A stretch of DNA of 64,000 nucleotides from Haloterrigena gelatinilytica (lineage in GTDB: Archaea; Halobacteriota; Halobacteria; Halobacteriales; Natrialbaceae): positions 2,914,001-2,978,000 of the forward strand of contig NZ_JABUQZ010000001.1 in NCBI RefSeq assembly GCF_013342145.1, given 5' to 3'. How positions within the stretch are numbered: the first letter of the stretch is position 1; each line of letters begins with the position of its first letter. Positions 1 through 64,000 of the stretch are shown in pieces. Below the pieces are notes generated by a model. The model made no database searches. It saw only the letters and a program-made list of their open reading frames with translations, and had not been told where the DNA came from. The translations under genes were made by a program, and so were the position numbers.

Positions 1-2
1 AT

Positions 3-265
3 CACTGTCGATCCAAGGACGTCGACTTCACCGTCGATCGGCTCTACCACGCCGAGGACGGCGACCGGAGCTCGGGACAGGGCTACGGCCTGACGCCCGT
101 CCAGCGGAAGACGCTCGTCACCGCTACGAACGCGGCTACTTCGAGGATCCGCGGGATTCCTCGGTCGAGGACCTCGCGGACGCGCTCGGCGTCTCCTCGT
201 CGGCCGTCAGCGGTCGCCTCCGCCGCGGGTTGAAGGCACTGATAGAGAACTCGCTCGTCCGATGA
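3..265 (+). pseudogene. HTH-10 (bacterio-opsin activator type) regulator, C-terminal part, frameshifted
   Basis: This is the 3' end of a haloarchaeal HTH-10 regulator; the 5' part lies outside the window. Frame 3 reads VDRLYHAEDGDRSSGQGYGL then TPVQRKTLVT. About base 124 the family pattern (TAYERGYF) continues one base out of phase: YERGYFEDPRDSSVEDLAD, then LGVSSSAVSGRLRRGLKAL, to a TGA at 263-265. The two pieces join with one missing base in the Ala codon after LVT, so a single-base deletion splits the DNA-binding helix-turn-helix. If real, the regulator lacks its recognition helix. If a read error, this is an ordinary intact C-terminus. The identity of the domain is firm; the cause of the break is not known. 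Confidence 0.8.
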
Positions 266-328
266 CGCTTATAAAGCCGGGCATATACCGTCCGCTTCTT
301 CAACGGGCAGGCAACCGTACAACGTGTA

Positions 329-670
329 ATGAATAGTCTTTTCTCAGACCACGACTGTTCACCTGTCCATCGAGTCCATTTCGACCCGACCAATTCCGGG
401 CAGCTCTCGAGTGCGATCGTCAGTGCGGTTTCGACCGTCGCGGATCGCTCGCCGCGGGATATCGACCCGCTGTGGGAGACGATCGATCCGGAGGCCCTCG
501 AGCGGCTGCTCGGCCACGCGGCCGCACGGGGGGCCGCGGCGTCGGTCGGCCTCGAGTTCAGCGTCGACGAGTTCGACGTGGTCGTCACCGACTGCGGAGA
601 GATCCTCGTCTACGGCGACAGCAGCGACCACGGGTCCGATGACGGCCTCGAGTTCACGTTCGACGGGTAG
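329..670 (+). CDS. HalOD1 output-domain protein
   Basis: A 113-residue acidic protein that is essentially one HalOD1 (halobacterial output domain 1) module, about residues 22-108, with the typical LSSAIVSAVSTVADRSP opening and a DPLWETIDPEALERLLG core. In this family the domain occurs alone or at the end of signalling proteins; its biochemical role is not established. A TATA-like element at about 269-275 and the ATG at 329 imply a short leader. It follows the broken HTH-10 regulator in the same direction and may be transcribed separately. No catalytic motif is visible. Confidence 0.8.
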   Translation: MNSLFSDHDCSPVHRVHFDPTNSGQLSSAIVSAVSTVADRSPRDIDPLWETIDPEALERLLGHAAARGAAASVGLEFSVDEFDVVVTDCGEILVYGDSSDHGSDDGLEFTFDG

Positions 671-706
671 CTCGATTTTTTCTCGTTGGCTCCCGTTGTC
701 GGGGGC

Positions 707-1687
707 ATGGACGTCGGACTCATGGTAACGTCGTTCGGTGACCTCGATCTCGCGGACATCGCGGTCCGCGCGGAGCAACTGGCCTACGACGCCGTCTGGG
801 TCGGCGAACTCTGGGGCGAAAGCGGCGTCGTCCAGCTGACCGAAATGGCCTGTCGAACCGACGAGATCGGGCTCGGGAGCGCGATCTTGAACGTCTACTC
901 GCGGTCGCCGGCCGTGCTCGCGATGACCGCCGCGTCGCTGCAGCGGGCCTCGGACGGCCGGTTCACGCTCGGCGTCGGGACCAGCACGCCGAAGGCCGTC
1001 GAGGACCTCCACGGGACGGCGTTCGATCGCCCCGTCCGGCGGGCCCACGAGACGATCGAGCTCGTCCGCGCGTACACCGCCGGCGAGGGCCGCGTCGACT
1101 ACGACGGCGAGGTGCTCGCGGCCGCCGACTTCCCGTCGCTCGAGGCTCCCGTACCGATCTACCACGCCGGCCTCGGGCCGGCGAACCGGCGGGTCGTCGG
1201 CCGGCTCTGCGACGGCTGGATTCCCCACAATATTCCGTTCTCGCACCTCGAGAAGGCCTTCGAGGAAGTCGCGGACGCGGCCCGCGAGCGCGACCGCGAT
1301 CCGAGCGAGATCACCGTCGCGCCCTACGTCCCGTCGGCGGTCAGCGAGGACCCAGCGGAGGCCCGAAAGACGCTGCGCCGGCACATCGCGTACTACGTCG
1401 GCAGCGGCGAGGGATACCGCCGAGCCGTCGCGACGGCGTACCCCGAGCGCGCGGATCGCATCGCCGACGCCTGGCGCGACGGGGAGAAGGGCGCGGCCGC
1501 CGACGCGGTGACCGATTCGATGCTCGCCGACCTCGGCGTCGCCGGCACGCCCGACGACGCGCGCGAGCAGCTTCGGACGCTCGTCGACGAGACGGGCGTC
1601 GACCACCCCATCGTCGTGGTCCCGGAGCCGGCCTCGAGGGAGGTCGTCGAGACGACGATCGACGAGCTCGCGCCCGACCGACTCTGA
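707..1687 (+). CDS. luciferase-like (LLM class) F420/flavin-dependent oxidoreductase
   Basis: A 326-residue TIM-barrel protein of the bacterial luciferase-like family, of the F420-dependent methylenetetrahydromethanopterin reductase type. It begins MDVGLMVTSFGDL and contains GLGSAILNVYSRSPAVLAMT followed by ASDGRFTLGVGTS, the standard cofactor-binding half of the barrel. ATG 707 is preferred over a TTG at 686 because it aligns with the family N-terminus and a T-rich TATA-like stretch at 674-681 lies about 30 bp upstream. Substrate cannot be told from sequence. It is a single gene, with a HalOD1 gene before it and a DUF2267 gene after. Confidence 0.85.
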   Translation: MDVGLMVTSFGDLDLADIAVRAEQLAYDAVWVGELWGESGVVQLTEMACRTDEIGLGSAILNVYSRSPAVLAMTAASLQRASDGRFTLGVGTSTPKAVEDLHGTAFDRPVRRAHETIELVRAYTAGEGRVDYDGEVLAAADFPSLEAPVPIYHAGLGPANRRVVGRLCDGWIPHNIPFSHLEKAFEEVADAARERDRDPSEITVAPYVPSAVSEDPAEARKTLRRHIAYYVGSGEGYRRAVATAYPERADRIADAWRDGEKGAAADAVTDSMLADLGVAGTPDDAREQLRTLVDETGVDHPIVVVPEPASREVVETTIDELAPDRL

Positions 1688-1822
1688 GCGGGACGACGCG
1701 AGTGGCGTGATCGCCAGCGTCGAGGCGGGCGAGGATCGCCCGCAGGCCTTGCCAATCCCGGTATGACGTTTTTGGAAAGCTCTCTCCACAGTACCGGGCG
1801 AGGAGCCGTCCTCTGAGTTCCC

Positions 1823-2293
1823 ATGTCCCAGGAGAAGACCAACTACACGGACTTCATCGGCGAGGTACAGCATCGAATCGAGGCCGGAACCCAGGCCGAA
1901 GCCGTTCGGACGACGCGGGCCGTCCTCGAGACGATCGGCGAGCGCGTCGACGAGGGCGGCGCGACGGACATCGCCAGCCCGCTGCCCATGGAGGTCGACC
2001 GCTATCTGCTGCAGGTCGACCACGGAAAACAGTACGACTTCGACGAGTTCGTCGGACGGGTCCACGAGCGGCTGAACTACGACGACCTCGACCTCGATAC
2101 CGGCTACGGGAAGCCCGCGGGAATCGACGAAGCCGAAACGGTGTTCCGGATCAAGGCGGTGACCGCCCTGCTCGCCGAGACGGTTCCCGGCGGCGAGATC
2201 GCCAACGTCGAGGCGCAGTTCCCCGACGAGTTCGACGAGCTGTTCGAACTGGTCGACGCCGAGTCGACGCCGTGGGAGGAAGCGTCCTCCTGA
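1823..2293 (+). CDS. DUF2267 family protein
   Basis: A 156-residue acidic soluble protein with two DUF2267-like helical repeats: YTDFIGEVQHRIEAG... at about residues 8-68 and FDEFVGRVHERLNY... at about 73-150. DUF2267 proteins are widespread in haloarchaea and some bacteria; the function is unknown. No signal peptide or membrane segment is seen. It stands alone, convergent with the gfo6 gene that ends at 2402. Confidence 0.8.
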   Translation: MSQEKTNYTDFIGEVQHRIEAGTQAEAVRTTRAVLETIGERVDEGGATDIASPLPMEVDRYLLQVDHGKQYDFDEFVGRVHERLNYDDLDLDTGYGKPAGIDEAETVFRIKAVTALLAETVPGGEIANVEAQFPDEFDELFELVDAESTPWEEASS

Positions 2294-2401
2294 CCCGCTG
2301 CAGGCCGTTTTCTTCTCGACGTGCCGAAGTGCGAAACCCGCGATCGAACTCGAGCGTCGGTTCCGACTCCCCCGATCGCTCAGCGGCTCCCGTCCGAGCC
2401 G

Positions 2402-3472
2402 TCACTCGAGCCCTACCCGACACCCCGTTTCCGCCGATTCGTAGGCGGCCTCGATCGCCTCGAGATCCACGAGGCCGTCCTCGCCGTCGGGCTCCGGTTC
2501 CGTGTCGGTGAGCACGCAGTAGCCGAAGTAGTCGAACTCCTCGCGGACCTCGTCGACCCGCGGGCCCGTGTACTCCATGCGGACGTCGCCGCTCTCGACG
2601 ACCATCTCCTGGGGAACGACGCCGCCGAACGGCGACTCGACGTGGATCTTCCCTTCGGTGCCGACCAGCTCGAGCTGGCTGCTGGCGTGGGCGTCGAAGC
2701 TGGCCGTACACGAGGCCGTCGCGCCGTTCGCGAACTCGAGCTGGAAGGCGACGTGTTCGTCGACCGCGTCGAAGGGCGGGCCGCTCGAGTGAGTGGTGGC
2801 GTAGACGCCCGCGGGATCGTCCTCGAGGACGAAGCGGATCGTGTTGAGCGGGTAGACGCCCAGATCGACCAGGGCGCCGCCGCCCGCGAGGCCGGGATCG
2901 AGACGCCACGTGTCGGGGCCGGCGCCCTCGAGCAGGGGGTGCGAGAAGCCGCCGTGGACCTGTACGACGTCGCCGATGACGTCGCTGCGGACGAGTTCCC
3001 GCGCCCGCCGGATCGTCGGCTCGGTCTGCAGCCGGTAGGCCGTCATCAGCGTGACGTCGGCCGCCTCGCAGGCGTCGACGATGCCGACGGCCCGCTCGCG
3101 GGTCGTCTCGAGGGGCTTCTCGCAGAGGACGTGGGCGCCCCGCTCCGCGGCGACGACGGCGTACTCGCCGTGGGTGGCGTTCGGCGTCGCGACGTAGATC
3201 GCGTCGTAGGTGTCGGCGTGGTCGCCGGCCAGGAACGCGTCGTAGCCGAGAACGTGGGGAACGTCGAACGTCTCGGCGACGGTCCGCGTGCGGTCGGGCG
3301 AGCCGGAGACCAATGCCGTCGTCTCGCAGTACCGCCCCTCCGCGATCGCCGGGAGCGCGCGCTTCCGAGCGAAGCCCCCGACGCCGACGACGGCGAGGCG
3401 AACCGTTCCGTCGGGCGATTCCTCCTCCCAGTCCCGCCGGGTGAAGTGGGAAAAGACCTCCTCGAGTGCCAT
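2402..3472 (-). CDS. gfo6: Gfo/Idh/MocA oxidoreductase, probable D-xylose 1-dehydrogenase
   Basis: A 356-residue protein with an N-terminal Rossmann fold (LAVVGVGGFARKRALPAI, about residues 25-42), the Gfo motif CEKPLETT, and a C-terminal Gfo/Idh/MocA alpha/beta domain. The sequence closely resembles the haloarchaeal NADP-dependent D-xylose dehydrogenase Gfo6, which feeds the oxidative xylose pathway. I chose the ATG at 3472 (MALEEVF); a GTG at 3511 adds 13 residues with no family counterpart. It is divergent from nadA. No other pentose genes lie in this window, so the substrate rests on similarity alone. Confidence 0.8.
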   Translation of the reverse strand: MALEEVFSHFTRRDWEEESPDGTVRLAVVGVGGFARKRALPAIAEGRYCETTALVSGSPDRTRTVAETFDVPHVLGYDAFLAGDHADTYDAIYVATPNATHGEYAVVAAERGAHVLCEKPLETTRERAVGIVDACEAADVTLMTAYRLQTEPTIRRARELVRSDVIGDVVQVHGGFSHPLLEGAGPDTWRLDPGLAGGGALVDLGVYPLNTIRFVLEDDPAGVYATTHSSGPPFDAVDEHVAFQLEFANGATASCTASFDAHASSQLELVGTEGKIHVESPFGGVVPQEMVVESGDVRMEYTGPRVDEVREEFDYFGYCVLTDTEPEPDGEDGLVDLEAIEAAYESAETGCRVGLE

Positions 3473-3676
3473 ACCGTCTCTAGGGACGCGAGCGGAAAGG
3501 CGCCACTGCAAGAGCGGGTGACTGTCAGCAGAAGCAACCTATTGGTCGGCGCGAACCACCGGTGATCCGTTTTCGTCTCGGATATCCCTCGATGGTATTC
3601 CGCCGGTGTGCAGTATCGAAGGAAAAACTTCTTCAACAGAGCGGTGTGACGTGGAGTTACCCACAGGTGACGTGAA

Positions 3677-4810
3677 ATGGTCAAAATGGAAACGGCGGAG
3701 CTGGAGACCGATCTGAGTCTGTTCAAATACGATAATCTCGAACAACTACCGCCTCGATACCGCGAGCTCGAAGAAGACGAGCGCACGGAGCGCATCGAGG
3801 CGGCGCTCGAGGAACTCGGCGACGACGTCGTGATCTTGGGCCACAACTATCAGCGCCGGGAGATCGTCGAGCACGCCGACTTCATCGGCGATTCCTACCA
3901 ACTCTCGAAGGAGGCCGCGAACGCGGACGCCGAGTACGTGATCTTCGGCGGCGTGACGTTCATGGCCGAGAGCGCGGACATCATCACCGACGACGAGCAG
4001 ACGGTGATCCTCCCGAGCATGGAGGCCTCGTGTCCCATGGCCGGGATGGCCGAAGCCCTGCAGGTCGACAGCGCGTGGGCCGAGATCACCGCGGCCGCGC
4101 CCGACGCCGACATCGTTCCGATCACCTACATGAACTCCTACGCCGACCTGAAGGCCTTCTGTGCGAGCCAGGGCGGGCTCGTCTGTACCTCCTCGAACGC
4201 CCACGAGGCCTTCGAATACGCCTTCGATAAGGGCGACAAGGTCCTCTTCCTCCCCGACAAGCACCTCGGCGAGAACACGGCCCACCGACTCGACATGGAA
4301 GACGAGATCGCCGAGTGGGACCCGTGGGATCCCGAGGGGAAGGACGCCGACGAGGTCGCCGAGAGCGACATCATCCTCTGGGACGGCTACTGTCAGGTTC
4401 ACGAACGGTTCCGCGAGGATCACATCGAACAGGTCCGGGCGGACAATCCCGACGCGAAGGTCATCGTCCATCCCGAATGCCGCCGCGAGGTCGTCGAAGC
4501 CGCCGACAAAGCGGGCTCGACGGCAGCGATCTGCGAGACCGTCGCAAACGCCGACCCCGGCGAGACGTGGGCCATCGGCACCGAGATCCACCTCACGAAT
4601 CACCTCCAGCGCTGGCACCCCGAGGTGAACGTCCTGCCGCTCTGTGGCGACGCCTGCATGGACTGCAACGCCATGCGCCAGATCGACCCCAACTACCTCA
4701 CCTGGGTGCTCGAGGAACTCGTCGAGGGTCGCGAGCGCAACGTGATCGAGGTCGCGCCCGAGGAGAAGGAACTCGCCGAAGTCGCGCTCGATCGCATGCT
4801 CGAGATCTAA
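3677..4810 (+). CDS. nadA: quinolinate synthase NadA
   Basis: Condenses iminoaspartate with dihydroxyacetone phosphate to quinolinate, the second step of NAD synthesis from aspartate; a 4Fe-4S enzyme. The 377 residues show the NadA signatures VILGHNYQRREI (about 52-63), MEASCPMAGMA (Cys 119), HPECRREV (Cys 268) and LCGDACMDCNAM (Cys 323, 327 and 330). These supply the three cluster ligands expected for the family. It is the first gene of a nadA-nadB-nadC operon; its stop lies 9 bp before the nadB ATG. A second ATG at 3686 could also serve as start. Confidence 0.95.
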   Translation: MVKMETAELETDLSLFKYDNLEQLPPRYRELEEDERTERIEAALEELGDDVVILGHNYQRREIVEHADFIGDSYQLSKEAANADAEYVIFGGVTFMAESADIITDDEQTVILPSMEASCPMAGMAEALQVDSAWAEITAAAPDADIVPITYMNSYADLKAFCASQGGLVCTSSNAHEAFEYAFDKGDKVLFLPDKHLGENTAHRLDMEDEIAEWDPWDPEGKDADEVAESDIILWDGYCQVHERFREDHIEQVRADNPDAKVIVHPECRREVVEAADKAGSTAAICETVANADPGETWAIGTEIHLTNHLQRWHPEVNVLPLCGDACMDCNAMRQIDPNYLTWVLEELVEGRERNVIEVAPEEKELAEVALDRMLEI

Positions 4811-4819
4811 TCCGAACCC

Positions 4820-6367
4820 ATGACCGACACACAACACCCAACGCGGGATGCAACGCCGGAGACCGCGGACGTTCTGGTCGTCGGCAGCGGGATCGCGGGC
4901 TGTGCGGCCGCGCTCGCGGCCGCTCGGGAGGGCGCCGAGGTACTCCTGGTGACGAAAGCCGAGAAACCCGACGGCGCCAGCACCGACTGGGCCCAGGGCG
5001 GCATCTCGACGACGCGAGGCGACCCCGAGAGCCTGAAAAGCGATATCCTCGAGGCCAGCGACGGGACCGCGGATCCCGACGCGATCGACGTACTCGTCGA
5101 ACACGCCGACGACGCCGTCGAAGACGTGCTCGTCGACACTCTCGGGGTCGACTTCGACGAGGGCGACGACGGGGAGTTCGATTACACCCGGGAGGCCGCC
5201 CACTCCGACCATCGCATCCTCCACGTCGACGCCGCGACGGGCACGCACATTCTCCGGCCGTTCCTGAATCACGTCGACGCCCACGACCGGATCGAGGTCC
5301 GCCAGGACACCGCCGCGCTCGATCCGATCACGCACGAGGGACGGGTCCACGGCGTCCTGACCGACGAGGAACCCGACGGCCACCCCGTCTTCGCCGGGAC
5401 GACGATCCTCGCGACCGGCGGGATCGGCGCGCTCTACGCGCGCTCGACCAATCCCGACGACGCGACCGGCGACGGGATCGCCATGGCCGCGCTCGCGGGC
5501 GCCGAGGTCGAGGACATGGAGTACGTACAATTCCATCCGACCGCCTACGCTGGCGAGAATCCATTTCTGCTCTCGGAAGCCCTGCGCGGCGAGGGTGCAG
5601 TGCTGCGGAACGGCGACGGCGAGCGATTCATGGACGACTACCACCCCGACGCCGAACTCGCCCCGCGGGACGTCGTCGCCCGCGCCGTCGAAACGGAGCG
5701 CGAGGAGACCGGCGAGGTCGTGCTGGACGTCAGCCCTCTCGATTTCGAGGCCGAGTACCCCGCCATCGCCGAGAAGTGTCGCGACCGCGGGATCGAGGGC
5801 GACGAGATCCCGGTCGCCCCCTGCGAGCACTTCTGCTGTGGCGGGATCGCGGTCGACGACCGCGGGCGGACCTCGCTCGATCGGCTCTACGCCGTCGGCG
5901 AGTGCGCCCGCACGGGCGTTCACGGCGCGAACCGACTGGCGAGTACGAGCCTGCTTGAGGGACTCGTCTGGGGGCTGCGGGCCGGCGAGGACGCCGCGGA
6001 TTCCGGCGCCGACCCCGAGGTCGTCGAAGCGCCGGACCTCCGAAACAGCGATCCCGACCTGCCCGAGCGGTTCGCCGCCGAGAAATCCGTCCGGCTGAAG
6101 CGGACGATGGACGAGTACCTCGGCCTCGAGCGCGACCCCGAGGAGATCGCCCGCGCGAGCGCCGTCCTCCGGCGGCTGAAGGGCGAGGTCGACGCGTACA
6201 TTCGAACGCGGACGGCGCGGGACCTCTACGAACTCCGCAACGCGTGCGTCGTCGCCCTGTTGATCGCTCGCGCCGCCGGCGAGAACGCGGAGTCGACGGG
6301 CTGTCACTACGTCGTGAGCGACGGCGACGAGGCGACGGCGGAGCCCGAATCCCCGGCGAACGACTGA
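4820..6367 (+). CDS. nadB: L-aspartate oxidase NadB
   Basis: A FAD enzyme oxidising L-aspartate to iminoaspartate for NadA. The 515 residues start with the FAD dinucleotide fold VLVVGSGIAGCAAALAAARE (about 19-38), then STDWAQGGIS, the fumarate-reductase-type LATGGIGALYARSTNP, and a C-terminal helical domain (LRRLKGEV...). Residues typical of the succinate dehydrogenase/aspartate oxidase flavoprotein family are present (HPTAYAGENPFLLSEALRGE; GANRLASTSLLEGLVWG). Second gene of the nad operon, with 6 bp between its stop and the nadC ATG. It looks intact, unlike its downstream partner. Confidence 0.95.
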   Translation: MTDTQHPTRDATPETADVLVVGSGIAGCAAALAAAREGAEVLLVTKAEKPDGASTDWAQGGISTTRGDPESLKSDILEASDGTADPDAIDVLVEHADDAVEDVLVDTLGVDFDEGDDGEFDYTREAAHSDHRILHVDAATGTHILRPFLNHVDAHDRIEVRQDTAALDPITHEGRVHGVLTDEEPDGHPVFAGTTILATGGIGALYARSTNPDDATGDGIAMAALAGAEVEDMEYVQFHPTAYAGENPFLLSEALRGEGAVLRNGDGERFMDDYHPDAELAPRDVVARAVETEREETGEVVLDVSPLDFEAEYPAIAEKCRDRGIEGDEIPVAPCEHFCCGGIAVDDRGRTSLDRLYAVGECARTGVHGANRLASTSLLEGLVWGLRAGEDAADSGADPEVVEAPDLRNSDPDLPERFAAEKSVRLKRTMDEYLGLERDPEEIARASAVLRRLKGEVDAYIRTRTARDLYELRNACVVALLIARAAGENAESTGCHYVVSDGDEATAEPESPAND

Positions 6368-6373
6368 CCACCG

Positions 6374-7135
6374 ATGATCACGAACGCACAGGTCGAACGC
6401 TGGCTCCGCGAGGACGTCGGCCACCACGACGTGACCAATCAGGTGCCCGGCGAGACCACGGGACGACTCGTCGCCAAGGAGCCGGGCATCGCGGCGGGTC
6501 TCGAGGCCGCGACGGCCGTCTTCGACTATCTCGGCGTCGCGGTCGACGAGGCGCTCGAGAACGGCACCGCGGTCGATCCCGGTGACGAATTGCTCCGCGT
6601 CGAGGGGGCCGCACGCGAGGTCCTGCGGGGCGAGCGCGTCGCCGTCAACCTCGCGGGCCACGCCTCGGGGATCGCCACGCGGACGAACGAGGCGGTCGAA
6701 CGCGCTCGCGAGGCGCAACGCGTTCGAGAATCGCAAAGCGATTCTCGCAGCCCATCAGAAGTGCAAAGCACTTCTGAGGACGCCTCGGATACGCGAGCGG
6801 CTACCGGCGAGCTGGGACTCGAGGGCGCGATCGAGCACTTCCGAGAGCGGACCTCGTTCGCCACGAAACTGGACGTCGAGGTCGAGGCCGTCGACGACGC
6901 ACCGCGGGCCGCCGCGGCGGGCGCCGATATCGTCCTGCTGGACAACATGAGTCCCGCGGAGACGAAGAAGGCGGTCGACCTGCTCGCCGACTACGACGCA
7001 CTCGCCGAGGCCAGCGGCGGGATCACCCTCGAAACTGTCGCCGACTACGCCGCCACGGGCGTCGACGTCGTCTCGATGGGATCGCTGACCCACTCGGCGC
7101 CGTCGCTGGATCTCTCGTTCCGAACGGGCGACTGA
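6374..7135 (+). CDS. nadC: nicotinate-nucleotide pyrophosphorylase NadC with catalytic core missing
   Basis: NadC normally turns quinolinate and PRPP into nicotinate mononucleotide. The N-terminal (LREDVGHHDVTNQVPGETTG, GERVAVNLAGHASGIATRT) and C-terminal parts (ADIVLLDNMSPAETKKAVDL, EASGGITLETV, SMGSLTHSAPSLDLSF) are good NadC. Between residues about 113 and 150 the expected TRKTTPG, HRLDLS and KDNH active-site motifs are absent. In their place is a Ser/Gln-rich stretch (about residues 117-140) coded by two perfect palindromes. The reading frame stays open, giving 253 residues against roughly 270 in relatives as I recall them. An active enzyme seems unlikely. Either another NadC exists elsewhere or the operon product is defective. 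See findings. Confidence 0.85.
   Translation: MITNAQVERWLREDVGHHDVTNQVPGETTGRLVAKEPGIAAGLEAATAVFDYLGVAVDEALENGTAVDPGDELLRVEGAAREVLRGERVAVNLAGHASGIATRTNEAVERAREAQRVRESQSDSRSPSEVQSTSEDASDTRAATGELGLEGAIEHFRERTSFATKLDVEVEAVDDAPRAAAAGADIVLLDNMSPAETKKAVDLLADYDALAEASGGITLETVADYAATGVDVVSMGSLTHSAPSLDLSFRTGD
6725..6777. repeat. two tandem palindromes with AAA loops inside nadC
   Basis: Two perfect 23-bp hairpins lie 7 bp apart: 6725-6747 (stem CGAGAATCGC, loop AAA) and 6755-6777 (stem TCAGAAGTGC, loop AAA), each with 10-bp arms. A third, wider inverted repeat (CGAACGCG at 6697-6704 with CGCGTTCG at 6719-6726) abuts the first. Together they replace coding sequence at the NadC active site and stay in frame. 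The shared GCAAAGC centre with unrelated outer arms suggests one element type rather than chance. Confidence 0.9.
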
Positions 7136-7184
7136 CGGCCGAGGGACCGAGCGATTGGTTTCGCTCGAGCGAGTACGGGCGGCC

Positions 7185-7853
7185 GTGACGGAGCCGATCA
7201 GAACCTGCGCGGCGCACGGACCGTACTCGAGCGCCGACGAGCGGTGTCCGGTCTGCGACGCCCGCGGGGAGGTGCTGCTCTCCGGCGAGCGACGACGCCG
7301 ACTTTCGAAGTTCGTCAGCGGCGCGCTCCGGCACTTCCCCGAGGACGTCGGTCTCGAACTCGACGAGCGCGGCTGGACCGAGTACGAGGCCCTCGCCGAC
7401 GCGGTCGAACGGAAGTACGACTGGTCCGAGCCCCGCCACGTCGCGGCGGTGATCGCGACGGATCCGAAGGGACGGTTCGAGCGGACGGACGTGCCGTCAG
7501 AGCGCACGGACGACCGCGTTCGCGCGTCGTACGGCCACTCCGTCGACGTCGACCTAGAGCCGACCGACGCGCCGGTCCCCGACGAACTGTATCACGGTAC
7601 GGCGCCGGCGGCCCTGGCGTCGATCCGCGAGGACGGACTCCGACCGATGTCCCGCCAGCAGGTCCACCTCTCGGGGAGCCGCGAGGCGGCCCGCCGCGTC
7701 GGGCAGCGCCACGCGAACGATTCCGTCGTGCTCGTCGTCGACGCCGCGGCGATGCTCGCGGACGGCCAGCGCATCACCGAACGCGGCCGGGAGACGTACA
7801 CGACCGACGCGGTGGCGCCCGAGTACATCGACGTCCCCGCGACGGAGTCGTGA
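7185..7853 (+). CDS. kptA: RNA 2'-phosphotransferase Tpt1/KptA with N-terminal zinc-ribbon-like segment
   Basis: Tpt1/KptA transfers an internal RNA 2'-phosphate to NAD+, making ADP-ribose 1'',2''-cyclic phosphate and nicotinamide. Visible family motifs are LSKFVSGALRHFPEDVGLEL, RVRASYGHSV, ELYHGT and RPMSRQQVHLS, supplying the Arg-His-Arg-Arg set. A short Cys/His segment (CAAHGPY...CPVC) precedes the catalytic domain. I chose GTG 7185 (222 residues); a TTG at 7155 would add 10 residues. It follows the NAD biosynthesis operon in the same direction, about 50 bp after nadC. That is a suggestive but unproven link, since the enzyme consumes NAD+. Confidence 0.88.
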   Translation: MTEPIRTCAAHGPYSSADERCPVCDARGEVLLSGERRRRLSKFVSGALRHFPEDVGLELDERGWTEYEALADAVERKYDWSEPRHVAAVIATDPKGRFERTDVPSERTDDRVRASYGHSVDVDLEPTDAPVPDELYHGTAPAALASIREDGLRPMSRQQVHLSGSREAARRVGQRHANDSVVLVVDAAAMLADGQRITERGRETYTTDAVAPEYIDVPATES

Positions 7854-8004
7854 CTACGGCGCGAGCGGGGAGAGCCAGACCACGACGCCGAGGTACGCGG
7901 CGAGCCGGGACGACACCGGCGAGCGCGTAGAGCCGCCGTTTCGCGCGGATCACGATGCCGTCGCTCGGTCCGTCAGCCTGGTCGTGCGGTGGGAACGAGG
8001 ACAT
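7854..8004 (-). pseudogene. small membrane-anchored protein, possible single-base frameshift
   Basis: From ATG 8004 the frame reads MSSFPPHDQADGPSDGIVIR then AKRRLYALAGVV. After the GGG at 7907-7909 (plus strand) the frame becomes Arg/Pro-rich, whereas a neighbouring frame reads RLAAYLGVVVWLSPLAP and stops at 7854-7856, directly beside the kptA stop. The joined product would be about 50 residues with one hydrophobic C-terminal helix. The join is inferred from composition only. I do not recognise the family. It may be a real decayed mini-gene, a read error in a G run, or chance. Confidence 0.4.
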
Positions 8005-8039
8005 CCGGGAGCTGTTTTCACCGGTAAGTTATAGACAAG

Positions 8040-8045
8040 TATAAA
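8040..8045 (+). promoter_or_regulatory. TATA box for the membrane protein gene at 8070
   Basis: TATAAA at 8040-8045 lies about 25-30 bp before ATG 8070, so the transcript should start at or within a base or two of the start codon (leaderless), as is usual in haloarchaea. A second TTATAG lies about 10 bp upstream. Confidence 0.6.
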
Positions 8046-8069
8046 CTATTTCGGAATTACACTTCGGAC

Positions 8070-8507
8070 ATGGAATCCGCACGCGAAACCGAGTCGAACT
8101 CGTTCGGAGACGGACCGCTGACGCCGACGCGGATCGGCGCGGCGGCGGGGACGATGGACGTCGTCGTCTTCACGGTAATGGGCTACATCACGTTCGACAC
8201 CGTCGCGATCGGCGCTATCGCCGGCTTGCTGGTCGGACTCGGCGTCTTCTGTTTCCTCCCGGTGTTCATGCAGTCGGGCGAGGACGACGACCTCGAGGAC
8301 CTGATGCCCGCCGACGATGCCGCGCCGCTGCGCGATTTCCACCGAGTCGCCGCGGGATTCGCGCTCTCGGCCGCGGGCATCGTGGTGTTCGCGACGGGGT
8401 TCGGTGAGTTGGACACGCTCGTCGGTATCCCGGCGGCGCTCGTCGCGGCCGTCGGCGTCTATCTCGTCGCCGGCTTCGCGATGCCGAACGCGCAGCCACG
8501 GCGCTGA
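8070..8507 (+). CDS. four-helix membrane protein of unknown function
   Basis: A 145-residue protein with a polar N-terminus (1-25) and four hydrophobic segments: about 30-48 (MDVVVFTVMGYITF), 48-68 (AIGAIAGLLVGLGVFCFLPV), 94-112 and 117-137. An acidic loop (GEDDDLEDLMPADD) lies between the second and third. The first Met matches a well-placed TATA box. I do not recognise a named domain. It stands between the kptA region and an aldehyde dehydrogenase, without clear operon partners. Confidence 0.75.
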   Translation: MESARETESNSFGDGPLTPTRIGAAAGTMDVVVFTVMGYITFDTVAIGAIAGLLVGLGVFCFLPVFMQSGEDDDLEDLMPADDAAPLRDFHRVAAGFALSAAGIVVFATGFGELDTLVGIPAALVAAVGVYLVAGFAMPNAQPRR

Positions 8508-8573
8508 CTCGAGTGCATCCACGTTGCGTTTGCGAGTGTGCTCCTTTTGCGCACACGACAGTTACCACTCGCT

Positions 8574-10046
8574 ATGACAGACCTGCCACTGGCGCCCGAC
8601 GCCGGCTGGGACGCGCTCTACCTCGCCGGCGAGTGGACCGACGGCGGCGACCGGGACGCGATGTCGGTCGAGAACCCCTATACGCGCGAGGAGATCGCCA
8701 CCGTGCCGGCGGGCACCGAGGCGGACGTCGATCGGGCCTACGAGGCCGCGGCGGCGGCACAGGAGTCGTGGGCCCAGCAGCCGCCGCAGGCGCGGGCGGG
8801 CGTGATCGAAGCGGCCATCGAGTTCGTCGGCGACAACCGCGAGGAGATCGCCGACCTGCTGGCCGTCGAGTCCGGCAGCACGCGGGTCAAGTGCGAGGCC
8901 GAGATCCAGACCGCCCGCGGCATGATGCAACAGGCCGCGAGCTACCCCTTCCGGATGTCGGGTCAGCACATGGATTCGATCACGCCGGGCAAGGAGAACG
9001 TCGCCGAACGTCGACCCGTCGGCGTCGTCGGCGTCATCTCGCCGTGGAACTTCCCGCTGCACCTCTCGATGCGGGCGGTCGCCCCGGCGCTCGCCGCCGG
9101 CAACGGCGTCGTGCTCAAGCCCGCCTCGAACACGCCGATCACGGGCGGCCTGCTGCTCGCGCGGATCTTCGAGGCCGCCGGCGTTCCGGAGGGGCTGTTG
9201 AGCGTCGTCCCCGGCCGGGGCTCCGAGATCGGCGACGCGATCTCCGACCACGAAACGCCCCGCGTGCTCGCCTTTACCGGGTCGACGGAGATCGGCCAGC
9301 GCGTCGCCGCGAACGCGGCGAGCAACTGCGCGCTCCCGGCCCTCGAGCTGGGCGGCAACAACGTCCACGTCGTCACCGACGGAGCCGACGTAGAGCGCGC
9401 GGTCGACGGCGGCGTCTTCGGTTCGTTCCTCCACCAGGGACAGGCCTGTATCTCGATCAACCGCCACCTCGTCCACGAGAGCGTCTACGACGACTACGTC
9501 GGGATGCTCGCCGACCGCGCGGCGACCCTCCCGACCGGCGATCCGCGCGACGACGACACGGTCATCGGGCCGCTCATCGACGAGGGCCAGCGCGACCAGA
9601 TCGTCGAGTACATCGAGACCTCGGTCGACCAGGGCGCGACCCTCGAGACCGGCGGCGACCACGACGGCCTCGTCCTCGAGCCGACGGTCCTCTCCGACGC
9701 CGACAACGACATGGCCGCCGCGGCGAACGAACACTTCGGCCCCGTCGCGCCGGTGATCCCCTACTCGAGCGACGAGGAGGCGATCGAGATGGCCAACGAC
9801 ACGATCCACGGCCTGTCGGGCTCGGTTCACAGCGAGGACATAGCGCAGGCGCGGACGATCGCCGACGGGATCGACACCGGCATGGTCCACATCAACGATC
9901 AGCCGATCAACGACGAACCCCACGTCCCCTTCGGCGGGATGAAACAGTCCGGCATGGGGCGGTACAACGGCGAGTCGATCCTCGAGGAACTGACGACGAC
10001 GAAAGTGATCTCCGTCCAGCGCGAATCGCGGGAGTATCCCTTCTGA
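8574..10046 (+). CDS. NAD(P)-dependent aldehyde dehydrogenase
   Basis: A 490-residue ALDH superfamily enzyme. Motifs: GVVGVISPWNFPLHLSMRAV (cofactor site), AFTGSTEIGQRV, catalytic Glu in LELGGNN, catalytic Cys in HQGQACISINR, and C-terminal PFGGMKQSGMGRYNG. It oxidises an aldehyde to the acid; the substrate (benzaldehyde, vanillin or semialdehyde-like) cannot be told. Start ATG 8574 (MTDLPLAPDAGW) is preferred over GTG 8538, whose extra 12 residues are unlike the family. It ends 15 bp before the convergent receiver gene. Confidence 0.9.
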   Translation: MTDLPLAPDAGWDALYLAGEWTDGGDRDAMSVENPYTREEIATVPAGTEADVDRAYEAAAAAQESWAQQPPQARAGVIEAAIEFVGDNREEIADLLAVESGSTRVKCEAEIQTARGMMQQAASYPFRMSGQHMDSITPGKENVAERRPVGVVGVISPWNFPLHLSMRAVAPALAAGNGVVLKPASNTPITGGLLLARIFEAAGVPEGLLSVVPGRGSEIGDAISDHETPRVLAFTGSTEIGQRVAANAASNCALPALELGGNNVHVVTDGADVERAVDGGVFGSFLHQGQACISINRHLVHESVYDDYVGMLADRAATLPTGDPRDDDTVIGPLIDEGQRDQIVEYIETSVDQGATLETGGDHDGLVLEPTVLSDADNDMAAAANEHFGPVAPVIPYSSDEEAIEMANDTIHGLSGSVHSEDIAQARTIADGIDTGMVHINDQPINDEPHVPFGGMKQSGMGRYNGESILEELTTTKVISVQRESREYPF

Positions 10047-10061
10047 GCGGCGCCGCGCCGC

Positions 10062-10529
10062 TCAGTCGTCGGACTCGTTTTTGACGATCGCGAACCAGAA
10101 GTCCTCGACCTCCTGGACGAACGCGATGAACTCCTCGGTCTCGACGGGCTTGCGGATGTACTCGTCGGCCTCGATGTCGTGGGACCGGACGATCTCCTCG
10201 CCCGTCTCCGAACTGGTGAGGACGATGACGCGGATCTCGTCCAACGGCGGCTCGTTTTTCAGTTCGGAGAGCACCGCCGTCCCGCTGGTTCCCGGGAGCT
10301 GGGGCTCGAGCAGGACCAGATCCGGTCGCGGCGCGTCCGCGTACTCGCCGCGCTGGTGGAGGAAGTCGAGCGCCTCCTCGCCGTCCGTGACGGCGTGGAC
10401 GGCGTTCATGAGTTTCGCGTCTCGAAAGTTTTCTTCGAAGAGGCGGGTGTCGCCGGGGTTGGGTTCGACTAACAGAATATCGATCCGCTCCCCCAGATCG
10501 GTCTCGTCCGCCTCGTCTGCTGACGCCAT
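10062..10529 (-). CDS. single-domain response regulator with atypical acceptor site
   Basis: A 155-residue CheY-like receiver domain and little else (IDILLVEPNPGDTRLFEENF ... VIVLTSSETGEEIV ... EYIRKPVETEEFI). The helper residues Thr 105 and Lys 127 are present. The usual phospho-acceptor Asp (LLDLNLPG in relatives) is Glu 75 (LVLLEPQLPG), and one of the acidic-pocket residues is Pro 23 (VEPNPGD instead of VEDNPGD). It may therefore act as a pseudo-receiver locked in an on-like state. Start ATG 10529 (MASADEADET) was chosen. It lies about 90 bp downstream of the DUF7344-like gene on the same strand. Confidence 0.85.
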   Translation of the reverse strand: MASADEADETDLGERIDILLVEPNPGDTRLFEENFRDAKLMNAVHAVTDGEEALDFLHQRGEYADAPRPDLVLLEPQLPGTSGTAVLSELKNEPPLDEIRVIVLTSSETGEEIVRSHDIEADEYIRKPVETEEFIAFVQEVEDFWFAIVKNESDD

Positions 10530-10615
10530 ACCAGAGCATGCGGCTGCAAGGGTAAAATTGCAACTCTCAGGGAGTCCGCACGGTTCACTATTCCTGCCTG
10601 TCGCGAACCGTACTG

Positions 10616-10975
10616 TCACCGACTGCGCGACGGGTGTTCGAGGAGATCGGTCGGCGGCCAACTCTCTAACTCTTCGGCGGCCTCGAGGAGCTGCTCGACG
10701 GACTCGTCGTCGGTCAGGGCGACCGCCTCGTCGTCCCAGTCGATATCGATCAGATTCCGCGCCTGCAGGTGCGGGAAGTGAGCGTGGACGAGCCGGACGT
10801 GCGCGCGCTCGATCATCCCGTCGTCGATCTTGCCGGATGAGAGGCGGTGTCGCCGAGCGGCCACCTGTCGCGAGATATCGTCGATGTCGGCCGCCCCGTC
10901 GCGTTCGAGTAGCTCGTGGAGCACGAGCTGACGGTCGGCGCTGGCGAGAACGCGGAATGCCTCTGTTTGTTCCAT
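10616..10975 (-). CDS. DUF7344-like winged-helix protein
   Basis: A 119-residue small haloarchaeal winged-helix-like protein: FRVLASADRQLVLHELLERD (helix 1), DIDDISRQVAARR (helix 2), MIERAHVRLVHAHFPHLQAR (recognition part), NLIDIDWDDEAVALTDDE (wing). The pattern fits the DUF7344 family of probable transcription regulators. ATG 10975 (MEQTEAF) is the natural start; further upstream sequence is not protein-like. It precedes the atypical receiver gene on the same strand with about 86 bp between them, so co-transcription is possible. Target genes unknown. Confidence 0.75.
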   Translation of the reverse strand: MEQTEAFRVLASADRQLVLHELLERDGAADIDDISRQVAARRHRLSSGKIDDGMIERAHVRLVHAHFPHLQARNLIDIDWDDEAVALTDDESVEQLLEAAEELESWPPTDLLEHPSRSR

Positions 10976-11170
10976 AGCGGTTCCTACCTCGAGCAAGAAC
11001 ACCGACCCGGAAAGCACCTCTTCCTAAAGCAATTGGCACTTGCGTGTCCTATGGCTGCCGTTACGGTACTGCGTGTATTCGGGCTCGAGCGCTCCGTGTA
11101 GGGGGACTGTTCGGCGCTTCCGTCGACCGCTGGCGCGAGGGAGTCTCGAGTCACAACGGTTCGAGGGGTG

Positions 11171-11239
11171 GGATTTGAACGACGTCGAGACGGTCGTCCT
11201 CGCGTCGCTCGGACGCTGGGACTCGTCTCATTCAAATCC
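11171..11239. repeat. hairpin element with tRNA T-arm-like ends
   Basis: The element has perfect inverted ends GGATTTGAA (11171-11179) and TTCAAATCC (11231-11239), and inside them GAGACG (11187-11192) and CGTCTC (11224-11229). Its first 22 bp differ at only 3 positions from 61250-61271, beside tRNA-Ile. The ends look like the T-loop end of a tRNA. It lies just downstream (3') of tRNA-Leu. Confidence 0.6.
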
Positions 11240-11247
11240 AACGTCCG

Positions 11248-11282
11248 ATCGCTGTCGCTCGCGGATTGCTCGCGACAGCGAT
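11248..11282 (-). terminator. 11-bp stem immediately 3' of tRNA-Leu
   Basis: Perfect stem ATCGCTGTCGC (11248-11258) and GCGACAGCGAT (11272-11282) with a 13-nt loop, touching the last base of tRNA-Leu. It could act as terminator or as a 3'-end processing structure. No T-run follows, so the role is uncertain. Confidence 0.45.
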
Positions 11283-11365
11283 GCGAGGGAAGGGATTTGA
11301 ACCCTCGGACCCCTACGGGAGCGGGTCTTAAGCCCACCGCCGTTGGCCTGCTTGGCTACCCTCGC
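11282..11365 (-). tRNA. tRNA-Leu (TAA)
   Basis: An 84-nt type II tRNA on the minus strand. The 7-bp acceptor stem GCGAGGG/CCCTCGC, discriminator A, long variable arm typical of Leu, and anticodon loop CTTAAGA (anticodon TAA) on stem GTGGG/CCCGC are all visible. The T arm reads GAGGGTTCAAATCCCTT. No intron is seen. CCA is not encoded. Confidence 0.93.
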
Positions 11366-11442
11366 ACAGAAGGCACTCGTCCGTTGTCCCGGGGTCGGGA
11401 TGTGCGTTTCGGTGTGCGGCCGCTGTTCCCCGCCGCGAGTCG

Positions 11443-11781
11443 CTACCAGTCGACGCTCAGCGTCCCGTCGCCGTGGGGATCGGGCGCGATCTCCTCGTCG
11501 GTTCGCCGATCGACGACGTGGATGCAGCCGTCGTCCTTCTTGGCCGGGCAGACCTCCGCCGCGCGGACGTTGTGCTCGAGGTCCTCCTCGCCGAAGAAGT
11601 ACTCGTTCGGTTGAGCCATCCCCGAGGCGAGGGACATCTCCCAGTTGTCGCTGACCTCGGCGCACTTGCCCGCGCCGAAGCACTTGTTGGCCTCGAAGAC
11701 GATCTTGTAGGGCTTTTCCTCGACCGGCGGCGCGTCGCTCGAGCCCACGTCGCTCGCGCGCTGAATACCGTCGTCGCTCAT
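11443..11781 (-). CDS. ferredoxin, single-cluster type
   Basis: A 112-residue acidic protein with a bacterial-type ferredoxin motif: KCFGAGKCAEVSDNW (two Cys, about residues 34 and 40) and AAEVCPAKKDDGCIHV (Cys about 78 and 85), in the order expected for one 3Fe-4S or 4Fe-4S cluster. A 25-residue polar N-terminal extension and an acidic tail are typical of halophilic proteins. Probably a soluble electron carrier; partner unknown. It is upstream of, and on the same strand as, tRNA-Leu. Confidence 0.8.
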   Translation of the reverse strand: MSDDGIQRASDVGSSDAPPVEEKPYKIVFEANKCFGAGKCAEVSDNWEMSLASGMAQPNEYFFGEEDLEHNVRAAEVCPAKKDDGCIHVVDRRTDEEIAPDPHGDGTLSVDW

Positions 11782-11883
11782 TAGGTAGGAGTTAGTCCGT
11801 GCGACCTTTCGCGTTACGGTTACCGCGACCGGAACGCGACGGGACCGCGAAGCGATTCGAACGCCGCGGAGCCGGCCGGTCGG

Positions 11884-12468
11884 TCAGACCGCGTAGCCTT
11901 CGTTTCGCAGCGCGAGCGCGACCGTGCTCTCGAACCGCTCCCGCACGTCGTCGTCGAACGTCTCGACGCGCTCGTCGGCCGCCGCCAGTTCGAGCCGGCG
12001 TTCGTCGCGGTCGGTATCGTCGACGGGTCGGTACGTCTGAGTGAACTTTCGACTGTCGTTTCCGTACACGGTCACGGTGACGGACTCCCCGTTCGACTCG
12101 TCCACCGGTCCGCTGACCGTCGCCCGCTCGAACCCGCTGAGGTTCGTGCTGAACCCGCCGATTGCGAGCTTTTGCTCGAGTTCCTCGCGGTCCCACTCGC
12201 GTCGCTCGTCCGTCTCCCGATCCGTTCCGATGACCGTCTCCGGTCCGATCGTCTCTATCCGCCACTTCCGCAGCGATTCGGACGCGAGTTCCTCCGCCGA
12301 TCGCGATCGGATGTCGCCTTCCTGAATCGTATCGCCCTCCTCGACGCGGACGTAGCGGGCGTTCGCCGCGGGGACGTCGACGAAGATCTCGCCGGGTTCC
12401 GTGCTCACTAGCGTCTCCGTCCCCTCGATGGTACGCGAGACGAGTGATCTGTCGCTGTCGTTTCTCAT
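11884..12468 (-). CDS. conserved haloarchaeal protein of unknown function
   Basis: A 194-residue very acidic soluble protein. The N-terminal half is predicted beta-rich (LVSTEPGEIFVDVPAANARY, YVRVEEGDTIQEGD) and the C-terminal half helical (LAAADERVETFDDDVRERFE). No Cys, signal peptide or membrane helix is seen, and no named domain is recognised. The codon pattern matches its neighbours, so it is very likely a real gene. It is monocistronic between the ferredoxin and an SDR gene on the same strand. Confidence 0.65.
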   Translation of the reverse strand: MRNDSDRSLVSRTIEGTETLVSTEPGEIFVDVPAANARYVRVEEGDTIQEGDIRSRSAEELASESLRKWRIETIGPETVIGTDRETDERREWDREELEQKLAIGGFSTNLSGFERATVSGPVDESNGESVTVTVYGNDSRKFTQTYRPVDDTDRDERRLELAAADERVETFDDDVRERFESTVALALRNEGYAV

Positions 12469-12603
12469 GGGTGTTACTCACACACAGAGTTCGAATCAGG
12501 CGTATCTAAGGGTGCTGCTGGCACTGTCCGCCCGAACGCGTTTCGAGCGGGTCGGGTCCGCTACGGGCGATCGGCGCGTTTCGGTAGCCGAGACGTTCGC
12601 GGG

Positions 12604-13557
12604 CTACCGTTCCGCCGACTGCGCCGGTTCGGGAAGCCGGTCGTAGGTCACGCCGGTCAACTCGCTCGAGACGTCCCACAGCCGGCGGGCCGTCTCCTCG
12701 TCGTAGGAGCGATCCGAGGAGGCCTGGCGCTCGGGCGCGCCGCGCATGTTCTCGAACCCGCCGGGGCCGTAGTACGCGCCGCCCTCGGCCTCGGGCGCGG
12801 TCGCGGCGTACAGCGTCGGTAGCGCGCCCATCTCGGCCGACTGCGCGACGACGGTGTTCACGAGCCACATCCCCGCCTTCCGGATCCGACTGCCGCTCTG
12901 TTCGGGACCGCGAAACTGCAAGCGCGTGTTCGCGTAGCCCGGGTGGACCGCGTTGCTCATCGCGTTCGCGTCCGCCGTCAGCAGCCGGCGCTCGAGTTCG
13001 TAGGCGAACAGCACGTTGGCCAGTTTCGACTGAGCGTAGGCGTCCCACTTGTCGTAGGAGTCCTCGCCCTGGAGGTCGTCGAAGTCGATCGCGCCGCTCT
13101 CGTGAACGCCGCTCGAGACGGTGACGATCCGGGAATCGCCCGCCTCGTCCAGCCTCAGGTTCTCGAGCAGCAGTCCGGTCAGCGCGAAGTGTCCGAGGTG
13201 GTTGACGCCGAACTGGGTCTCGAAGCCGTCCTCGGTCTCCGAGCGCGGGATCGCCATGACGCCGGCGTTGTTGATCAACGCGTCGAGGTCCTCGTCGTCG
13301 AGGCGGTCGGCAAACGAGCGTATCGACTCGAGGTCCGCGAGGTCGCACTCCTCGACGCGGAGGTCGGCGTCGGGAACGTCCGAGCGGATATCGCTGACCG
13401 CCTCCGCACCCCGAGCCGCGCTCCGGCAGGCCATGATCACCGTCGCGCCGTTGCGCGCGAGTTCGCGCGTCGCCTCGAGACCGATACCGCTGTTGGCGCC
13501 CGTGATGACGACCGTGCGACCCTGCTGATCGGGGACGTCGGCGGCAGTCCAGCCCAT
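12604..13557 (-). CDS. short-chain dehydrogenase/reductase (WWOX/retinol dehydrogenase-like)
   Basis: A 317-residue SDR with the full set of classical motifs: GANSGIG (about 20-26), NNAGVM (about 90), catalytic Ser in VTVSSGVHES and YAQSKLANVLFAYELERRL (Tyr-x3-Lys). The C-terminal extension (YYGPGGFENMRGAPE) matches the subgroup resembling retinol dehydrogenases and WW-domain oxidoreductase. NADP preference is suggested by the basic CRSAARG segment after beta 2. Substrate unknown. ATG 13557. Confidence 0.9.
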   Translation of the reverse strand: MGWTAADVPDQQGRTVVITGANSGIGLEATRELARNGATVIMACRSAARGAEAVSDIRSDVPDADLRVEECDLADLESIRSFADRLDDEDLDALINNAGVMAIPRSETEDGFETQFGVNHLGHFALTGLLLENLRLDEAGDSRIVTVSSGVHESGAIDFDDLQGEDSYDKWDAYAQSKLANVLFAYELERRLLTADANAMSNAVHPGYANTRLQFRGPEQSGSRIRKAGMWLVNTVVAQSAEMGALPTLYAATAPEAEGGAYYGPGGFENMRGAPERQASSDRSYDEETARRLWDVSSELTGVTYDRLPEPAQSAER

Positions 13558-13628
13558 GGCCCTGCTACGAGACGGTGCGGGTAAACGAATCGGGTTCCCC
13601 TAGTGCTCGCCGGCTTCCGTCGCGGGGA

Positions 13629-16600
13629 CTACGGGTCGCGGGAGGCGGAGAGGGTGACGGAGAACGTCGCCCCCTCGCCCGGTTCCGAATCGACCCAGAT
13701 CTCGCCGTCGTGGCGCTCGACGATCCGCTCGCACAGCGCCAGCCCGATGCCGGTCCCGTCGTACTCGCCGCGACTGTGGAGTCGGTCGAAGATGGTGAAC
13801 ACGCGCTCTTGGTCCTCGGGGGCGATACCGATCCCCTCGTCCGCGACCGATATCACCCACTCGTCACCGTCGTTCTCCGCGGCTTCGCCGCTATGGTCCG
13901 AGGCGCGTGGCGCCTCGCGTCGCTCGGCGCCGACGTGAATCCGGGGCGGCTCGTCGCCGCTGTAGGTGAGCGCGTTCGACAGCAGGTTCTGGAACACCTG
14001 CCGCAGCTGGCTGGCGTCGCCCTCGACACGCGGGAGGTCCTCGACCGTGATCTCGGCGTCCGTCTCCTCGATCCGGAACTGGAGGTCCTCGAGCACGTCG
14101 TCGACGACGACGTTGAGGTCCATCGGTTCGAAGGGGTCGCCCCTGGTCTCGACGCGGGAGTACTCCAGGAGCCCGTCGATCATCTCGCGCATCCGATCGG
14201 CGCCGTCGACGGCGAACTCGAGGAACTCCTGGCCGTCGTCGTCGAAGACGTCGCCGTAGCGATTCTCGAGCAGCATGAGGTAACTCGTCACCATCCGCAG
14301 CGGTTCCTGCAGGTCGTGGCTGGCGGCGTATGCGAACCGTTCCAACCGCTCGTTGGACTCCTCGAGTCTGCGCTCGTACTCCCTGCGCTCGGTGACGTCC
14401 TGGACCATGACCATGCCCGCGAAGATCTCGTCGTCGTCGTTTCGAAGGGGGATCGTGTGGGCCCAGACGTCCCGTCCGCGGGCTCGGAACTCGAACGTGT
14501 TCGCCTCGCCGTCGAAGACGGCTCGGAAGTACGGTTCGATCTCGTCGACCAGGTCGTCCGGATACCGCTCGTAGAGCGTCGCGCCGGCGACCTCGTCCTC
14601 CGAAATCCCCAAGTCGTCGAACGCCTCGCCGCCGACGACGATGTACTCGAGGTTCTCGTCGTACAGCCCCACCGCGCCGCCGGGGAAGTTCTCGACGAGC
14701 GTCCGGTAGCGGCGCTCGGACTCCTCGAGCCGGCGTTCTCGTTCCTTTCGATCGCTGATGTCCCGGACGATGCTGACGCGGTGCCACGTGTTGTCGTCCT
14801 CGGGCAGCATCGCGAAGGTCCCTTCGACGGGGAGCCGATCGCCGTCGGCCGTTCGAACCTCGGCTTCGATCGTCGGCCGCTCGGCGTCGCCGGCCGTCAG
14901 CTCCTCGACCCGTTCGGTGACGTCGTCGTCGACCATTCGCGACGCGTCGGTTCCGACGAGTTCGTCCGGCTCGTAGCCGAGCATCGACGCGTACGTCTCG
15001 TTGACCATCGTGAAGCGCCCGTCCTCGTCGACGACGTAGACGCCGTCGTTGACCGTCTCGACGATCGTCTCGTACCGCTCGAGGTGTTTCTCGCGCTCGA
15101 GCCGATCGGTGATGTCGCGTCCGATTCCGGCCAGTACCGTGTTCCCCCAGGGGTCCTCGAGCCGCGAGGCGTTGAACTCGAAGGGGACGGTGTCGCCGTC
15201 GCTGGTCCGGACCGTCAGCTCCACGCTGACCGACCCCGTTTCGAGTCCCTCCCCGATGGCTGCGAGGACGTCCTCGACATCGTCGTCGATGAACAGCTCC
15301 GTCGGCTCCATCGCGGCGATCTCCTCGTCCGAGTAGCCGGTTACGTCGGTTACGCTCCGGTTCCACCGCTGTAGCGAGCCGTCCTCGCCGACGATGTAGA
15401 ACACGTCGTCGATGGCGTCGAGGATCTCGTCGATGTACTCCTTGTACTGCTCGAGACTGCGCTCGCGCTCGCGGAGTTTCCGCTCGCGCTCCTTTCGCTC
15501 GGTGATCTCCTGGACCATGACCATCCCGCCGAAGATCTCGTCGTCGTCGTCCATGACGGGAACCGTGTACGCCATCCAGTCTCGGTCGTGGAGCTCCATC
15601 TCGAAGGAGCTGACTTCGCCCTCGAGCGCGGCTCTGAACTTCGGTTCGAGGCGTTCCACCTGCTCCGGCGGATACCGTTCCCGGAGCGTCTGACCGACGG
15701 CCTCGTCCGCGGAGGCACCGATCTCGTCGAAGACCCCGCCGCCGGCGATCTGATACTCGAGGTTCTCGTCGAACAGCCCGACCGCACCGTTGGGGAAGTG
15801 GTCGATCAGCGTCCGGTATCGCTGCTCGGACTCCTCGAGGCGGCGTTGGGACTCCCGACGTTCGGTGATGTCCGTGATGGTGACCACGCCGCGAGTCACC
15901 TCGCCGCGCTCGTTTCGGACCGGCATGCCCTCGACGCGGACGATCCGGCGCTCGCCGTCGTCGGCTTCGATCTCGTAGATGTCGGGTTCCGTCACTTCCT
16001 CGCCGTCGAGGACGCGCGCGAGCGTCAGCTCCTCCGGCGAAATGCGCTCGCCCGAATCGGCCGACCACACCGGGAACCGCTCGTACTCCGCGACGGAGTC
16101 GGTGTCGAACACGTCGCCGCCCCAGATCTCCCGTGCGGTGTCGTTGGCCTGATGGATTCCGCCGTCGGCGTCGGCGACCATCACGCCGACGGGGAGGACG
16201 TCGAACAGCGTCTCGAGTTGCTCGTTGTTCCGCTCGAGCTGTAATTCCGCGCGTTTGCGCTCCGTGATATCGGTGACCGCACCGGGGAACCGGATCGGGT
16301 TCCCGTCTTCGTCGCACTCGACGCGGCCTCGGGAGACCACCCACCGGAGTTCGTCGGCGGCGGTTCGGACGCGGTACTCCGCCTCGTACTCCCCGCAGGA
16401 CTCGACGGCCGCTTCCATCTCCTCCTCGACGCGCTCGCGGTCGGCGGGGTGGACGGCCTCGAGAAACCGCTCGCTCGAGACGCCCTCGCGGGCCGCCTGC
16501 GGATCGACGTCGAACGTCTCGGCGAACGTCTCGCCGGCGACCATCTCGTCCTCCTGGAGGTGCCACTCCCACGTCCCGACCGCGCCCGCTTCGGTCGCGG

Positions 16601-18332
16601 CCTCGAGTTGCGCCGTCGTCTCCCGGAGGTACTGCTCGTGTCGCTTGCGCTCGGTGATGTCCTGGGCCATGGTCATGCCCGCGAAGACGTCGCCGCGCTC
16701 GTCGGTGATCGGGACCACCCGCACGACCCACACGCGATCGGCGTACTCGAGTTCGATCGACTGCTCCTCGCCGTCCAGCGCGGCCTCGAACACCGGCTGC
16801 AGAGTGGCTGCGGTCTCGTCGTCCCAGACCTCCCTGACGTGGTTTCCCGCGAACTCCGCGGGATCGACGGGAATGCGGTCGAATCCCTGTCCGGCCGCCA
16901 GTTCGTACCGGAGATCGGGGTCGAACAGCGTCACGATCCCGTTCGGGAAGTACTCCATGAGCGTCCGGTAGCGCTGCTCGGACTCCTCGAGGCGGCGTTC
17001 GCGCTCCTTGCGCTCGGTGACGTCCTGGGACATGCCGAGCGCGGCGAACACCTCGCCGTCGTCGTCCCGGACCGGGACGATCCGGAAGTCGTAGACGCGG
17101 TCGTTCGCGCGCGATTCGAACGCGCTCGACTCGCCCTCGAGGGCGGCTTCGTAGCTCGATACGAGTTCGTCGGCCACCGCCGGCGAGGCGGCTTCCGCGA
17201 CCGGCGTGCCCTCGATTTCCTCGGCCGTAGCGTCGGCCGTGTCGGTCGGATTCCCGCCGACGGTGCGGTATGTGAGCTCCTCGTCGACGAGGGCGACGAC
17301 GCCGTTGGGGAACTGGTCGACCAGCGTCCGGTAACGCTGTTCGGACTCCTCGAGCTCCCGTTCGCGGGCCTTGCGCTCTGTCACGTCGCGGTCGGAGACG
17401 ATCACCGAGACGACCTCGCCCTCGTCGTTCGTGACCGGCCGGAAGGCGCCGTTCAGGGTGTACCGCTCTCCGTTCGGACGGGTGAGATCGGCCTCGAAGT
17501 TCACGTACTCGCCGCCGGCCGCCCGTTCGGTCCATCGCTTGACGTCGTCCCGGACACCGGCGGGCTCGCCGGACTCGTCCGCCGAGGACCGCGATTCGTC
17601 GAATCGCTCACCGTCGTCGACCTCGCCCCACCACGGCGTCTCCCAGAACGGCTCGCCGATCACGTCCTCGAGGTCGGCGTCGATGTAGTCCATGGCCGTC
17701 CCGTTGATGTCCCGGACCGTCCCGTCCGGATCGAGCAGCCCCACGAGGATGTTCGGATCCTCGAAGATCGCCTCGAACCGGCGCTCCGTCCGCTCGAGGT
17801 CGCGGCGCGTGCGGGCGTGTTCGACCGCCGATCCGAGGACGTCCGCGACGCGCTCGAGGAAGTCGACGTCGGCCTCCGAAAGGGCGTGGCTCTCGGTCGC
17901 GTACGCGCCGAGGACGCCCCACGGCTGCTCGTCCGGTCCGATACGGACGGCGGCGCCGCTGGCGACGTCGTGATCGACGAGCAACGCCGGAGCGGAAAAC
18001 CGCGACTCGGCGTCGAGATCGTCGGTGACGACCGGCTCCGCCGCGCGAACTGCGTATCCCGTCCACGAGGACCGATCCGCGGACACGGCGGTCGAGCCGA
18101 GGCGGTCGGTCGACCAGCCGGCGCCGGCGCGCAACACGGCCGCCGTTCGATCGGGTCGGAGTTCGAACACGGAGCAGTACTCGATATCGAGCGTCTCCGC
18201 GATAGCGAGCGCCGCATCGGCCAGCACCCCGTCGAGATCCCCCGTCTCGAGGGCCTGCTGGCTGAGGTCGGCGACGACCTCTTGCCGACGAATCTGCGCG
18301 GGGTGATCCGCGTCGGTAGACGACGATCCCAT
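13629..18332 (-). CDS. giant GAF + nine-PAS sensor histidine kinase
   Basis: A 1567-residue soluble sensor kinase with no membrane segment. Order: GAF (about 20-165); nine consecutive PAS/PAC units (about 180-1325), several ending in the PAC motif DITERK or DVTERK and five opening with near-identical RYRTLxxxFPNG-type sequence; HisKA with RFAYAASHDLQEPL (His about 1339); HATPase_c with N box QNLLSNALTYSGD, DEGIGI and GTGIGLALCERI. The histidine-kinase core looks catalytically complete. Repeats of very similar PAS units point to internal duplication. A cognate response regulator is not adjacent, which is usual in haloarchaea. Signals are likely intracellular (redox, gas or ligand) but cannot be named. 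Confidence 0.93.
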   Translation of the reverse strand: MGSSSTDADHPAQIRRQEVVADLSQQALETGDLDGVLADAALAIAETLDIEYCSVFELRPDRTAAVLRAGAGWSTDRLGSTAVSADRSSWTGYAVRAAEPVVTDDLDAESRFSAPALLVDHDVASGAAVRIGPDEQPWGVLGAYATESHALSEADVDFLERVADVLGSAVEHARTRRDLERTERRFEAIFEDPNILVGLLDPDGTVRDINGTAMDYIDADLEDVIGEPFWETPWWGEVDDGERFDESRSSADESGEPAGVRDDVKRWTERAAGGEYVNFEADLTRPNGERYTLNGAFRPVTNDEGEVVSVIVSDRDVTERKARERELEESEQRYRTLVDQFPNGVVALVDEELTYRTVGGNPTDTADATAEEIEGTPVAEAASPAVADELVSSYEAALEGESSAFESRANDRVYDFRIVPVRDDDGEVFAALGMSQDVTERKERERRLEESEQRYRTLMEYFPNGIVTLFDPDLRYELAAGQGFDRIPVDPAEFAGNHVREVWDDETAATLQPVFEAALDGEEQSIELEYADRVWVVRVVPITDERGDVFAGMTMAQDITERKRHEQYLRETTAQLEAATEAGAVGTWEWHLQEDEMVAGETFAETFDVDPQAAREGVSSERFLEAVHPADRERVEEEMEAAVESCGEYEAEYRVRTAADELRWVVSRGRVECDEDGNPIRFPGAVTDITERKRAELQLERNNEQLETLFDVLPVGVMVADADGGIHQANDTAREIWGGDVFDTDSVAEYERFPVWSADSGERISPEELTLARVLDGEEVTEPDIYEIEADDGERRIVRVEGMPVRNERGEVTRGVVTITDITERRESQRRLEESEQRYRTLIDHFPNGAVGLFDENLEYQIAGGGVFDEIGASADEAVGQTLRERYPPEQVERLEPKFRAALEGEVSSFEMELHDRDWMAYTVPVMDDDDEIFGGMVMVQEITERKERERKLRERERSLEQYKEYIDEILDAIDDVFYIVGEDGSLQRWNRSVTDVTGYSDEEIAAMEPTELFIDDDVEDVLAAIGEGLETGSVSVELTVRTSDGDTVPFEFNASRLEDPWGNTVLAGIGRDITDRLEREKHLERYETIVETVNDGVYVVDEDGRFTMVNETYASMLGYEPDELVGTDASRMVDDDVTERVEELTAGDAERPTIEAEVRTADGDRLPVEGTFAMLPEDDNTWHRVSIVRDISDRKERERRLEESERRYRTLVENFPGGAVGLYDENLEYIVVGGEAFDDLGISEDEVAGATLYERYPDDLVDEIEPYFRAVFDGEANTFEFRARGRDVWAHTIPLRNDDDEIFAGMVMVQDVTERREYERRLEESNERLERFAYAASHDLQEPLRMVTSYLMLLENRYGDVFDDDGQEFLEFAVDGADRMREMIDGLLEYSRVETRGDPFEPMDLNVVVDDVLEDLQFRIEETDAEITVEDLPRVEGDASQLRQVFQNLLSNALTYSGDEPPRIHVGAERREAPRASDHSGEAAENDGDEWVISVADEGIGIAPEDQERVFTIFDRLHSRGEYDGTGIGLALCERIVERHDGEIWVDSEPGEGATFSVTLSASRDP

Positions 18333-18462
18333 TCACCGGTATACAGTGGCGGCGGCGGTAAAACGTCTTTGTCCGGCGGTTCTCAGCTCGCCCGTCGTTC
18401 GAGGGGCCGGCGACGGCGCCCGAATGGTCGTCGTCGTCAGTGACGGCCCCGAAATCCGGTAG

Positions 18463-18981
18463 TTACTCGTAGTCGACGGAGACCGACTCGAGGACGACGT
18501 CTTCCTGCGGCTGGTCGTTGGCGTCGGTGTCGACGGATCCGATCTCGTGGACGACGTCCATGCCGTCGATGACCTTGCCGAAGACCGAGTGGCGGTCGTC
18601 GAGGTGGGGCTGGGCGTCGAGCGTGATGAAGAACTGCGAGCCGTTGGTGTTCGGCCCGGAGTTCGCCATCGAGAGGATGCCCTCGTCGTCGTGGCGCAGT
18701 TCCTCGTGGAACTCGTCGTCGAACTGGTAGCCGGGGCCGCCGCGACCGGTCTCGGTCGGGTCGCCGCCCTGAATCATGAAGTCCTCGATGACGCGGTGGA
18801 AGGCGACGTCGTCGTAGAGGGGCTCGCCCTCGACCTCCTCGCCCGTCTCGGGGTCTTCCCAGGTCTTGCCGCCGGTCGCGAGACCGACGAAGTTGTCGAC
18901 GGTCCGCGGCGCGCGCTCGTCGTAGAGTTCGACTTCGATATCGCCGCGGTTCGTGTGCAGGGTGGCAGTAACGTCTCCCAT
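18463..18981 (-). CDS. cyclophilin-type peptidyl-prolyl cis-trans isomerase
   Basis: A 172-residue cyclophilin (PpiB-like). Seen: ATLHTNRGDIEVELYDERAP (strand 1), VAFHRVIEDFMIQGGDP (FHRVI and QGGD motifs), SMANSGPNTNGSQFFIT (active-site NGSQFFI) and LDDRHSVFGKVIDGMDVV. Start ATG 18981 gives the family N-terminus; longer upstream frames to 19104 are not conserved-looking. Cytoplasmic folding catalyst. It is a single gene. Confidence 0.95.
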   Translation of the reverse strand: MGDVTATLHTNRGDIEVELYDERAPRTVDNFVGLATGGKTWEDPETGEEVEGEPLYDDVAFHRVIEDFMIQGGDPTETGRGGPGYQFDDEFHEELRHDDEGILSMANSGPNTNGSQFFITLDAQPHLDDRHSVFGKVIDGMDVVHEIGSVDTDANDQPQEDVVLESVSVDYE

Positions 18982-19162
18982 GTCCGGCGAGACGGCAGGG
19001 CTACGGAAAACGGTAGTGGTCTCGTCCGCTCCTCGCGTCCGTTCGTTCCGCTGTACCGCCGGTGTGCGACGAGCGGTCCTCGAGCGGTCGGCCACTTTGA
19101 TCACATCGGGAAGTCAGCAGCGGACGTTCCGACAGTGGACGAGCGAACGACGTGAGCGTTAG

Positions 19163-19183
19163 CGCGGAACCGCCGGTTCCGCG
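19163..19183. repeat. palindrome with 9-bp arms and 3-nt loop
   Basis: Perfect arms CGCGGAACC and GGTTCCGCG around loop GCC, in the short intergenic space between cyclophilin and the small membrane protein. The same outer sequence recurs at 24859-24877. It could be a terminator for the minus-strand membrane gene at 19211, but no T-run follows. Confidence 0.7.
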
Positions 19184-19210
19184 AGCCGTGCGAACGAGCA
19201 CTACGCGTGC

Positions 19211-19423
19211 TTACCGCCCGGACGCTTCAAACAGGGTCCGCCACAAGAAAACGAGCGGCACCGTCACCCCGAGATTGATAGCCGTCCCCGAAACCCCCAT
19301 CTCGATCGCGGAAACTGGCTCTCTCGTCGAGAGGAAGACAACGGCCGTTATCAAAAGGAACACCCCGCCGGCAAACGTAATCCAGTGAGCCGGCGACCGG
19401 GGTGCAGAGACGCGACCAGACAT
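19211..19423 (-). CDS. small two-helix membrane protein
   Basis: A 70-residue protein with two clear hydrophobic segments, about 13-31 (WITFAGGVFLLITAVVFLS) and 45-62 (TAINLGVTVPLVFLWRTLF), joined by a short polar loop. No named family is recognised. The ATG at 19423 and haloarchaeal codon use support it as real. It is divergent from the deacylase gene starting at 19551. Confidence 0.6.
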   Translation of the reverse strand: MSGRVSAPRSPAHWITFAGGVFLLITAVVFLSTREPVSAIEMGVSGTAINLGVTVPLVFLWRTLFEASGR

Positions 19424-19550
19424 AGAAGAGCGTTCTTCTACACACGTTATATTCTTTTCTCGGTTTCGGGTTCGGTCGAAATGAGAGCCTCGAGCGACGT
19501 CGGCGAAAGGCGGCCGCAGCTACATACCGCCGGACGTGGAACGGCGGACC

Positions 19551-20522
19551 ATGAACACCGGAACCCACACGGTCGAGGAGGTGACGCTCGCGAGGCTGCC
19601 CTCCGGCGTCGAACTGACGACGACGATTCACACGTACCGCGGCGCCGAGGGCGGACCGACGCTGTACGTCCAGGCCGCCCAGCACGGCCGCGAGATCAAC
19701 GGCACCGAGACGCTCCGGCGGTTCCACGAGCGACTGCCCCTCGAGGAGCTGTCGGGAACGATCGTCGCCGTTCCCGTCGCGAACCCGCTGACCTTCGATC
19801 TGGTCTCCTACATCACGCCAGAAGAGTTCGACAGCGTCAACCCGAACATGAACCGGATCTGGCCGGGCGACGAGGGCGGGAGCCTCCACCAACAGATGGC
19901 CGCGCGGCTCTGGACGGAGGTGAGCCGCGCCGACGCCATCGTCGACCTCCACACGGGGAGCCCGGACATGTACCCCCACGTCGTCTACCGCGAGGGCGAC
20001 GAACGGTCGCGCGCGCTCGCCGAAGCCTTCGGCACCGACCTGCTGCTCTCCGAAGAGGCCGACGAGGACGCCAACGAGGAGTGGCACCGGCGGGGCTTCG
20101 CGGGGAAGCTCCGGGTCGCCGCCGCCGAGGAGGGGATCCCCTCGATCACGCCCGAACTCGCCCACAACAAGCAGATCCTCGAGGACGCCGTCGAGGAGGG
20201 CGTCGAGGGCCTGCTCGACGTCTGCCGGTATATGGGGTTGCTCCCCGGCGACGTTCCGGAGCGAAACCAGACGATCGCGCGCAACCACCTCGGACAGGTC
20301 ACCGCCGACGGCTCCGGCCTCTTCCGCCCGGAACCGGGGCTCGAAGTCGGACAGGATATTACCGAAGGGACGCCGCTCGGAACCGTCTACGATCCGCGGA
20401 CGTACGAACCGCTCCACGAGGCGGTCGCGGACCGCGACGGGATTCTCTACGCGCTCACCCGAGAGGCGACCGTGACCGCGGGCGATCAGCTCGCGAGCGT
20501 CGCGCTGATCCGCGAGGAGTGA
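19551..20522 (+). CDS. AspA/AstE-type (M14-like) zinc deacylase
   Basis: A 323-residue protein of the succinylglutamate desuccinylase/aspartoacylase family, a zinc carboxypeptidase-like fold. The zinc ligands are visible as HGRE (His and Glu, AAQHGREINGTE) and DLHTGSP. NPNMNRIWPG is the substrate-binding Asn-Arg motif. The C-terminal half (GLEVGQDITEGTPLGTVYD) is the family beta domain. It probably cleaves an N-acyl amino acid or similar amide. ATG 19551 was chosen over the GTG at 19536. No operon partner. Confidence 0.85.
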   Translation: MNTGTHTVEEVTLARLPSGVELTTTIHTYRGAEGGPTLYVQAAQHGREINGTETLRRFHERLPLEELSGTIVAVPVANPLTFDLVSYITPEEFDSVNPNMNRIWPGDEGGSLHQQMAARLWTEVSRADAIVDLHTGSPDMYPHVVYREGDERSRALAEAFGTDLLLSEEADEDANEEWHRRGFAGKLRVAAAEEGIPSITPELAHNKQILEDAVEEGVEGLLDVCRYMGLLPGDVPERNQTIARNHLGQVTADGSGLFRPEPGLEVGQDITEGTPLGTVYDPRTYEPLHEAVADRDGILYALTREATVTAGDQLASVALIREE

Positions 20523-20551
20523 TCGGGTAGCGGAGTCCGCGAAATGACCGT

Positions 20552-21052
20552 TCAGCGGAGCCCGAGCAGCGAGATTCCGGCGGTCGACCCGCCGACGAGG
20601 ACGACCGTCCAGACCGCGAGGGCGATCGCGAGCCAGCCGACGGTCAGTCGCGTGTTCTCCCCGACGACCATCGCCAGCAGCGCCGTGAGGTGGATACCGG
20701 CGAGTATCGGACCGGCGAACGAGAGCCCGACGATCCCGTAGCGCTTCCAGAGCCGCCGTGCGCGACCGTACCGATCGCTCGAGTCGAGGTCGTCGCCGCC
20801 CCGCCGTCGGGCCCACCAGGCGGCGAGGCGCTCGTGGGCGACCGCGATGGAACCGACCGCGGTGACGCTGCCGGCGAAGGCGGCGACGCCGGTGGCGGCC
20901 GGATCGAAGCCGAGCCCGATCGCGACCGGGATGACGACGAACGGTTCGATCGCCGGAATCATCGCGAGGACGAACACGAGGAGGTATCGACCGACGCCGG
21001 TGGCTTCCTCGAGCGCCTGTCCGACGTCGACGAGTGCTGGAGCGAGTGTCAT
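20552..21052 (-). CDS. small multidrug export (PF06695-like) membrane protein
   Basis: A 166-residue integral membrane protein with about four helices (24-50, 54-75, 107-130, 135-160). The opening VFVLAMIPAIEPFVVIPVAI and the second-half RYGIVGLSFAGPILAG fit the small multidrug export protein / YqaA-like family. A charged cytoplasmic loop (WWARRRGGDDLDSSDRYGRA) separates the pairs. Transport function in this family is little tested. It is convergent with the deacylase ending at 20522. Confidence 0.75.
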   Translation of the reverse strand: MTLAPALVDVGQALEEATGVGRYLLVFVLAMIPAIEPFVVIPVAIGLGFDPAATGVAAFAGSVTAVGSIAVAHERLAAWWARRRGGDDLDSSDRYGRARRLWKRYGIVGLSFAGPILAGIHLTALLAMVVGENTRLTVGWLAIALAVWTVVLVGGSTAGISLLGLR

Positions 21053-21152
21053 GGGGACCGCGTCCGACGAACGGACGTGTTACTGGAACGAAACGAAGGT
21101 GGCGGAAAAAGCCGTTTCGGTTCGGTACCGATCGGTGATCCGAAAGCGGCTC

Positions 21153-21911
21153 TCAGGCCGAATAGCCGCCGTCGACGACCAGTCCGTGGCCGGTGACGAA
21201 CGAGGCCTCGTCGCTGGCGAGGAACAGGATCGCGTCGGCGATCTCCTCGGGTTCGCCGAGTCGCTTGAGCGGGTACTCCTCGACCATCGCCTCGCGGGCC
21301 TGTTCGGGATCGCCCTGCTGGTCCAGATAGTCGTCGAGCAGTTGGGTCTCCGTGAAGCCGGGGCAGACGGCGTTGGCGCGGACGCCGTAGGGGCCGGCTT
21401 CCGCCGCGACGGTTCGGGTCAGGTTCAACACGGCCGCTTTGGTCGTCGAGTAGGCCGCCTGATGGGGGAGCCCGAGGATGCTCGCCAGCGAGCCGACGTT
21501 GACGATCGCGCCGTGGCCCTGTTCTTTCATGTGAGGCAAGGCCGCGGAGCAGCCGTTCCAGACCCCGTTGATGTTGATGTCGACCACGAAGTCCCGGACC
21601 TCGTCGTCGAGGTCCTCCAGCGGACCGCCGGGATGGCCGGTGCCGGCGTTGTTGATCATCACGTCGAGTCCGTAGTCCTCGGCGACGGCGTCGACGACGT
21701 CGTGGAACCGATCGCTGTCGGTGACGTCGAGTTCGGCGAACTCGGCCTCGCCGCCGGCGTCTTCGATCAGTTCGACGGTCTCCTCGCCGTCCGCCACGTC
21801 GACGTCGGTGACGACGACCCGCGCGCCCTCGTCGGCACACCGCAGTGCCGTCTCCCGACCGATCCCCGCGCCCGCGCCCGTGATAACGACGGTGTTGTCT
21901 TCGAGTCGCAT
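21153..21911 (-). CDS. short-chain dehydrogenase (3-oxoacyl-ACP reductase-like)
   Basis: A 252-residue classical SDR: TGAGAGIGRE (nucleotide loop), D after beta 3 (ARVVVTDVDVADG, favouring NAD), NNAGTGHPGGP, catalytic Ser/Tyr/Lys in VGSLASILGLPHQAAYSTTK, and GVRANAVCPGF. The C-terminal EASFVTGHGLVVDGGYSA is the standard end. Start ATG 21911 (MRLEDNTVVITG) matches the family; ATGs at 21935 and 21950 would add 8 or 13 residues. Substrate unknown. Confidence 0.9.
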   Translation of the reverse strand: MRLEDNTVVITGAGAGIGRETALRCADEGARVVVTDVDVADGEETVELIEDAGGEAEFAELDVTDSDRFHDVVDAVAEDYGLDVMINNAGTGHPGGPLEDLDDEVRDFVVDININGVWNGCSAALPHMKEQGHGAIVNVGSLASILGLPHQAAYSTTKAAVLNLTRTVAAEAGPYGVRANAVCPGFTETQLLDDYLDQQGDPEQAREAMVEEYPLKRLGEPEEIADAILFLASDEASFVTGHGLVVDGGYSA

Positions 21912-22164
21912 ACTCTCGGAATCGAACGCAGGGGACATAAATTCGTTCATTATTTCAGCAAGTTAGAGACCCGATGTTCGGGAGAATGTGCCGATGATAA
22001 AACAGTGGTAACCGCTGGGAGTGGGCTCCGAACGATCGGTGACGTCGCTGCTCGAAAGCGAGACGCGAGGAAATCGGCGCTTCGTTCGCGGACGAACGCG
22101 TCTCTGGCGGTCGACGCCGTGACACCCGCACTCGCTAGGGAAAAGAGACAGAGACCGGCGCGTC

Positions 22165-23232
22165 TCAGAACGCCCGCAGGTCCTCGAGCACCGCCTCGGC
22201 GCTGCCGTCGGCGATCACGTCGCGGGCCCGCTCGAGTCCCGCCTCGAGGCTGTCGACGTCCTCGCGGGCGTACATCCGGAACGCGCCGTTGAGGGCGATG
22301 GCGTCGGCGAAGTGATCGTCGCGCTCGCCGGTGAGCACCTCTTCGGTGATCGTCGCGGAGTCGGCGGTGACGTCGTCGACCTCGAGGTCCTCGTTTTCCA
22401 TCTCCATGCCGTACTCGGCGGTCTCGATCTCGTAGTCCTCGAGTTCCTCGCCGCCATTCCATTCGGCAACTTTCGTGTAGCCGGGGCGGATGTCGTCGTA
22501 CCCCTCCATTCCCTGGAAGAAGATGACCCGCGAGTAGTCGAGATGGTCGCTCTCCCGGATGAGATCGGTCAGCTTCTTCGCGAAGGCGAGGTGGTAGAAC
22601 GAGCCGAGGTGGACGTCGGCGTTCGCGGGGTTGCCGACGGTCTCGATCGTGTTGACGAACGTCCGCACGCCCATCTGGTCGCGGCGGTCGTAGAGGTCGT
22701 GGACGCCGGGGTTGAACGCGGGCTGGTAGTAGAAGCCGAAGCCGGTCTCGTCGACCATGTCGGCGCTTTCTTCGGGCGCGAGGTCGGTGCGGATCCCGAG
22801 TTCGTCGAGGACGTGTTTATACGCCGTTGCTTTCTGAGTGGGGACGCGATCCCCGGAGTGAACGACGACCGGCGTGCCCGCGGCGGCGGCCACGAGGCCG
22901 GCGCCGACGCCGAGGACGGCCGAACTGTGTTTGCCGTCGTAGTTCGCGCCGCAGTCGACGGGATCGGCCTCGGGTTCGGCGGTGACGACCGACTCCTCGC
23001 GCATGACGTCGGTGTAGCCCGCCAGTTCTTCGGGGTTGTTGCGCTTCCAGCGGTTGGCCAGCCAGAACGCGCCCAGCGTCGTCGCGTCGGGTTCGCCGGC
23101 CAGAATCCGCTGGAACGCCTCGCGGGCTTGCTCGCGGCTCATGTCGTCGGCGGACTTGGGACCGGAGCCGACGACCTCGGTCATCAGCCGTTTCAGCGGC
23201 CACTCACCGAACTCATGGGATGCCTGCGCCAT
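22165..23232 (-). CDS. anthranilate phosphoribosyltransferase-like protein (TrpD paralogue)
   Basis: A 355-residue protein with the glycosyltransferase-family-3 fold of TrpD: N-terminal helical domain (MTEVVGSGPKSADDMSREQA) and the PRPP-type domain (AVLGVGAGLVAAAAGTPVVV, PTQKATAYKHVLDELGI). The true TrpD motifs GTGGDG and NIST are not present; the equivalent region reads DCGANYDGKHSS. It is therefore a paralogue of unknown substrate, not the tryptophan enzyme. ATG 23232 (MAQASHEF) was chosen. It is downstream of the winged-helix GNAT gene on the same strand, separated by a hairpin region. Confidence 0.8.
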   Translation of the reverse strand: MAQASHEFGEWPLKRLMTEVVGSGPKSADDMSREQAREAFQRILAGEPDATTLGAFWLANRWKRNNPEELAGYTDVMREESVVTAEPEADPVDCGANYDGKHSSAVLGVGAGLVAAAAGTPVVVHSGDRVPTQKATAYKHVLDELGIRTDLAPEESADMVDETGFGFYYQPAFNPGVHDLYDRRDQMGVRTFVNTIETVGNPANADVHLGSFYHLAFAKKLTDLIRESDHLDYSRVIFFQGMEGYDDIRPGYTKVAEWNGGEELEDYEIETAEYGMEMENEDLEVDDVTADSATITEEVLTGERDDHFADAIALNGAFRMYAREDVDSLEAGLERARDVIADGSAEAVLEDLRAF

Positions 23233-23387
23233 GTGCGTCCGTTCGGACGGCCGCCGCAAAAGGGTCCCGTTTCCGGTGACGGTAGCCAGTCGGTACAGAT
23301 GCGAATGGAACGCTGCGAGCATCCGCGAGCGAAGCGAGCGGTTCTCCGACAGCGAAGCCGAAGGCTGAGCCGTCGGCCTTTTTTCAT

Positions 23388-23443
23388 CGAAGTTTTTGCA
23401 CCGAGCGGTTCGCCTGTGGCGAACCCGAGGTGGAAAAAGTTCG
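23388..23443. repeat. nested inverted repeat in the intergenic space
   Basis: The outer arms CGAAGTTTTTGCACC (23388-23402) and GGTGGAAAAAGTTCG (23429-23443) pair with two mismatches. The inner arms GGTTCGCC and GGCGAACC (23407-23425) pair perfectly around a TGT loop. It directly follows the stop of the GNAT gene (minus strand), so a transcription terminator is plausible. The inner part belongs to the 3-nt-loop palindrome set. Confidence 0.6.
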
Positions 23444-23448
23444 TTGTG

Positions 23449-24207
23449 TTACAGTTCGATCGCCATCATCACCTCGTCGATGTACTCGTCCTCGAGTTTG
23501 TAGTGGTCCTCGCGGACGGCCTCGACGATCCATCCCCGATCCTCGAAGAACTCGATCGCGGCCTCGTTGCTCGAGGGGACGCTCTGGTAGACCTTCTCGT
23601 GGCCCTGCGACCGCGCCCACTCGAGGGCGCGGTCGAGCAACTGGCTCCCGACGCCCAGCCCGCGGTACTCCTCCAGGACGCCGACCGTGAGTTCGGCGGT
23701 GTGGGACAGCTTCTCGAGGTTCGGCAGGTGGAGGTGAGCCCAGCCGACGACCTCGTTGTCGACGGTGGCGACGAAGAACAGTCGGGACTCGTACTCGTTG
23801 CGCCGCAGGAGGACGTTCTCGTGGTCGAGTTCGTCCGCGACCGTCTCGGCCTCGATGTAGGTCATCTCCTCGACGACCTGTCGCATCGCGCCGACGATCC
23901 CCGAGAGATCCTCCTGTCTGGCCGCCCTGATCGTGACGTCGACGTCGTCGGTCGTGAACTCCTCCCGTTCCTCCTCGACGTCGATGGCGATGCGCAACGT
24001 GCCGTCGTCCTCCTCGAGGTAGCCGTCGCGCTTGAGGATCGCCACGTTGTGTCTGAACGCGCGCGTATACTGCGGGTCGCCGGGCGGATCGTCCGGGAAC
24101 AGTTCCGAACGGACCCGATCCCGGTCGACCGCGCCGTGGGCCTCCACGTACTCGTAAATACTCGTTCGGTCGGTATCCTCGATCTCCGCTGGTTCTGCCA
24201 TCGACAT
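23449..24207 (-). CDS. winged-helix + GNAT acetyltransferase fusion
   Basis: A 252-residue two-domain protein. Residues about 10-80 look like a winged helix (SIYEYVEAHGAVDRDRVRSE, AFRHNVAILKRDGYLEEDDG). Residues about 90-250 form a GNAT fold with the acetyl-CoA loop VGVLEEYRGLGVGSQLLDRA and FFEDRGW. It could be a DNA-binding acetyltransferase or a regulator sensing acetyl-CoA. Start ATG 24207 or 24201. It is divergent from the siroheme decarboxylase gene across 151 bp. Confidence 0.85.
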   Translation of the reverse strand: MSMAEPAEIEDTDRTSIYEYVEAHGAVDRDRVRSELFPDDPPGDPQYTRAFRHNVAILKRDGYLEEDDGTLRIAIDVEEEREEFTTDDVDVTIRAARQEDLSGIVGAMRQVVEEMTYIEAETVADELDHENVLLRRNEYESRLFFVATVDNEVVGWAHLHLPNLEKLSHTAELTVGVLEEYRGLGVGSQLLDRALEWARSQGHEKVYQSVPSSNEAAIEFFEDRGWIVEAVREDHYKLEDEYIDEVMMAIEL

Positions 24208-24336
24208 GCTTAATGCTAACGTCTACCACCATCATAATCGTTTCAATACTCACGAAGTAGAAACAGTCGCCCGGAAGAGGACGAACGGCCGCGACCGGAG
24301 CGCTCGCTCGTCGTTCGGACCCGAAAGCAATACGGT

Positions 24337-24357
24337 GCCGTTCTCCCTAGGGACGGC
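24337..24357. promoter_or_regulatory. dyad just before the ahbAB start codon
   Basis: GCCGT (24337-24341) and ACGGC (24353-24357) flank the 8-bp palindrome CCCTAGGG (24345-24352), ending 1 bp before ATG 24359. It may be an operator or a leader hairpin. The function is a guess. Confidence 0.35.
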
Positions 24358-24358
24358 A

Positions 24359-25453
24359 ATGAGCACCCTCTCGGGGGACTGGCGCGAGGGGATCGACGAC
24401 GTCGACGCGGCGATCATCGACGGCTACCAGAGCGGCGTCCCCGTCGAGGAGCGGCCCTTCCGATCGATCGGCGCTGCGCTGGGTATCGGCGAGGGCGAGG
24501 CGCTCGAGCGCGTGACGCGCCTCCACGAGTCGGGGATCGTCCGGCGGTTCGGCGCCGTTCTCAACCCGCCGGTGATCGGGTCGTCGACCCTCGCCGCCGT
24601 GCAGGCACCCGCGGATCGGTTCGACGAGATCGCGAGCGTCGTCAACGAGTACCGGCAGGTCAACCACAACTACGCCCGCGATCACGAGTGGAACATGTGG
24701 TTCGTCGTCACCGCCGGTTCGCGGGCCCGACGCGACGAGATCCTCGAAGAAATCGAGGCGCGCACGGGCTGTCCCGTGCTCAACCTGCCGATGCTGACCG
24801 ACTACTACATCGACCTCGAGTTTCCCGTCGTCAACGGCGATCGTTTCGCGCGGGAGAGCGCGGAACCGCGTTCCGCGAAACGGGCGACCAGTGATACCGT
24901 GGGCCGCAAATCGCTCGAGGAGCGACTGGACTCCTCCGCGACGCGGATCAGCGAGGAAGCGACGAGCGACCTCTCCGCGCTCGAGGCCGAACTGCTGCTC
25001 GCGATCCAGGACGGGTTCCCGCTGTCGGCGACGCCGTACCGCGACATCGCCGCCGAGATCGGATACGCCGTCGGAGACGTGCTCGAGGGCGTCGAACGGC
25101 TCGTCGAAACGGGCTGTATCAAGCGGATCGGCTGCGTGATCAACCACGTCGTCACGGGGTTCGACGCGAACTGCATGGTCGTCTGGGACGTCCCGGACGA
25201 CCGGCTCGACGAGTGGGGCGAACGCGCGGGCGGACTGCCGTACGTCACGCTCTGCTATCACCGACCCCGTCGGCCCGACCGGGAGTGGCCGTACAACCTG
25301 TTCACGATGATCCACGGTCGCGATTCGGACGCCGTCGACGCGAAGATCGACGAACTGGCCGCGGAGTACCTCCCCGTCGAGCACGAACGCCTCTACTCGA
25401 CCGAGACGCTGAAACAGACCGGCGCGCGCTACGAGGATCTGGTCGGGCGGTGA
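24359..25453 (+). CDS. ahbAB: fused AhbA-AhbB siroheme decarboxylase (Lrp/AsnC-like)
   Basis: A 364-residue protein made of two Lrp/AsnC-like halves, each a helix-turn-helix plus a RAM-like domain. The first half (about 10-160) carries QVNHNYARDHEWNMWFVVTA. The second (about 200-360) carries VTLCYHRPRRPDREWPYNLF. These HNYxRxHxxNxWF and YHRxRRxxWPYNLF signatures mark the NirDLGH/AhbAB siroheme decarboxylases, which make 12,18-didecarboxysiroheme for the alternative haem or haem d1 route. Bacterial and methanogen forms are usually two proteins. The linker (about 162-195) contains a coding palindrome. It may be annotated elsewhere as an AsnC regulator, but the signatures favour the enzyme. Confidence 0.8.
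   Translation: MSTLSGDWREGIDDVDAAIIDGYQSGVPVEERPFRSIGAALGIGEGEALERVTRLHESGIVRRFGAVLNPPVIGSSTLAAVQAPADRFDEIASVVNEYRQVNHNYARDHEWNMWFVVTAGSRARRDEILEEIEARTGCPVLNLPMLTDYYIDLEFPVVNGDRFARESAEPRSAKRATSDTVGRKSLEERLDSSATRISEEATSDLSALEAELLLAIQDGFPLSATPYRDIAAEIGYAVGDVLEGVERLVETGCIKRIGCVINHVVTGFDANCMVVWDVPDDRLDEWGERAGGLPYVTLCYHRPRRPDREWPYNLFTMIHGRDSDAVDAKIDELAAEYLPVEHERLYSTETLKQTGARYEDLVGR
24859..24877. repeat. palindrome with 8-bp arms and 3-nt loop in the AhbAB linker
   Basis: Perfect arms CGCGGAAC and GTTCCGCG around loop CGC. It encodes part of the inter-domain linker (SAEPRSAKRAT). Its arms match the intergenic palindrome at 19163-19183 except for one extra base pair there. Confidence 0.75.
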
Positions 25454-25486
25454 CCGAACGAAGACGGTTTGTGATTCGAGGTGCCG

Positions 25487-25687
25487 TCAATCGTCTAGCT
25501 TCGGATGGAAGAGTTCCTCGACGGTACAGTCGAAACACCGGGCGAACTTGAACGCCAACGTCAGCGACGGATCGTACTTCGAGTGTTCGATCGCGTAAAT
25601 CGTCTGACGACTCACGCCGACTTCGTCGGCCAGTTCCTGCTGGGTGAGGCCGTGTTCCTCGCGCCGTTCCCGGAGTTCGTTGTCCAT
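25487..25687 (-). CDS. XRE-family (Cro/CI type) transcriptional regulator
   Basis: A 66-residue single HTH_3 domain: LRERREEHGLTQQELADEVG (helices 1-2), VSRQTIYAIEHSKYDPSLTL (recognition helix). This is the compact MarA-less type found next to small membrane proteins in many archaea and bacteria. It lies 27 bp downstream of the 217-residue membrane protein gene, same strand, so the two form an operon. It probably represses its own operon through the dyad at 26399-26416. Confidence 0.93.
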   Translation of the reverse strand: MDNELRERREEHGLTQQELADEVGVSRQTIYAIEHSKYDPSLTLAFKFARCFDCTVEELFHPKLDD

Positions 25688-25714
25688 CGCTCGGTCGGAT
25701 ATCGGGCTCGAACG

Positions 25715-26368
25715 TCAAATACGCTGACGGATCTCGGTCGCACCGAGGACGAACAAGACCGTGACGACGCCGACGGCGGCGAGACCGTCGACCTCCCGCG
25801 GAACGGTGGCGTCACTCACCGCGTACCAGCCGTAGAGCCCCACCATCGACCCAAGGAGGACGACACCGACGACGGCCAGCGCGAGATCGAGGTTCCGGAC
25901 GTCGCGCTCGTCGACGACGCCGCCCGCACCGCGGCGCGTCCGCCCGTAGTAACCGACGTTGAAGAGGACGAGCAGTATCACCGGAGATACGAGGAGGTCC
26001 CCGAGCGACGGATCAGCTGGCGCAGTCCCAGTAGCGACTTCGAACGCCGGGATAACTAGTGACGGCACGAGAAACAGGAGCACGTTGTACTGCAGGGGGA
26101 GCAACGACCCCGTCGACCCGTCGGCCGGGACGGGTTCCGGTCGGTCAGCACCGAAGAACTCCTCCCCGAGGATACCTCTGAGATCGACGGCCAAACCGAC
26201 GAACGCACAGACGACCATCACGCCGACGGCCCCGAGGTAGCCCCAGACCGTGATCGTGTCGAGAACGACATCGATCGCGACGAATCCGGACGCGATGACG
26301 AGGCCGCTGGCGATCAGCCCAGCGAGGAGGAGGAGGGCTCCGTACGCCCTGAGCGGGTTTTCAGGCAT
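25715..26368 (-). CDS. six-helix membrane protein paired with XRE regulator
   Basis: A 217-residue integral membrane protein with hydrophobic segments at about 8-30, 40-62, 90-112, 126-142, 162-184 and 194-211. The acidic loop DLRGILGEEFFGADRPEPVP lies between helices 2 and 3. No named domain is certain; the arrangement with a small XRE protein recalls DUF2178-type pairs. First gene of the two-gene operon. A TATA-like CATTTATGTAG lies about 25 bp upstream of ATG 26368. Probable envelope stress or physiology sensor, function unknown. Confidence 0.75.
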   Translation of the reverse strand: MPENPLRAYGALLLLAGLIASGLVIASGFVAIDVVLDTITVWGYLGAVGVMVVCAFVGLAVDLRGILGEEFFGADRPEPVPADGSTGSLLPLQYNVLLFLVPSLVIPAFEVATGTAPADPSLGDLLVSPVILLVLFNVGYYGRTRRGAGGVVDERDVRNLDLALAVVGVVLLGSMVGLYGWYAVSDATVPREVDGLAAVGVVTVLFVLGATEIRQRI

Positions 26369-26398
26369 ACGCGAAAGTTGTGGTTCGACCTACATAAA

Positions 26399-26416
26399 TG
26401 TAAAGGTATCTTTGCA
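26399..26416 (-). promoter_or_regulatory. candidate XRE operator over the membrane protein/XRE promoter
   Basis: An 18-bp imperfect dyad, on the minus strand TGCAAAGATACCTTTACA (7 of 9 positions symmetric). It sits directly upstream of the TATA element at about 26390-26397 and 31-48 bp before ATG 26368. The position suits an autorepressor site of the XRE protein. Confidence 0.45.
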
Positions 26417-26514
26417 TTGGTCGGCCATCGATCGTGGAGCGGCGACTCGTGTCGGACCCCGGCCCTCGGCTCAGCGCGTCGAATCGGTTCTCGTTACCAC
26501 TCCGGAACTCGACA

Positions 26515-26803
26515 CCCCGACTGTCGAATGAAATGCGATAGCGAGGCGAACAGTCGTTCGAGCGTGACCGCCGAACACGCGGGCCGGACCGGTCGCCGAA
26601 TGACCTGACTCGTAGCCGAGTCTCGGTCGCGGACTATTACCCCGGGTGTCGAGTGAAATCGGTGCGAGACGACCACCCCAGGTGTCGAATGAAATCGATC
26701 GCAGACTGCGACCCCACGTGTCGAGTGAAACCGGTCGTAGACTGTGACCCCACGTGTCGAATGAAATCAGTGCGGTACCACCACCCCAGGTGTCGAGTGA
26801 AAC
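26515..26803. repeat. ORB-like origin repeat array, part 1 (36-bp phased)
   Basis: Copies of the 20-bp motif CCCCAGGTGTCGAGTGAAAT lie at 26515 (degenerate), 26640, 26676, 26712, 26748 and 26784. The last five are spaced exactly 36 bp. Read on the other strand the motif is TTTCACTCGACACCTGGGG, which fits the archaeal origin recognition box pattern (TTnCAnTnGAAACnnnGGGG-like with a G-string). All copies point the same way. It lies downstream of orc1/cdc6. Confidence 0.85.
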
Positions 26804-26856
26804 GAGGGCGATTTCGCGGTGGAACGGATTTCTATCACACACTTAGGAATCTGACA

Positions 26857-27064
26857 CCCCAGGTGTCGAGTGAAATCGGTCTCGAGATTCTGGGTATCGC
26901 GCCTCCGTCGGACTCAGGGCTCGAGTCTCGGGGGTGCGTAAAACTCACTACCCCAGGCGTCGAGTGAAATCGGTCTCGAGATTCTGGGTATCGCGCCTCC
27001 GTCGGACTCAGGGCTCGAGTCTCGGGGGTGCGTAAAACTCACTACCCCAGGCGTCGAGTGAAAT
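26857..27064. repeat. ORB copies inside a 94-bp exact tandem duplication
   Basis: ORB-like copies at 26857, 26951 and 27045. The segment 26867-26960 is repeated without a mismatch as 26961-27054, each unit carrying one boxed motif with CAGGCGT in place of CAGGTGT. Exactness suggests a recent duplication or ongoing homogenisation. Confidence 0.9.
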
Positions 27065-27079
27065 CGTCGGGAGTAGTCA

Positions 27080-27423
27080 CCCCGGGTGTCGAATGAAATG
27101 TAATCCCATGATCCGAGGAGTCGAGTGTACGGAGAATCCACTACCAAAGCGTCGAGTGGGATCAGTAACCCCAGGTGTCGAGTGTAATCACTCTGTATTC
27201 CGGAACAGAGACGCTACAAACGGGGTTTTCGAATCCGTCCACCCCGGGTGTCGAGTGAAATGTGGTATCGATACACGTTCGTCGGACAGCGGTCCGCGCG
27301 GACCGACTCGCCGCACACCCCACGTGTCGAGTGAAATCTGGCCTCGAGAGTCGAGCGGTGAGTTCACGGAGAGTCGAACGTCGAGTGTACGGCGGACTCG
27401 AGACCCCAGGTGTCGAGTGAATT
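27080..27423. repeat. ORB-like origin repeat array, part 2
   Basis: Clear copies at 27080, 27169, 27242, 27318 and 27404. Degenerate ones lie at about 27111, 27143 and 27371 (core GTCGAGTG kept). All are in the same orientation as part 1. The last copy ends 18 bp before the orc1/cdc6 stop codon. No protein-like reading frame is seen in 26520-27440. Confidence 0.85.
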
Positions 27424-27441
27424 CCAATCGGACACCTACCT

Positions 27442-28695
27442 CTATTGCTGCTCGAGTTCGGAGAAGCGATCGTCGTTGTGGATAACGGCCTGAACGACGG
27501 ACGGATCCTCAAGCAGGTAGTAATAGTTCGTCACGCCGCTACTGTATCCGCGGCCGACTCGTTCGGTCCGTCCGAGAATGTCGAGGAAGACCTGCTCGTC
27601 GAGTTTATCGCTCATCCGGCGCTGCGAGAGCGTCTCGATCCCGAGGGCGCTATCCGAGGTGATGGACTTGTACATCTCGTATACTTCGCGGGTCGCGAAC
27701 TCCTCTCGATCGCTGTGTCGGTCCGCGAGTATCGACAGCGCGTAGACGGACGCCTTGATCTGCGTCGGCTGGCCCTCGAGGAGTTGCGAGAAGCGGTCGA
27801 TATCGGCCTTCTCTCGAGCGTTGCGGACGTGAATCTCGGTCACCTCGTCGGTGTCTTCGTCCTTCGCCAGTTCGCCGGCGTTTCGGAGGATGTCCAGCGC
27901 CTTTCTCGCGTCGCCGTGTTCCTGCGCGGCAAAGGCGGCGGAAAGCGGGATGACGTCGTCGGAGAGGACGCCCTCTCTGAAGGCGTCCTCCCGGTTGTAC
28001 ATGATTTCGCGGAGCTGGTTCGCGTCGTACGGCGGGAAGACGAATTCCCGGTCCTGGAGGCTGCTGAGAATCCGCTCGTCGAGCGATTCCTTAAAGGAGA
28101 TCTTGTTACTGATCGCGATGATCCCCACCTTACAGGCGTCTAACTTCCCGGCTTCCCCCGCTCGCGACAGCTGCATGAGAATCTCGTTGTCCTGGAGTTT
28201 GTCGATCTCGTCGAGGATAATGATCGCGACGTCGTAGAGCTGGTCCAGGATCGACCAGAAGCGTTCGTAGTAGACGTCGGTCGAGAGTCCGGTGACGGGG
28301 ATACTGATGCCGGTCTCTTCGGGATCGTTCAGTTCCTGTGCCAGATTGATCACGACGCGGGTCTCGGTCTTCGTCTGGGTGCAATCGATGTACGCTCGCC
28401 CCATCTCCGTCCCGTTTTCGACCGAGTACTGCTGGGCGCTCCTGGTGACGTGTTTCGCGACGAGCGACTTTCCCGTCCCCGTTTTCCCGTAGATGAGCGT
28501 GTTTCGCGGCGATTGGCCCTTCACCGCGGGATGAATGCTCGAGGCGACGTTCTGAATTTCGCTGTCTCGGCCGATGATCCGGTCCTCGTTCGGCACGAGG
28601 TCGATATCGAGAAGTTCCTTGCGGCTAAAGATCGGGTCCTCCGTCGCCCAGAAATCCTCCAGAGATCCGTTTTCGTGACCGGAGCCGTCGTCCAT
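27442..28695 (-). CDS. orc1/cdc6: Orc1/Cdc6 replication initiator
   Basis: A 417-residue AAA+ origin-binding protein. Seen: Walker A GKTGTGKS (about 70-77), Walker B IIILDEIDKL (about 157-166), sensor 1 IAISNK, arginine-rich sensor 2 GDARKALD, and a C-terminal winged helix (about 310-410, ALSILADRHSDREEFATREV, LDILGRTERVGRGYSSGVTN). It binds ORB boxes and loads the MCM helicase. ATG 28695 (MDDGSG) is favoured over GTG 28704 because a TATA element sits about 30 bp upstream. Origin-type repeats flank it on both sides. Haloarchaea carry many cdc6 paralogues, each usually tied to its own boxes. Confidence 0.95.
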   Translation of the reverse strand: MDDGSGHENGSLEDFWATEDPIFSRKELLDIDLVPNEDRIIGRDSEIQNVASSIHPAVKGQSPRNTLIYGKTGTGKSLVAKHVTRSAQQYSVENGTEMGRAYIDCTQTKTETRVVINLAQELNDPEETGISIPVTGLSTDVYYERFWSILDQLYDVAIIILDEIDKLQDNEILMQLSRAGEAGKLDACKVGIIAISNKISFKESLDERILSSLQDREFVFPPYDANQLREIMYNREDAFREGVLSDDVIPLSAAFAAQEHGDARKALDILRNAGELAKDEDTDEVTEIHVRNAREKADIDRFSQLLEGQPTQIKASVYALSILADRHSDREEFATREVYEMYKSITSDSALGIETLSQRRMSDKLDEQVFLDILGRTERVGRGYSSGVTNYYYLLEDPSVVQAVIHNDDRFSELEQQ

Positions 28696-28721
28696 ACACA
28701 CCACCTATCGAGGACGGTCAC

Positions 28722-28728
28722 ATATAGA
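28722..28728 (-). promoter_or_regulatory. TATA element of orc1/cdc6
   Basis: CTATATG on the minus strand, about 27-33 bp before ATG 28695, which would give a leaderless or nearly leaderless transcript. A degenerate box-like sequence (CACCGAGTGTCGGATGTA, about 28744-28761) lies just upstream and may allow autoregulation by the initiator. Confidence 0.5.
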
Positions 28729-28963
28729 CTAGTGATTGGAAGTCACCGAGTGTCGGATGTAGGTGTCGGAAATCAACGGCGACGGAGATTCTATCGAAGA
28801 TCTGCGTCGGATGGCGGTTGTCCTCGCGTCGAGTGAAACCGGAACACGGGAAACAGGGAAAGTCACCTCCCCTTTCCAGCCAGCGGATGAGAGGAACATC
28901 GAACGGAATCGCGAAAAGCTTCGAGGACGACTGCGGTGTAACGGAGGACCGTACTCGAGTAGC

Positions 28964-29311
28964 CCCACACCCCAGGTGTCGAGTGTAGATCGTCGAAAAT
29001 GCCCGGAACATGATCTGATGAGGGGTGTTAGAAATGCTGGAGGCAGTGTAGATTGCTAAATCAGGGAGTAACGGGCGAGAGCTATGGGTGAGGAGTGGGG
29101 GATCGAACGGTCCGTCCGTTCGAACAGTAGTTCGAACATGAAATAGTCCAGTACGGGTCTGGTTTCGAGCAGGGATACATAAAACCTTCTATTCTATTAT
29201 ACGATATTTGCTACTACGAAGATCTTGCCACCGGCCCCTATTCTTACTCTGGATAGATACGGTCTCTAGCACTCGCTTTCGCGCATCTACACTCGACACC
29301 TGGGGTGTGGG
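28964..29311. other. replication origin core: inverted ORB pair around AT-rich stretch
   Basis: Positions 28964-28990 and 29285-29311 are a perfect 27-bp inverted repeat containing the ORB-like motif (box at 28970-28989 and its reverse at 29286-29305). The 294 bp between them hold an AT-rich run at about 29170-29215 (AAAACCTTCTATTCTATTAT and following), suitable as the duplex-unwinding element. It lies 270-620 bp upstream of orc1/cdc6, the usual archaeal arrangement. No gene is seen in 28760-29487. Confidence 0.75.
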
Positions 29312-29330
29312 AGTATCATCAGTTATAGGA

Positions 29331-29475
29331 TAGGAATGAGGATAGTGAGGATGATGAGAGACGAATGCGGGAGGTCAGAAGTAGTCAGAAGTAGAGAGTA
29401 CGGAGGATAGGAGTAGAGAGAACGAGAGTGGATAGAGAGAACGGGAGTAGAGGAAGAGGTGAAGGGTAATGGAAA
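29331..29475. repeat. polypurine tract beside the origin
   Basis: The plus strand is about four-fifths purine over 29341-29460 by hand count, made of short AG-rich units (GAGTAGAGAGAACGAGAGTG and a close second copy GATAGAGAGAACGGGAGTAG). It lies between the outer ORB and the stop codon of the dehydrogenase gene. No reading frame looks real here. Confidence 0.75.
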
Positions 29476-29487
29476 ACCGGCGCGTCG

Positions 29488-32400
29488 TTACTCGAGCGCT
29501 TCGGCGACGAGTTCGATCGGCGTCGGCGGGTTCTCGTCGGTGTCGGGTCGGTGTTCGAGTTGCGTGCGACACGACGCCCCGGGGGCGACGACGCGGTCGC
29601 CCTCGCTCGCGTCGACCTGCTCGTAGAGGATTTCACCGATTCCGTCGCTCATCGAGGCGTGTTCGGCCTCGTAACCGAACGAGCCGGCCATCCCGCAGCA
29701 GCCGGAATCGAGCGGATCGACGGCGTAGCCCGCCCGGCGCAGGACGCCGACCGCGTGGTGGTCCTTGGCGACGGCCTTCTGGTGGCAGTGACCGTGGTAG
29801 GTCAGCGACTCGGCGGCCCCGTCGGAATCGAACGCGATCGTCTCGTCCAGGCGGAACGAATCGATATACTCGCAGACGCCGTAGGTCGCGGCCGCGACCC
29901 GTTCGGCGCGCTCGTCGGAGAGCAGATCGAGGTAATCCAGCTGGAACATGACCGCGTCGGAGGGTTCGATGACGACGACGTCTCGTCCCTCTTCGACGAG
30001 CGGCGCGAGCTTCGAGACGTTCTCGCGCGCCGTTTCGCGGGCCTTCTCGAGGAAGCCCTTCGAGAACGCCGGCCGGCCCGTGTCGCCCAGTTCGTCGGGG
30101 ACCGTCACGTGGACGTTCGCGGCCTCGAGAACGCGGACGGCGGCTTTCCCCGCTTCGGGATGGCTGTAATTGGTGTACGTGTCGGGGTAGAGGACGACGC
30201 TCCGGTCGGCGGCCTGCTCGCTGACTCGCGCGCCGCCGCGCCGGTCGAACCAGTCCCGAAACGTCGTCGCGCGGAACGTCGGCAGCGGGCGATCGGACGC
30301 GATGCCGACGGTCGCCTCGAGGGCTTTCCGGGCGCCCGGCAGTTTCGGAAGGGCGTTCGAGAGCGGCGCGAGTTGGGAACCCCACTTCGAGAGGGTGGCG
30401 ACGTTGGCGAAGAGCCGATCCCGCAGCGTCGCGCCGTTGCGCTGGTGGTACTCGTGGGTGACTTCGGCCTTGAGCTTCGCCATGTCGACCTCGCTCGGGC
30501 AGTCGATGGCACAGCCCTTGCAGCCGATACAGAGGCCCATCACCTCCTCAACAAATTCGTCGGAGACGGCCTCCTCGGGATCGAGGTCGCCACTCATGGC
30601 CTGTCGGAGCGCGTTCGCCCGGCCACGGGTGGCAGTGATCTCCTCGCGGCTCGCCCGGTAGGTCGGACACATCACGCCGCCGGTGGTCTCCTGTTCGCCC
30701 CGACAGCCGCCGCAGCCGTGGCAGAGCTCGACCATTCCCTGCATGCCGTTGTCGTTCTCCCACTCGAGGGCGGGCTCGAAGCCGGCTTCGAACTCGTAGT
30801 CGGGGTCGAACCGCAGGTGCTCGCGCAGGTCGGTCGGATCGTCGTCGCGGAAGACGACCTGGCCTGGATTCAGGAGCCAGTCAGGATCGAAGGCGGTCTT
30901 GAGGTCCTGAAACGTTCGCCAGAGTTCGTCCCCGTAGAGTTTGTGGTTCCACTGGGTGCGGGCGCGGCCGTCGCCGTGTTCGCCCGAGACCGATCCCCCC
31001 AGCTCGACGACGAGATCGGTCACGTCGTCGGCGATCCCGTGTAACTGCTCGAGGCCGATCTCGGTCTTCGTGTTCACGAGCGGCCGCACGTGGAGCACGC
31101 CCGGCCCCGCGTGGGCGTAGAAGCTGGCGTAGGTGTCGTGCGCTTCGAGAATCGCCTCGAACGCCTCGACGAAGGTCGGCAAGTTCTCGGGCGGAATCGC
31201 GGTGTCCTCGATGAAGGAGATGTGCTTCTCGTCGGTCGTCCGCGAGAGCAAGATCGGGAGCCCGGACTTGCGGAGCTTCCAGAGCTGGGCGCGTTCCGCT
31301 TTTTCGTAGGCCTCGAGCGCCTCGAGGGCGAGCGTCTCCGCGTCGGAGCGCGGAGCGCCGTCGGCCGGTTCCCCCGCGGGCGTCGCCGACGGCAGGCGAT
31401 CGGCCAGCAGGCCGGCGACCTGCTCCTCGCCGTGGTCGGCGTCCTCGGCGTAGAACTCGACCAGCAACACGGCGTTGGTTCCCTCGGGGAGCATCTCGGT
31501 GACCGGCCCGAACTCCGCGGTGTCGCGCGCGAGGTCGATCAGGACGTCGTCGAGCACCTCGACCGCGGCGGGATCGTGTGCGAGGATCGGTTCGACGTCC
31601 CGCATCGCCTCGTGGAGGTCCGGATAGCACAGCAGGGTGACGGCCTTCGTCTCGGGGACGGGCTCGAGCGAGACGGTCGCTTCGGTGACGATCGCCAACG
31701 TCCCCTCGCTGCCGGCCAGCAGCCGCGCGAGGTTGACCGTACCCGGCTCTCCCGCGTCTTCGCCACTTGGCAGTTCGCTCCCGCGAGCCTCCGCGACGAG
31801 TCGATCGAGGTTGTATCCGGAGACGTTGCGCTTCAGATCGGGATACGTCTCCTCGATCAGATCGGCCTCCTCGTCGACGATCCGATCGACTTCAGCGTAA
31901 ATGCGCTCCTCGAGGTTTCCCTCGGGGTCGGCGCGGTCGGCGAGCTCCTCGAGGGTGACCTCGCCGAAGGTCGTTACGGTGCCGTCGGCGAGAACGGCCT
32001 CGCACTCCTCGAGGTACGCGTCGGTTTTCCCGTACTTCAGCGAGTGCGAGCCCGTCGAGTTGTTGCCGATCGCGCCGCCGATGGCGCTCTTGTCGCCCCA
32101 CGCGGGATCGGGCGCGAACTTGAGGTCGTGGGGCGCGAGGGCCTCGTTCAGCGTCCCGAGGATCGTCCCGGGCTGGACCGTCGCCATCCGCCCGTCGGGA
32201 TCGATCTCGAGGATGTCGTTCATGTGTCGCGTGAAGTCCAGTACGACGGCGCGGTTGACCGTCTGGCCGGCGAGGCTGGTGCCGCCGCCCCGCGGGAGCA
32301 CTGGAATCTCCCGTTCGGCGCAGTACTCGACGATCCCGACGACGTCGGCGGTCGACTCGGGGACGGCGACGGCCATCGGCGTCACCTCGTAGGCGCTCGC

Positions 32401-32562
32401 GTCGGTCGCGTAGAGCTCCCGCGAGTAGGAGTCGCCGCGAACGTCACAGTCGACGAGTCGCTCGAGGTCGTCGACCAGCGCCGGCCGATCGACCTCGTCG
32501 CTTCGATAGTCGTAGTTCGCACGTCCGTCGGCAGCCGGGTCGACGCTCGGCTCCAGTGACAT
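29488..32562 (-). CDS. FAD-linked + Fe-S oxidoreductase, D-lactate/glycolate dehydrogenase type
   Basis: A 1024-residue fusion of a GlcD-like flavoprotein and a GlpC-like iron-sulfur protein. FAD_binding_4 is at about 60-270 (IPVLPRGGGTSLAGQTVNRA, GGAIGNNSTGSHSLKYGKTD), FAD-oxidase C domain at about 300-560, the cluster region at CHGCGGCR...GVMCP and CIGCKGCAIDCPSEV (about 620-730), and a C-terminal CCG domain (YHGHCHQKA, DSGCCGMAGSFGYE). It passes electrons from a 2-hydroxyacid to the respiratory chain. D-lactate is the most likely substrate but D-2-hydroxyglutarate or glycolate are possible. Monocistronic. Confidence 0.9.
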   Translation of the reverse strand: MSLEPSVDPAADGRANYDYRSDEVDRPALVDDLERLVDCDVRGDSYSRELYATDASAYEVTPMAVAVPESTADVVGIVEYCAEREIPVLPRGGGTSLAGQTVNRAVVLDFTRHMNDILEIDPDGRMATVQPGTILGTLNEALAPHDLKFAPDPAWGDKSAIGGAIGNNSTGSHSLKYGKTDAYLEECEAVLADGTVTTFGEVTLEELADRADPEGNLEERIYAEVDRIVDEEADLIEETYPDLKRNVSGYNLDRLVAEARGSELPSGEDAGEPGTVNLARLLAGSEGTLAIVTEATVSLEPVPETKAVTLLCYPDLHEAMRDVEPILAHDPAAVEVLDDVLIDLARDTAEFGPVTEMLPEGTNAVLLVEFYAEDADHGEEQVAGLLADRLPSATPAGEPADGAPRSDAETLALEALEAYEKAERAQLWKLRKSGLPILLSRTTDEKHISFIEDTAIPPENLPTFVEAFEAILEAHDTYASFYAHAGPGVLHVRPLVNTKTEIGLEQLHGIADDVTDLVVELGGSVSGEHGDGRARTQWNHKLYGDELWRTFQDLKTAFDPDWLLNPGQVVFRDDDPTDLREHLRFDPDYEFEAGFEPALEWENDNGMQGMVELCHGCGGCRGEQETTGGVMCPTYRASREEITATRGRANALRQAMSGDLDPEEAVSDEFVEEVMGLCIGCKGCAIDCPSEVDMAKLKAEVTHEYHQRNGATLRDRLFANVATLSKWGSQLAPLSNALPKLPGARKALEATVGIASDRPLPTFRATTFRDWFDRRGGARVSEQAADRSVVLYPDTYTNYSHPEAGKAAVRVLEAANVHVTVPDELGDTGRPAFSKGFLEKARETARENVSKLAPLVEEGRDVVVIEPSDAVMFQLDYLDLLSDERAERVAAATYGVCEYIDSFRLDETIAFDSDGAAESLTYHGHCHQKAVAKDHHAVGVLRRAGYAVDPLDSGCCGMAGSFGYEAEHASMSDGIGEILYEQVDASEGDRVVAPGASCRTQLEHRPDTDENPPTPIELVAEALE

Positions 32563-33108
32563 AGTTGGCCCTTGTCCGGCGGCGCTTAAGTGATCATCCC
32601 TCGAGAAAAATCCCGCTCTCGAATGGTTCGTTCCGAAGCGTCCGAAATCAGCGGCGATATCCGCGGTAGTGTAACTGTTTCAAAACCGAATCGGTGTTGG
32701 CCCACGGTGTCGCCACGAATACTTGATCCACGAGCAACTGACGCCGATAACGGTGATCATCGCGTCGCCAACCCGTCGTTCGGTCGATCACTGACACCGA
32801 ACCGTACGAGAGCGATACGGGCTGAACGGTGGCCGCGATTCTCGTTTATGAGTTCGACAAACGGTACGCGGTTCGATCACTTCTGGTTGATATTCTCTAC
32901 AGCAATCAAATTTAGACGCTAAATATCTGTGTAACTGCTACAACCGAATTTAATATCCGGGAAAATATGGGCGAGAGTCTCGATGACTCACTCGACATGA
33001 GTTGCCAGTACTCCGTATCAATTACACGACGGATCCGATCCGACTCCAATCAGACGACGCAAGTTCGGTTTCGATCAGCGATCGCGCACGGATCGCGCAC
33101 GTAATCAG
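32563..33108. other. intergenic region, no gene seen
   Basis: The space between the divergent dehydrogenase and deacetylase genes. The second half (about 32870-32990) is AT-rich and likely holds the promoter of the polysaccharide module. A 110-codon frame at 32590-32922 has no protein-like character. Inside it, ACGGATCGCGCACGTAATC-type direct repeats (GATCGCGCAC twice at about 33079-33101) precede ATG 33109. Confidence 0.5.
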
Positions 33109-34056
33109 ATGGGATCGGTCGTCATCTCCCTCGATGCAGAAGTAGGCTGGGGATTTCACCACGACGAATCTGTCTCGGAGACGTTTCTTCGCAACACGCG
33201 CCAGAACTGGCGTCGCCTCCGAGAGCTATTCGACGCGTTCGAAATTCCGGCGACATGGGCGGTTACCGGGCACCTATTCTTAGGCTCGTGTACTGACAGA
33301 CACCGGAACCACCCCGCCGGTGAGCGATGCTGCCAGAAATCGATCGAAGACCTTCCCGCGACCGATATCTGGTTCGGAGCCGAACTCGTCGACGAAATCG
33401 CGACCGCCGATACCGACCACGAAATCGCCGGTCACGGGTTCACACACGTTCACTTCGATCACGATCGAATGGACGAAGCGTTCGCAACTCGAGAGATCGA
33501 AAACTGCGTTCGTGCCGCGTCGCGCCGCGGCCACGACCTGTCATCGTTCGTCTTCCCCGTCAACAGGATCCGACACCGGGACACGCTCGCGGCAAACGGT
33601 TTCGACTGTTATCGCGGTACGAACCCGCTCCGCGACTCGCAGAGTACGCTGATGCGACAGGTGACGAAGATATCGAGCGCGGCGGTCGGCAAACCGGCGC
33701 CGCCGATCGTCGACCCGTACGTCGACGACCACGGCCTGGTCAACGTGCCGGCATCGATCTATCTGTTCAACTTCGAAGCGAAGTATAGAAAACTGTTTTC
33801 AGCGTTCGGTGAGGATCCGGTAGTCAAACAAGTGAAATCCGGGATCGACCGCGTTGCCCGAACGGACGGCGTGTTGCACATGTGGCTTCACCCCCACAAC
33901 CTCCGGACGCCGGCGCACTACCAGCGGCTTCGATCGATTGCGGGATACATCGACCGTCGTCGAAGCACGGACGGCCTACGCGTCGAAACCATGGCCGAGG
34001 TCGCAGACAGGGTGCGAAACGAGAGTCGACCGGGATCGACATTCGAGAACAGCTAA
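33109..34056 (+). CDS. polysaccharide deacetylase (NodB-type)
   Basis: A 315-residue NodB-homology protein: VVISLDAEVGWGFHHD (catalytic Asp/metal-binding motif 1), EIAGHGFTHVHFDH (His-x3-x4-His motif 2) and FVFPVNRIRH (motif 3-like), ending with LHMWLHPHNLRTP. It removes acyl groups from a surface polysaccharide or glycan. No signal peptide is evident, so action on a cytoplasmic lipid-linked or nucleotide-linked glycan is likely. First gene of a two-gene unit with the GNAT protein (9 bp apart). Confidence 0.88.
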   Translation: MGSVVISLDAEVGWGFHHDESVSETFLRNTRQNWRRLRELFDAFEIPATWAVTGHLFLGSCTDRHRNHPAGERCCQKSIEDLPATDIWFGAELVDEIATADTDHEIAGHGFTHVHFDHDRMDEAFATREIENCVRAASRRGHDLSSFVFPVNRIRHRDTLAANGFDCYRGTNPLRDSQSTLMRQVTKISSAAVGKPAPPIVDPYVDDHGLVNVPASIYLFNFEAKYRKLFSAFGEDPVVKQVKSGIDRVARTDGVLHMWLHPHNLRTPAHYQRLRSIAGYIDRRRSTDGLRVETMAEVADRVRNESRPGSTFENS

Positions 34057-34065
34057 CGCCTATCG

Positions 34066-35163
34066 ATGACCAATTCGGACCCGTACGAGATTCGACAGTA
34101 CGAACCGGCCGATAGGGACGCGTTTCTCGACCTGTTCGCCGACGTACTGGGCGGGCGAATGGGCAACGACTGGTTCACCTGGAAGTACGAACGGAATCCG
34201 TACGTCAACCACGTTCCTATCCTGGTTGCACAGCGGGACGACGAACTCGTCGGCGCGCGGGCGTTCTTCCCGCTCCGCCTCGCCGCGGGCGACGACGAGT
34301 TCAGCGCCTTCCAGCCGTGTGATTCGATGGTCCGTCCCGAGCACCAGCGTCGGGGACTCTTCACGCGGCTGACCGAGCGGGCGATCGACAGATACGACGA
34401 CGCGGACCTGTTCTTCAACTTCCCGAACCACCGCTCGCTTCCGGGGAATCTCAAACTCGGCTGGCGGGTCGCGAGCGAGCGAGAGACGTACTACCGAATC
34501 CAAAATCCGACCGCGTGGCTCCCCCAACTCGAGCCGGTCGAGCCGATCGTTCGATCGCTGGCGAGCGGATACGTCTCGATCCGGGATCGGTTTGCCGATT
34601 CGACCACTGCGGTCGAACTCTCGCGGTACGATCGCGTGCCGTCCTCGCTGCTCGCGACGCTGGCTTCGTCCGAGACGATCCCGGAATTTCACGTCGCTCG
34701 CGACGAAACGTTCTACGAGTGGCGGTTCGCGAATCCGCTCTGGACGTACCGCACGATCGTCGCGACGCGGGACGGAGCGCCCGTCGCAGCGGTCGTCTAC
34801 GGTCGACGGGATCGAACGAGCGGTCCGACGGTCGTCCGAATCCTCGACGTCCTCCCGCTCGCAGCGGGGACGAGTTCGTCCCCGTCCCGGCAGGCGACAC
34901 TGGCTGCACTTCTTGACGCGGTGCTTCGAAAAACCGGCGATGCGGACGTCATCGCTGCTCCCGGGTCGGTGGTCCCCCGGTCGGTGTTGCGGTCGCGGGG
35001 CTTTCACAGCGACCAGCGAGCGCCCCTGAAGTGGGCCACCTCGCCGTCGACGCACGTCGTCAGACCGGCCGGGACACCGCCGCTTGACTGGACGCTGTCC
35101 GGAACCCAGCTCGCGGACAGCGCGAACTGGCGACTCGCGTTCTGCGAGGCCGATAGCGGGTGA
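34066..35163 (+). CDS. GNAT-family acetyltransferase of the polysaccharide module
   Basis: A 365-residue protein with an N-terminal GNAT fold (YEIRQYEPADRDAFLDLFAD, the acetyl-CoA loop DSMVRPEHQRRGLFTRLTER) and a second, degenerate GNAT-like half. This layout is common in archaeal glycan loci. It probably acylates a sugar or carrier before export. It is 9 bp downstream of the deacetylase and convergent with the flippase, suggesting the three act on one surface polymer. Exact substrate unknown. Confidence 0.75.
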   Translation: MTNSDPYEIRQYEPADRDAFLDLFADVLGGRMGNDWFTWKYERNPYVNHVPILVAQRDDELVGARAFFPLRLAAGDDEFSAFQPCDSMVRPEHQRRGLFTRLTERAIDRYDDADLFFNFPNHRSLPGNLKLGWRVASERETYYRIQNPTAWLPQLEPVEPIVRSLASGYVSIRDRFADSTTAVELSRYDRVPSSLLATLASSETIPEFHVARDETFYEWRFANPLWTYRTIVATRDGAPVAAVVYGRRDRTSGPTVVRILDVLPLAAGTSSSPSRQATLAALLDAVLRKTGDADVIAAPGSVVPRSVLRSRGFHSDQRAPLKWATSPSTHVVRPAGTPPLDWTLSGTQLADSANWRLAFCEADSG

Positions 35164-35230
35164 GGGCACCTCGTTTTCGGTGACCGCGTTCGTACGCTCG
35201 ATCACCGAGCGGGAGGCCGAGAACGACCCG

Positions 35231-36985
35231 TCACCGCCCTCGTCGGAGTTCGTCGATCAACTGCTCGATCGTCTCCTGTTGGCTCTCGAGGCGATCTCTC
35301 TGCCGCTCGATTCTGGTTTCGATGGTATCCAGTCGCTCGCGAACGTCCGAACTCGAGACCGCGTTGCTTTTTGCCGCCGCGTTTCGGTCTTCCGGTTGCT
35401 GTCTCTCTCCGACGGGTGACGCGTCATCGGCTGGCAACTCGTGGCCATCCGCTCCGTGGTCATCGTCGACACCGTCGAATTTAGCACGGAGGGCAGAGCC
35501 GAACGAACCGATCGGGTCCGGTGCGGCCTCGAGGGGGGTGATAACCTCGTCGAGGTCGAGCGCACCGACGGCGACCGCGGCCACGAGGAAGAGCGCCGCC
35601 CCCACAGGGGGGACGACGGCCAGTGAGAGGATCGAATCCCCGAGAAATCGTGCCAGCAGACCGATCGGAATCGAAGCGACTCCGCCCGCGAAAATGACCC
35701 GCGGAATCCGCGCGCCGGTGATCGGGTCGAATCCGATTCTTTTGGCGCTCCAGACGTGAAACACGAACATCGTCCCGTAGCTGATGCTCGTCGCGGTCGC
35801 CGCACCGTACATCCCGTACCGGGGGATCAACAGCGCGTTGAGCGCGATGTTGCCGACTGCGGCTGCGCCGGTCGAGGCGATCAGCACGTGCAGATCGCCT
35901 TTACCCTGTCCGATCGCGAGAATCGGTCGCGCCAGCGCGAACCCGACGCAGCCGGGAAGCAACAGGAGAATCGGACCGTAACTCGCGATGTATTCGTCGC
36001 GAAATATGATCGGTAGCGCAACCGGGGCGAGCGTGCCGATGCCGACCATAAGTAGTAAGGTAAACAATAGTGTGTATCGTGTGACACGAGAGGCAAGCGA
36101 GTTGATCCGCTCGTGGTCGCGATTCGACCAAATGTTCGAGGTCGAGTGCAAGAGCACGTTCTGTAACGCCAGCGGGACGATCCAGAGGAACTCCGCGATC
36201 GTGAGGGAAATGTTGTAGTAACCGGTTTCCTGCGCCGTCGTAAACATCCTGAGCATTATGACGTCGATTTTATACAACGACGTCAAACAGAGGATCAAGA
36301 CGATGCTGAGCGCGTTGAAGGTGAACAGTTCGCGGCGCGGAAAGTCTGTAGGCGGAATCCGGGCGAGCGCGGTTCGCAGCGACACCGTGCGGTTTATCAG
36401 TGCGAGCCCGACGATCGAGGTCGTTACCGCGCCGGTCATGTGGCCGATCAGCACACCCGGGACGCCGTGGCCGAGGAACGCGAGGCCGACGCCGACAGTG
36501 ATAAACAGGATTTTATCGAGGAAGAGCAGCGGCTCGGAGTAGCGCTCGAGACCGAATCCCATGAGCGTCCGCCGCGTGTACTCGCGGAACTGGGAGGTGA
36601 ACACGAGCAACGAGAGGAGATAGAAGTACGTCCGATACGATGTCCCGAGCCGGGACGTTACGATCCCCATTTGCGCCGCGAGAGCGAGTCCTAAACACCC
36701 GATCGCCGCGAGTAGGATCGCCATCCGGAGATAGAATCCGACGACGTGTTCGTCCCAGTGGGCCCTGTCGCGTTCCTCCGCGACGTACTTTCGCACGCCG
36801 TCGCCGACACCCGAACTGACGAAGATCATATAGACCGAAAAGATCGCCATCAGACTCGCGTAGTCACCGTATCCCGACGACCCCAGAAATCGAGTCAACA
36901 GCGGTGCCGAGAAGAAATCGAGACCGATGAGGAGGAACTTGATACTGACGATCGAGAGAAACCCGCTCGTGATGCTTCGTTTCAT
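35231..36985 (-). CDS. polysaccharide flippase (MATE/Wzx-like) with coiled-coil tail
   Basis: A 584-residue protein. Residues about 1-480 hold 12-14 membrane helices of the polysaccharide transport/MVF fold (LLTRFLGSSGYGDYASLMAI near the start is typical). Residues about 500-584 are polar with a heptad-like helix (RERLDTIETRIERQRDRLES) predicted to form a coiled coil, an unusual cytoplasmic tail. It likely flips a lipid-linked oligosaccharide. It is convergent with the GNAT gene, 67 bp between stops. Confidence 0.88.
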   Translation of the reverse strand: MKRSITSGFLSIVSIKFLLIGLDFFSAPLLTRFLGSSGYGDYASLMAIFSVYMIFVSSGVGDGVRKYVAEERDRAHWDEHVVGFYLRMAILLAAIGCLGLALAAQMGIVTSRLGTSYRTYFYLLSLLVFTSQFREYTRRTLMGFGLERYSEPLLFLDKILFITVGVGLAFLGHGVPGVLIGHMTGAVTTSIVGLALINRTVSLRTALARIPPTDFPRRELFTFNALSIVLILCLTSLYKIDVIMLRMFTTAQETGYYNISLTIAEFLWIVPLALQNVLLHSTSNIWSNRDHERINSLASRVTRYTLLFTLLLMVGIGTLAPVALPIIFRDEYIASYGPILLLLPGCVGFALARPILAIGQGKGDLHVLIASTGAAAVGNIALNALLIPRYGMYGAATATSISYGTMFVFHVWSAKRIGFDPITGARIPRVIFAGGVASIPIGLLARFLGDSILSLAVVPPVGAALFLVAAVAVGALDLDEVITPLEAAPDPIGSFGSALRAKFDGVDDDHGADGHELPADDASPVGERQQPEDRNAAAKSNAVSSSDVRERLDTIETRIERQRDRLESQQETIEQLIDELRRGR

Positions 36986-37718
36986 GCCTCGTGATGCAAC
37001 CGTCTCGATAGGGTGTCATTCGCGCTATGCGTTATCAGTTCGGCCGACGTACCGAGCATCGGAGTGAACGTGCCGACTCCGACTCGCGGGTCGGACGCGT
37101 CGACGGTGTAACGAAAGCGACTGGCGATGATCGGACGCGCGCAGTCGATGGAAACGGCAGCGAACTCGTTCGCGTGCGCTGGAGAACGCGACCGTACGCT
37201 CGACCGCTGGAACGGAGAGAGTGACGACCGACCGGTCAGATCCATCGACCGTTCGTAGTAATCGTTCTGGGATTATTATACAGCAAATAAACAGTCGGAA
37301 GCACCGATTTGCCTGAATTCAGCGATGGTCACTTCGGTTGGGAGGCGGATCGCGAGAGTCGCGTCGCGAAGACCGTCCCGCGAGCGGCTGGCGTCGCTCT
37401 CGCATTTATCTTCCGAAGTACCAGAATTCATCTATATATGTCTCAAAGACATTTTTTAATACGGCTTTCGCACGTCGAAACATCGTAAAACGAATGAAGC
37501 GGCGGAATATGGGTGAATAAGACGGCCTTACCGTCGAATCCTGTTGGCAATCAGACTCAGTCACGTAAGATTTTAATCTTGCCATAATATCCGAATACAG
37601 GCCCCTAAGCGGCGAACGTATAACGTTCTCGATCGAGATCGGTGGCACAGCGTTAAAAGAATAATAGAACTGGATGGAACGAGGTCTTCTAACCTATGTA
37701 GAATATTATGTCGTCTCA
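36986..37718. other. AT-rich intergenic region, no gene seen
   Basis: About 0.7 kb upstream of the flippase with lower GC than the rest, especially 37250-37700. It holds a small palindrome AAGATTTTAATCTT (about 37567-37580) and several TATA-like runs. No frame has protein-like composition. It may be a former insertion site; no transposase remains are recognised. Confidence 0.5.
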
Positions 37719-38092
37719 CTACTCGCCGGTGAACTCCGGCTCGCGGCTCTCGAGGAACGCCTCGATTCCCTCGTTGTCGTCTTCGATCGCAACCGGCCGA
37801 ACGGTTCGGCTCGGGCTCGAACACCGTCCGCGAACGCTCCTTCAGAGCGCTCTTCGCGGCTCGAGACGATCGGATTCGTCGCTGCCGTCGCCGAACCCCC
37901 GAATTCGTAGAAACCATTGAGTTCGTCTCCGTCGACGAGGGGATCTCTTTCGCCGCGGCGGCGATGAGTTCATCTGAGAGGCAGCCTCGGTCTTGGAACT
38001 CGATCACGCCCACGCCGGTAACGAACGCGCGCGAGCCCACCCGCCGGTGAAGACGAGCACGCGAATCGCGTCCGCCGCGACCGCGGCGGCCC
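37719..38092 (-). pseudogene. enoyl-CoA hydratase remnant
   Basis: Scattered pieces of a crotonase-family gene on the minus strand: AAVAADAIRVLVFTGG (about 38092-38045); then one frame off, RAFVTGVGVIEFQDRGCLSD and ELIAAAAKEI (about 38035-37945); and a C-terminus IEAFLESREPEFTGE with stop TAG (37719-37721). In intact enzymes these belong to strands 2-3 (VLTGAG..AFVAGADI) and the last helix, so about half the protein is missing from the middle. Frameshifts and a deletion make it non-functional. It sits directly downstream of a broken 3-hydroxyacyl-CoA dehydrogenase. Confidence 0.7.
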
Positions 38093-38225
38093 GTTAGTTC
38101 GGTGCGGACCCGCTAGTCGACACCTCGGGGCGTTCGTACGTTCGATAGCGGCTGTCGTCACCGCTCGAGGTGCCCGCCAACCGGGAAGACCGCTTTGAGA
38201 GTAGCGTCGAGCGCGGCGAATCCGA

Positions 38226-39112
38226 TCATTCGTCCGTCCCCCAGTCGCCGCTCGTGCCGACGCGCTCGCCGTCCTCCCAGACGTAATAGCCCTCGCCGGT
38301 TTTCTTGCCGAGCTTGCCCGCCCGGACCTTCCGGCGCAGGGACTGGGGCGGCTTGAATCGCTCCCGAGTTCCTCGCGGAGGTGTTCGGCGATGTGCAGGC
38401 GGACGTCGAGGCCGACGTGATCCGTCAGCTCGATCGGCCCCATCGGATGGCCGTAGCCGAGTTCCATCCCCTCGTCGATGTCGGCCGGGCTGGCGACGCC
38501 CCGTTCGACCATCCGGATCGCCTCGAGACCGAGCGCGACGCCCAGCCGCGAGGTCGCGAAGCCGGCCGTGTCGCGGACGACGACGTCCTCCTTCTCGATG
38601 CCCCGCACGTAGTCGACGGCGAACGACTCGGTGCGTTCGTCGGTCTGCTCGGCGATCACGATCTCGACGAGATCCATGATGTGGGGCGGGTTGAAGAAGT
38701 GCAGTCCCACCGCACGCTCGGGGCGCTCGAGCGCGCTGGCCATCTCCGTCACGGAGAGCGAGGAGGTGTTCGAGGCGATGACGGTCTCCTCGTCGGTCAC
38801 CGCCTCGACGTCCGAGAAGACGTCCTTCTTCAGGTCCATCTCCTCGGGCACCGCCTCGACGACGAGGTCCGCGTCTTCGACGGCCTCCTTGAGATCGGTC
38901 GTCCCGTCGATGCGTTCGAGCGTCTCCTCCATCTCCGACTCGGTGAGTTTGTCCCGATCGACGCCGCCCTGGAGGTTGGTTCGGACCCCCTCGAGGCCGT
39001 CCTCGACGAGGTCCGCCTCGATATCCCGAAGCAAGACGTCGTGGCCCGCCATCGCCGAGACCTGCGCGATTCCGTGCCCCATACTGCCCGCTCCGAGGAC
39101 TGCGATTTGCAT
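38226..39112 (-). pseudogene. 3-hydroxyacyl-CoA dehydrogenase with single-base frameshift
   Basis: The first part (from ATG 39112) is a normal Hbd: MQIAVLGAGSMGHGIAQVSA (NAD fold), ASNTSSLSVTEMASAL, GLHFFNPPHIMDLVEIV and ELGYGHPMGPIELTDHVGLD, to HIAEHLREELG. At about 38363-38366 the frame slips. One base off, the expected C-terminus follows intact: RFKPPQSLRRKVRAGKLGKK then TGEGYYVWEDGERV to a TGA (38226-38228). One missing base in the Gly codon explains it. The break removes the last 45 residues of the substrate domain. It may be real or a read error. Confidence 0.85.
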
Positions 39113-39299
39113 ACGTGCATCCACAGCGGAAGCTGTCAAAAGCGTTCCCGTTCGAACGATCGCTTCCGAACGAGGACGACCGCTCGAGGACGCGAACGGC
39201 CTCTGGCCGCTACGCTCGAGCGATGAGACCGCCAGCGACGGTGACGGTACGGGCGGCCAGCCGCTGTTGCCAGCAAAACGGATGAGAGTCGAAGCGGAG

Positions 39300-40439
39300 C
39301 TAGAAGATCTGGTCGGCGATGATGTTCTTCTGGATCTCGCTGGTGCCCTCGTAGATCTTCGTGATGCGGGCGTCGCGGTAGTAGCGCTCGGCGGGGTAGT
39401 CCGTGACGTAGCCCGAGCCGCCGTGGACCTGAATGCCCTCGTCGGCGACTTCGACCGAGATCTCGCTCGCGAACAGCTTCGCCATGCTCGAGTACTGCGC
39501 GGCGATGTCCTGGTTCTCCTGCTCGACCTGGGTCGCGGCGCGGTAGGTCAGCGAGCGGGCGGCCTCGACCTTGGTGGCCATCTCGGCGATCTTGTGCTGG
39601 ATGGCCTGGAACTCCTTGATCTTCTGGTCGAACTGTTCGCGCTGGTTGGCGTACTCGATGGCGGCGTCGAGGGCGCCCTGGGCGGCGCCGACGGCCTGAG
39701 CAGCGACGTTGGCGCGACCGGCGGCGAAGAACTCCATCAGCTGGTAGAATCCCTTGTCGACCTCGCCGATGACGTTCTCCTCGGGAATACGGACGTCGTC
39801 GATAACGACCTCCGCGAGGTCGGAGGCGCGGATACCGAGTTTGTTGTCGATCTTGTCGGTCGTGATGCCGTCCCAGTCCATCTCGACGAGGAAGGCGGTG
39901 ATGCCCTTATGGCCCTCGCCGGGGCTCGTCTTGGCCATGAGGACGCCGATGTCGGCGACGGTCCCGTTGGTGATCCACATCTTGTTGCCGTTGGCGACGT
40001 ACTCGTCGCCGTCCTTCTCGGCGACCGTCTCTATCCCGGCGACGTTCGAGCCGTGTGCGGGCTCGGAGATCATCGACACCGACGCGATCTCGCCGTCGGC
40101 GATCTTGGGCAACCACTCCTCTTTCATCCATTCGTCGCCGAACTCCATGATCATGCTCGAGCCGAATCCGGCGCTGCCGATCGCGGAGCCGATCCCCGGA
40201 TCCGCACGCCAGAGTTCCTCGGTGACGATGGTACTGGCTATCTTGTCCATCCCGGCACCGCCGTACTCGAGCGGGATGCTCGGCGCGACGAAGTCGTACT
40301 CGGCGGCCTTCCGACGGAGGTCCTCAGGGTACTTCCCTTCCCGATCGTGTTCCTCGGCGACCGGTTTGATCTCGTTCTCACCGAACTCGTGGACGGCGTC
40401 GCGAATGGCCTCGTGTTCGTCGGACAGCGTAAATGCCAT
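39300..40439 (-). CDS. acyl-CoA dehydrogenase
   Basis: A 379-residue FAD enzyme with the ACAD set: YEVLP-like N-terminal helical domain, SMISEPAHGSNVAGIET, NGNKMWITNGTVADIGVLMAK (FAD site), RANVAAQAVGAAQGALDAAI, and the catalytic-base region YEGTSEIQKNIIADQIF (Glu). It introduces a double bond into a saturated acyl-CoA; chain-length preference is unknown. Electron acceptor would be ETF. The downstream genes on the same strand are the broken Hbd and ECH, so the set resembles a partly lost beta-oxidation unit. Confidence 0.95.
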   Translation of the reverse strand: MAFTLSDEHEAIRDAVHEFGENEIKPVAEEHDREGKYPEDLRRKAAEYDFVAPSIPLEYGGAGMDKIASTIVTEELWRADPGIGSAIGSAGFGSSMIMEFGDEWMKEEWLPKIADGEIASVSMISEPAHGSNVAGIETVAEKDGDEYVANGNKMWITNGTVADIGVLMAKTSPGEGHKGITAFLVEMDWDGITTDKIDNKLGIRASDLAEVVIDDVRIPEENVIGEVDKGFYQLMEFFAAGRANVAAQAVGAAQGALDAAIEYANQREQFDQKIKEFQAIQHKIAEMATKVEAARSLTYRAATQVEQENQDIAAQYSSMAKLFASEISVEVADEGIQVHGGSGYVTDYPAERYYRDARITKIYEGTSEIQKNIIADQIF

Positions 40440-40740
40440 ATGTCACTGCTCGACTGCGGGAACCAAAATAGCTTCGGTATATTCAACAGATGCAAAGTAT
40501 ATTCGGTACAGTTCTAACTTTGTTAAGCGAGTTCGCGGGGAAGGGCGATCCCGCTAGCGAAGCGGCTGTGGTCCCTGTTAGAGAGCCACTACCCGTCCTC
40601 GAGTACGTTCGCGGCGAGCTCACTCGGCTCGAGCCCTCCGATCCGCGAGGGCCACAGCCCGGAATCGACGCGCCCTCGAGACGTATTCGTCGGACGGAAC
40701 GTACCGTAATACCTATCCGGACATTGGTAGAGTATCACGT

Positions 40741-41904
40741 ATGCTGGATTTCGTCGATCTCGAGGCGGATTTGGACCAGGAAGAGCGCATGATCCGCGAT
40801 ACGGCCCGGGAGTTCGTCGCGGAACACGTCAAGCCCGACATCGGCGAGCACTTCGAGAACGGGACGTTCCCGAAAGAGATCATCCCGAAGATGGGCGAAC
40901 TCGGCTTCTACGCACCCAACCTCGAGGGCTACGGCTCGCCGAACGTCTCCGAGACGGCCTACGGACTCCTCATGCAAGAACTCGAGGCCTGTGACTCGGG
41001 GCTGCGCTCGATGGCGTCGGTCCAGGGCGCGCTCGTCATGTATCCCATCCACGCCTACGGGAGCGAGGAGCAAAAGGAGGAGTGGCTGCCGAAACTCGGC
41101 GAAGGCGAGGCCGTCGGCTGTTTCGGCCTCACGGAGCCCGAACACGGCTCGAACCCGTCGGCGATGGAAACCCGCGCCGAGCAGGACGGGGACGGCTACG
41201 TCCTCAACGGGTCGAAGACCTGGATCACGAACTCACCGATTTCGGACGTCGCGGTCGTCTGGGCGCGCGACCAGTCGGACCCCGACGCTCCGGTTCGCGG
41301 ATTCCTCGTCGAAACCGACCGCGACGGCGTCTCGACCAACAAGATCACCGAGAAGCTCTCCCTGCGCGCGTCGATCACGGGCGAGATCGGCCTCAACGAC
41401 GTCTTCGTTCCCGAGGAGAACGTCCTGCCGGGCGTCTCCGGCATGAAGGGGCCGCTCTCCTGTCTCACGCAGGCCCGCTACGGGATCGCCTGGGGCGCCG
41501 TCGGCGCCGCCCGTGACTGCTTCGAGGAGGCCCGCCAGTACGCCAAGGACCGCGACCAGTTCGGCGGCCCGATCGGACGCTTCCAGCTTCAACAGCGCAA
41601 GCTCGCGGAGATGGGGACCCAGATCACGCTGGCTCAGTTGCTCGCCTACCGCCTGGCGGAACTCAAGGAGCGCGGCGAGATGCGACCGCAGCACGTCTCG
41701 ATGGCCAAGCGAAACAACGTCCGGACGGCTCGCGATCAGGCCCGGATCGCCCGCGAGATCCTCGGCGGCAACGGGATCACCACCGACTACTCGCCGATGC
41801 GCCACATAGCCAACATGGAGACGGTCTACACCTACGAGGGCACCCACGACATCCACACGCTCGTCCTCGGCGAGGAGTTCACGGGCATTCCGGCCTACGA
41901 GTAG
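40741..41904 (+). CDS. acyl-CoA dehydrogenase, glutaryl-CoA dehydrogenase-like
   Basis: A 387-residue ACAD. The segments LTEPEHGSNPSAMETRA, NGSKTWITNSPISDVAVVWA, KLSLRASITGEIGLNDVFVP, SCLTQARYGIAWGAVGAARD and YEGTHDIHTLVLGEEFTG follow the glutaryl-CoA dehydrogenase subgroup closely. That enzyme oxidises and decarboxylates glutaryl-CoA to crotonyl-CoA. Activity on other acyl-CoAs cannot be ruled out. It is divergent from the other ACAD; a TATA-like GTAATACC lies about 35 bp upstream. The IclR gene at 42157 follows in the same direction and may control it. Confidence 0.88.
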   Translation: MLDFVDLEADLDQEERMIRDTAREFVAEHVKPDIGEHFENGTFPKEIIPKMGELGFYAPNLEGYGSPNVSETAYGLLMQELEACDSGLRSMASVQGALVMYPIHAYGSEEQKEEWLPKLGEGEAVGCFGLTEPEHGSNPSAMETRAEQDGDGYVLNGSKTWITNSPISDVAVVWARDQSDPDAPVRGFLVETDRDGVSTNKITEKLSLRASITGEIGLNDVFVPEENVLPGVSGMKGPLSCLTQARYGIAWGAVGAARDCFEEARQYAKDRDQFGGPIGRFQLQQRKLAEMGTQITLAQLLAYRLAELKERGEMRPQHVSMAKRNNVRTARDQARIAREILGGNGITTDYSPMRHIANMETVYTYEGTHDIHTLVLGEEFTGIPAYE

Positions 41905-42156
41905 CTCCGCCCTACGAGTAGCGACGCGAGACGCTCGTCTCGAGGCGATTCCGAGACGGGAACCCCGTTACGAGCAGGGAGCGATCCGCGACGCCTATCC
42001 CGAATTCTGAAATACGTCTCCCGAGGTACGGGATATCTGTCTCAGAAGTCGAAAAGGAGCGAACGATCTCGCACCAGCGACGACGACCGTTCCGCAGTTC
42101 TGCAACCGCGTTTCATTCTCCGGAACATTGAACTGGTTCGTGACGGATGTACGCGT

Positions 42157-42921
42157 ATGGAGACGGACGAGGGCGACGAAACCGACGCGGGCGTCTCGAC
42201 CACGCGGAAGACGTTCGCGATCCTCGAGGCGCTCGCGGAAACGGACGGGCTCACGATCACGGAACTCACCCGCCGGACGGGGCTGAGCAAGAGCACCGTC
42301 TATCGCCACCTCGCGACGCTGACCGACATGGGGTACGTCGTCGAGCGCGACGGCGAACACTACGTCGGCTTCCGACTGCTCGAGATCAGCGAACAGGCCC
42401 GCAACCGGGAGACGGGGTACGCGGCCGCCAAGCGGTCGGTGTTCGAACTCGGGCAGGAGACGGGCGAGCGCGCGGTCTTCACCGTCGAGGAGCGCGGCGA
42501 GGCCGTCTACGTCCACCGGTACGGAAGCCGCTCGAACACGCTGATCGGCAAGCGGCGACCGCTGCACACGCTGGCCTCGGGGAAGGCGATCCTCGCGGAG
42601 TGGGACGACGATGATGTCGCCCGGTTCGTCGCCGAGAAGGGCCTCGAGGCGGTCACGGACGACACCATCACCGACCCCGACGAACTCCGCGCCGAACTCG
42701 AGCGGATCCGCGAGCGCGGCTACGCCGTGAACGATCAGGAACACATGGACGGCCTCCGCGGGGTCGCCGTCCCCGTCTACACGCCCGACGACGACCTGCT
42801 GGGCGCGCTGGGCGTGTTCGGACCGACGAGCAGATTCAAAGACGAGGCCCTCCACGAGGAACTGCCGACCCGGCTCCGGGACAAGGCCGACGAGATCCGG
42901 GTGACGCTCGCCTACGGCTGA
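42157..42921 (+). CDS. IclR-family transcriptional regulator
   Basis: A 254-residue regulator: winged helix about 15-80 (TRKTFAILEALAETDGLTIT, LTRRTGLSKSTVYRHLATLT) and an IclR effector domain about 85-250 (SGKAILAEWDDDDVARFVAE, RGYAVNDQEHMDGLRGVAVP). ATG 42157 fits. It follows the glutaryl-CoA dehydrogenase-like gene after about 250 bp. The effector is probably an organic acid or CoA-linked compound, as in other IclR proteins. Confidence 0.93.
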   Translation: METDEGDETDAGVSTTRKTFAILEALAETDGLTITELTRRTGLSKSTVYRHLATLTDMGYVVERDGEHYVGFRLLEISEQARNRETGYAAAKRSVFELGQETGERAVFTVEERGEAVYVHRYGSRSNTLIGKRRPLHTLASGKAILAEWDDDDVARFVAEKGLEAVTDDTITDPDELRAELERIRERGYAVNDQEHMDGLRGVAVPVYTPDDDLLGALGVFGPTSRFKDEALHEELPTRLRDKADEIRVTLAYG

Positions 42922-43161
42922 TTCCCGCACACGGCTGCGTCGGCCGCTATCGGTTCGAAGCGGCGTCCAAGGACGACCGACTCGCGAGTGTCTCCGTCGA
43001 TCCCCACTTCGGTAGGGTTCAGTAGCAGTTCCAACTCGAGATGAAACGATGCCAGCCGTTCAGTTTCGATCCTGGCTGTTTCACTATACGGAACAAGTGG
43101 ATTGCATAGCGAGATCGTTCGCCGCCGCACCTTTATCAGTGATCGCGCGGCCAACGGGAGT

Positions 43162-43617
43162 ATGTCGACGCGACAGCACTCGACGCGACGAACGGTTCTT
43201 CGAACGCTCGGCTCGCTCGGACTGACATCGGTCGCCGCCGCCGCGACCGCCGGTGCCGACGGCGACGGCAGTAACAACGGGGACGACCCGTCACCGCCCG
43301 CGAACGGCGCTCGCTCGAGGTCGGCCGCGGCCGGTTGCGGATCGGCCGACGTGGACCGCTATATCGCCACCGTCGACCGAATCGTCGGCGGGAGATACGT
43401 CGTTCTCCTGCTCGAGTCGGACGGCGAACTCGTCGACCAGCACGTGGCTCGCCGGTCGACGCTCGAGTCGGTCGAGGAGAGCGATATCCTGCGCGTCGTT
43501 TTCAAAGACGGCGACCTCCTCGCGGCGAATCAACTCCCGAAACGACCCGGACGGAGCGCTTCGAAGCCGTCGCCCCAGGAGCGGTTCGACTCGCTGGCCA
43601 GCGACGGCCCGCCGTAA
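43162..43617 (+). CDS. Tat-exported DUF3006-like protein
   Basis: A 151-residue protein with a twin-arginine signal: STRRTVLRTLGSLGLTSVAA (Arg-Arg then hydrophobic stretch), followed by a low-complexity Gly/Asp/Ser region. Residues about 70-125 (VDRIVGGRYVVLLLESDGEL, LDESV-type turn, DILRVVFKDGDLLAA) match the DUF3006 fold. A Cys shortly after the signal (AAAGCGS) is less likely a lipobox. Exported, function unknown. ATG 43162 is chosen since longer upstream frames add no signal. Confidence 0.7.
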   Translation: MSTRQHSTRRTVLRTLGSLGLTSVAAAATAGADGDGSNNGDDPSPPANGARSRSAAAGCGSADVDRYIATVDRIVGGRYVVLLLESDGELVDQHVARRSTLESVEESDILRVVFKDGDLLAANQLPKRPGRSASKPSPQERFDSLASDGPP

Positions 43618-43787
43618 CGACGGTCGTCGAAGCGGTGGCTGGCCTGGGGCGTCTCCGGCGGTTACAGCGCCACCCGTAGCTGCTGCTCTGACTCAGCACT
43701 GCCTGTAGCTGCCGCTCAGACGGCCGTTAGTTGCAAGTCCTGCTCTCTAGCGGTTCAGAATTACACACATACGAATGTAATGTCCTG

Positions 43788-44564
43788 TTAGAATAGTTCC
43801 GTTTCGAGCGCGTCGATCTCGTCGATCAGCAGGTGGCCGATCTCCTCGGTCGTCGACTCGTCGACCGCCATGCGGTACGTCGGGCCGCCGATCGAGAACG
43901 CGCCGACGACCTCGCCGTCCGGACTCGTTATCGACGCGCCGATGGACCGATACCCCTCGATCAGCTCCTCGTTGTTGGTCGCGTACCCGCGCTCGCGGAT
44001 CGCCTCGAGTTCGTCGAACAACGCCGCCTCGTCGGTGATGGTTTCCTCCGTCGTCGCCGGGAGCTCCCAACGATCGATGATCTCTCGAACGCGCGCTTCG
44101 GGCATCGACGACAGGATCGCCTTGCCCGAGGCGCAGTTGTGCATGTAAAACCGGTTCCCAGCCCGGAAGGGTCCCGACTCCGACAGTCCCCGAGGGGTCG
44201 ACTCGCCGATGGCGTACTCGAGGGAGTACGCGCGACCGTTTTCCTCGACGATGAAGTCGGCCTCGTTGCTCGACTTCTCCGCGAGGGAATAGACTCGCCG
44301 CCGGGCCGCCGCGTACAGCGGGTTTCGATCGCGCGCGTGTTCGCCGAACGGGAGAAACTGGAGGCCGACGTGGTAGGTGTCACCCTCGCGGACGAGAAAT
44401 CCCTCCTTGACCAGCGTGTGAAGGTGGTTGTGAATGGTACTCTTCGCCACCTCGAGCTGGTCGGCGAGTTCGCTCAACGTGGCGCCGTCGTCGTCGCGAA
44501 CCGCGCGAACGACTGCGAGCGACGTTTTCGTCGTCTTGACCGGGCGAGGTGCGTCGTCCGTCAT
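43788..44564 (-). CDS. IclR-family transcriptional regulator
   Basis: A 258-residue IclR protein: winged helix (TSLAVVRAVRDDDGATLSEL, LEVAKSTIHNHLHTLVKEGF) and effector domain (CASGKAILSSMPEARVREII, RGYATNNEELIEGYRSIGAS). ATG 44564 is preferred over one at 44591. Three copies of an AATGTGTGAA motif lie upstream, the nearest 32 bp before the start, suggesting autoregulation. It differs from the other IclR in the window and shares no close operon partner. Confidence 0.93.
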   Translation of the reverse strand: MTDDAPRPVKTTKTSLAVVRAVRDDDGATLSELADQLEVAKSTIHNHLHTLVKEGFLVREGDTYHVGLQFLPFGEHARDRNPLYAAARRRVYSLAEKSSNEADFIVEENGRAYSLEYAIGESTPRGLSESGPFRAGNRFYMHNCASGKAILSSMPEARVREIIDRWELPATTEETITDEAALFDELEAIRERGYATNNEELIEGYRSIGASITSPDGEVVGAFSIGGPTYRMAVDESTTEEIGHLLIDEIDALETELF

Positions 44565-44595
44565 ACGTTCACCGTGGGAGTGCCCCGACATAAGC

Positions 44596-44613
44596 GTTCG
44601 GAATGTGTGAACG
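44596..44613. promoter_or_regulatory. candidate IclR operator 1
   Basis: GTTCGGAATGTGTGAACG, 32 bp upstream of the IclR start codon at 44564, where binding could block transcription. Shares core AATGTGTGAA with two further copies. Confidence 0.45.
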
Positions 44614-44784
44614 CGGGCGTTGTCGTGCCGGAGAAATTGTATCGAATTTTCCCGTATATTTCACTAATAAGGATGGAAAATAACTTGATTTCGTCCGTAT
44701 ATTAACATTCGATCGTGCGGTTGATAGGTCTTCTGTCGGCCCCTCAGTAGCTATCGGCCGGGAAGACGCTCGAACAGCGACTAC

Positions 44785-44802
44785 GTTCGAAATGTGTGAA
44801 TA
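44785..44802. promoter_or_regulatory. candidate IclR operator 2
   Basis: GTTCGAAATGTGTGAATA, same orientation as copy 1, about 220 bp upstream of the IclR gene. The two copies match at 15 of 18 positions. Confidence 0.45.
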
Positions 44803-44879
44803 GACGGCGACGACCGGCCACCGTTTCGATCGAGTTCGGGGAATCGTCATCCGTCACAGATCAGTAGCAAGATAGAACG

Positions 44880-44896
44880 TTCACACATTCGAAACA
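44880..44896. promoter_or_regulatory. candidate IclR operator 3 (inverted)
   Basis: TTTCACACATTCGAAAC, the reverse orientation of the same motif (GTTTCGAATGTGTGAAA), about 100 bp after the mini zinc gene. It and copy 2 could be bridged by one regulator. Confidence 0.4.
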
Positions 44897-44996
44897 CGCT
44901 ACTGAGAACGAGTCGCAACCGAGAAGCGTCGACTCGGTTCGTGCGGTAGCGTCTACTGAGTGTGATCAGTGCCGATCGGGAACCGCCCGATCGAGA

Positions 44997-45095
44997 CTAA
45001 TCAGCGCCGCAGCGTCCCGTCCAGCCGCAGTTTCGACACCACTCCGCCGAGACGGCGGTCGACTGACCGCAGAGCGGACAGCTCCGCTCAGTCAT
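44997..45095 (-). CDS. 32-residue zinc-finger mini-protein (double CxxCG)
   Basis: A very short gene, translation MTERSCPLCGQSTAVSAEWC then RNCGWTGRCGAD. It has two knuckles, CPLCG (Cys 6 and 9) and CRNCG (Cys 20 and 23), that can hold one Zn, plus a further Cys 29. It belongs to the small CPxCG-type zinc proteins (micro-proteins) known in haloarchaea, several of which affect metabolism or motility. Its ATG overlaps the end of the P5C dehydrogenase gene (ATGACTGA, 8-bp overlap), so translation is probably coupled. A partner role with P5CDH or the proline block is inferred only. Confidence 0.8.
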   Translation of the reverse strand: MTERSCPLCGQSTAVSAEWCRNCGWTGRCGAD

Positions 45096-46623
45096 CGTCG
45101 GTCGTGATGTCCGCGGACAGTCCCTGGGCCATCTCGATGTCCTTCGAGTTGTTCAGCGTCCAGGCGGTGCGCTCGGTGACGGCCTCGATCACTTCGCGGC
45201 CGCTCGGGTAGCCGTTGCCGGACTTCTTGACGCCGCCGAAGGGCAGGTGGACCTCGGCGCCGATACACGGCAGGTTGCCGTACGCGAGCCCGACCTCGGC
45301 GTTGTCGCGGTAGTAGTTGACCTCGCGGTAGTCCTCGGAGATGATCGCTCCCGCGAGCCCGTACTCGGTGTCGTTGTGGATCTCGACGGCGTCCTCGATG
45401 TCGCCGGAGTACTCCATGAGCGCGACGTGGGGACCGAAGACCTCCTCCCGGGTACAGCGGAGGTCGGCCTCGTGATCGGCCTCGTAGACGAACGGGCCGA
45501 TCCAGTGGCCGTCCTCGTGGCCGTCCGGAATCTCGTCGGCAGCCAGTTCGTCGCGGTCGACGAGCACGTCGACGTCCTCCTCGCGGGCGAGTTCGTTGTA
45601 CTCGAGGACCTTCTCCTTGTGCTCGCCCTCGACGAGCGGGCCCATGAAGGTGTCTTCGGCCAGCGGGTCGCCGACGGCGACGTTCTCGGCGACGTCGACG
45701 AACCGTTCCTTGAACTCGTCGTAGACGTTCTCGTGGACGATCAGGCGCTCGGCCGAGACGCAGCGCTGTCCGGTGGTCTTGAACGAACTCATCACGGCCG
45801 AGTGGACGGCCGTATCGAGGTCAGCCTCGTCGGTGATGACGACCGCGTTCTTCCCGCCCATCTCGCAGGCTGCGAGCTTGCCGGGCTGTTCGGCGACGGT
45901 CTGGCCGACTTGTTGGCCGACCTCGGCCGAACCGGTGAAGAGGACGGTGTCGACGCGCTCGTCCTCGACGATGGCCTCGCCGGCGTCGCCGAAGCCTTGG
46001 ACCATGTTGAAGACGCCGTCCGGGATGCCGCTGTCCTCGAACATCTCGGCGACGATCTGGGCGCACCACGGCGTCTGTTCGGCGGGCTTCCAGACGACCG
46101 TGTTCCCCTCGACAAGCGAGACGGCCATGTGCCAGAACGGGATCGCGACCGGGAAGTTCCAGGGCGTGATACAGCCGATGACGCCGCGGGGCTTGCGGCG
46201 CATGTAGGCGTCCTTGCTCCCGATCTCGCTCGGGACGACGTCGCCGTGAGGGTGGCGGGCGTTGCCCGCGGCCCACTCGACCATGTGGGCGGCCTCGACG
46301 ACGTCGGCCTTCCCTTCCGAAATCTCCTTCCCGCACTCCTTGGTGACGATCTCGCCGAGCTCGTCCGTTCGCTCGCGGAGCTCGTGGTAGATGTCCCAGA
46401 GGTACTCGGCGCGGTCGATGTGGGAGAGTTCGCGCCACTCGTCTTGGGCTTCTTCCGCCGCCTCGAGGGCGGCGTCGACGTCGGCCTGGGTCCCGCGGTG
46501 GAAGGTCCGCAGGGTCTCGCCGGTCGCCGGGTTCTCGCTTTCGAAGGTCTCGTCGCCCTCCCCGTCGGTCCACTCGCCGTTGATGTAGTGCCGGTCAGGC
46601 TGAGCTGTCGTCTGCTGACTCAT
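45088..46623 (-). CDS. aldehyde dehydrogenase, probable 1-pyrroline-5-carboxylate dehydrogenase
   Basis: A 511-residue ALDH: GCITPWNFPVAIPFWHMAVS, FTGSAEVGQQVGQ, catalytic Glu in CEMGGKN, catalytic Cys in TTGQRCVSAERL, and LPFGGVKKSGNGYPSGRE. On sequence alone it is an ALDH of the P5CDH/semialdehyde group. Context favours P5CDH (1-pyrroline-5-carboxylate to glutamate) because proline dehydrogenase lies 1 kb away across a shared regulator gene. ATG 46623 (MSQQTTAQ) was chosen; ATG further up (46668) gives no conserved sequence. It runs divergently from the regulator at 46837. Confidence 0.8.
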   Translation of the reverse strand: MSQQTTAQPDRHYINGEWTDGEGDETFESENPATGETLRTFHRGTQADVDAALEAAEEAQDEWRELSHIDRAEYLWDIYHELRERTDELGEIVTKECGKEISEGKADVVEAAHMVEWAAGNARHPHGDVVPSEIGSKDAYMRRKPRGVIGCITPWNFPVAIPFWHMAVSLVEGNTVVWKPAEQTPWCAQIVAEMFEDSGIPDGVFNMVQGFGDAGEAIVEDERVDTVLFTGSAEVGQQVGQTVAEQPGKLAACEMGGKNAVVITDEADLDTAVHSAVMSSFKTTGQRCVSAERLIVHENVYDEFKERFVDVAENVAVGDPLAEDTFMGPLVEGEHKEKVLEYNELAREEDVDVLVDRDELAADEIPDGHEDGHWIGPFVYEADHEADLRCTREEVFGPHVALMEYSGDIEDAVEIHNDTEYGLAGAIISEDYREVNYYRDNAEVGLAYGNLPCIGAEVHLPFGGVKKSGNGYPSGREVIEAVTERTAWTLNNSKDIEMAQGLSADITTDDD

Positions 46624-46836
46624 ACGGTACGAATGATGGATCATCGCGGAATAACCACGGCCTCCCATGGTCGGGACCGTCCGCCTCCCCCGGCGGTCGG
46701 TTCGAGGGCCGTCTCTCGATCTGCGTTTCGGGCTCCAACGCGGCGGAATTGAGCCGATCGGCGGCGAACTAACGCGCGTTATCGCTATTCAGTATGTTTA
46801 TAGTGCTCACACGGAACTAGCGAGTAGAGCCGACCC

Positions 46837-47568
46837 ATGAGCAGCACGAGTTCGACGACGACTACGACAGGGTCTCCGGACGGCACACGACTCACACTCG
46901 AGATCTGGCACCCGGATTGCTGGGGCTTGCAGGCGACCGAGGCGGTCGACGCCGGTCTGCTCGTCCACACCGTCCACCGCACCGTCGAAGACGCGGTCAA
47001 AGGCCACTTCACCGTGTACGCCGATACGACGAACCAACTCGACGAGTTCGTCGCCTTCGCGGACGAGTCGCCGCTGACCCACTCGACGGTCGAACTCGGA
47101 CAACGACCGACCAGCACGGCACCGAACCCGGGGAACGCGACCCGCGAACTGTTCGTCGAGTACGAGCCCGAACACAGCATCAGCGACGCGCTCGTCTCCC
47201 ACGGCTTCATCCACGACGCGTCGGTGCGCGTCGAAGGCGGCGTCGAACACTGGCCGGTCTTCGTCGCCGGTGGCCGCGACGAGATCCGGAACCGACTCGA
47301 GGCGATCCGGACCGAGACCGACGCGGAAATCTCGGTCAGCCGGGTCGCCACGCCCGACGGCGGCCCGTCCGAGACCGCCGACCGGACGGATCGTCTCACG
47401 CCCCGACAGCGCGAAGCGTTCGAACTCGCCTGCGAGCAGAACTACTACGCCTGGCCCCGCGAGATCAGCACGCGCGAACTCGCGGACGAACTCGGCGTTT
47501 CGAAGACGACGCTGCTCGAGCACCTCCGAAAGGCCGAAGCGAAGTTGCTCAATCCCGACGACGTCTGA
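46837..47568 (+). CDS. HTH-10 (bacterio-opsin-activator type) regulator of the proline block
   Basis: A 243-residue haloarchaeal regulator. The N-terminal domain (about 20-170) is the family's sensory fold (IWHPDCWGLQATEAVDAGLL, LFVEYEPEHSISDALVSHGF). The C-terminal HTH-10 (about 185-240) reads RLTPRQREAFELACEQNYYA, ISTRELADELGVSKTTLLEH. It lies between the P5CDH and ProDH genes, the position of a pathway-specific regulator (PutR-like) in haloarchaeal proline loci. A TATA element GTTTATAG lies about 36 bp upstream. It is a good intact comparison for the frameshifted HTH-10 at the window start. Confidence 0.88.
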   Translation: MSSTSSTTTTTGSPDGTRLTLEIWHPDCWGLQATEAVDAGLLVHTVHRTVEDAVKGHFTVYADTTNQLDEFVAFADESPLTHSTVELGQRPTSTAPNPGNATRELFVEYEPEHSISDALVSHGFIHDASVRVEGGVEHWPVFVAGGRDEIRNRLEAIRTETDAEISVSRVATPDGGPSETADRTDRLTPRQREAFELACEQNYYAWPREISTRELADELGVSKTTLLEHLRKAEAKLLNPDDV

Positions 47569-47655
47569 TCGCCTCTGCCGTTTATTCCTCGATACTTCCA
47601 ACAGAATCTTTTGGTCGGGTATCGATTTAGGGTGGTTCCGTACCAGCGATCGGGT

Positions 47656-48495
47656 ATGATTCCCCCGATTGCGAGCCGGTTCGTCGCCGGCACGTCCGCA
47701 TCCGGTGCGCTGGATCACGTGTCCGACTGTAATCGAGACGGAATGGGCGGCATCCTGAACCTTCTCGGCGAACACTACCACGAACCCGAACCCGCGGCCG
47801 AGGACGCCGACGAATACTGCCACCTCGCCTCCCAACTGGCCGAGCGCGACCTGAACGGGACCATCTCCGTCAAACCCTCCCAGATCGGGATCGACGTCGG
47901 TCCGGACGTCTTCACGGCGAACTTCGAACGAATCGTCGAGGCCGCGGCGGCCGAAGACGTCTTCGTCTGGTGTGACATGGAAGACCACACGACGACCGAC
48001 ACGACGCTCGACGCCGTCGAATCCGCGGCCCGCGACCACCCGGACGGCGTCGGCGTCGCGATTCAGGCCAACCTCAAGCGGACGCGCGACGACCTCGAGC
48101 GACTCGCCGACGTTCCCGCGGCGGTCCGTCTGGTCAAGGGCGCCTACGACGAACCGTCGTCGGTCGCGCTCGATTCGAAGGCGGCCGTCGACGAGGCCTA
48201 CGAGGACCACCTCGAGTTCCTCTTCCGCGAGTTCGATCACGGTGTCGCGGTCGGGAGCCACGACACGAAGATGCTCAAGACCGCGGTCGACCTCCACAAG
48301 GAGTACGGCACGCCGTTCGAGATCCAGATGCTCATGGGCGTCCGCGAGGACGCACAGCGGGAACTCGCCGAGAAGGGCTACGAGGTCAACCAGTACGTCC
48401 CCTACGGCGACAAGTGGATGCAGTACTTCTATCGCCGCGTCCGCGAACGGAAGGAGAACGCGCTGTTCGCGCTTCGCGCCGTCGTCGGCGTCTGA
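47656..48495 (+). CDS. proline dehydrogenase
   Basis: A 279-residue FAD enzyme, TIM-barrel PRODH type: MIPPIASRFVAGTSASGALD, NGTISVKPSQIGIDVGPDVF, DVFVWCDMEDHTTTDTTLDA, VRLVKGAYDEPSS (Lys-Gly-Ala-Tyr motif), VGSHDTKML and FEIQMLMGVREDAQRELAEK. It oxidises L-proline to 1-pyrroline-5-carboxylate. This is the compact single-domain form of bacteria and archaea. ATG 47656 is preferred; an earlier GTG/TTG frame to 47611 adds unlike residues. It probably has its own promoter. Confidence 0.93.
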   Translation: MIPPIASRFVAGTSASGALDHVSDCNRDGMGGILNLLGEHYHEPEPAAEDADEYCHLASQLAERDLNGTISVKPSQIGIDVGPDVFTANFERIVEAAAAEDVFVWCDMEDHTTTDTTLDAVESAARDHPDGVGVAIQANLKRTRDDLERLADVPAAVRLVKGAYDEPSSVALDSKAAVDEAYEDHLEFLFREFDHGVAVGSHDTKMLKTAVDLHKEYGTPFEIQMLMGVREDAQRELAEKGYEVNQYVPYGDKWMQYFYRRVRERKENALFALRAVVGV

Positions 48496-49063
48496 TGGAG
48501 TGGGATCAGTAACGTCGAGGAACCGCTCCGACTGACGACAGCGCATAAGATCCGTTTCAGACGAGAGACGATACTATTCCTGTCGGTTCACGAATCACCG
48601 AGTACGCGCGCCCGGCGTACACGGAGTCCACAGTTTCAGTCATTGATCGCTGAATACAGCAGTCACCGGCAATATAGACGTCTGTGCGTAATCGCATAGT
48701 ACCGCGATCTGCTGTTTGCTCAGCGAGGCACTGATAGATCGAGGCTGAGCCGAAGGGAGTTCCTCCTTAGTGAATGAATGCTGATCGAGGGGCCAACACT
48801 GACCAACGGGTTCTCCGAATGTACCGCTTTTGAGCCCGATACGATGGGAGATTGAACGATTTCACGAGATATTGCGTGACAGTCAGACCAGCACAGAGCG
48901 CTGGCTGGTCGTCTACACCACCCCTACAACTATTTTTGGAATCACCAAGTACTGGCGGATCGACCCTGGTTACAGCATTCGAGCAGGCGATTTGATGTAC
49001 CGATGTCCACGATACGAGAACAGGAAGGTTTATACAAGCGTATCATTCATGTTTTTTCGTAGC
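48496..49063. other. intergenic region, no intact gene
   Basis: Lower-GC space between ProDH and the transporter. The frame in phase with the transporter from 48830 has an IRWEIERFHEILRDSQ-like segment that only loosely recalls a transposase; too weak to call. The promoter of the transporter lies at its end (TATA 49029-49034). Confidence 0.45.
49029..49034 (+). promoter_or_regulatory. TATA box of the NSS transporter
   Basis: TTTATA about 30 bp before ATG 49064. It places the transcript start close to that ATG, and so argues against the ATG at 49049 and the longer frame from 48830. Confidence 0.65.
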
Positions 49064-50515
49064 ATGGAAGAAGATACAGGACTCGCCCGTGATCAGTGGG
49101 CAACACGGTTCGGTTTCGTTATGGCACTGGTCGGGGCTGTGGTGGGGTCTGGCAACATCTGGCGAATGCCGTACGTTGCTGGAATGAACGGAGGTGGGGC
49201 GTTTCTGGTTATCTATCTCGTCCTACTGTACCTCATCGCCGTCCCTGGATTGATGGCAGAAACGCTTCTCGGCCGGTACACGCAAAGTGGAGTCATTGGT
49301 GCGTTTAAGAACTTCCTCGGAGAGGGGTGGTCCGAAGGGTTGGGCCTCGTAGTCGTCATCGTCAATATCGGGTTGATGTCTTACTACGCCCCGGTAATCG
49401 CGTGGACAATCTACTATCTGGCACACGCGGCACTGGGAACGTTCTACCAACCTGGATTCGACCCCACGGCGTTCTGGGCCGCGTTCTCTGGATCCCCACT
49501 GTTAGTCGTGGGACTGCACACGTTGGTTGCGGTCCTAGTCGGATTCGTCTTGCTTTTCGGTATCTCGGATGGTATCGAACGAGTCGTCAAATGGATGATC
49601 CCGGCTTTGGTGGTGACGCTGTCCGCAGTCGCTATCAAAGGACTAACGCTCCCCGGAGCGATGGAAGGGCTCGCGTTCGCGTTCAATCCTGAGTGGGAGT
49701 ACATGACCGATGCAAATACGTGGATTGCTGCTCTCGGTCAGGCACTCTTCTCAACCGGGCTGGGATGGGGTATTGCGCTCACTTACGGTAGCTATCTCGG
49801 AAAGAACGACGACGTCCCGCTCGGCGGCGGCCTGATCACCGCGGTTGGGAACACGAGCATCGGTCTACTCGCCATCTTTACCGTGTTCCCTGCCGTCTTC
49901 GCGTTCGGTCTGGAACCGACTACGGGAGCTGAGTTGACCTTCGTTTCGCTCGTTTCGATCTTCCCGAGTATGACCGGCGGCTACATCTGGGGCCTTCTGT
50001 TCTTCCTCGGCTTCCTGTTCGCTACATACTCGTCCGGCCTCGGTATCACAGAGGTCGGGGTAACGACGGTCAAAGAAGAGACGCGTCTGACGCGTACTCA
50101 GTCCGTGATAGCAGTTGTCGGCGCTTGGTGGCTGCTCGGGATTCCGAGCGCGTATTCCTCTGAGTTCCTCGGATGGATGGACTTCATGTTCGGCAACTTC
50201 GGACTCCCGCTCGCGACGTTGATGATACTCATCCTCGTCGGCTGGGTGATCGATTCGAAACGCGCTCGCATCCTCGACTTAAATCATAACAGCGACGTCT
50301 ATATTGGCTCTTACTGGGATCCGATCATCAAATACGTGATTCCGACCGTGATGGTCTTCATTATGGGGTATTACTTCGCAACCAATATCGAGGACCCGCG
50401 GGCGATCAGCGGTCTCGCCCTCATGACTGGTCTTACTATCGGGAGTATCCTACTCATGCAGTTCATTCGGAGAGGAAAGACGAATGAACCCGCTCTGACG
50501 CCAGGAGGTGACTGA
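49064..50515 (+). CDS. NSS/SNF-family Na+-coupled transporter
   Basis: A 483-residue 12-helix sodium:neurotransmitter symporter-family protein (LeuT fold). It opens DQWATRFGFVMALVGAVVGS then GNIWRMPYVAGMNGGGAF, with the unwound helix-1 sodium/substrate site. The rest is hydrophobic with short loops and a typical ending. Substrate is likely an amino acid. In this locus, between proline dehydrogenase and proline racemase, proline or hydroxyproline uptake is the best guess. A 107-residue single-helix protein follows after 2 bp and is probably its small subunit. Confidence 0.88.
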   Translation: MEEDTGLARDQWATRFGFVMALVGAVVGSGNIWRMPYVAGMNGGGAFLVIYLVLLYLIAVPGLMAETLLGRYTQSGVIGAFKNFLGEGWSEGLGLVVVIVNIGLMSYYAPVIAWTIYYLAHAALGTFYQPGFDPTAFWAAFSGSPLLVVGLHTLVAVLVGFVLLFGISDGIERVVKWMIPALVVTLSAVAIKGLTLPGAMEGLAFAFNPEWEYMTDANTWIAALGQALFSTGLGWGIALTYGSYLGKNDDVPLGGGLITAVGNTSIGLLAIFTVFPAVFAFGLEPTTGAELTFVSLVSIFPSMTGGYIWGLLFFLGFLFATYSSGLGITEVGVTTVKEETRLTRTQSVIAVVGAWWLLGIPSAYSSEFLGWMDFMFGNFGLPLATLMILILVGWVIDSKRARILDLNHNSDVYIGSYWDPIIKYVIPTVMVFIMGYYFATNIEDPRAISGLALMTGLTIGSILLMQFIRRGKTNEPALTPGGD

Positions 50516-50517
50516 TA

Positions 50518-50841
50518 ATGGCGGAAACATTAACTGCGTTCGGTTGGGTCGTCATGCTGTCGATGATAATTACCCTGTGGTGCGCTTCTATAGTGGCTCT
50601 CAAGAAGACCCTTTCCGAGGAGGACAAAAAAGCCGAGCTAATAACCCAACAGGGGGCGATAGAGAGCTACTCCCCACGCGCTCTGACCGAACTCCGTGAG
50701 TGGATCGAGAACCACCCGAACGATCCATATCGTGAGATAGCGGTCCAGCGGTACAACGAGTGCGTTGAGACTCTGAAAGAGATCGACGAGCCGTTTTACG
50801 ACTGGAACGACTCTCAGATATCTGACTTGGAGAAACTATAG
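50518..50841 (+). CDS. small single-helix partner of the NSS transporter
   Basis: A 107-residue protein with one N-terminal helix (about 8-29, WVVMLSMIITLWCASIVALK) and a polar, acidic C-terminal part. It starts 2 bp after the transporter stop (TGATAATG). Small one-helix partner proteins are known for some NSS transporters (MetPS-like). The soluble part (about 50-105) resembles no named domain. Likely a stability or regulatory subunit. Confidence 0.75.
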   Translation: MAETLTAFGWVVMLSMIITLWCASIVALKKTLSEEDKKAELITQQGAIESYSPRALTELREWIENHPNDPYREIAVQRYNECVETLKEIDEPFYDWNDSQISDLEKL

Positions 50842-50914
50842 GTCGCCGCTGCGGATCTGACTACCGTAATTGAATCGTTTTCATCGGTACTGAGATCCCC
50901 TCAGGAGCGAAATC

Positions 50915-50920
50915 ATTATA
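50915..50920 (+). promoter_or_regulatory. TATA box of the proline racemase gene
   Basis: ATTATA 24-29 bp before ATG 50944, consistent with a leaderless transcript separate from the transporter pair. Confidence 0.6.
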
Positions 50921-50943
50921 CTTGAACTCGCGGATGATAGGAT

Positions 50944-51942
50944 ATGCAGTCAGACGTGCTTATTGAGTCGATCGACACGCACACAGGTGGCGAGCCGACT
51001 CGCATTATCACTGGCGGCCTCAACCGAGAAGTGTTCGAGGGCGGAACGGTCCAAGAGCAACGCGATAAGTTTGCCGAAGAACTCGACCACTTGCGTGAGT
51101 TCCTGATGAAGGAACCACGGGGCCATGACGATATGTTCGGAGCGATTACGGTCCCGCCCTCTCGTGACGACGCAGATCTCGGATTGTTCTTCATGGATAA
51201 CGAGGGATACCTCGACATGTGTGGGCACGGGACAATGGGTGTCGTGACCGCATTGATAGAAACGGGACAACTGGAAGCGAAATCACAGTTACGAATCGAA
51301 ACGCCAGCAGGTGTCGTCTCAGCGCGTCCAGAGATGAGTGAGGACGGGAGGGTCGACCGAGTTGCTGTCCAGAACGTCACCTCATATATTATCGATAAAG
51401 TCGAAGTCACTCTGTCGCTTGGCGGCAGATCGATCGTAGTTCCGGTAGACGTTGTCCACGCTGGTAACGTATTCGCACTCGTCCCTGCGTCCGCAGTTGA
51501 CCTCGCAGTCGCGACGGAGAATACGGACGAATTCGTGGAATTAGGCCTTGAAATCCGGCGGACCATCAACCAAGAGATCGACCTTCGAGACCCACTTTCT
51601 GGAAAAGGTACGACAGTAGATATTACGGAGTTCTACGAGTCAGACAACGACGCCGACCGAAACGTCGTTATTTTCGGCGAAGGGCAAGTCGATCGTTCCC
51701 CGTGCGGAACCGGGACTTGTGCCAAAATGACCCTTCTTCACGAGAGGGAGGAACTCGACCTTACCGAGCCGTACCAGTACGAAAGCGTGATCGGAACGCG
51801 TTTCGAAGGCGAACTCCAGGACCACGAGGACAGAGACGGCACTCGCGTAATGACATCGGAGGTTGCTGGATCCGCGTATATCGTCGCGACCCACAAGTTC
51901 TTACGTGATTCTGAAGACTCGGTCCCGGGCTTTAGTGTCTAG
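50944..51942 (+). CDS. proline racemase / hydroxyproline epimerase
   Basis: A 332-residue PrdF-type protein. Both catalytic cysteines are present: Cys 93 in DMCGHGTMG and Cys 254 in DRSPCGTGTCA. Trans-3-hydroxyproline dehydratases have Thr instead of the second Cys, so this should be a racemase or 4-hydroxyproline epimerase. The proline catabolic genes nearby fit conversion of D-proline or hydroxyproline before oxidation. The TATA box suggests its own promoter. Confidence 0.9.
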   Translation: MQSDVLIESIDTHTGGEPTRIITGGLNREVFEGGTVQEQRDKFAEELDHLREFLMKEPRGHDDMFGAITVPPSRDDADLGLFFMDNEGYLDMCGHGTMGVVTALIETGQLEAKSQLRIETPAGVVSARPEMSEDGRVDRVAVQNVTSYIIDKVEVTLSLGGRSIVVPVDVVHAGNVFALVPASAVDLAVATENTDEFVELGLEIRRTINQEIDLRDPLSGKGTTVDITEFYESDNDADRNVVIFGEGQVDRSPCGTGTCAKMTLLHEREELDLTEPYQYESVIGTRFEGELQDHEDRDGTRVMTSEVAGSAYIVATHKFLRDSEDSVPGFSV

Positions 51943-52663
51943 ACTCGATATCACATCGAGACTGAGAAATACGGATCGCTGATTTCGCTACTGACCTTCC
52001 CCAACTACGAGCGCTCGTTCGCCGAACTCGCGTCCGTCGAACGGACAACTGGAACCGCGGTCACGAACAATCGCAGTACAGCGGAGCTGTCGGAGCACGA
52101 GCCGGTTCTGCTCGTACTGCGGTGATCGGATAGACGAGACCACCCGCAGCGGCCTCCCCCGTCGCGTTTGTGCGAACTGATCGCACGATCTACGCCTTCC
52201 CAAACCCACTGACAGCGAACCCGTAGATTCCTCGAGGAACGCACCGGTAAAACCGAGTCGTGGGCTCGAGTAGACCCAGGCGAAGCACTGATCGAACCGT
52301 TCGGTCGGTTCGGCTACGAAGTGACGCTTAGGGACGACGAGAGGCTTCTCGACGTACTACGGATTTCGACGTACCGACACATATCGTCGGGCTCGGCCGA
52401 GTATCGGGAACGGGGCTAGCGATCCGATCGAAGAGGACGTGAGTCTCCAGACGTGACATCGGCATCTGGTCGAGTGGTATCTCCGGAACGAATTCGCCAA
52501 CTTCGATATTTTCAAGACTGTGTGTGACAACGACGATAGATGGCTGTCAGTCGAATGAGCACGTCAGCGACTCGAGTACAACTCGCCGGACAATGGCGCA
52601 GTGTGGAGTCTACCATCAGGATGTGGAGAGCTCACCCGGTTACGAAATCACGGAGAGTATAGA
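51943..52663. other. intergenic region with gene-like fragments, nothing intact
   Basis: About 0.7 kb. A Cys-rich piece at about 52100-52170 (SRFCSYCGDRIDETTRSGLP then RRVCAN) looks like part of a zinc ribbon. At about 52229-52420 there is an open stretch (ESWARVDPGEALIEPFGRFG) with no start codon. Both may be relics of a lost gene; none can be named. Confidence 0.4.
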
Positions 52664-53575
52664 ATGTCGACAGTCAGAGACGTTCGGGATCTGGGTCTTC
52701 TCGCACTGTTATGGGGTACCATCTTTCCAGCAGCCGAAATCGGGCTTTCGACGTTCCCGCCGCTTCTGTTGATGGCATTGCGATTCGACGTGGCCAGCCT
52801 ACTTATGATCGGGTACGTCGTCCTTCGGAGTGAGGACTGGAGACCGCGTTCACGAGGCGACGTGCTTGCGATCGTTGCTGGCGGCGTGTTGTGGACTGTA
52901 ATCGGCAACGGTGTCTGGTACATCGGCCAGGCCCTGACCACGAGCGTTTTCTCGGGCATAATGACTAGTCTCGTTCCGGTGTTAACAGCCGGGTTCTCGT
53001 GGGTACTCCTTCCTAAAGAGCGCCTTCGCCCCCTCTCGATCGCTGGCTTGGGGATCGGATTCGTCGGTGTGCTGGTTATGCTGGTTCCGTCCGGAACGAT
53101 TGCGTTCACCGAGGGCCTGCTGGGCAAAGCAATTCTATTCGGGGGCGCGGGTGGCGTCGCGCTGGCGAGTGTGCTGATTCGATACGCCGACATGTCTCTC
53201 TCCAGTTCAGTGCAAACAGCTTGGTCAGCGGCCCTCGGTGCAGTCCTTTTACACGTCCTGAGCCCACTATTTGGAGAGACGTGGAGCGGTGAGGTGCCAC
53301 TGATTGCTGGCGTGGCAGTCGCCTATCTCGGTGTCATCTCGACGGTCGTTGCGTATCTGCTCTATTTTTCACTGCTCCAGCGTCGTCCCTCGTTCGAGGT
53401 GACACTTGTGATGTATGTGTCTCCTGTAGTTGCTGCGATTACCGGGTGGCTTCTGTTCGGGGAGCCAATCACGTTCCCAATGGTCGGAGGGTTCCTCCTC
53501 GTAGTTGCGGGGTTCTCACTGATGAAACGCGAAGAGATTCGGACAGAGCTCACTCGATACGGAATTGTCGACTGA
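52664..53575 (+). CDS. EamA/DMT-family transporter
   Basis: A 303-residue integral membrane protein with ten helices in two EamA repeats, about 5-135 (LALLWGTIFPAAEIGLSTFP, SVFSGIMTSLVPVLTAGFSW) and 150-295 (LYFSLLQRRPSFEVTLVMYV, FGEPITFPMVGGFLLVVAGF). DMT exporters of this kind often export amino acids or precursors. ATG 52664 (MSTVRDVRD). It is close to the proline block but may be independent. Confidence 0.88.
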   Translation: MSTVRDVRDLGLLALLWGTIFPAAEIGLSTFPPLLLMALRFDVASLLMIGYVVLRSEDWRPRSRGDVLAIVAGGVLWTVIGNGVWYIGQALTTSVFSGIMTSLVPVLTAGFSWVLLPKERLRPLSIAGLGIGFVGVLVMLVPSGTIAFTEGLLGKAILFGGAGGVALASVLIRYADMSLSSSVQTAWSAALGAVLLHVLSPLFGETWSGEVPLIAGVAVAYLGVISTVVAYLLYFSLLQRRPSFEVTLVMYVSPVVAAITGWLLFGEPITFPMVGGFLLVVAGFSLMKREEIRTELTRYGIVD

Positions 53576-53945
53576 TCTGCACAATCTTGAATGAAAAAGA
53601 GTGCTACTATCTACTGTGCTGTGCGGCCACCTCACCGAAACGGCCCACCCGTGTTGACGCCGTTTGCCGCGTACACTCCCTGCATTTCAGTGGGATATAG
53701 CACGATCACCGCTTCGTCGTTCTGTTGACCGACACCGTACGTCCGGTTTCATCGAAACGATGTGACCGACGAGTACGGCCGCGAACGCCTCGTGGCGAGT
53801 ACTAGGGTCGGCTGAGTTCTGAACAGATACGTTCGGAAATGTATCGGCTCACGTATCTCTGCGTGATCGACGGCTGGTCCGCACGATTGCGAGCCGGTGG
53901 TTTCCGAGGCGACGAATTACGGCCACTATTCCGAGTGTCCTAGTA

Positions 53946-54517
53946 GTGTTCGTCGCCTACATCGGCGTCGAGTTCGTCGGACTGTACGCGCTGGTCGTCT
54001 TCGGCCAGGACGGTATCGAGGACCCGAACAACGTCGTGCCGCTGCTCACGCTCGAGTTCCCTCCTGGTGCGATCGCGGGGATCACCCTGGCGGCCGCACT
54101 CGCCGCGATGCCGTCCAGCGCCGACTCGCACAGAACACGCCGATCCACACGCTCGTCCTCGACTATGCCTGGGGCGGCCTCGGCGCGGCCATCGGCCCAC
54201 CGCTCATCGTGTCGCTGTGGTGGAAGCGCATCACCGCCAAAGGCTCGGTTGCGAGTATGATCGTCGGAGCCCTGACGATGATCGTCTGAATCCAGCTTTC
54301 GAGCATCCTCGAAATATTCGGGCTCATGAGTGCTATCGAGGGGTCGGTGCTCCTCGTGGGACTCGTCACCGACGACGAGCTCGTCCTCGCGTTCACCTCC
54401 TCGACGATCACGCTCATCGTCGTCTCGCTCGTCACGGAGCCGCCGGAGAGCGTCGCGAGCTGGGTCACGCAGCGGAGACGCAAAGCTACTGCTCGCATCA
54501 CGGGCTCCGATCGATAG
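53946..54517 (+). pseudogene. Na+/solute symporter (SSS/PutP-like) remnant
   Basis: Pieces of a sodium:solute symporter. One frame gives YIGVEFVGLYALVVFGQDGI, then LLTLEFPPGAIAGITLAAAL and AAMPSSADS (SSS helix 8/9 signature AAIMSTADSQ). Another gives IHTLVLDYAWGGLGAAIGPP, then LIVSLWWKRITAKGSVASM and a stop at 54287-54289. A further frame reads LAFTSSTITLIVVSLVTEPP. N-terminal helices are missing and the frame changes at least twice. This is the likely former proline symporter (PutP) of the block, now decayed. Confidence 0.75.
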
Positions 54518-55200
54518 TCGTGTGCGCTCGAGAGAGTCTCGGGGATGGTGTTCGTCCTTACGGATTGCTATAGTGGTTTGGGAAACAGTATATTCTCCAT
54601 TTTATCGGACTAGTTATGTATTTATTCGCGTTGCGGCTTTCACATCAGTCGGCTTCAGGACCGACTGTGCTGGGACAGGTATCACTCGACCGTATTCTCG
54701 CTCGAGAAGCACAGTTGCTGCTCCGTGTTCCGTTCCACTCCTGGAAGAACGTACGTGTAGTGTCCGTTTCCCGTAATCGGTAGTGACGCAACTCACTGCA
54801 CTCGTGAACAGCGCCATCCAGTCAAGACGACGTCTCATCGGGTGAATCTCGGCTTCGTGTCTTCGCTCATTTACCGACGATTAATTTTGGGAGATTCACT
54901 CGAGTCGAACCAGATCACGAACCGGGTTCGACTATCGATTGATGCCAATTCTATGCTCAATGAGTAGTTTTTGAAAGCGAGGGGAAGATGGAGCTGATAT
55001 CTTGGTGAGTGACTATAGCCATCCGTTGTGCTCGTACCGGCATCGCCTCTATCACCCCGAAAGCGGCCGCGGGATCGCTCTCGTATTCAGGACACTCTTG
55101 GACGATTCTGTTGTACGGGCCGCTGTAACGCCAATCGGCGGGACCGAGCCGCGGTCAGACCACTATCAGTCCTCGAGAACTACTGCTATAAATACGAGTA
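54518..55200. other. AT-rich intergenic region, no gene seen
   Basis: Lies between the symporter relic and the rRNA operon terminator. No frame has protein-like composition. It may hold more decayed sequence from the symporter side, but I cannot match any. Confidence 0.5.
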
Positions 55201-55228
55201 GCCCCGCACAGCCGATGCTGTGCGGGGC
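55201..55228 (-). terminator. rRNA operon terminator hairpin
   Basis: Perfect 11-bp stem GCCCCGCACAG / CTGTGCGGGGC with loop CCGATG, about 20 bp beyond the 3' end of 5S (minus strand). It has the expected place and strength of the operon terminator. Confidence 0.75.
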
Positions 55229-55248
55229 GTGATGATGAAGTATGAGTG

Positions 55249-55370
55249 GATGGCGGCGAATCGGGTCTCCCAGAGGGTCGCCCACTCCAGTACTCGCCGA
55301 AACGCAGGCGGGCTTAACGTCCGTGTTCGGGATGGGTACGGGTGGAACCCCGCCGCTGTGGCCGCCGAAC
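55249..55370 (-). rRNA. 5S rRNA
   Basis: About 122 nt. Read on the minus strand it holds the core CCCGTACCCATCCCGAACAC, followed by GGCGAGTACTGGAGTGGGCG and ending TTCGCCGCCA, as in haloarchaeal 5S. Ends are approximate within a few bases. Last gene of the rRNA operon. Confidence 0.9.
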
Positions 55371-55442
55371 GCCGATCAGCGGAATCGAACCGCCGCAATA
55401 CCAATATCGGTGGTGTATCGACCGTAGTGTACGTGTAGTCCA

Positions 55443-55485
55443 GTTTGCGTCCGGACCCGTTCACCGCGTCACGGATCCAATGCGA
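55443..55485. other. 23S processing stem, 3' half (partner 58421-58468)
   Basis: The sequence containing GTCCGGACCCGTTCACCGCG (about 55450-55469) is complementary to GTGACCCGGGAACGGGTCC and flanking sequence at about 58434-58466, with short mismatches. This is the long stem enclosing pre-23S, cut at a bulge-helix-bulge in archaea. Confidence 0.65.
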
Positions 55486-55499
55486 TTGTAGTTATGAGT

Positions 55500-58396
<2,897 letters not shown>

Positions 58397-58615
58397 GTTC
58401 ATCGGATCGGCATTGCACCGAAGTGCAATGATATGTGACCCGGGAACGGGTCCAGTGGACGCCTGGACTACACGTACACACGGTCTCATCTGCACGCCGT
58501 AGACGCGGCATGCATTAACCCTTCCAGCCACGTTTACGGGCTGGTGCATCGTTCGTTCGGATTAGATCGAAATCGCCTGCCCCTTAAGGGGCACGATTCG
58601 ATCCGCTCCGAGCCA

Positions 58616-58683
58616 TGGACCCACATTCGAACCCTGGGCATCCTCCTTGCAAAGGAGGCACTCTACCACTGAGCTATGGGCCC
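58616..58683 (-). tRNA. tRNA-Ala (TGC), T-stem 3' strand missing 4 nt
   Basis: It lies in the 16S-23S spacer as in most archaea. Acceptor stem GGGCCCA/TGGGTCC, D arm GCTCAGTGGTAGAGT, and anticodon stem-loop CCTCC-TTTGCAA-GGAGG with anticodon TGC are normal. The T arm reads CAGGG-TTCGAAT-G and then goes straight to TGGGTCC; CCCT of the expected CCCTG partner strand is missing, giving 68 nt instead of 72. As written it cannot form a T stem. It is either a damaged copy or an assembly error at a GC-rich hairpin. Confidence 0.85.
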
Positions 58684-58718
58684 ACGTCCACCCAGAGGGG
58701 TGGACAGAGCGCGAAAGT

Positions 58719-58753
58719 GTTAGCCTTGGTAGTTCTAAGGTGCCCGATCGGCC
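58719..58753. other. 16S processing stem, one half (partner 60378-60412)
   Basis: GTTAGCCTTGGTAGTTC and following pairs with the sequence at 60378-60412 upstream of 16S; the two 35-nt halves match at most positions with a central bulge. This is the archaeal pre-16S processing helix with bulge-helix-bulge. Confidence 0.8.
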
Positions 58754-58817
58754 AAACGGATGGTCGATCGAACGTGGAAACCGCTAGTGAGCCAGGCCGT
58801 CGGCCTGGTCTCGGTCT

Positions 58818-60281
<1,464 letters not shown>

Positions 60282-60377
60282 GCTATCTGTCTCCCCAGTT
60301 GGGGAGGATTTGTTGGCGGTGAATGTTAAGATACACACTCACACATGGGTCCACGTTCGGTGACCGCAATGATCGTC

Positions 60378-60412
60378 GACCGATCGGGCGTCACCGAACT
60401 ACCAAGGCTAAC
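60378..60412. other. 16S processing stem, leader half
   Basis: Partner of 58719-58753, in the operon leader about 100-130 nt before mature 16S. Confidence 0.75.
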
Positions 60413-60464
60413 ATCAGACCCCTTCTGTACGGCGGACCGCAGGGGAAGGGTCCTCATCTTCTGC

Positions 60465-60473
60465 GTATTATAC
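60465..60473 (-). promoter_or_regulatory. probable rRNA operon promoter (TATA) with upstream second one
   Basis: GTATAATAC on the minus strand at 60465-60473 would start transcription near 60440, giving a leader of about 160 nt before 16S. A second TATA-like CATTATACATT lies at about 60544-60554. Tandem promoters are usual for haloarchaeal rRNA operons. Confidence 0.6.
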
Positions 60474-60559
60474 CACAATCGCTGGTTACTACTTAAGGCC
60501 TCTGAATCGGAACTCCAAAGGTAGGTACTACCATACAAGATACAATGTATAATGATTGT

Positions 60560-61237
60560 GTTTCCGCCCGAACTATTCCAATAACTCGAGACCACAGTCG
60601 TAGCTAAATTCCGTTTCGAGCGCCGCTGAGCGAGGATGCTCGTCCACGAAGCTAACTCGGCCCTCGAGTGCGCCAACGGACGGCTTTCGAGACGATCCCG
60701 ATGATCGCGGCTGGCGGCGACTCGCCTGCCGGGAAACGGCGTCCACGCTGGCTGATTTTCGTTCGTGGGTCACGCGTACGCGTGCGCTCTCTGTTTCCGG
60801 ATCGGTCGCTTCGTCCGTTACCGAGAACCGACGACCCTCACAGCCTCGAGTCAGCCCGATCACGAAACTTGCAAACTCGGCTATCGCGAAAGACGATCTC
60901 GGACGCATTCGGGCTACACCTCGAGCAGTTTCGAATCACTCTCAAGACGACGCGAAGACGATCCTTCTCGCCCGGTATGCGATGCTACGCGGGTATCGAT
61001 CTCTCCCAGACCGCAGCTGACGTCGCGTTCCTCACTCGCGGCGCGACTCGTTCGGTACGATCGAGTCGGTCGTATTGCTGCTCGCGGGCTCTCCTTCGCG
61101 TGATTCACAGCAGAAGAAAGTAAGTCCGATTAGAACCGTCTCGAGGTGGTTTCACTCGCTGCGCTCGCGAGTACACCGTTCAGAGCGTAAATCCTCACCA
61201 CAGGTCCCGCGACTCAAAACGAAGTCCACGCAAAAGT
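60560..61237. other. intergenic region upstream of the rRNA operon, no confident gene
   Basis: A 111-codon minus-strand frame (60573-60908) ends with a protein-like piece VGALEGRVSFVDEHPRSAAL then ETEFSYDCGLELLE, but its N-terminal half is not. It could be the tail of a decayed gene. Nothing else is recognised. Confidence 0.45.
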
Positions 61238-61271
61238 ATGGGCCGACTCGGATTCGAACCACCTCGAGACG
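61238..61271. repeat. tRNA-Ile 3'-end copy and T-arm-headed repeat
   Basis: 61238-61260 repeats the 3' end of tRNA-Ile (61375-61397) with 2 differences in 23, and 61250-61271 matches the element at 11171-11192 (19 of 22). It is followed by a CCGGG...CCCGG hairpin (about 61275-61302). Confidence 0.65.
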
Positions 61272-61375
61272 TTCCGGGTCGCTCACTGCGTTCGCTCCCG
61301 GCGTGCGACTCGCGTAGTTAAAACCCGGGTCGGATTCCGTAGTTGCGGCTCACGGATTTGTTCGTCGCAAGAATA

Positions 61376-61449
61376 TGGGCCAACTCGGATTTGAACCGAG
61401 AGCCTCCACCTTATCAGAGTGGCGCTCAACCTAATTGAGCTATTGGCCC
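61376..61449 (-). tRNA. tRNA-Ile (GAT)
   Basis: A 74-nt tRNA on the minus strand: acceptor stem GGGCCAA/TTGGCCC, D arm GCTCAATTAGGTTGAGC, anticodon stem-loop CCACT-CTGATAA-GGTGG (anticodon GAT), T arm CTCGGTTCAAATCCGAG, discriminator A. All stems pair. It is downstream of fxsA on the same strand. Confidence 0.95.
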
Positions 61450-61518
61450 GCGCTTCGCACTCAATAGTTGCGGGGTGGAACGTTTAAGCGTTTCTTTCTT
61501 CGGGCCCCGTGCGAACCG

Positions 61519-62130
61519 CTACCGGGCGGAGGGGTCGTCGTCTAGATCCTCTCCGGAATCGGAGGGCCGCTCGTCGCCGAAATCGATCGTGTACGAGTCC
61601 TCGTCGGCGCGGTCGTCGACCGTGTAGTCGTCGGCGCCGAGGTCGTACGTCCCGCTGTCGGTCGAGCCGCCGTCACTGGAACTCCCGCCTCGAGTCGCCC
61701 CCTCATTGGGAAAGCCGAAGGTCCAGACCTTGCCGCTGGCGAAGCCGCCGGTCTTCTTGTCCGCGTAGGGGACGATCACGAACCGTTTGAGGGCGGCCCG
61801 GATCGGAACGCGAGTGATCGGGACGGCCAGCAGGAAGCCGATGGCGTCCGTGACGAGGCCGGGCGTCAGCAGGAAGGCCCCGGCGGCGATCAGGAGTCCG
61901 CCGTCGAGCAGTTCGTTGGTCGGGGGTCGCCCCTCGGCCAGCGACCGCTGCATCTTCCCGATAGTTCGGCGACCCTCGGCACGGACGAGCAGCATGCCGA
62001 CGAGTCCGGTCAGGACGACGAGCAGCACCATCCCGACCCAGGTAAGCGCGCCGAACTGGGTGACGAGGAACCCGAGTAACACCGCATCGAGGAACGGGAT
62101 GAGCAATAACGCGGCAATCCACCGGAGCAT
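61519..62130 (-). CDS. fxsA: FxsA family membrane protein
   Basis: A 203-residue protein. The N-terminal FxsA domain (about 1-125) has four helices, with IAALLLIPFLDAVLLGFLVT, GGLLIAAGAFLLTPGLVTDA and IGFLLAVPITRVPIRAALKR. The tail is Ser/Gly/Asp-rich and acidic (about 145-203). FxsA of bacteria and archaea is a small inner-membrane protein of unclear role; overproduction of E. coli FxsA affects phage exclusion. The acid tail is a halophile feature. Confidence 0.9.
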   Translation of the reverse strand: MLRWIAALLLIPFLDAVLLGFLVTQFGALTWVGMVLLVVLTGLVGMLLVRAEGRRTIGKMQRSLAEGRPPTNELLDGGLLIAAGAFLLTPGLVTDAIGFLLAVPITRVPIRAALKRFVIVPYADKKTGGFASGKVWTFGFPNEGATRGGSSSDGGSTDSGTYDLGADDYTVDDRADEDSYTIDFGDERPSDSGEDLDDDPSAR

Positions 62131-62307
62131 ACGTCGACATAGCCGGCGGAGGGTGAAAACGCTTTACTCTCACTACACGTCCGCGGAACGACCGTTTCGG
62201 AACGGGTTCGCTCGCCGGAAGTCCGATCTCGCCGGTCCCGAAATTGCGCCGGTCAGCGGCGGTTCCGCAGTCGAAGGGCTTACGCCCGCAACAGCCGAGA
62301 CTCCGGT

Positions 62308-63957
62308 ATGGACGACCAGACGCGCGTCGAGTGGCGCGACTGGGGACAGGACGCCTTCGACGAGGCGGCGGAGGCGGACGCCCCGGTTTTGCTCTCGCTC
62401 ACCGCGACGTGGTGTGATCACTGCCACGAGATGGACGCGGAGACCTACGCGGAGCCTCGCATCGCGGCGAATATCAACGACAGTTTCGTCCCCGTTCGGG
62501 TCGACGTCGATCGCCATCCGCGCGTGCGCGATCGGTACAATATGGGCGGGTTCCCGTCGACGGTCTTTCTGGCCCCGGACGGAACGGTCCTGACCGGCGC
62601 GGGCTATCTCGGACCCGATGGCATGCGACAGGTGCTCGACAGCGTTCGAACGATGTGGCAGACGAAAGGCAGCGGCGCCGGTCGCGTCCCGCGCCCGCTT
62701 CGCGAGGACAACCCGCCCGCGGGTCGGCTCACGAGCGACGTCGAGTCGGCGATGCTCGGCCAGCTGACCGAGGCCTACGACGAGGTCGCCGGCGGCTGGG
62801 GCGGGAGTCCGAAGTTCCCGCTGCCCGACGCCCTCGAGTTCGCCCTCAAGCGCGATCGGGAGATGGCCCTGCGCTCTTTCGACGCGGTCAGCGCGAACCT
62901 GTTGGACGAGTACGACGGGGGCTTCTACCGGTTCGCGGCCGAACGCGACTGGGCCGGACTCCAACACGAGAAGCTCTTGGATACCAACGGCGCGCTCGTG
63001 CGCGCGTTCGCCAACGCCTACCTGCTGACGGGCAAAGACGAGTACCGCGAGCCAGCCGAGCGGACCGTCGACTACCTCACGACGACGCTGTGGAACGACG
63101 AGGCCGACGCCTTCGCGAACAGTCAGGCGCCCGGCGAGGACGACGCCCACACGATCGACGCGACCGATCGGTCGATGGCAGACGAGCCGCCGGTCGACGA
63201 GGGCGTCTTCGCCGGCCCGAACGGGCTGGCGATCGAGGGGCTGCTCACCTACCACGCCTACACCGACGACGAGCGGGCGCGCCGGTACGCCGAACGCGCG
63301 CTCGAGACCCTACAAGACGACCTGCTCGAGGACGGCGTCGCCGTCCACGCGCTCGAGGGCGATGTCGAACGCGACGCGGACGGCGAGCCGATACCGCTGC
63401 TCGCGAACCAGGCCCGCGTCCTGTCGGCGCTGACGACGACCGCGAGCGTCCTCGAGACGGACGCGCTGACGGACGCGACCGCGGTCGCGGACGCGACGAT
63501 CGATCGGCTCCGCGACGGGGAGTCGTTCCTCGACGGACCGGCGTCGGGGGCCGGGCTCCTCGAACGCCCGCTTCGGCCGCTGGATACGAACGTCGCGCTC
63601 GCGGACGCGCTGCTGGAGGTCGCGGTCCTGACCGGCGAGGAGCGGTACCGCGAGGTCGCCCGGGAGACGCTCGAGGCCTTCGCGGGCGCGAGCGACCGCT
63701 TCGGCGTCCAGATGGCTCGCTACGCGACCGCCGTCTCGCGGCTGCTCGAGGGACCGCTGGTGATCCGCGTCGCGGCCGACCCCGGAACCGACCTCCATCG
63801 GGCCGCCCTGCGAATGGCGGACCACGAGAAGGTCGTCGTTCCCGCCGCCGACGACCTCGAGGCGGGGCTGGCGCGGGTCGAACGCGGCGATCAGCGCTCG
63901 GACACTGCCGAAACCCCCGCCGAGTTGAGCGAACGCGTCCAGTCGGTCCTCGAGTAA
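62308..63957 (+). CDS. thioredoxin-domain protein, DUF255/YyaL (SPATA20-like)
   Basis: A 549-residue protein: N-terminal thioredoxin-like DUF255 (about 1-120) with the CxxC active site LLSLTATWCDHCHEMDAETY, and cis-Pro GGFPSTVFL. Then an (alpha/alpha)6 barrel-like C-terminal part (about 150-530), with KLLDTNGALVRAFANAYLLT and DEGVFAGPNGLAIEGLL. This is the bacterial/archaeal relative of human SPATA20, shorter than the 700-residue bacterial forms. Redox role inferred from CDHC. Confidence 0.9.
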   Translation: MDDQTRVEWRDWGQDAFDEAAEADAPVLLSLTATWCDHCHEMDAETYAEPRIAANINDSFVPVRVDVDRHPRVRDRYNMGGFPSTVFLAPDGTVLTGAGYLGPDGMRQVLDSVRTMWQTKGSGAGRVPRPLREDNPPAGRLTSDVESAMLGQLTEAYDEVAGGWGGSPKFPLPDALEFALKRDREMALRSFDAVSANLLDEYDGGFYRFAAERDWAGLQHEKLLDTNGALVRAFANAYLLTGKDEYREPAERTVDYLTTTLWNDEADAFANSQAPGEDDAHTIDATDRSMADEPPVDEGVFAGPNGLAIEGLLTYHAYTDDERARRYAERALETLQDDLLEDGVAVHALEGDVERDADGEPIPLLANQARVLSALTTTASVLETDALTDATAVADATIDRLRDGESFLDGPASGAGLLERPLRPLDTNVALADALLEVAVLTGEERYREVARETLEAFAGASDRFGVQMARYATAVSRLLEGPLVIRVAADPGTDLHRAALRMADHEKVVVPAADDLEAGLARVERGDQRSDTAETPAELSERVQSVLE

Positions 63958-64000
63958 CGCGAGCGGAGGCGGCGGCTCCCCGCGGCTCAGTCATCCGTCT

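Follow-up and report, generated by a model that had tools for sequence, protein, structure and literature searches.

The window, a 64,000-nucleotide stretch of Haloterrigena gelatinilytica DNA, carries an orc1/cdc6 gene on its minus strand (27442 to 28695). The gene encodes a 417-residue initiator with an intact AAA+ domain, a Cdc6 lid, and a C-terminal winged helix. It matches the Orc1/Cdc6 profile TIGR02928 (1.7e-119), with the domains Cdc6_lid and Cdc6_C, and its solved structural relatives are chains 2v1u and 2qby. About a dozen further orc1/cdc6 genes are present in the same genome. Together with an origin on its 5' side and a box array on its 3' side, the gene forms a 3.04-kb module (26449 to 29487), delimited by an empty site in another genome, G077.

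The origin consists of two inverted boxes with the tail TAGA, which we call O-type. The gene-proximal box (28968 to 28989, plus strand) lies within a 35-nt inverted repeat, and the distal box (29286 to 29307, minus strand) is inverted relative to all other boxes. Both have GGGG/CCCC at their outer ends, and between them is a putative duplex-unwinding region (28990 to 29285) with 51% AT and up to 67% AT over 60 bp, inside a region of 60+% GC. The locus has the standard haloarchaeal origin layout: an inverted ORB pair with a G-string, an AT-richer interval, and an adjoining intact Orc1/Cdc6 gene. Across 800 kb centered on this region, neither GC skew nor AT skew has an origin-like turning point, and GC skew lends no support to an active origin.

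A TATA-like element of orc1/cdc6, GTCTATATGT (28720 to 28729, minus strand), was read from the sequence and is conserved in 12 orthologs. Directly upstream of it is a degenerate promoter box (28742 to 28763, plus strand) that has an O-type tail, lacks the CCCC, and keeps its position in orthologs. This box is probably an autoregulatory operator, and we regard it as a candidate for autorepression of the gene; we found no report of such a degenerate box beside a TATA-like element in the searchable papers. A further degenerate box lies between the origin and the gene (28818 to 28839, plus strand; score, 6.5), and several orthologs have one near -144.

The array occupies 26513 to 27423, and 19 bp separate the cdc6 stop codon from the first array box. 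At least 14 one-directional, ORB-like boxes had been predicted within 0.9 kb 3' of the initiator gene; a repeat search and a 22-nt position matrix bear this out, with 14 near-identical copies of the 22-nt consensus CACCCCAGGTGTCGAGTGAAAT, all on the plus strand, in 911 bp. They start at 26513, 26638, 26674, 26710, 26746, 26782, 26855, 26949, 27043, 27078, 27167, 27240, 27316, and 27402. The repeat search placed the 14 plus-strand copies within 26504 to 27429 and found two more, one on the plus strand at 28959 and one inverted at 29277 to 29311. An additional, degenerate array box lies at 27110 to 27131 (plus strand; matrix score, 6.2), and H. salina and genome G024 have better boxes at the matching part of their arrays.

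All 16 sites at the locus, the 14 array boxes and the two origin boxes, have matrix scores of at least 30. Across about 800 kb around the locus, the 16 sites scoring at least 10 all fall within the module and one further site reaches 8; none of the 797 kb of flanking chromosome outside the module holds a site scoring at least 10. Markov shuffles of the 64 kb yield zero to two sites scoring at least 7. Because the locus sites so far exceed both the flanks and the shuffles, a chance origin of the array is excluded. The matrix was trained on the locus sites themselves, so the strict pattern CCCCNNGYGTCGARTG served as a second check: it has 16 matches in the 4.55-Mb genome, 15 at the locus (the first array box is one base off) and one on contig C3. 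The array is essentially unique in the genome. The match on C3 (77.5 kb) is a solitary strong box of the array motif (L016, about 1500 to 1516; C3:33406; score, 33) that adjoins a short unannotated stretch, far from any orc1/cdc6 gene found.

The array boxes and the inverted origin pair have an 18-bp core in common, in agreement with the original prediction that the boxes are ORB-like. The two sets differ in their tails. Among 12 genomes, whose relatedness means that these counts are not independent events, the origin-pair tail is TAGA or TAGG in 24 of 24 boxes; neither occurs in any of 111 array boxes, 70 of which end in AAAT and the others in AAAC, AATT, TAAT, and further variants. The origin boxes are also extended toward the AT-rich interval by a conserved sequence, approximately GATnnnnGAAA. 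The tail split looks like a derived feature of the window clade and of Halomicrobium plasmids, since relatives of about 70% identity carry TGTAAA-like tails at both origin and array.

Five of the array boxes, those from 26638 to 26782, follow one another in exact 36-bp steps (26638 to 26803, plus strand; four intervals), and the remaining spacings are 125, 73, 94, 94, 35, 89, 73, 76, and 86 bp. The predicted spacing is real, but the helical phasing that had been read from it is not supported. Tandem Repeats Finder recognizes a 36-bp unit in 5.0 copies with 77% matches, so that the stretch is a diverged tandem-duplicated unit. Further, over 99 spacings in 12 genomes, a 10.5-bp period is not significant (Rayleigh p of about 0.3). 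When each spacing value is counted once, none of the periods of 10, 10.5, 11, and 36 bp is significant, and the apparent 36-bp period vanishes. We accordingly rejected a helically phased initiator array, which would show a helical-turn periodicity in these spacings. A second, recent repeat is a 94-bp unit (26856 to 27043, plus strand) that occurs twice with 99% identity, each copy opening with a box; among five aligned genus members, this duplication occurs in the window genome only.

An initiator at least 90% identical to that of the window is encoded in 12 of 125 Natrialbaceae genomes, and one of about 70% identity in two more. Downstream boxes occur in every one of the 12. Three genomes of Natrinema have 5, three others 6 to 7, two 10 to 11, and the four nearest to the window 14 to 17, numbers that shift slightly with the score cutoff. 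All 111 of these array boxes have a single orientation. With box positions defined in the window alone, identity between the window and G027 is 82% in boxes versus 52% in spacers, and in closer relatives it is 96 to 97% versus 81 to 87%, so the boxes are conserved above the spacers. Relatives at about 70 to 77% identity, several of them plasmid-borne, have zero to seven downstream boxes, nearly always co-oriented (L057 has one opposite box), and additional co-oriented boxes between origin and gene. A large array is thus not obligatory, because some close relatives have five boxes and the relatives of about 70% identity have zero to four.

The module boundaries come from G077 (locus L082), which shares the flanks and has 118 bp of unrelated sequence where the module would be. 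By blastn, on which this junction rests, DNA homology stops exactly at an oxidase stop codon (window position 29487) and restarts at 26448, leaving the oxidase gene nearly adjacent to genes from the other side of the module. Since G077 shares the flanks but lacks the whole module, array, gene, and origin are gained or lost as one unit of about 3.04 kb.

We compared this arrangement with 140 other orc1/cdc6 loci from 39 genomes across the order and from paralogs in the window genome, finding motifs de novo at each. The survey covers the strongest-scoring initiator loci, a nonrandom sample, outside the window's own initiator family. An inverted upstream pair is present at 129 of the 140 loci. 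Downstream boxes of the same motif number at least one in 72 of these 129 (56%), at least two in 49, and at least three in 34, against 0.18 per scan in control flanks. The downstream position had been taken as exceptional, a view that these counts do not quite bear out; what sets the locus apart is the size of its array, not downstream boxes as such. Within the window genome, the paralogs have motifs different from the array motif, and the paralog loci L026, L030, and L032 have downstream boxes that match their own upstream motifs. At L030, three identical boxes (TTCACTGAAAACGAGG) with exact 54-bp spacing lie 3' of the gene (C1:719593-720741) and are identical to the upstream inverted pair of that locus.

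At the window locus, read in the orientation of the gene, the distal origin box is plus and every other box is minus, including those beyond the gene, and the G-string end of the boxes faces away from the AT-rich interval. Similarly, 171 of 204 downstream boxes in the survey are co-oriented with the gene-proximal origin box, and co-oriented boxes form the majority in 17 of 20 initiator clusters (70% identity; p = 0.003). Exceptions exist, such as L115 with its convergent groups, and the polarity is a strong bias rather than a law. Tandem duplication can account for orientation within an array, but less well for the agreement between unrelated initiator families.

Several other loci have unusual arrangements. 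The boxes downstream of cdc6 at L115 and L111 form two convergent groups, resembling a second origin 3' of the initiator gene. At L018 (1200 to 5000) of Natronolimnohabitans innermongolicus, cdc6 has its inverted origin pair about 3.5 kb upstream, with open reading frames of up to 338 residues in between, and the array is beside the gene; this locus offers a natural test of the need for origin and gene to adjoin.

The closest experimental precedent is oriC2D of Haloarcula hispanica, where the 722 bp that follow cdc6E hold a cluster of 11 ORBs (Wu et al. 2014, PMC3936714). It has no origin activity and could not be deleted unless oriC2 was also removed; it lowers the copy number of oriC2 plasmids, with an intermediate effect at an intermediate number of boxes, and this was interpreted as titration of Cdc6E (PMC3936714). 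Downstream ORBs were noted at many other loci in the same paper (PMC3936714) and again in a 2014 review. Like oriC2D, the window array is an intergenic cluster of the cognate ORBs of a chromosomal origin, directly downstream of the initiator gene, at similar density (11 boxes in 722 bp versus 14 in 911 bp). It differs in having more boxes and another box sequence, and the two are likened by arrangement, not by initiator orthology. The nearest look-alike of oriC2D in the survey is L221, in the family containing Halomicrobium, with 12 co-oriented downstream boxes within about 750 bp; its Orc1/Cdc6 is only 34% identical to that of the window, and it is possibly a relative of the H. hispanica locus.

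A second precedent concerns the module itself. ARS-1, carried on pFJ1 of Natrinema sp. J7, replicates autonomously (PMC5350488). The PARS-1 primers from that study match the N. gari ortholog of the module with one and zero mismatches and span exactly 2800 bp, and because they delimit this 2.8-kb ortholog, the orthologous module, including a five-box array, is a tested autonomously replicating sequence. It differs from the window module in having five array boxes rather than 14. The J7 authors predicted one ORB in the downstream region and did not describe the array (PMC5350488). Part of the J7 pFJ1 signal may be integrated plasmid.

Two more distant systems share parts of the proposed logic. 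Sinks for the initiator outside the origin are known from datA of Escherichia coli, an analogy drawn for oriC2D (PMC3936714), but datA is not beside the initiator gene, and its initiator and boxes are unrelated to those of the window. Plasmid iteron or incompatibility arrays are likewise direct repeats for the replicon's own initiator that control copy number. Iterons are usually part of the origin, whereas the window repeats lie beyond an Orc1/Cdc6 gene, with no Rep protein.

Taken with the oriC2D precedent, our best reading, at a probability of about 0.78, is that the module combines a haloarchaeal origin linked to orc1/cdc6 with a negative-control region of its own, in which the array titrates the initiator. 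The original prediction of titration or an incompatibility-like effect points the same way. The core shared with the cognate origin boxes, the near-uniqueness of the motif in the genome, and the inheritance of the module as one unit all count in its favor. Negative control was shown for oriC2D; for the window array we infer it, along with initiator binding, titration, and autorepression. Replication would start when the initiator binds the inverted pair of O-type boxes on either side of the AT-rich interval; the 14 array boxes, which we term D-type, would bind the same initiator and hold it off the origin in a datA-like manner. Box number would then set the build-up of initiator required before firing. 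Once a fork had copied the module, the number of sinks would double and re-initiation would be delayed. A plasmid that carried a further module would act as a competitor, giving incompatibility. Surplus initiator would probably repress its own gene via the weaker box beside the TATA-like element.

Alternatively, the array could be a working arm of the origin that encloses the gene. Its boxes, all pointing toward the unwinding region, would nucleate a filament or loop of initiator with a set direction, which would help in melting or in loading the helicase. On a filament as such, which was among the original predictions, the observations weigh neither way. Such an arm would fit the polarity, since the gene-side boxes, including the 14 beyond the gene, are oriented as the proximal origin box with only the distal box inverted, and since the bias recurs across the survey. 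We nevertheless consider it unlikely: the H. hispanica downstream array has no origin activity and lowers that of its origin (PMC3936714), the spacing is not helically regular, tandem duplication alone preserves orientation, and at L018 the array stays beside the gene although the origin pair is about 3.5 kb upstream. More improbable still is that the boxes are largely functionless relics, growing and contracting in number by tandem duplication of a proximal ORB. The range of 5 to 17 boxes among close relatives and the recent 94-bp duplication would be expected of relics, but their conservation above spacers, the retention of at least five boxes in all 12 genomes with a close initiator, the separation of array tails from origin tails, and the arrays of own motif in independent initiator families all argue against it. 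Least probable of all is an RNA or transcription element of the cdc6 3' end (a terminator or 3' UTR repeats) or a CRISPR-like element, as the single direction, the start 19 bp past the stop codon, and the superficially CRISPR-like 36-bp spacing might suggest: the same core is found in the origin pair, whose inverted arrangement makes RNA strandedness inapplicable, Rfam has no family match for the array, terminator-like sites show no excess there, and we rejected a CRISPR array because the spacings are irregular (35 to 125 bp), the repeats are degenerate and imperfect, and the spacers of the 36-bp stretch are homologous to one another.

Neither the tail classes nor the single orientation would be expected from simple titration. 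We tentatively propose two functional classes of box, a reading that is itself rather doubtful. O-type boxes (TGTAGA plus the extension on the side of the unwinding region) would license initiation, and D-type boxes (TGAAAT) would keep the initiator in a state unable to initiate; boxes would have to point toward the unwinding region, making the array a polar regulatory arm instead of a passive sink. The strict box split between origin and array and the orientation bias across initiator families lead to predictions by which passive titration can be told apart from a directional mechanism.

The locus is a real, large, and conserved example of an already known kind, for which oriC2D is the precedent. 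Judging from the searchable papers, which leave the full text of many subscription papers outside, four features appear to be unreported: the strict split of box classes, a polarity bias that recurs among initiator families, the module's clean boundary, and its connection with the J7 plasmid. How archaea control initiation is poorly understood, and the papers found include tests of negative control by a downstream ORB cluster in one species. A large natural array, an ortholog that works on a shuttle vector (pFJ1), and a range of 5 to 17 boxes within one clade allow a direct dose-response test of titration.

Near the module, at window positions 24206 to 25453, the alpha and beta subunits of siroheme decarboxylase (AhbA/AhbB) appear to be fused in one open reading frame, which is also found near the oxidase gene in many genomes that lack the module.
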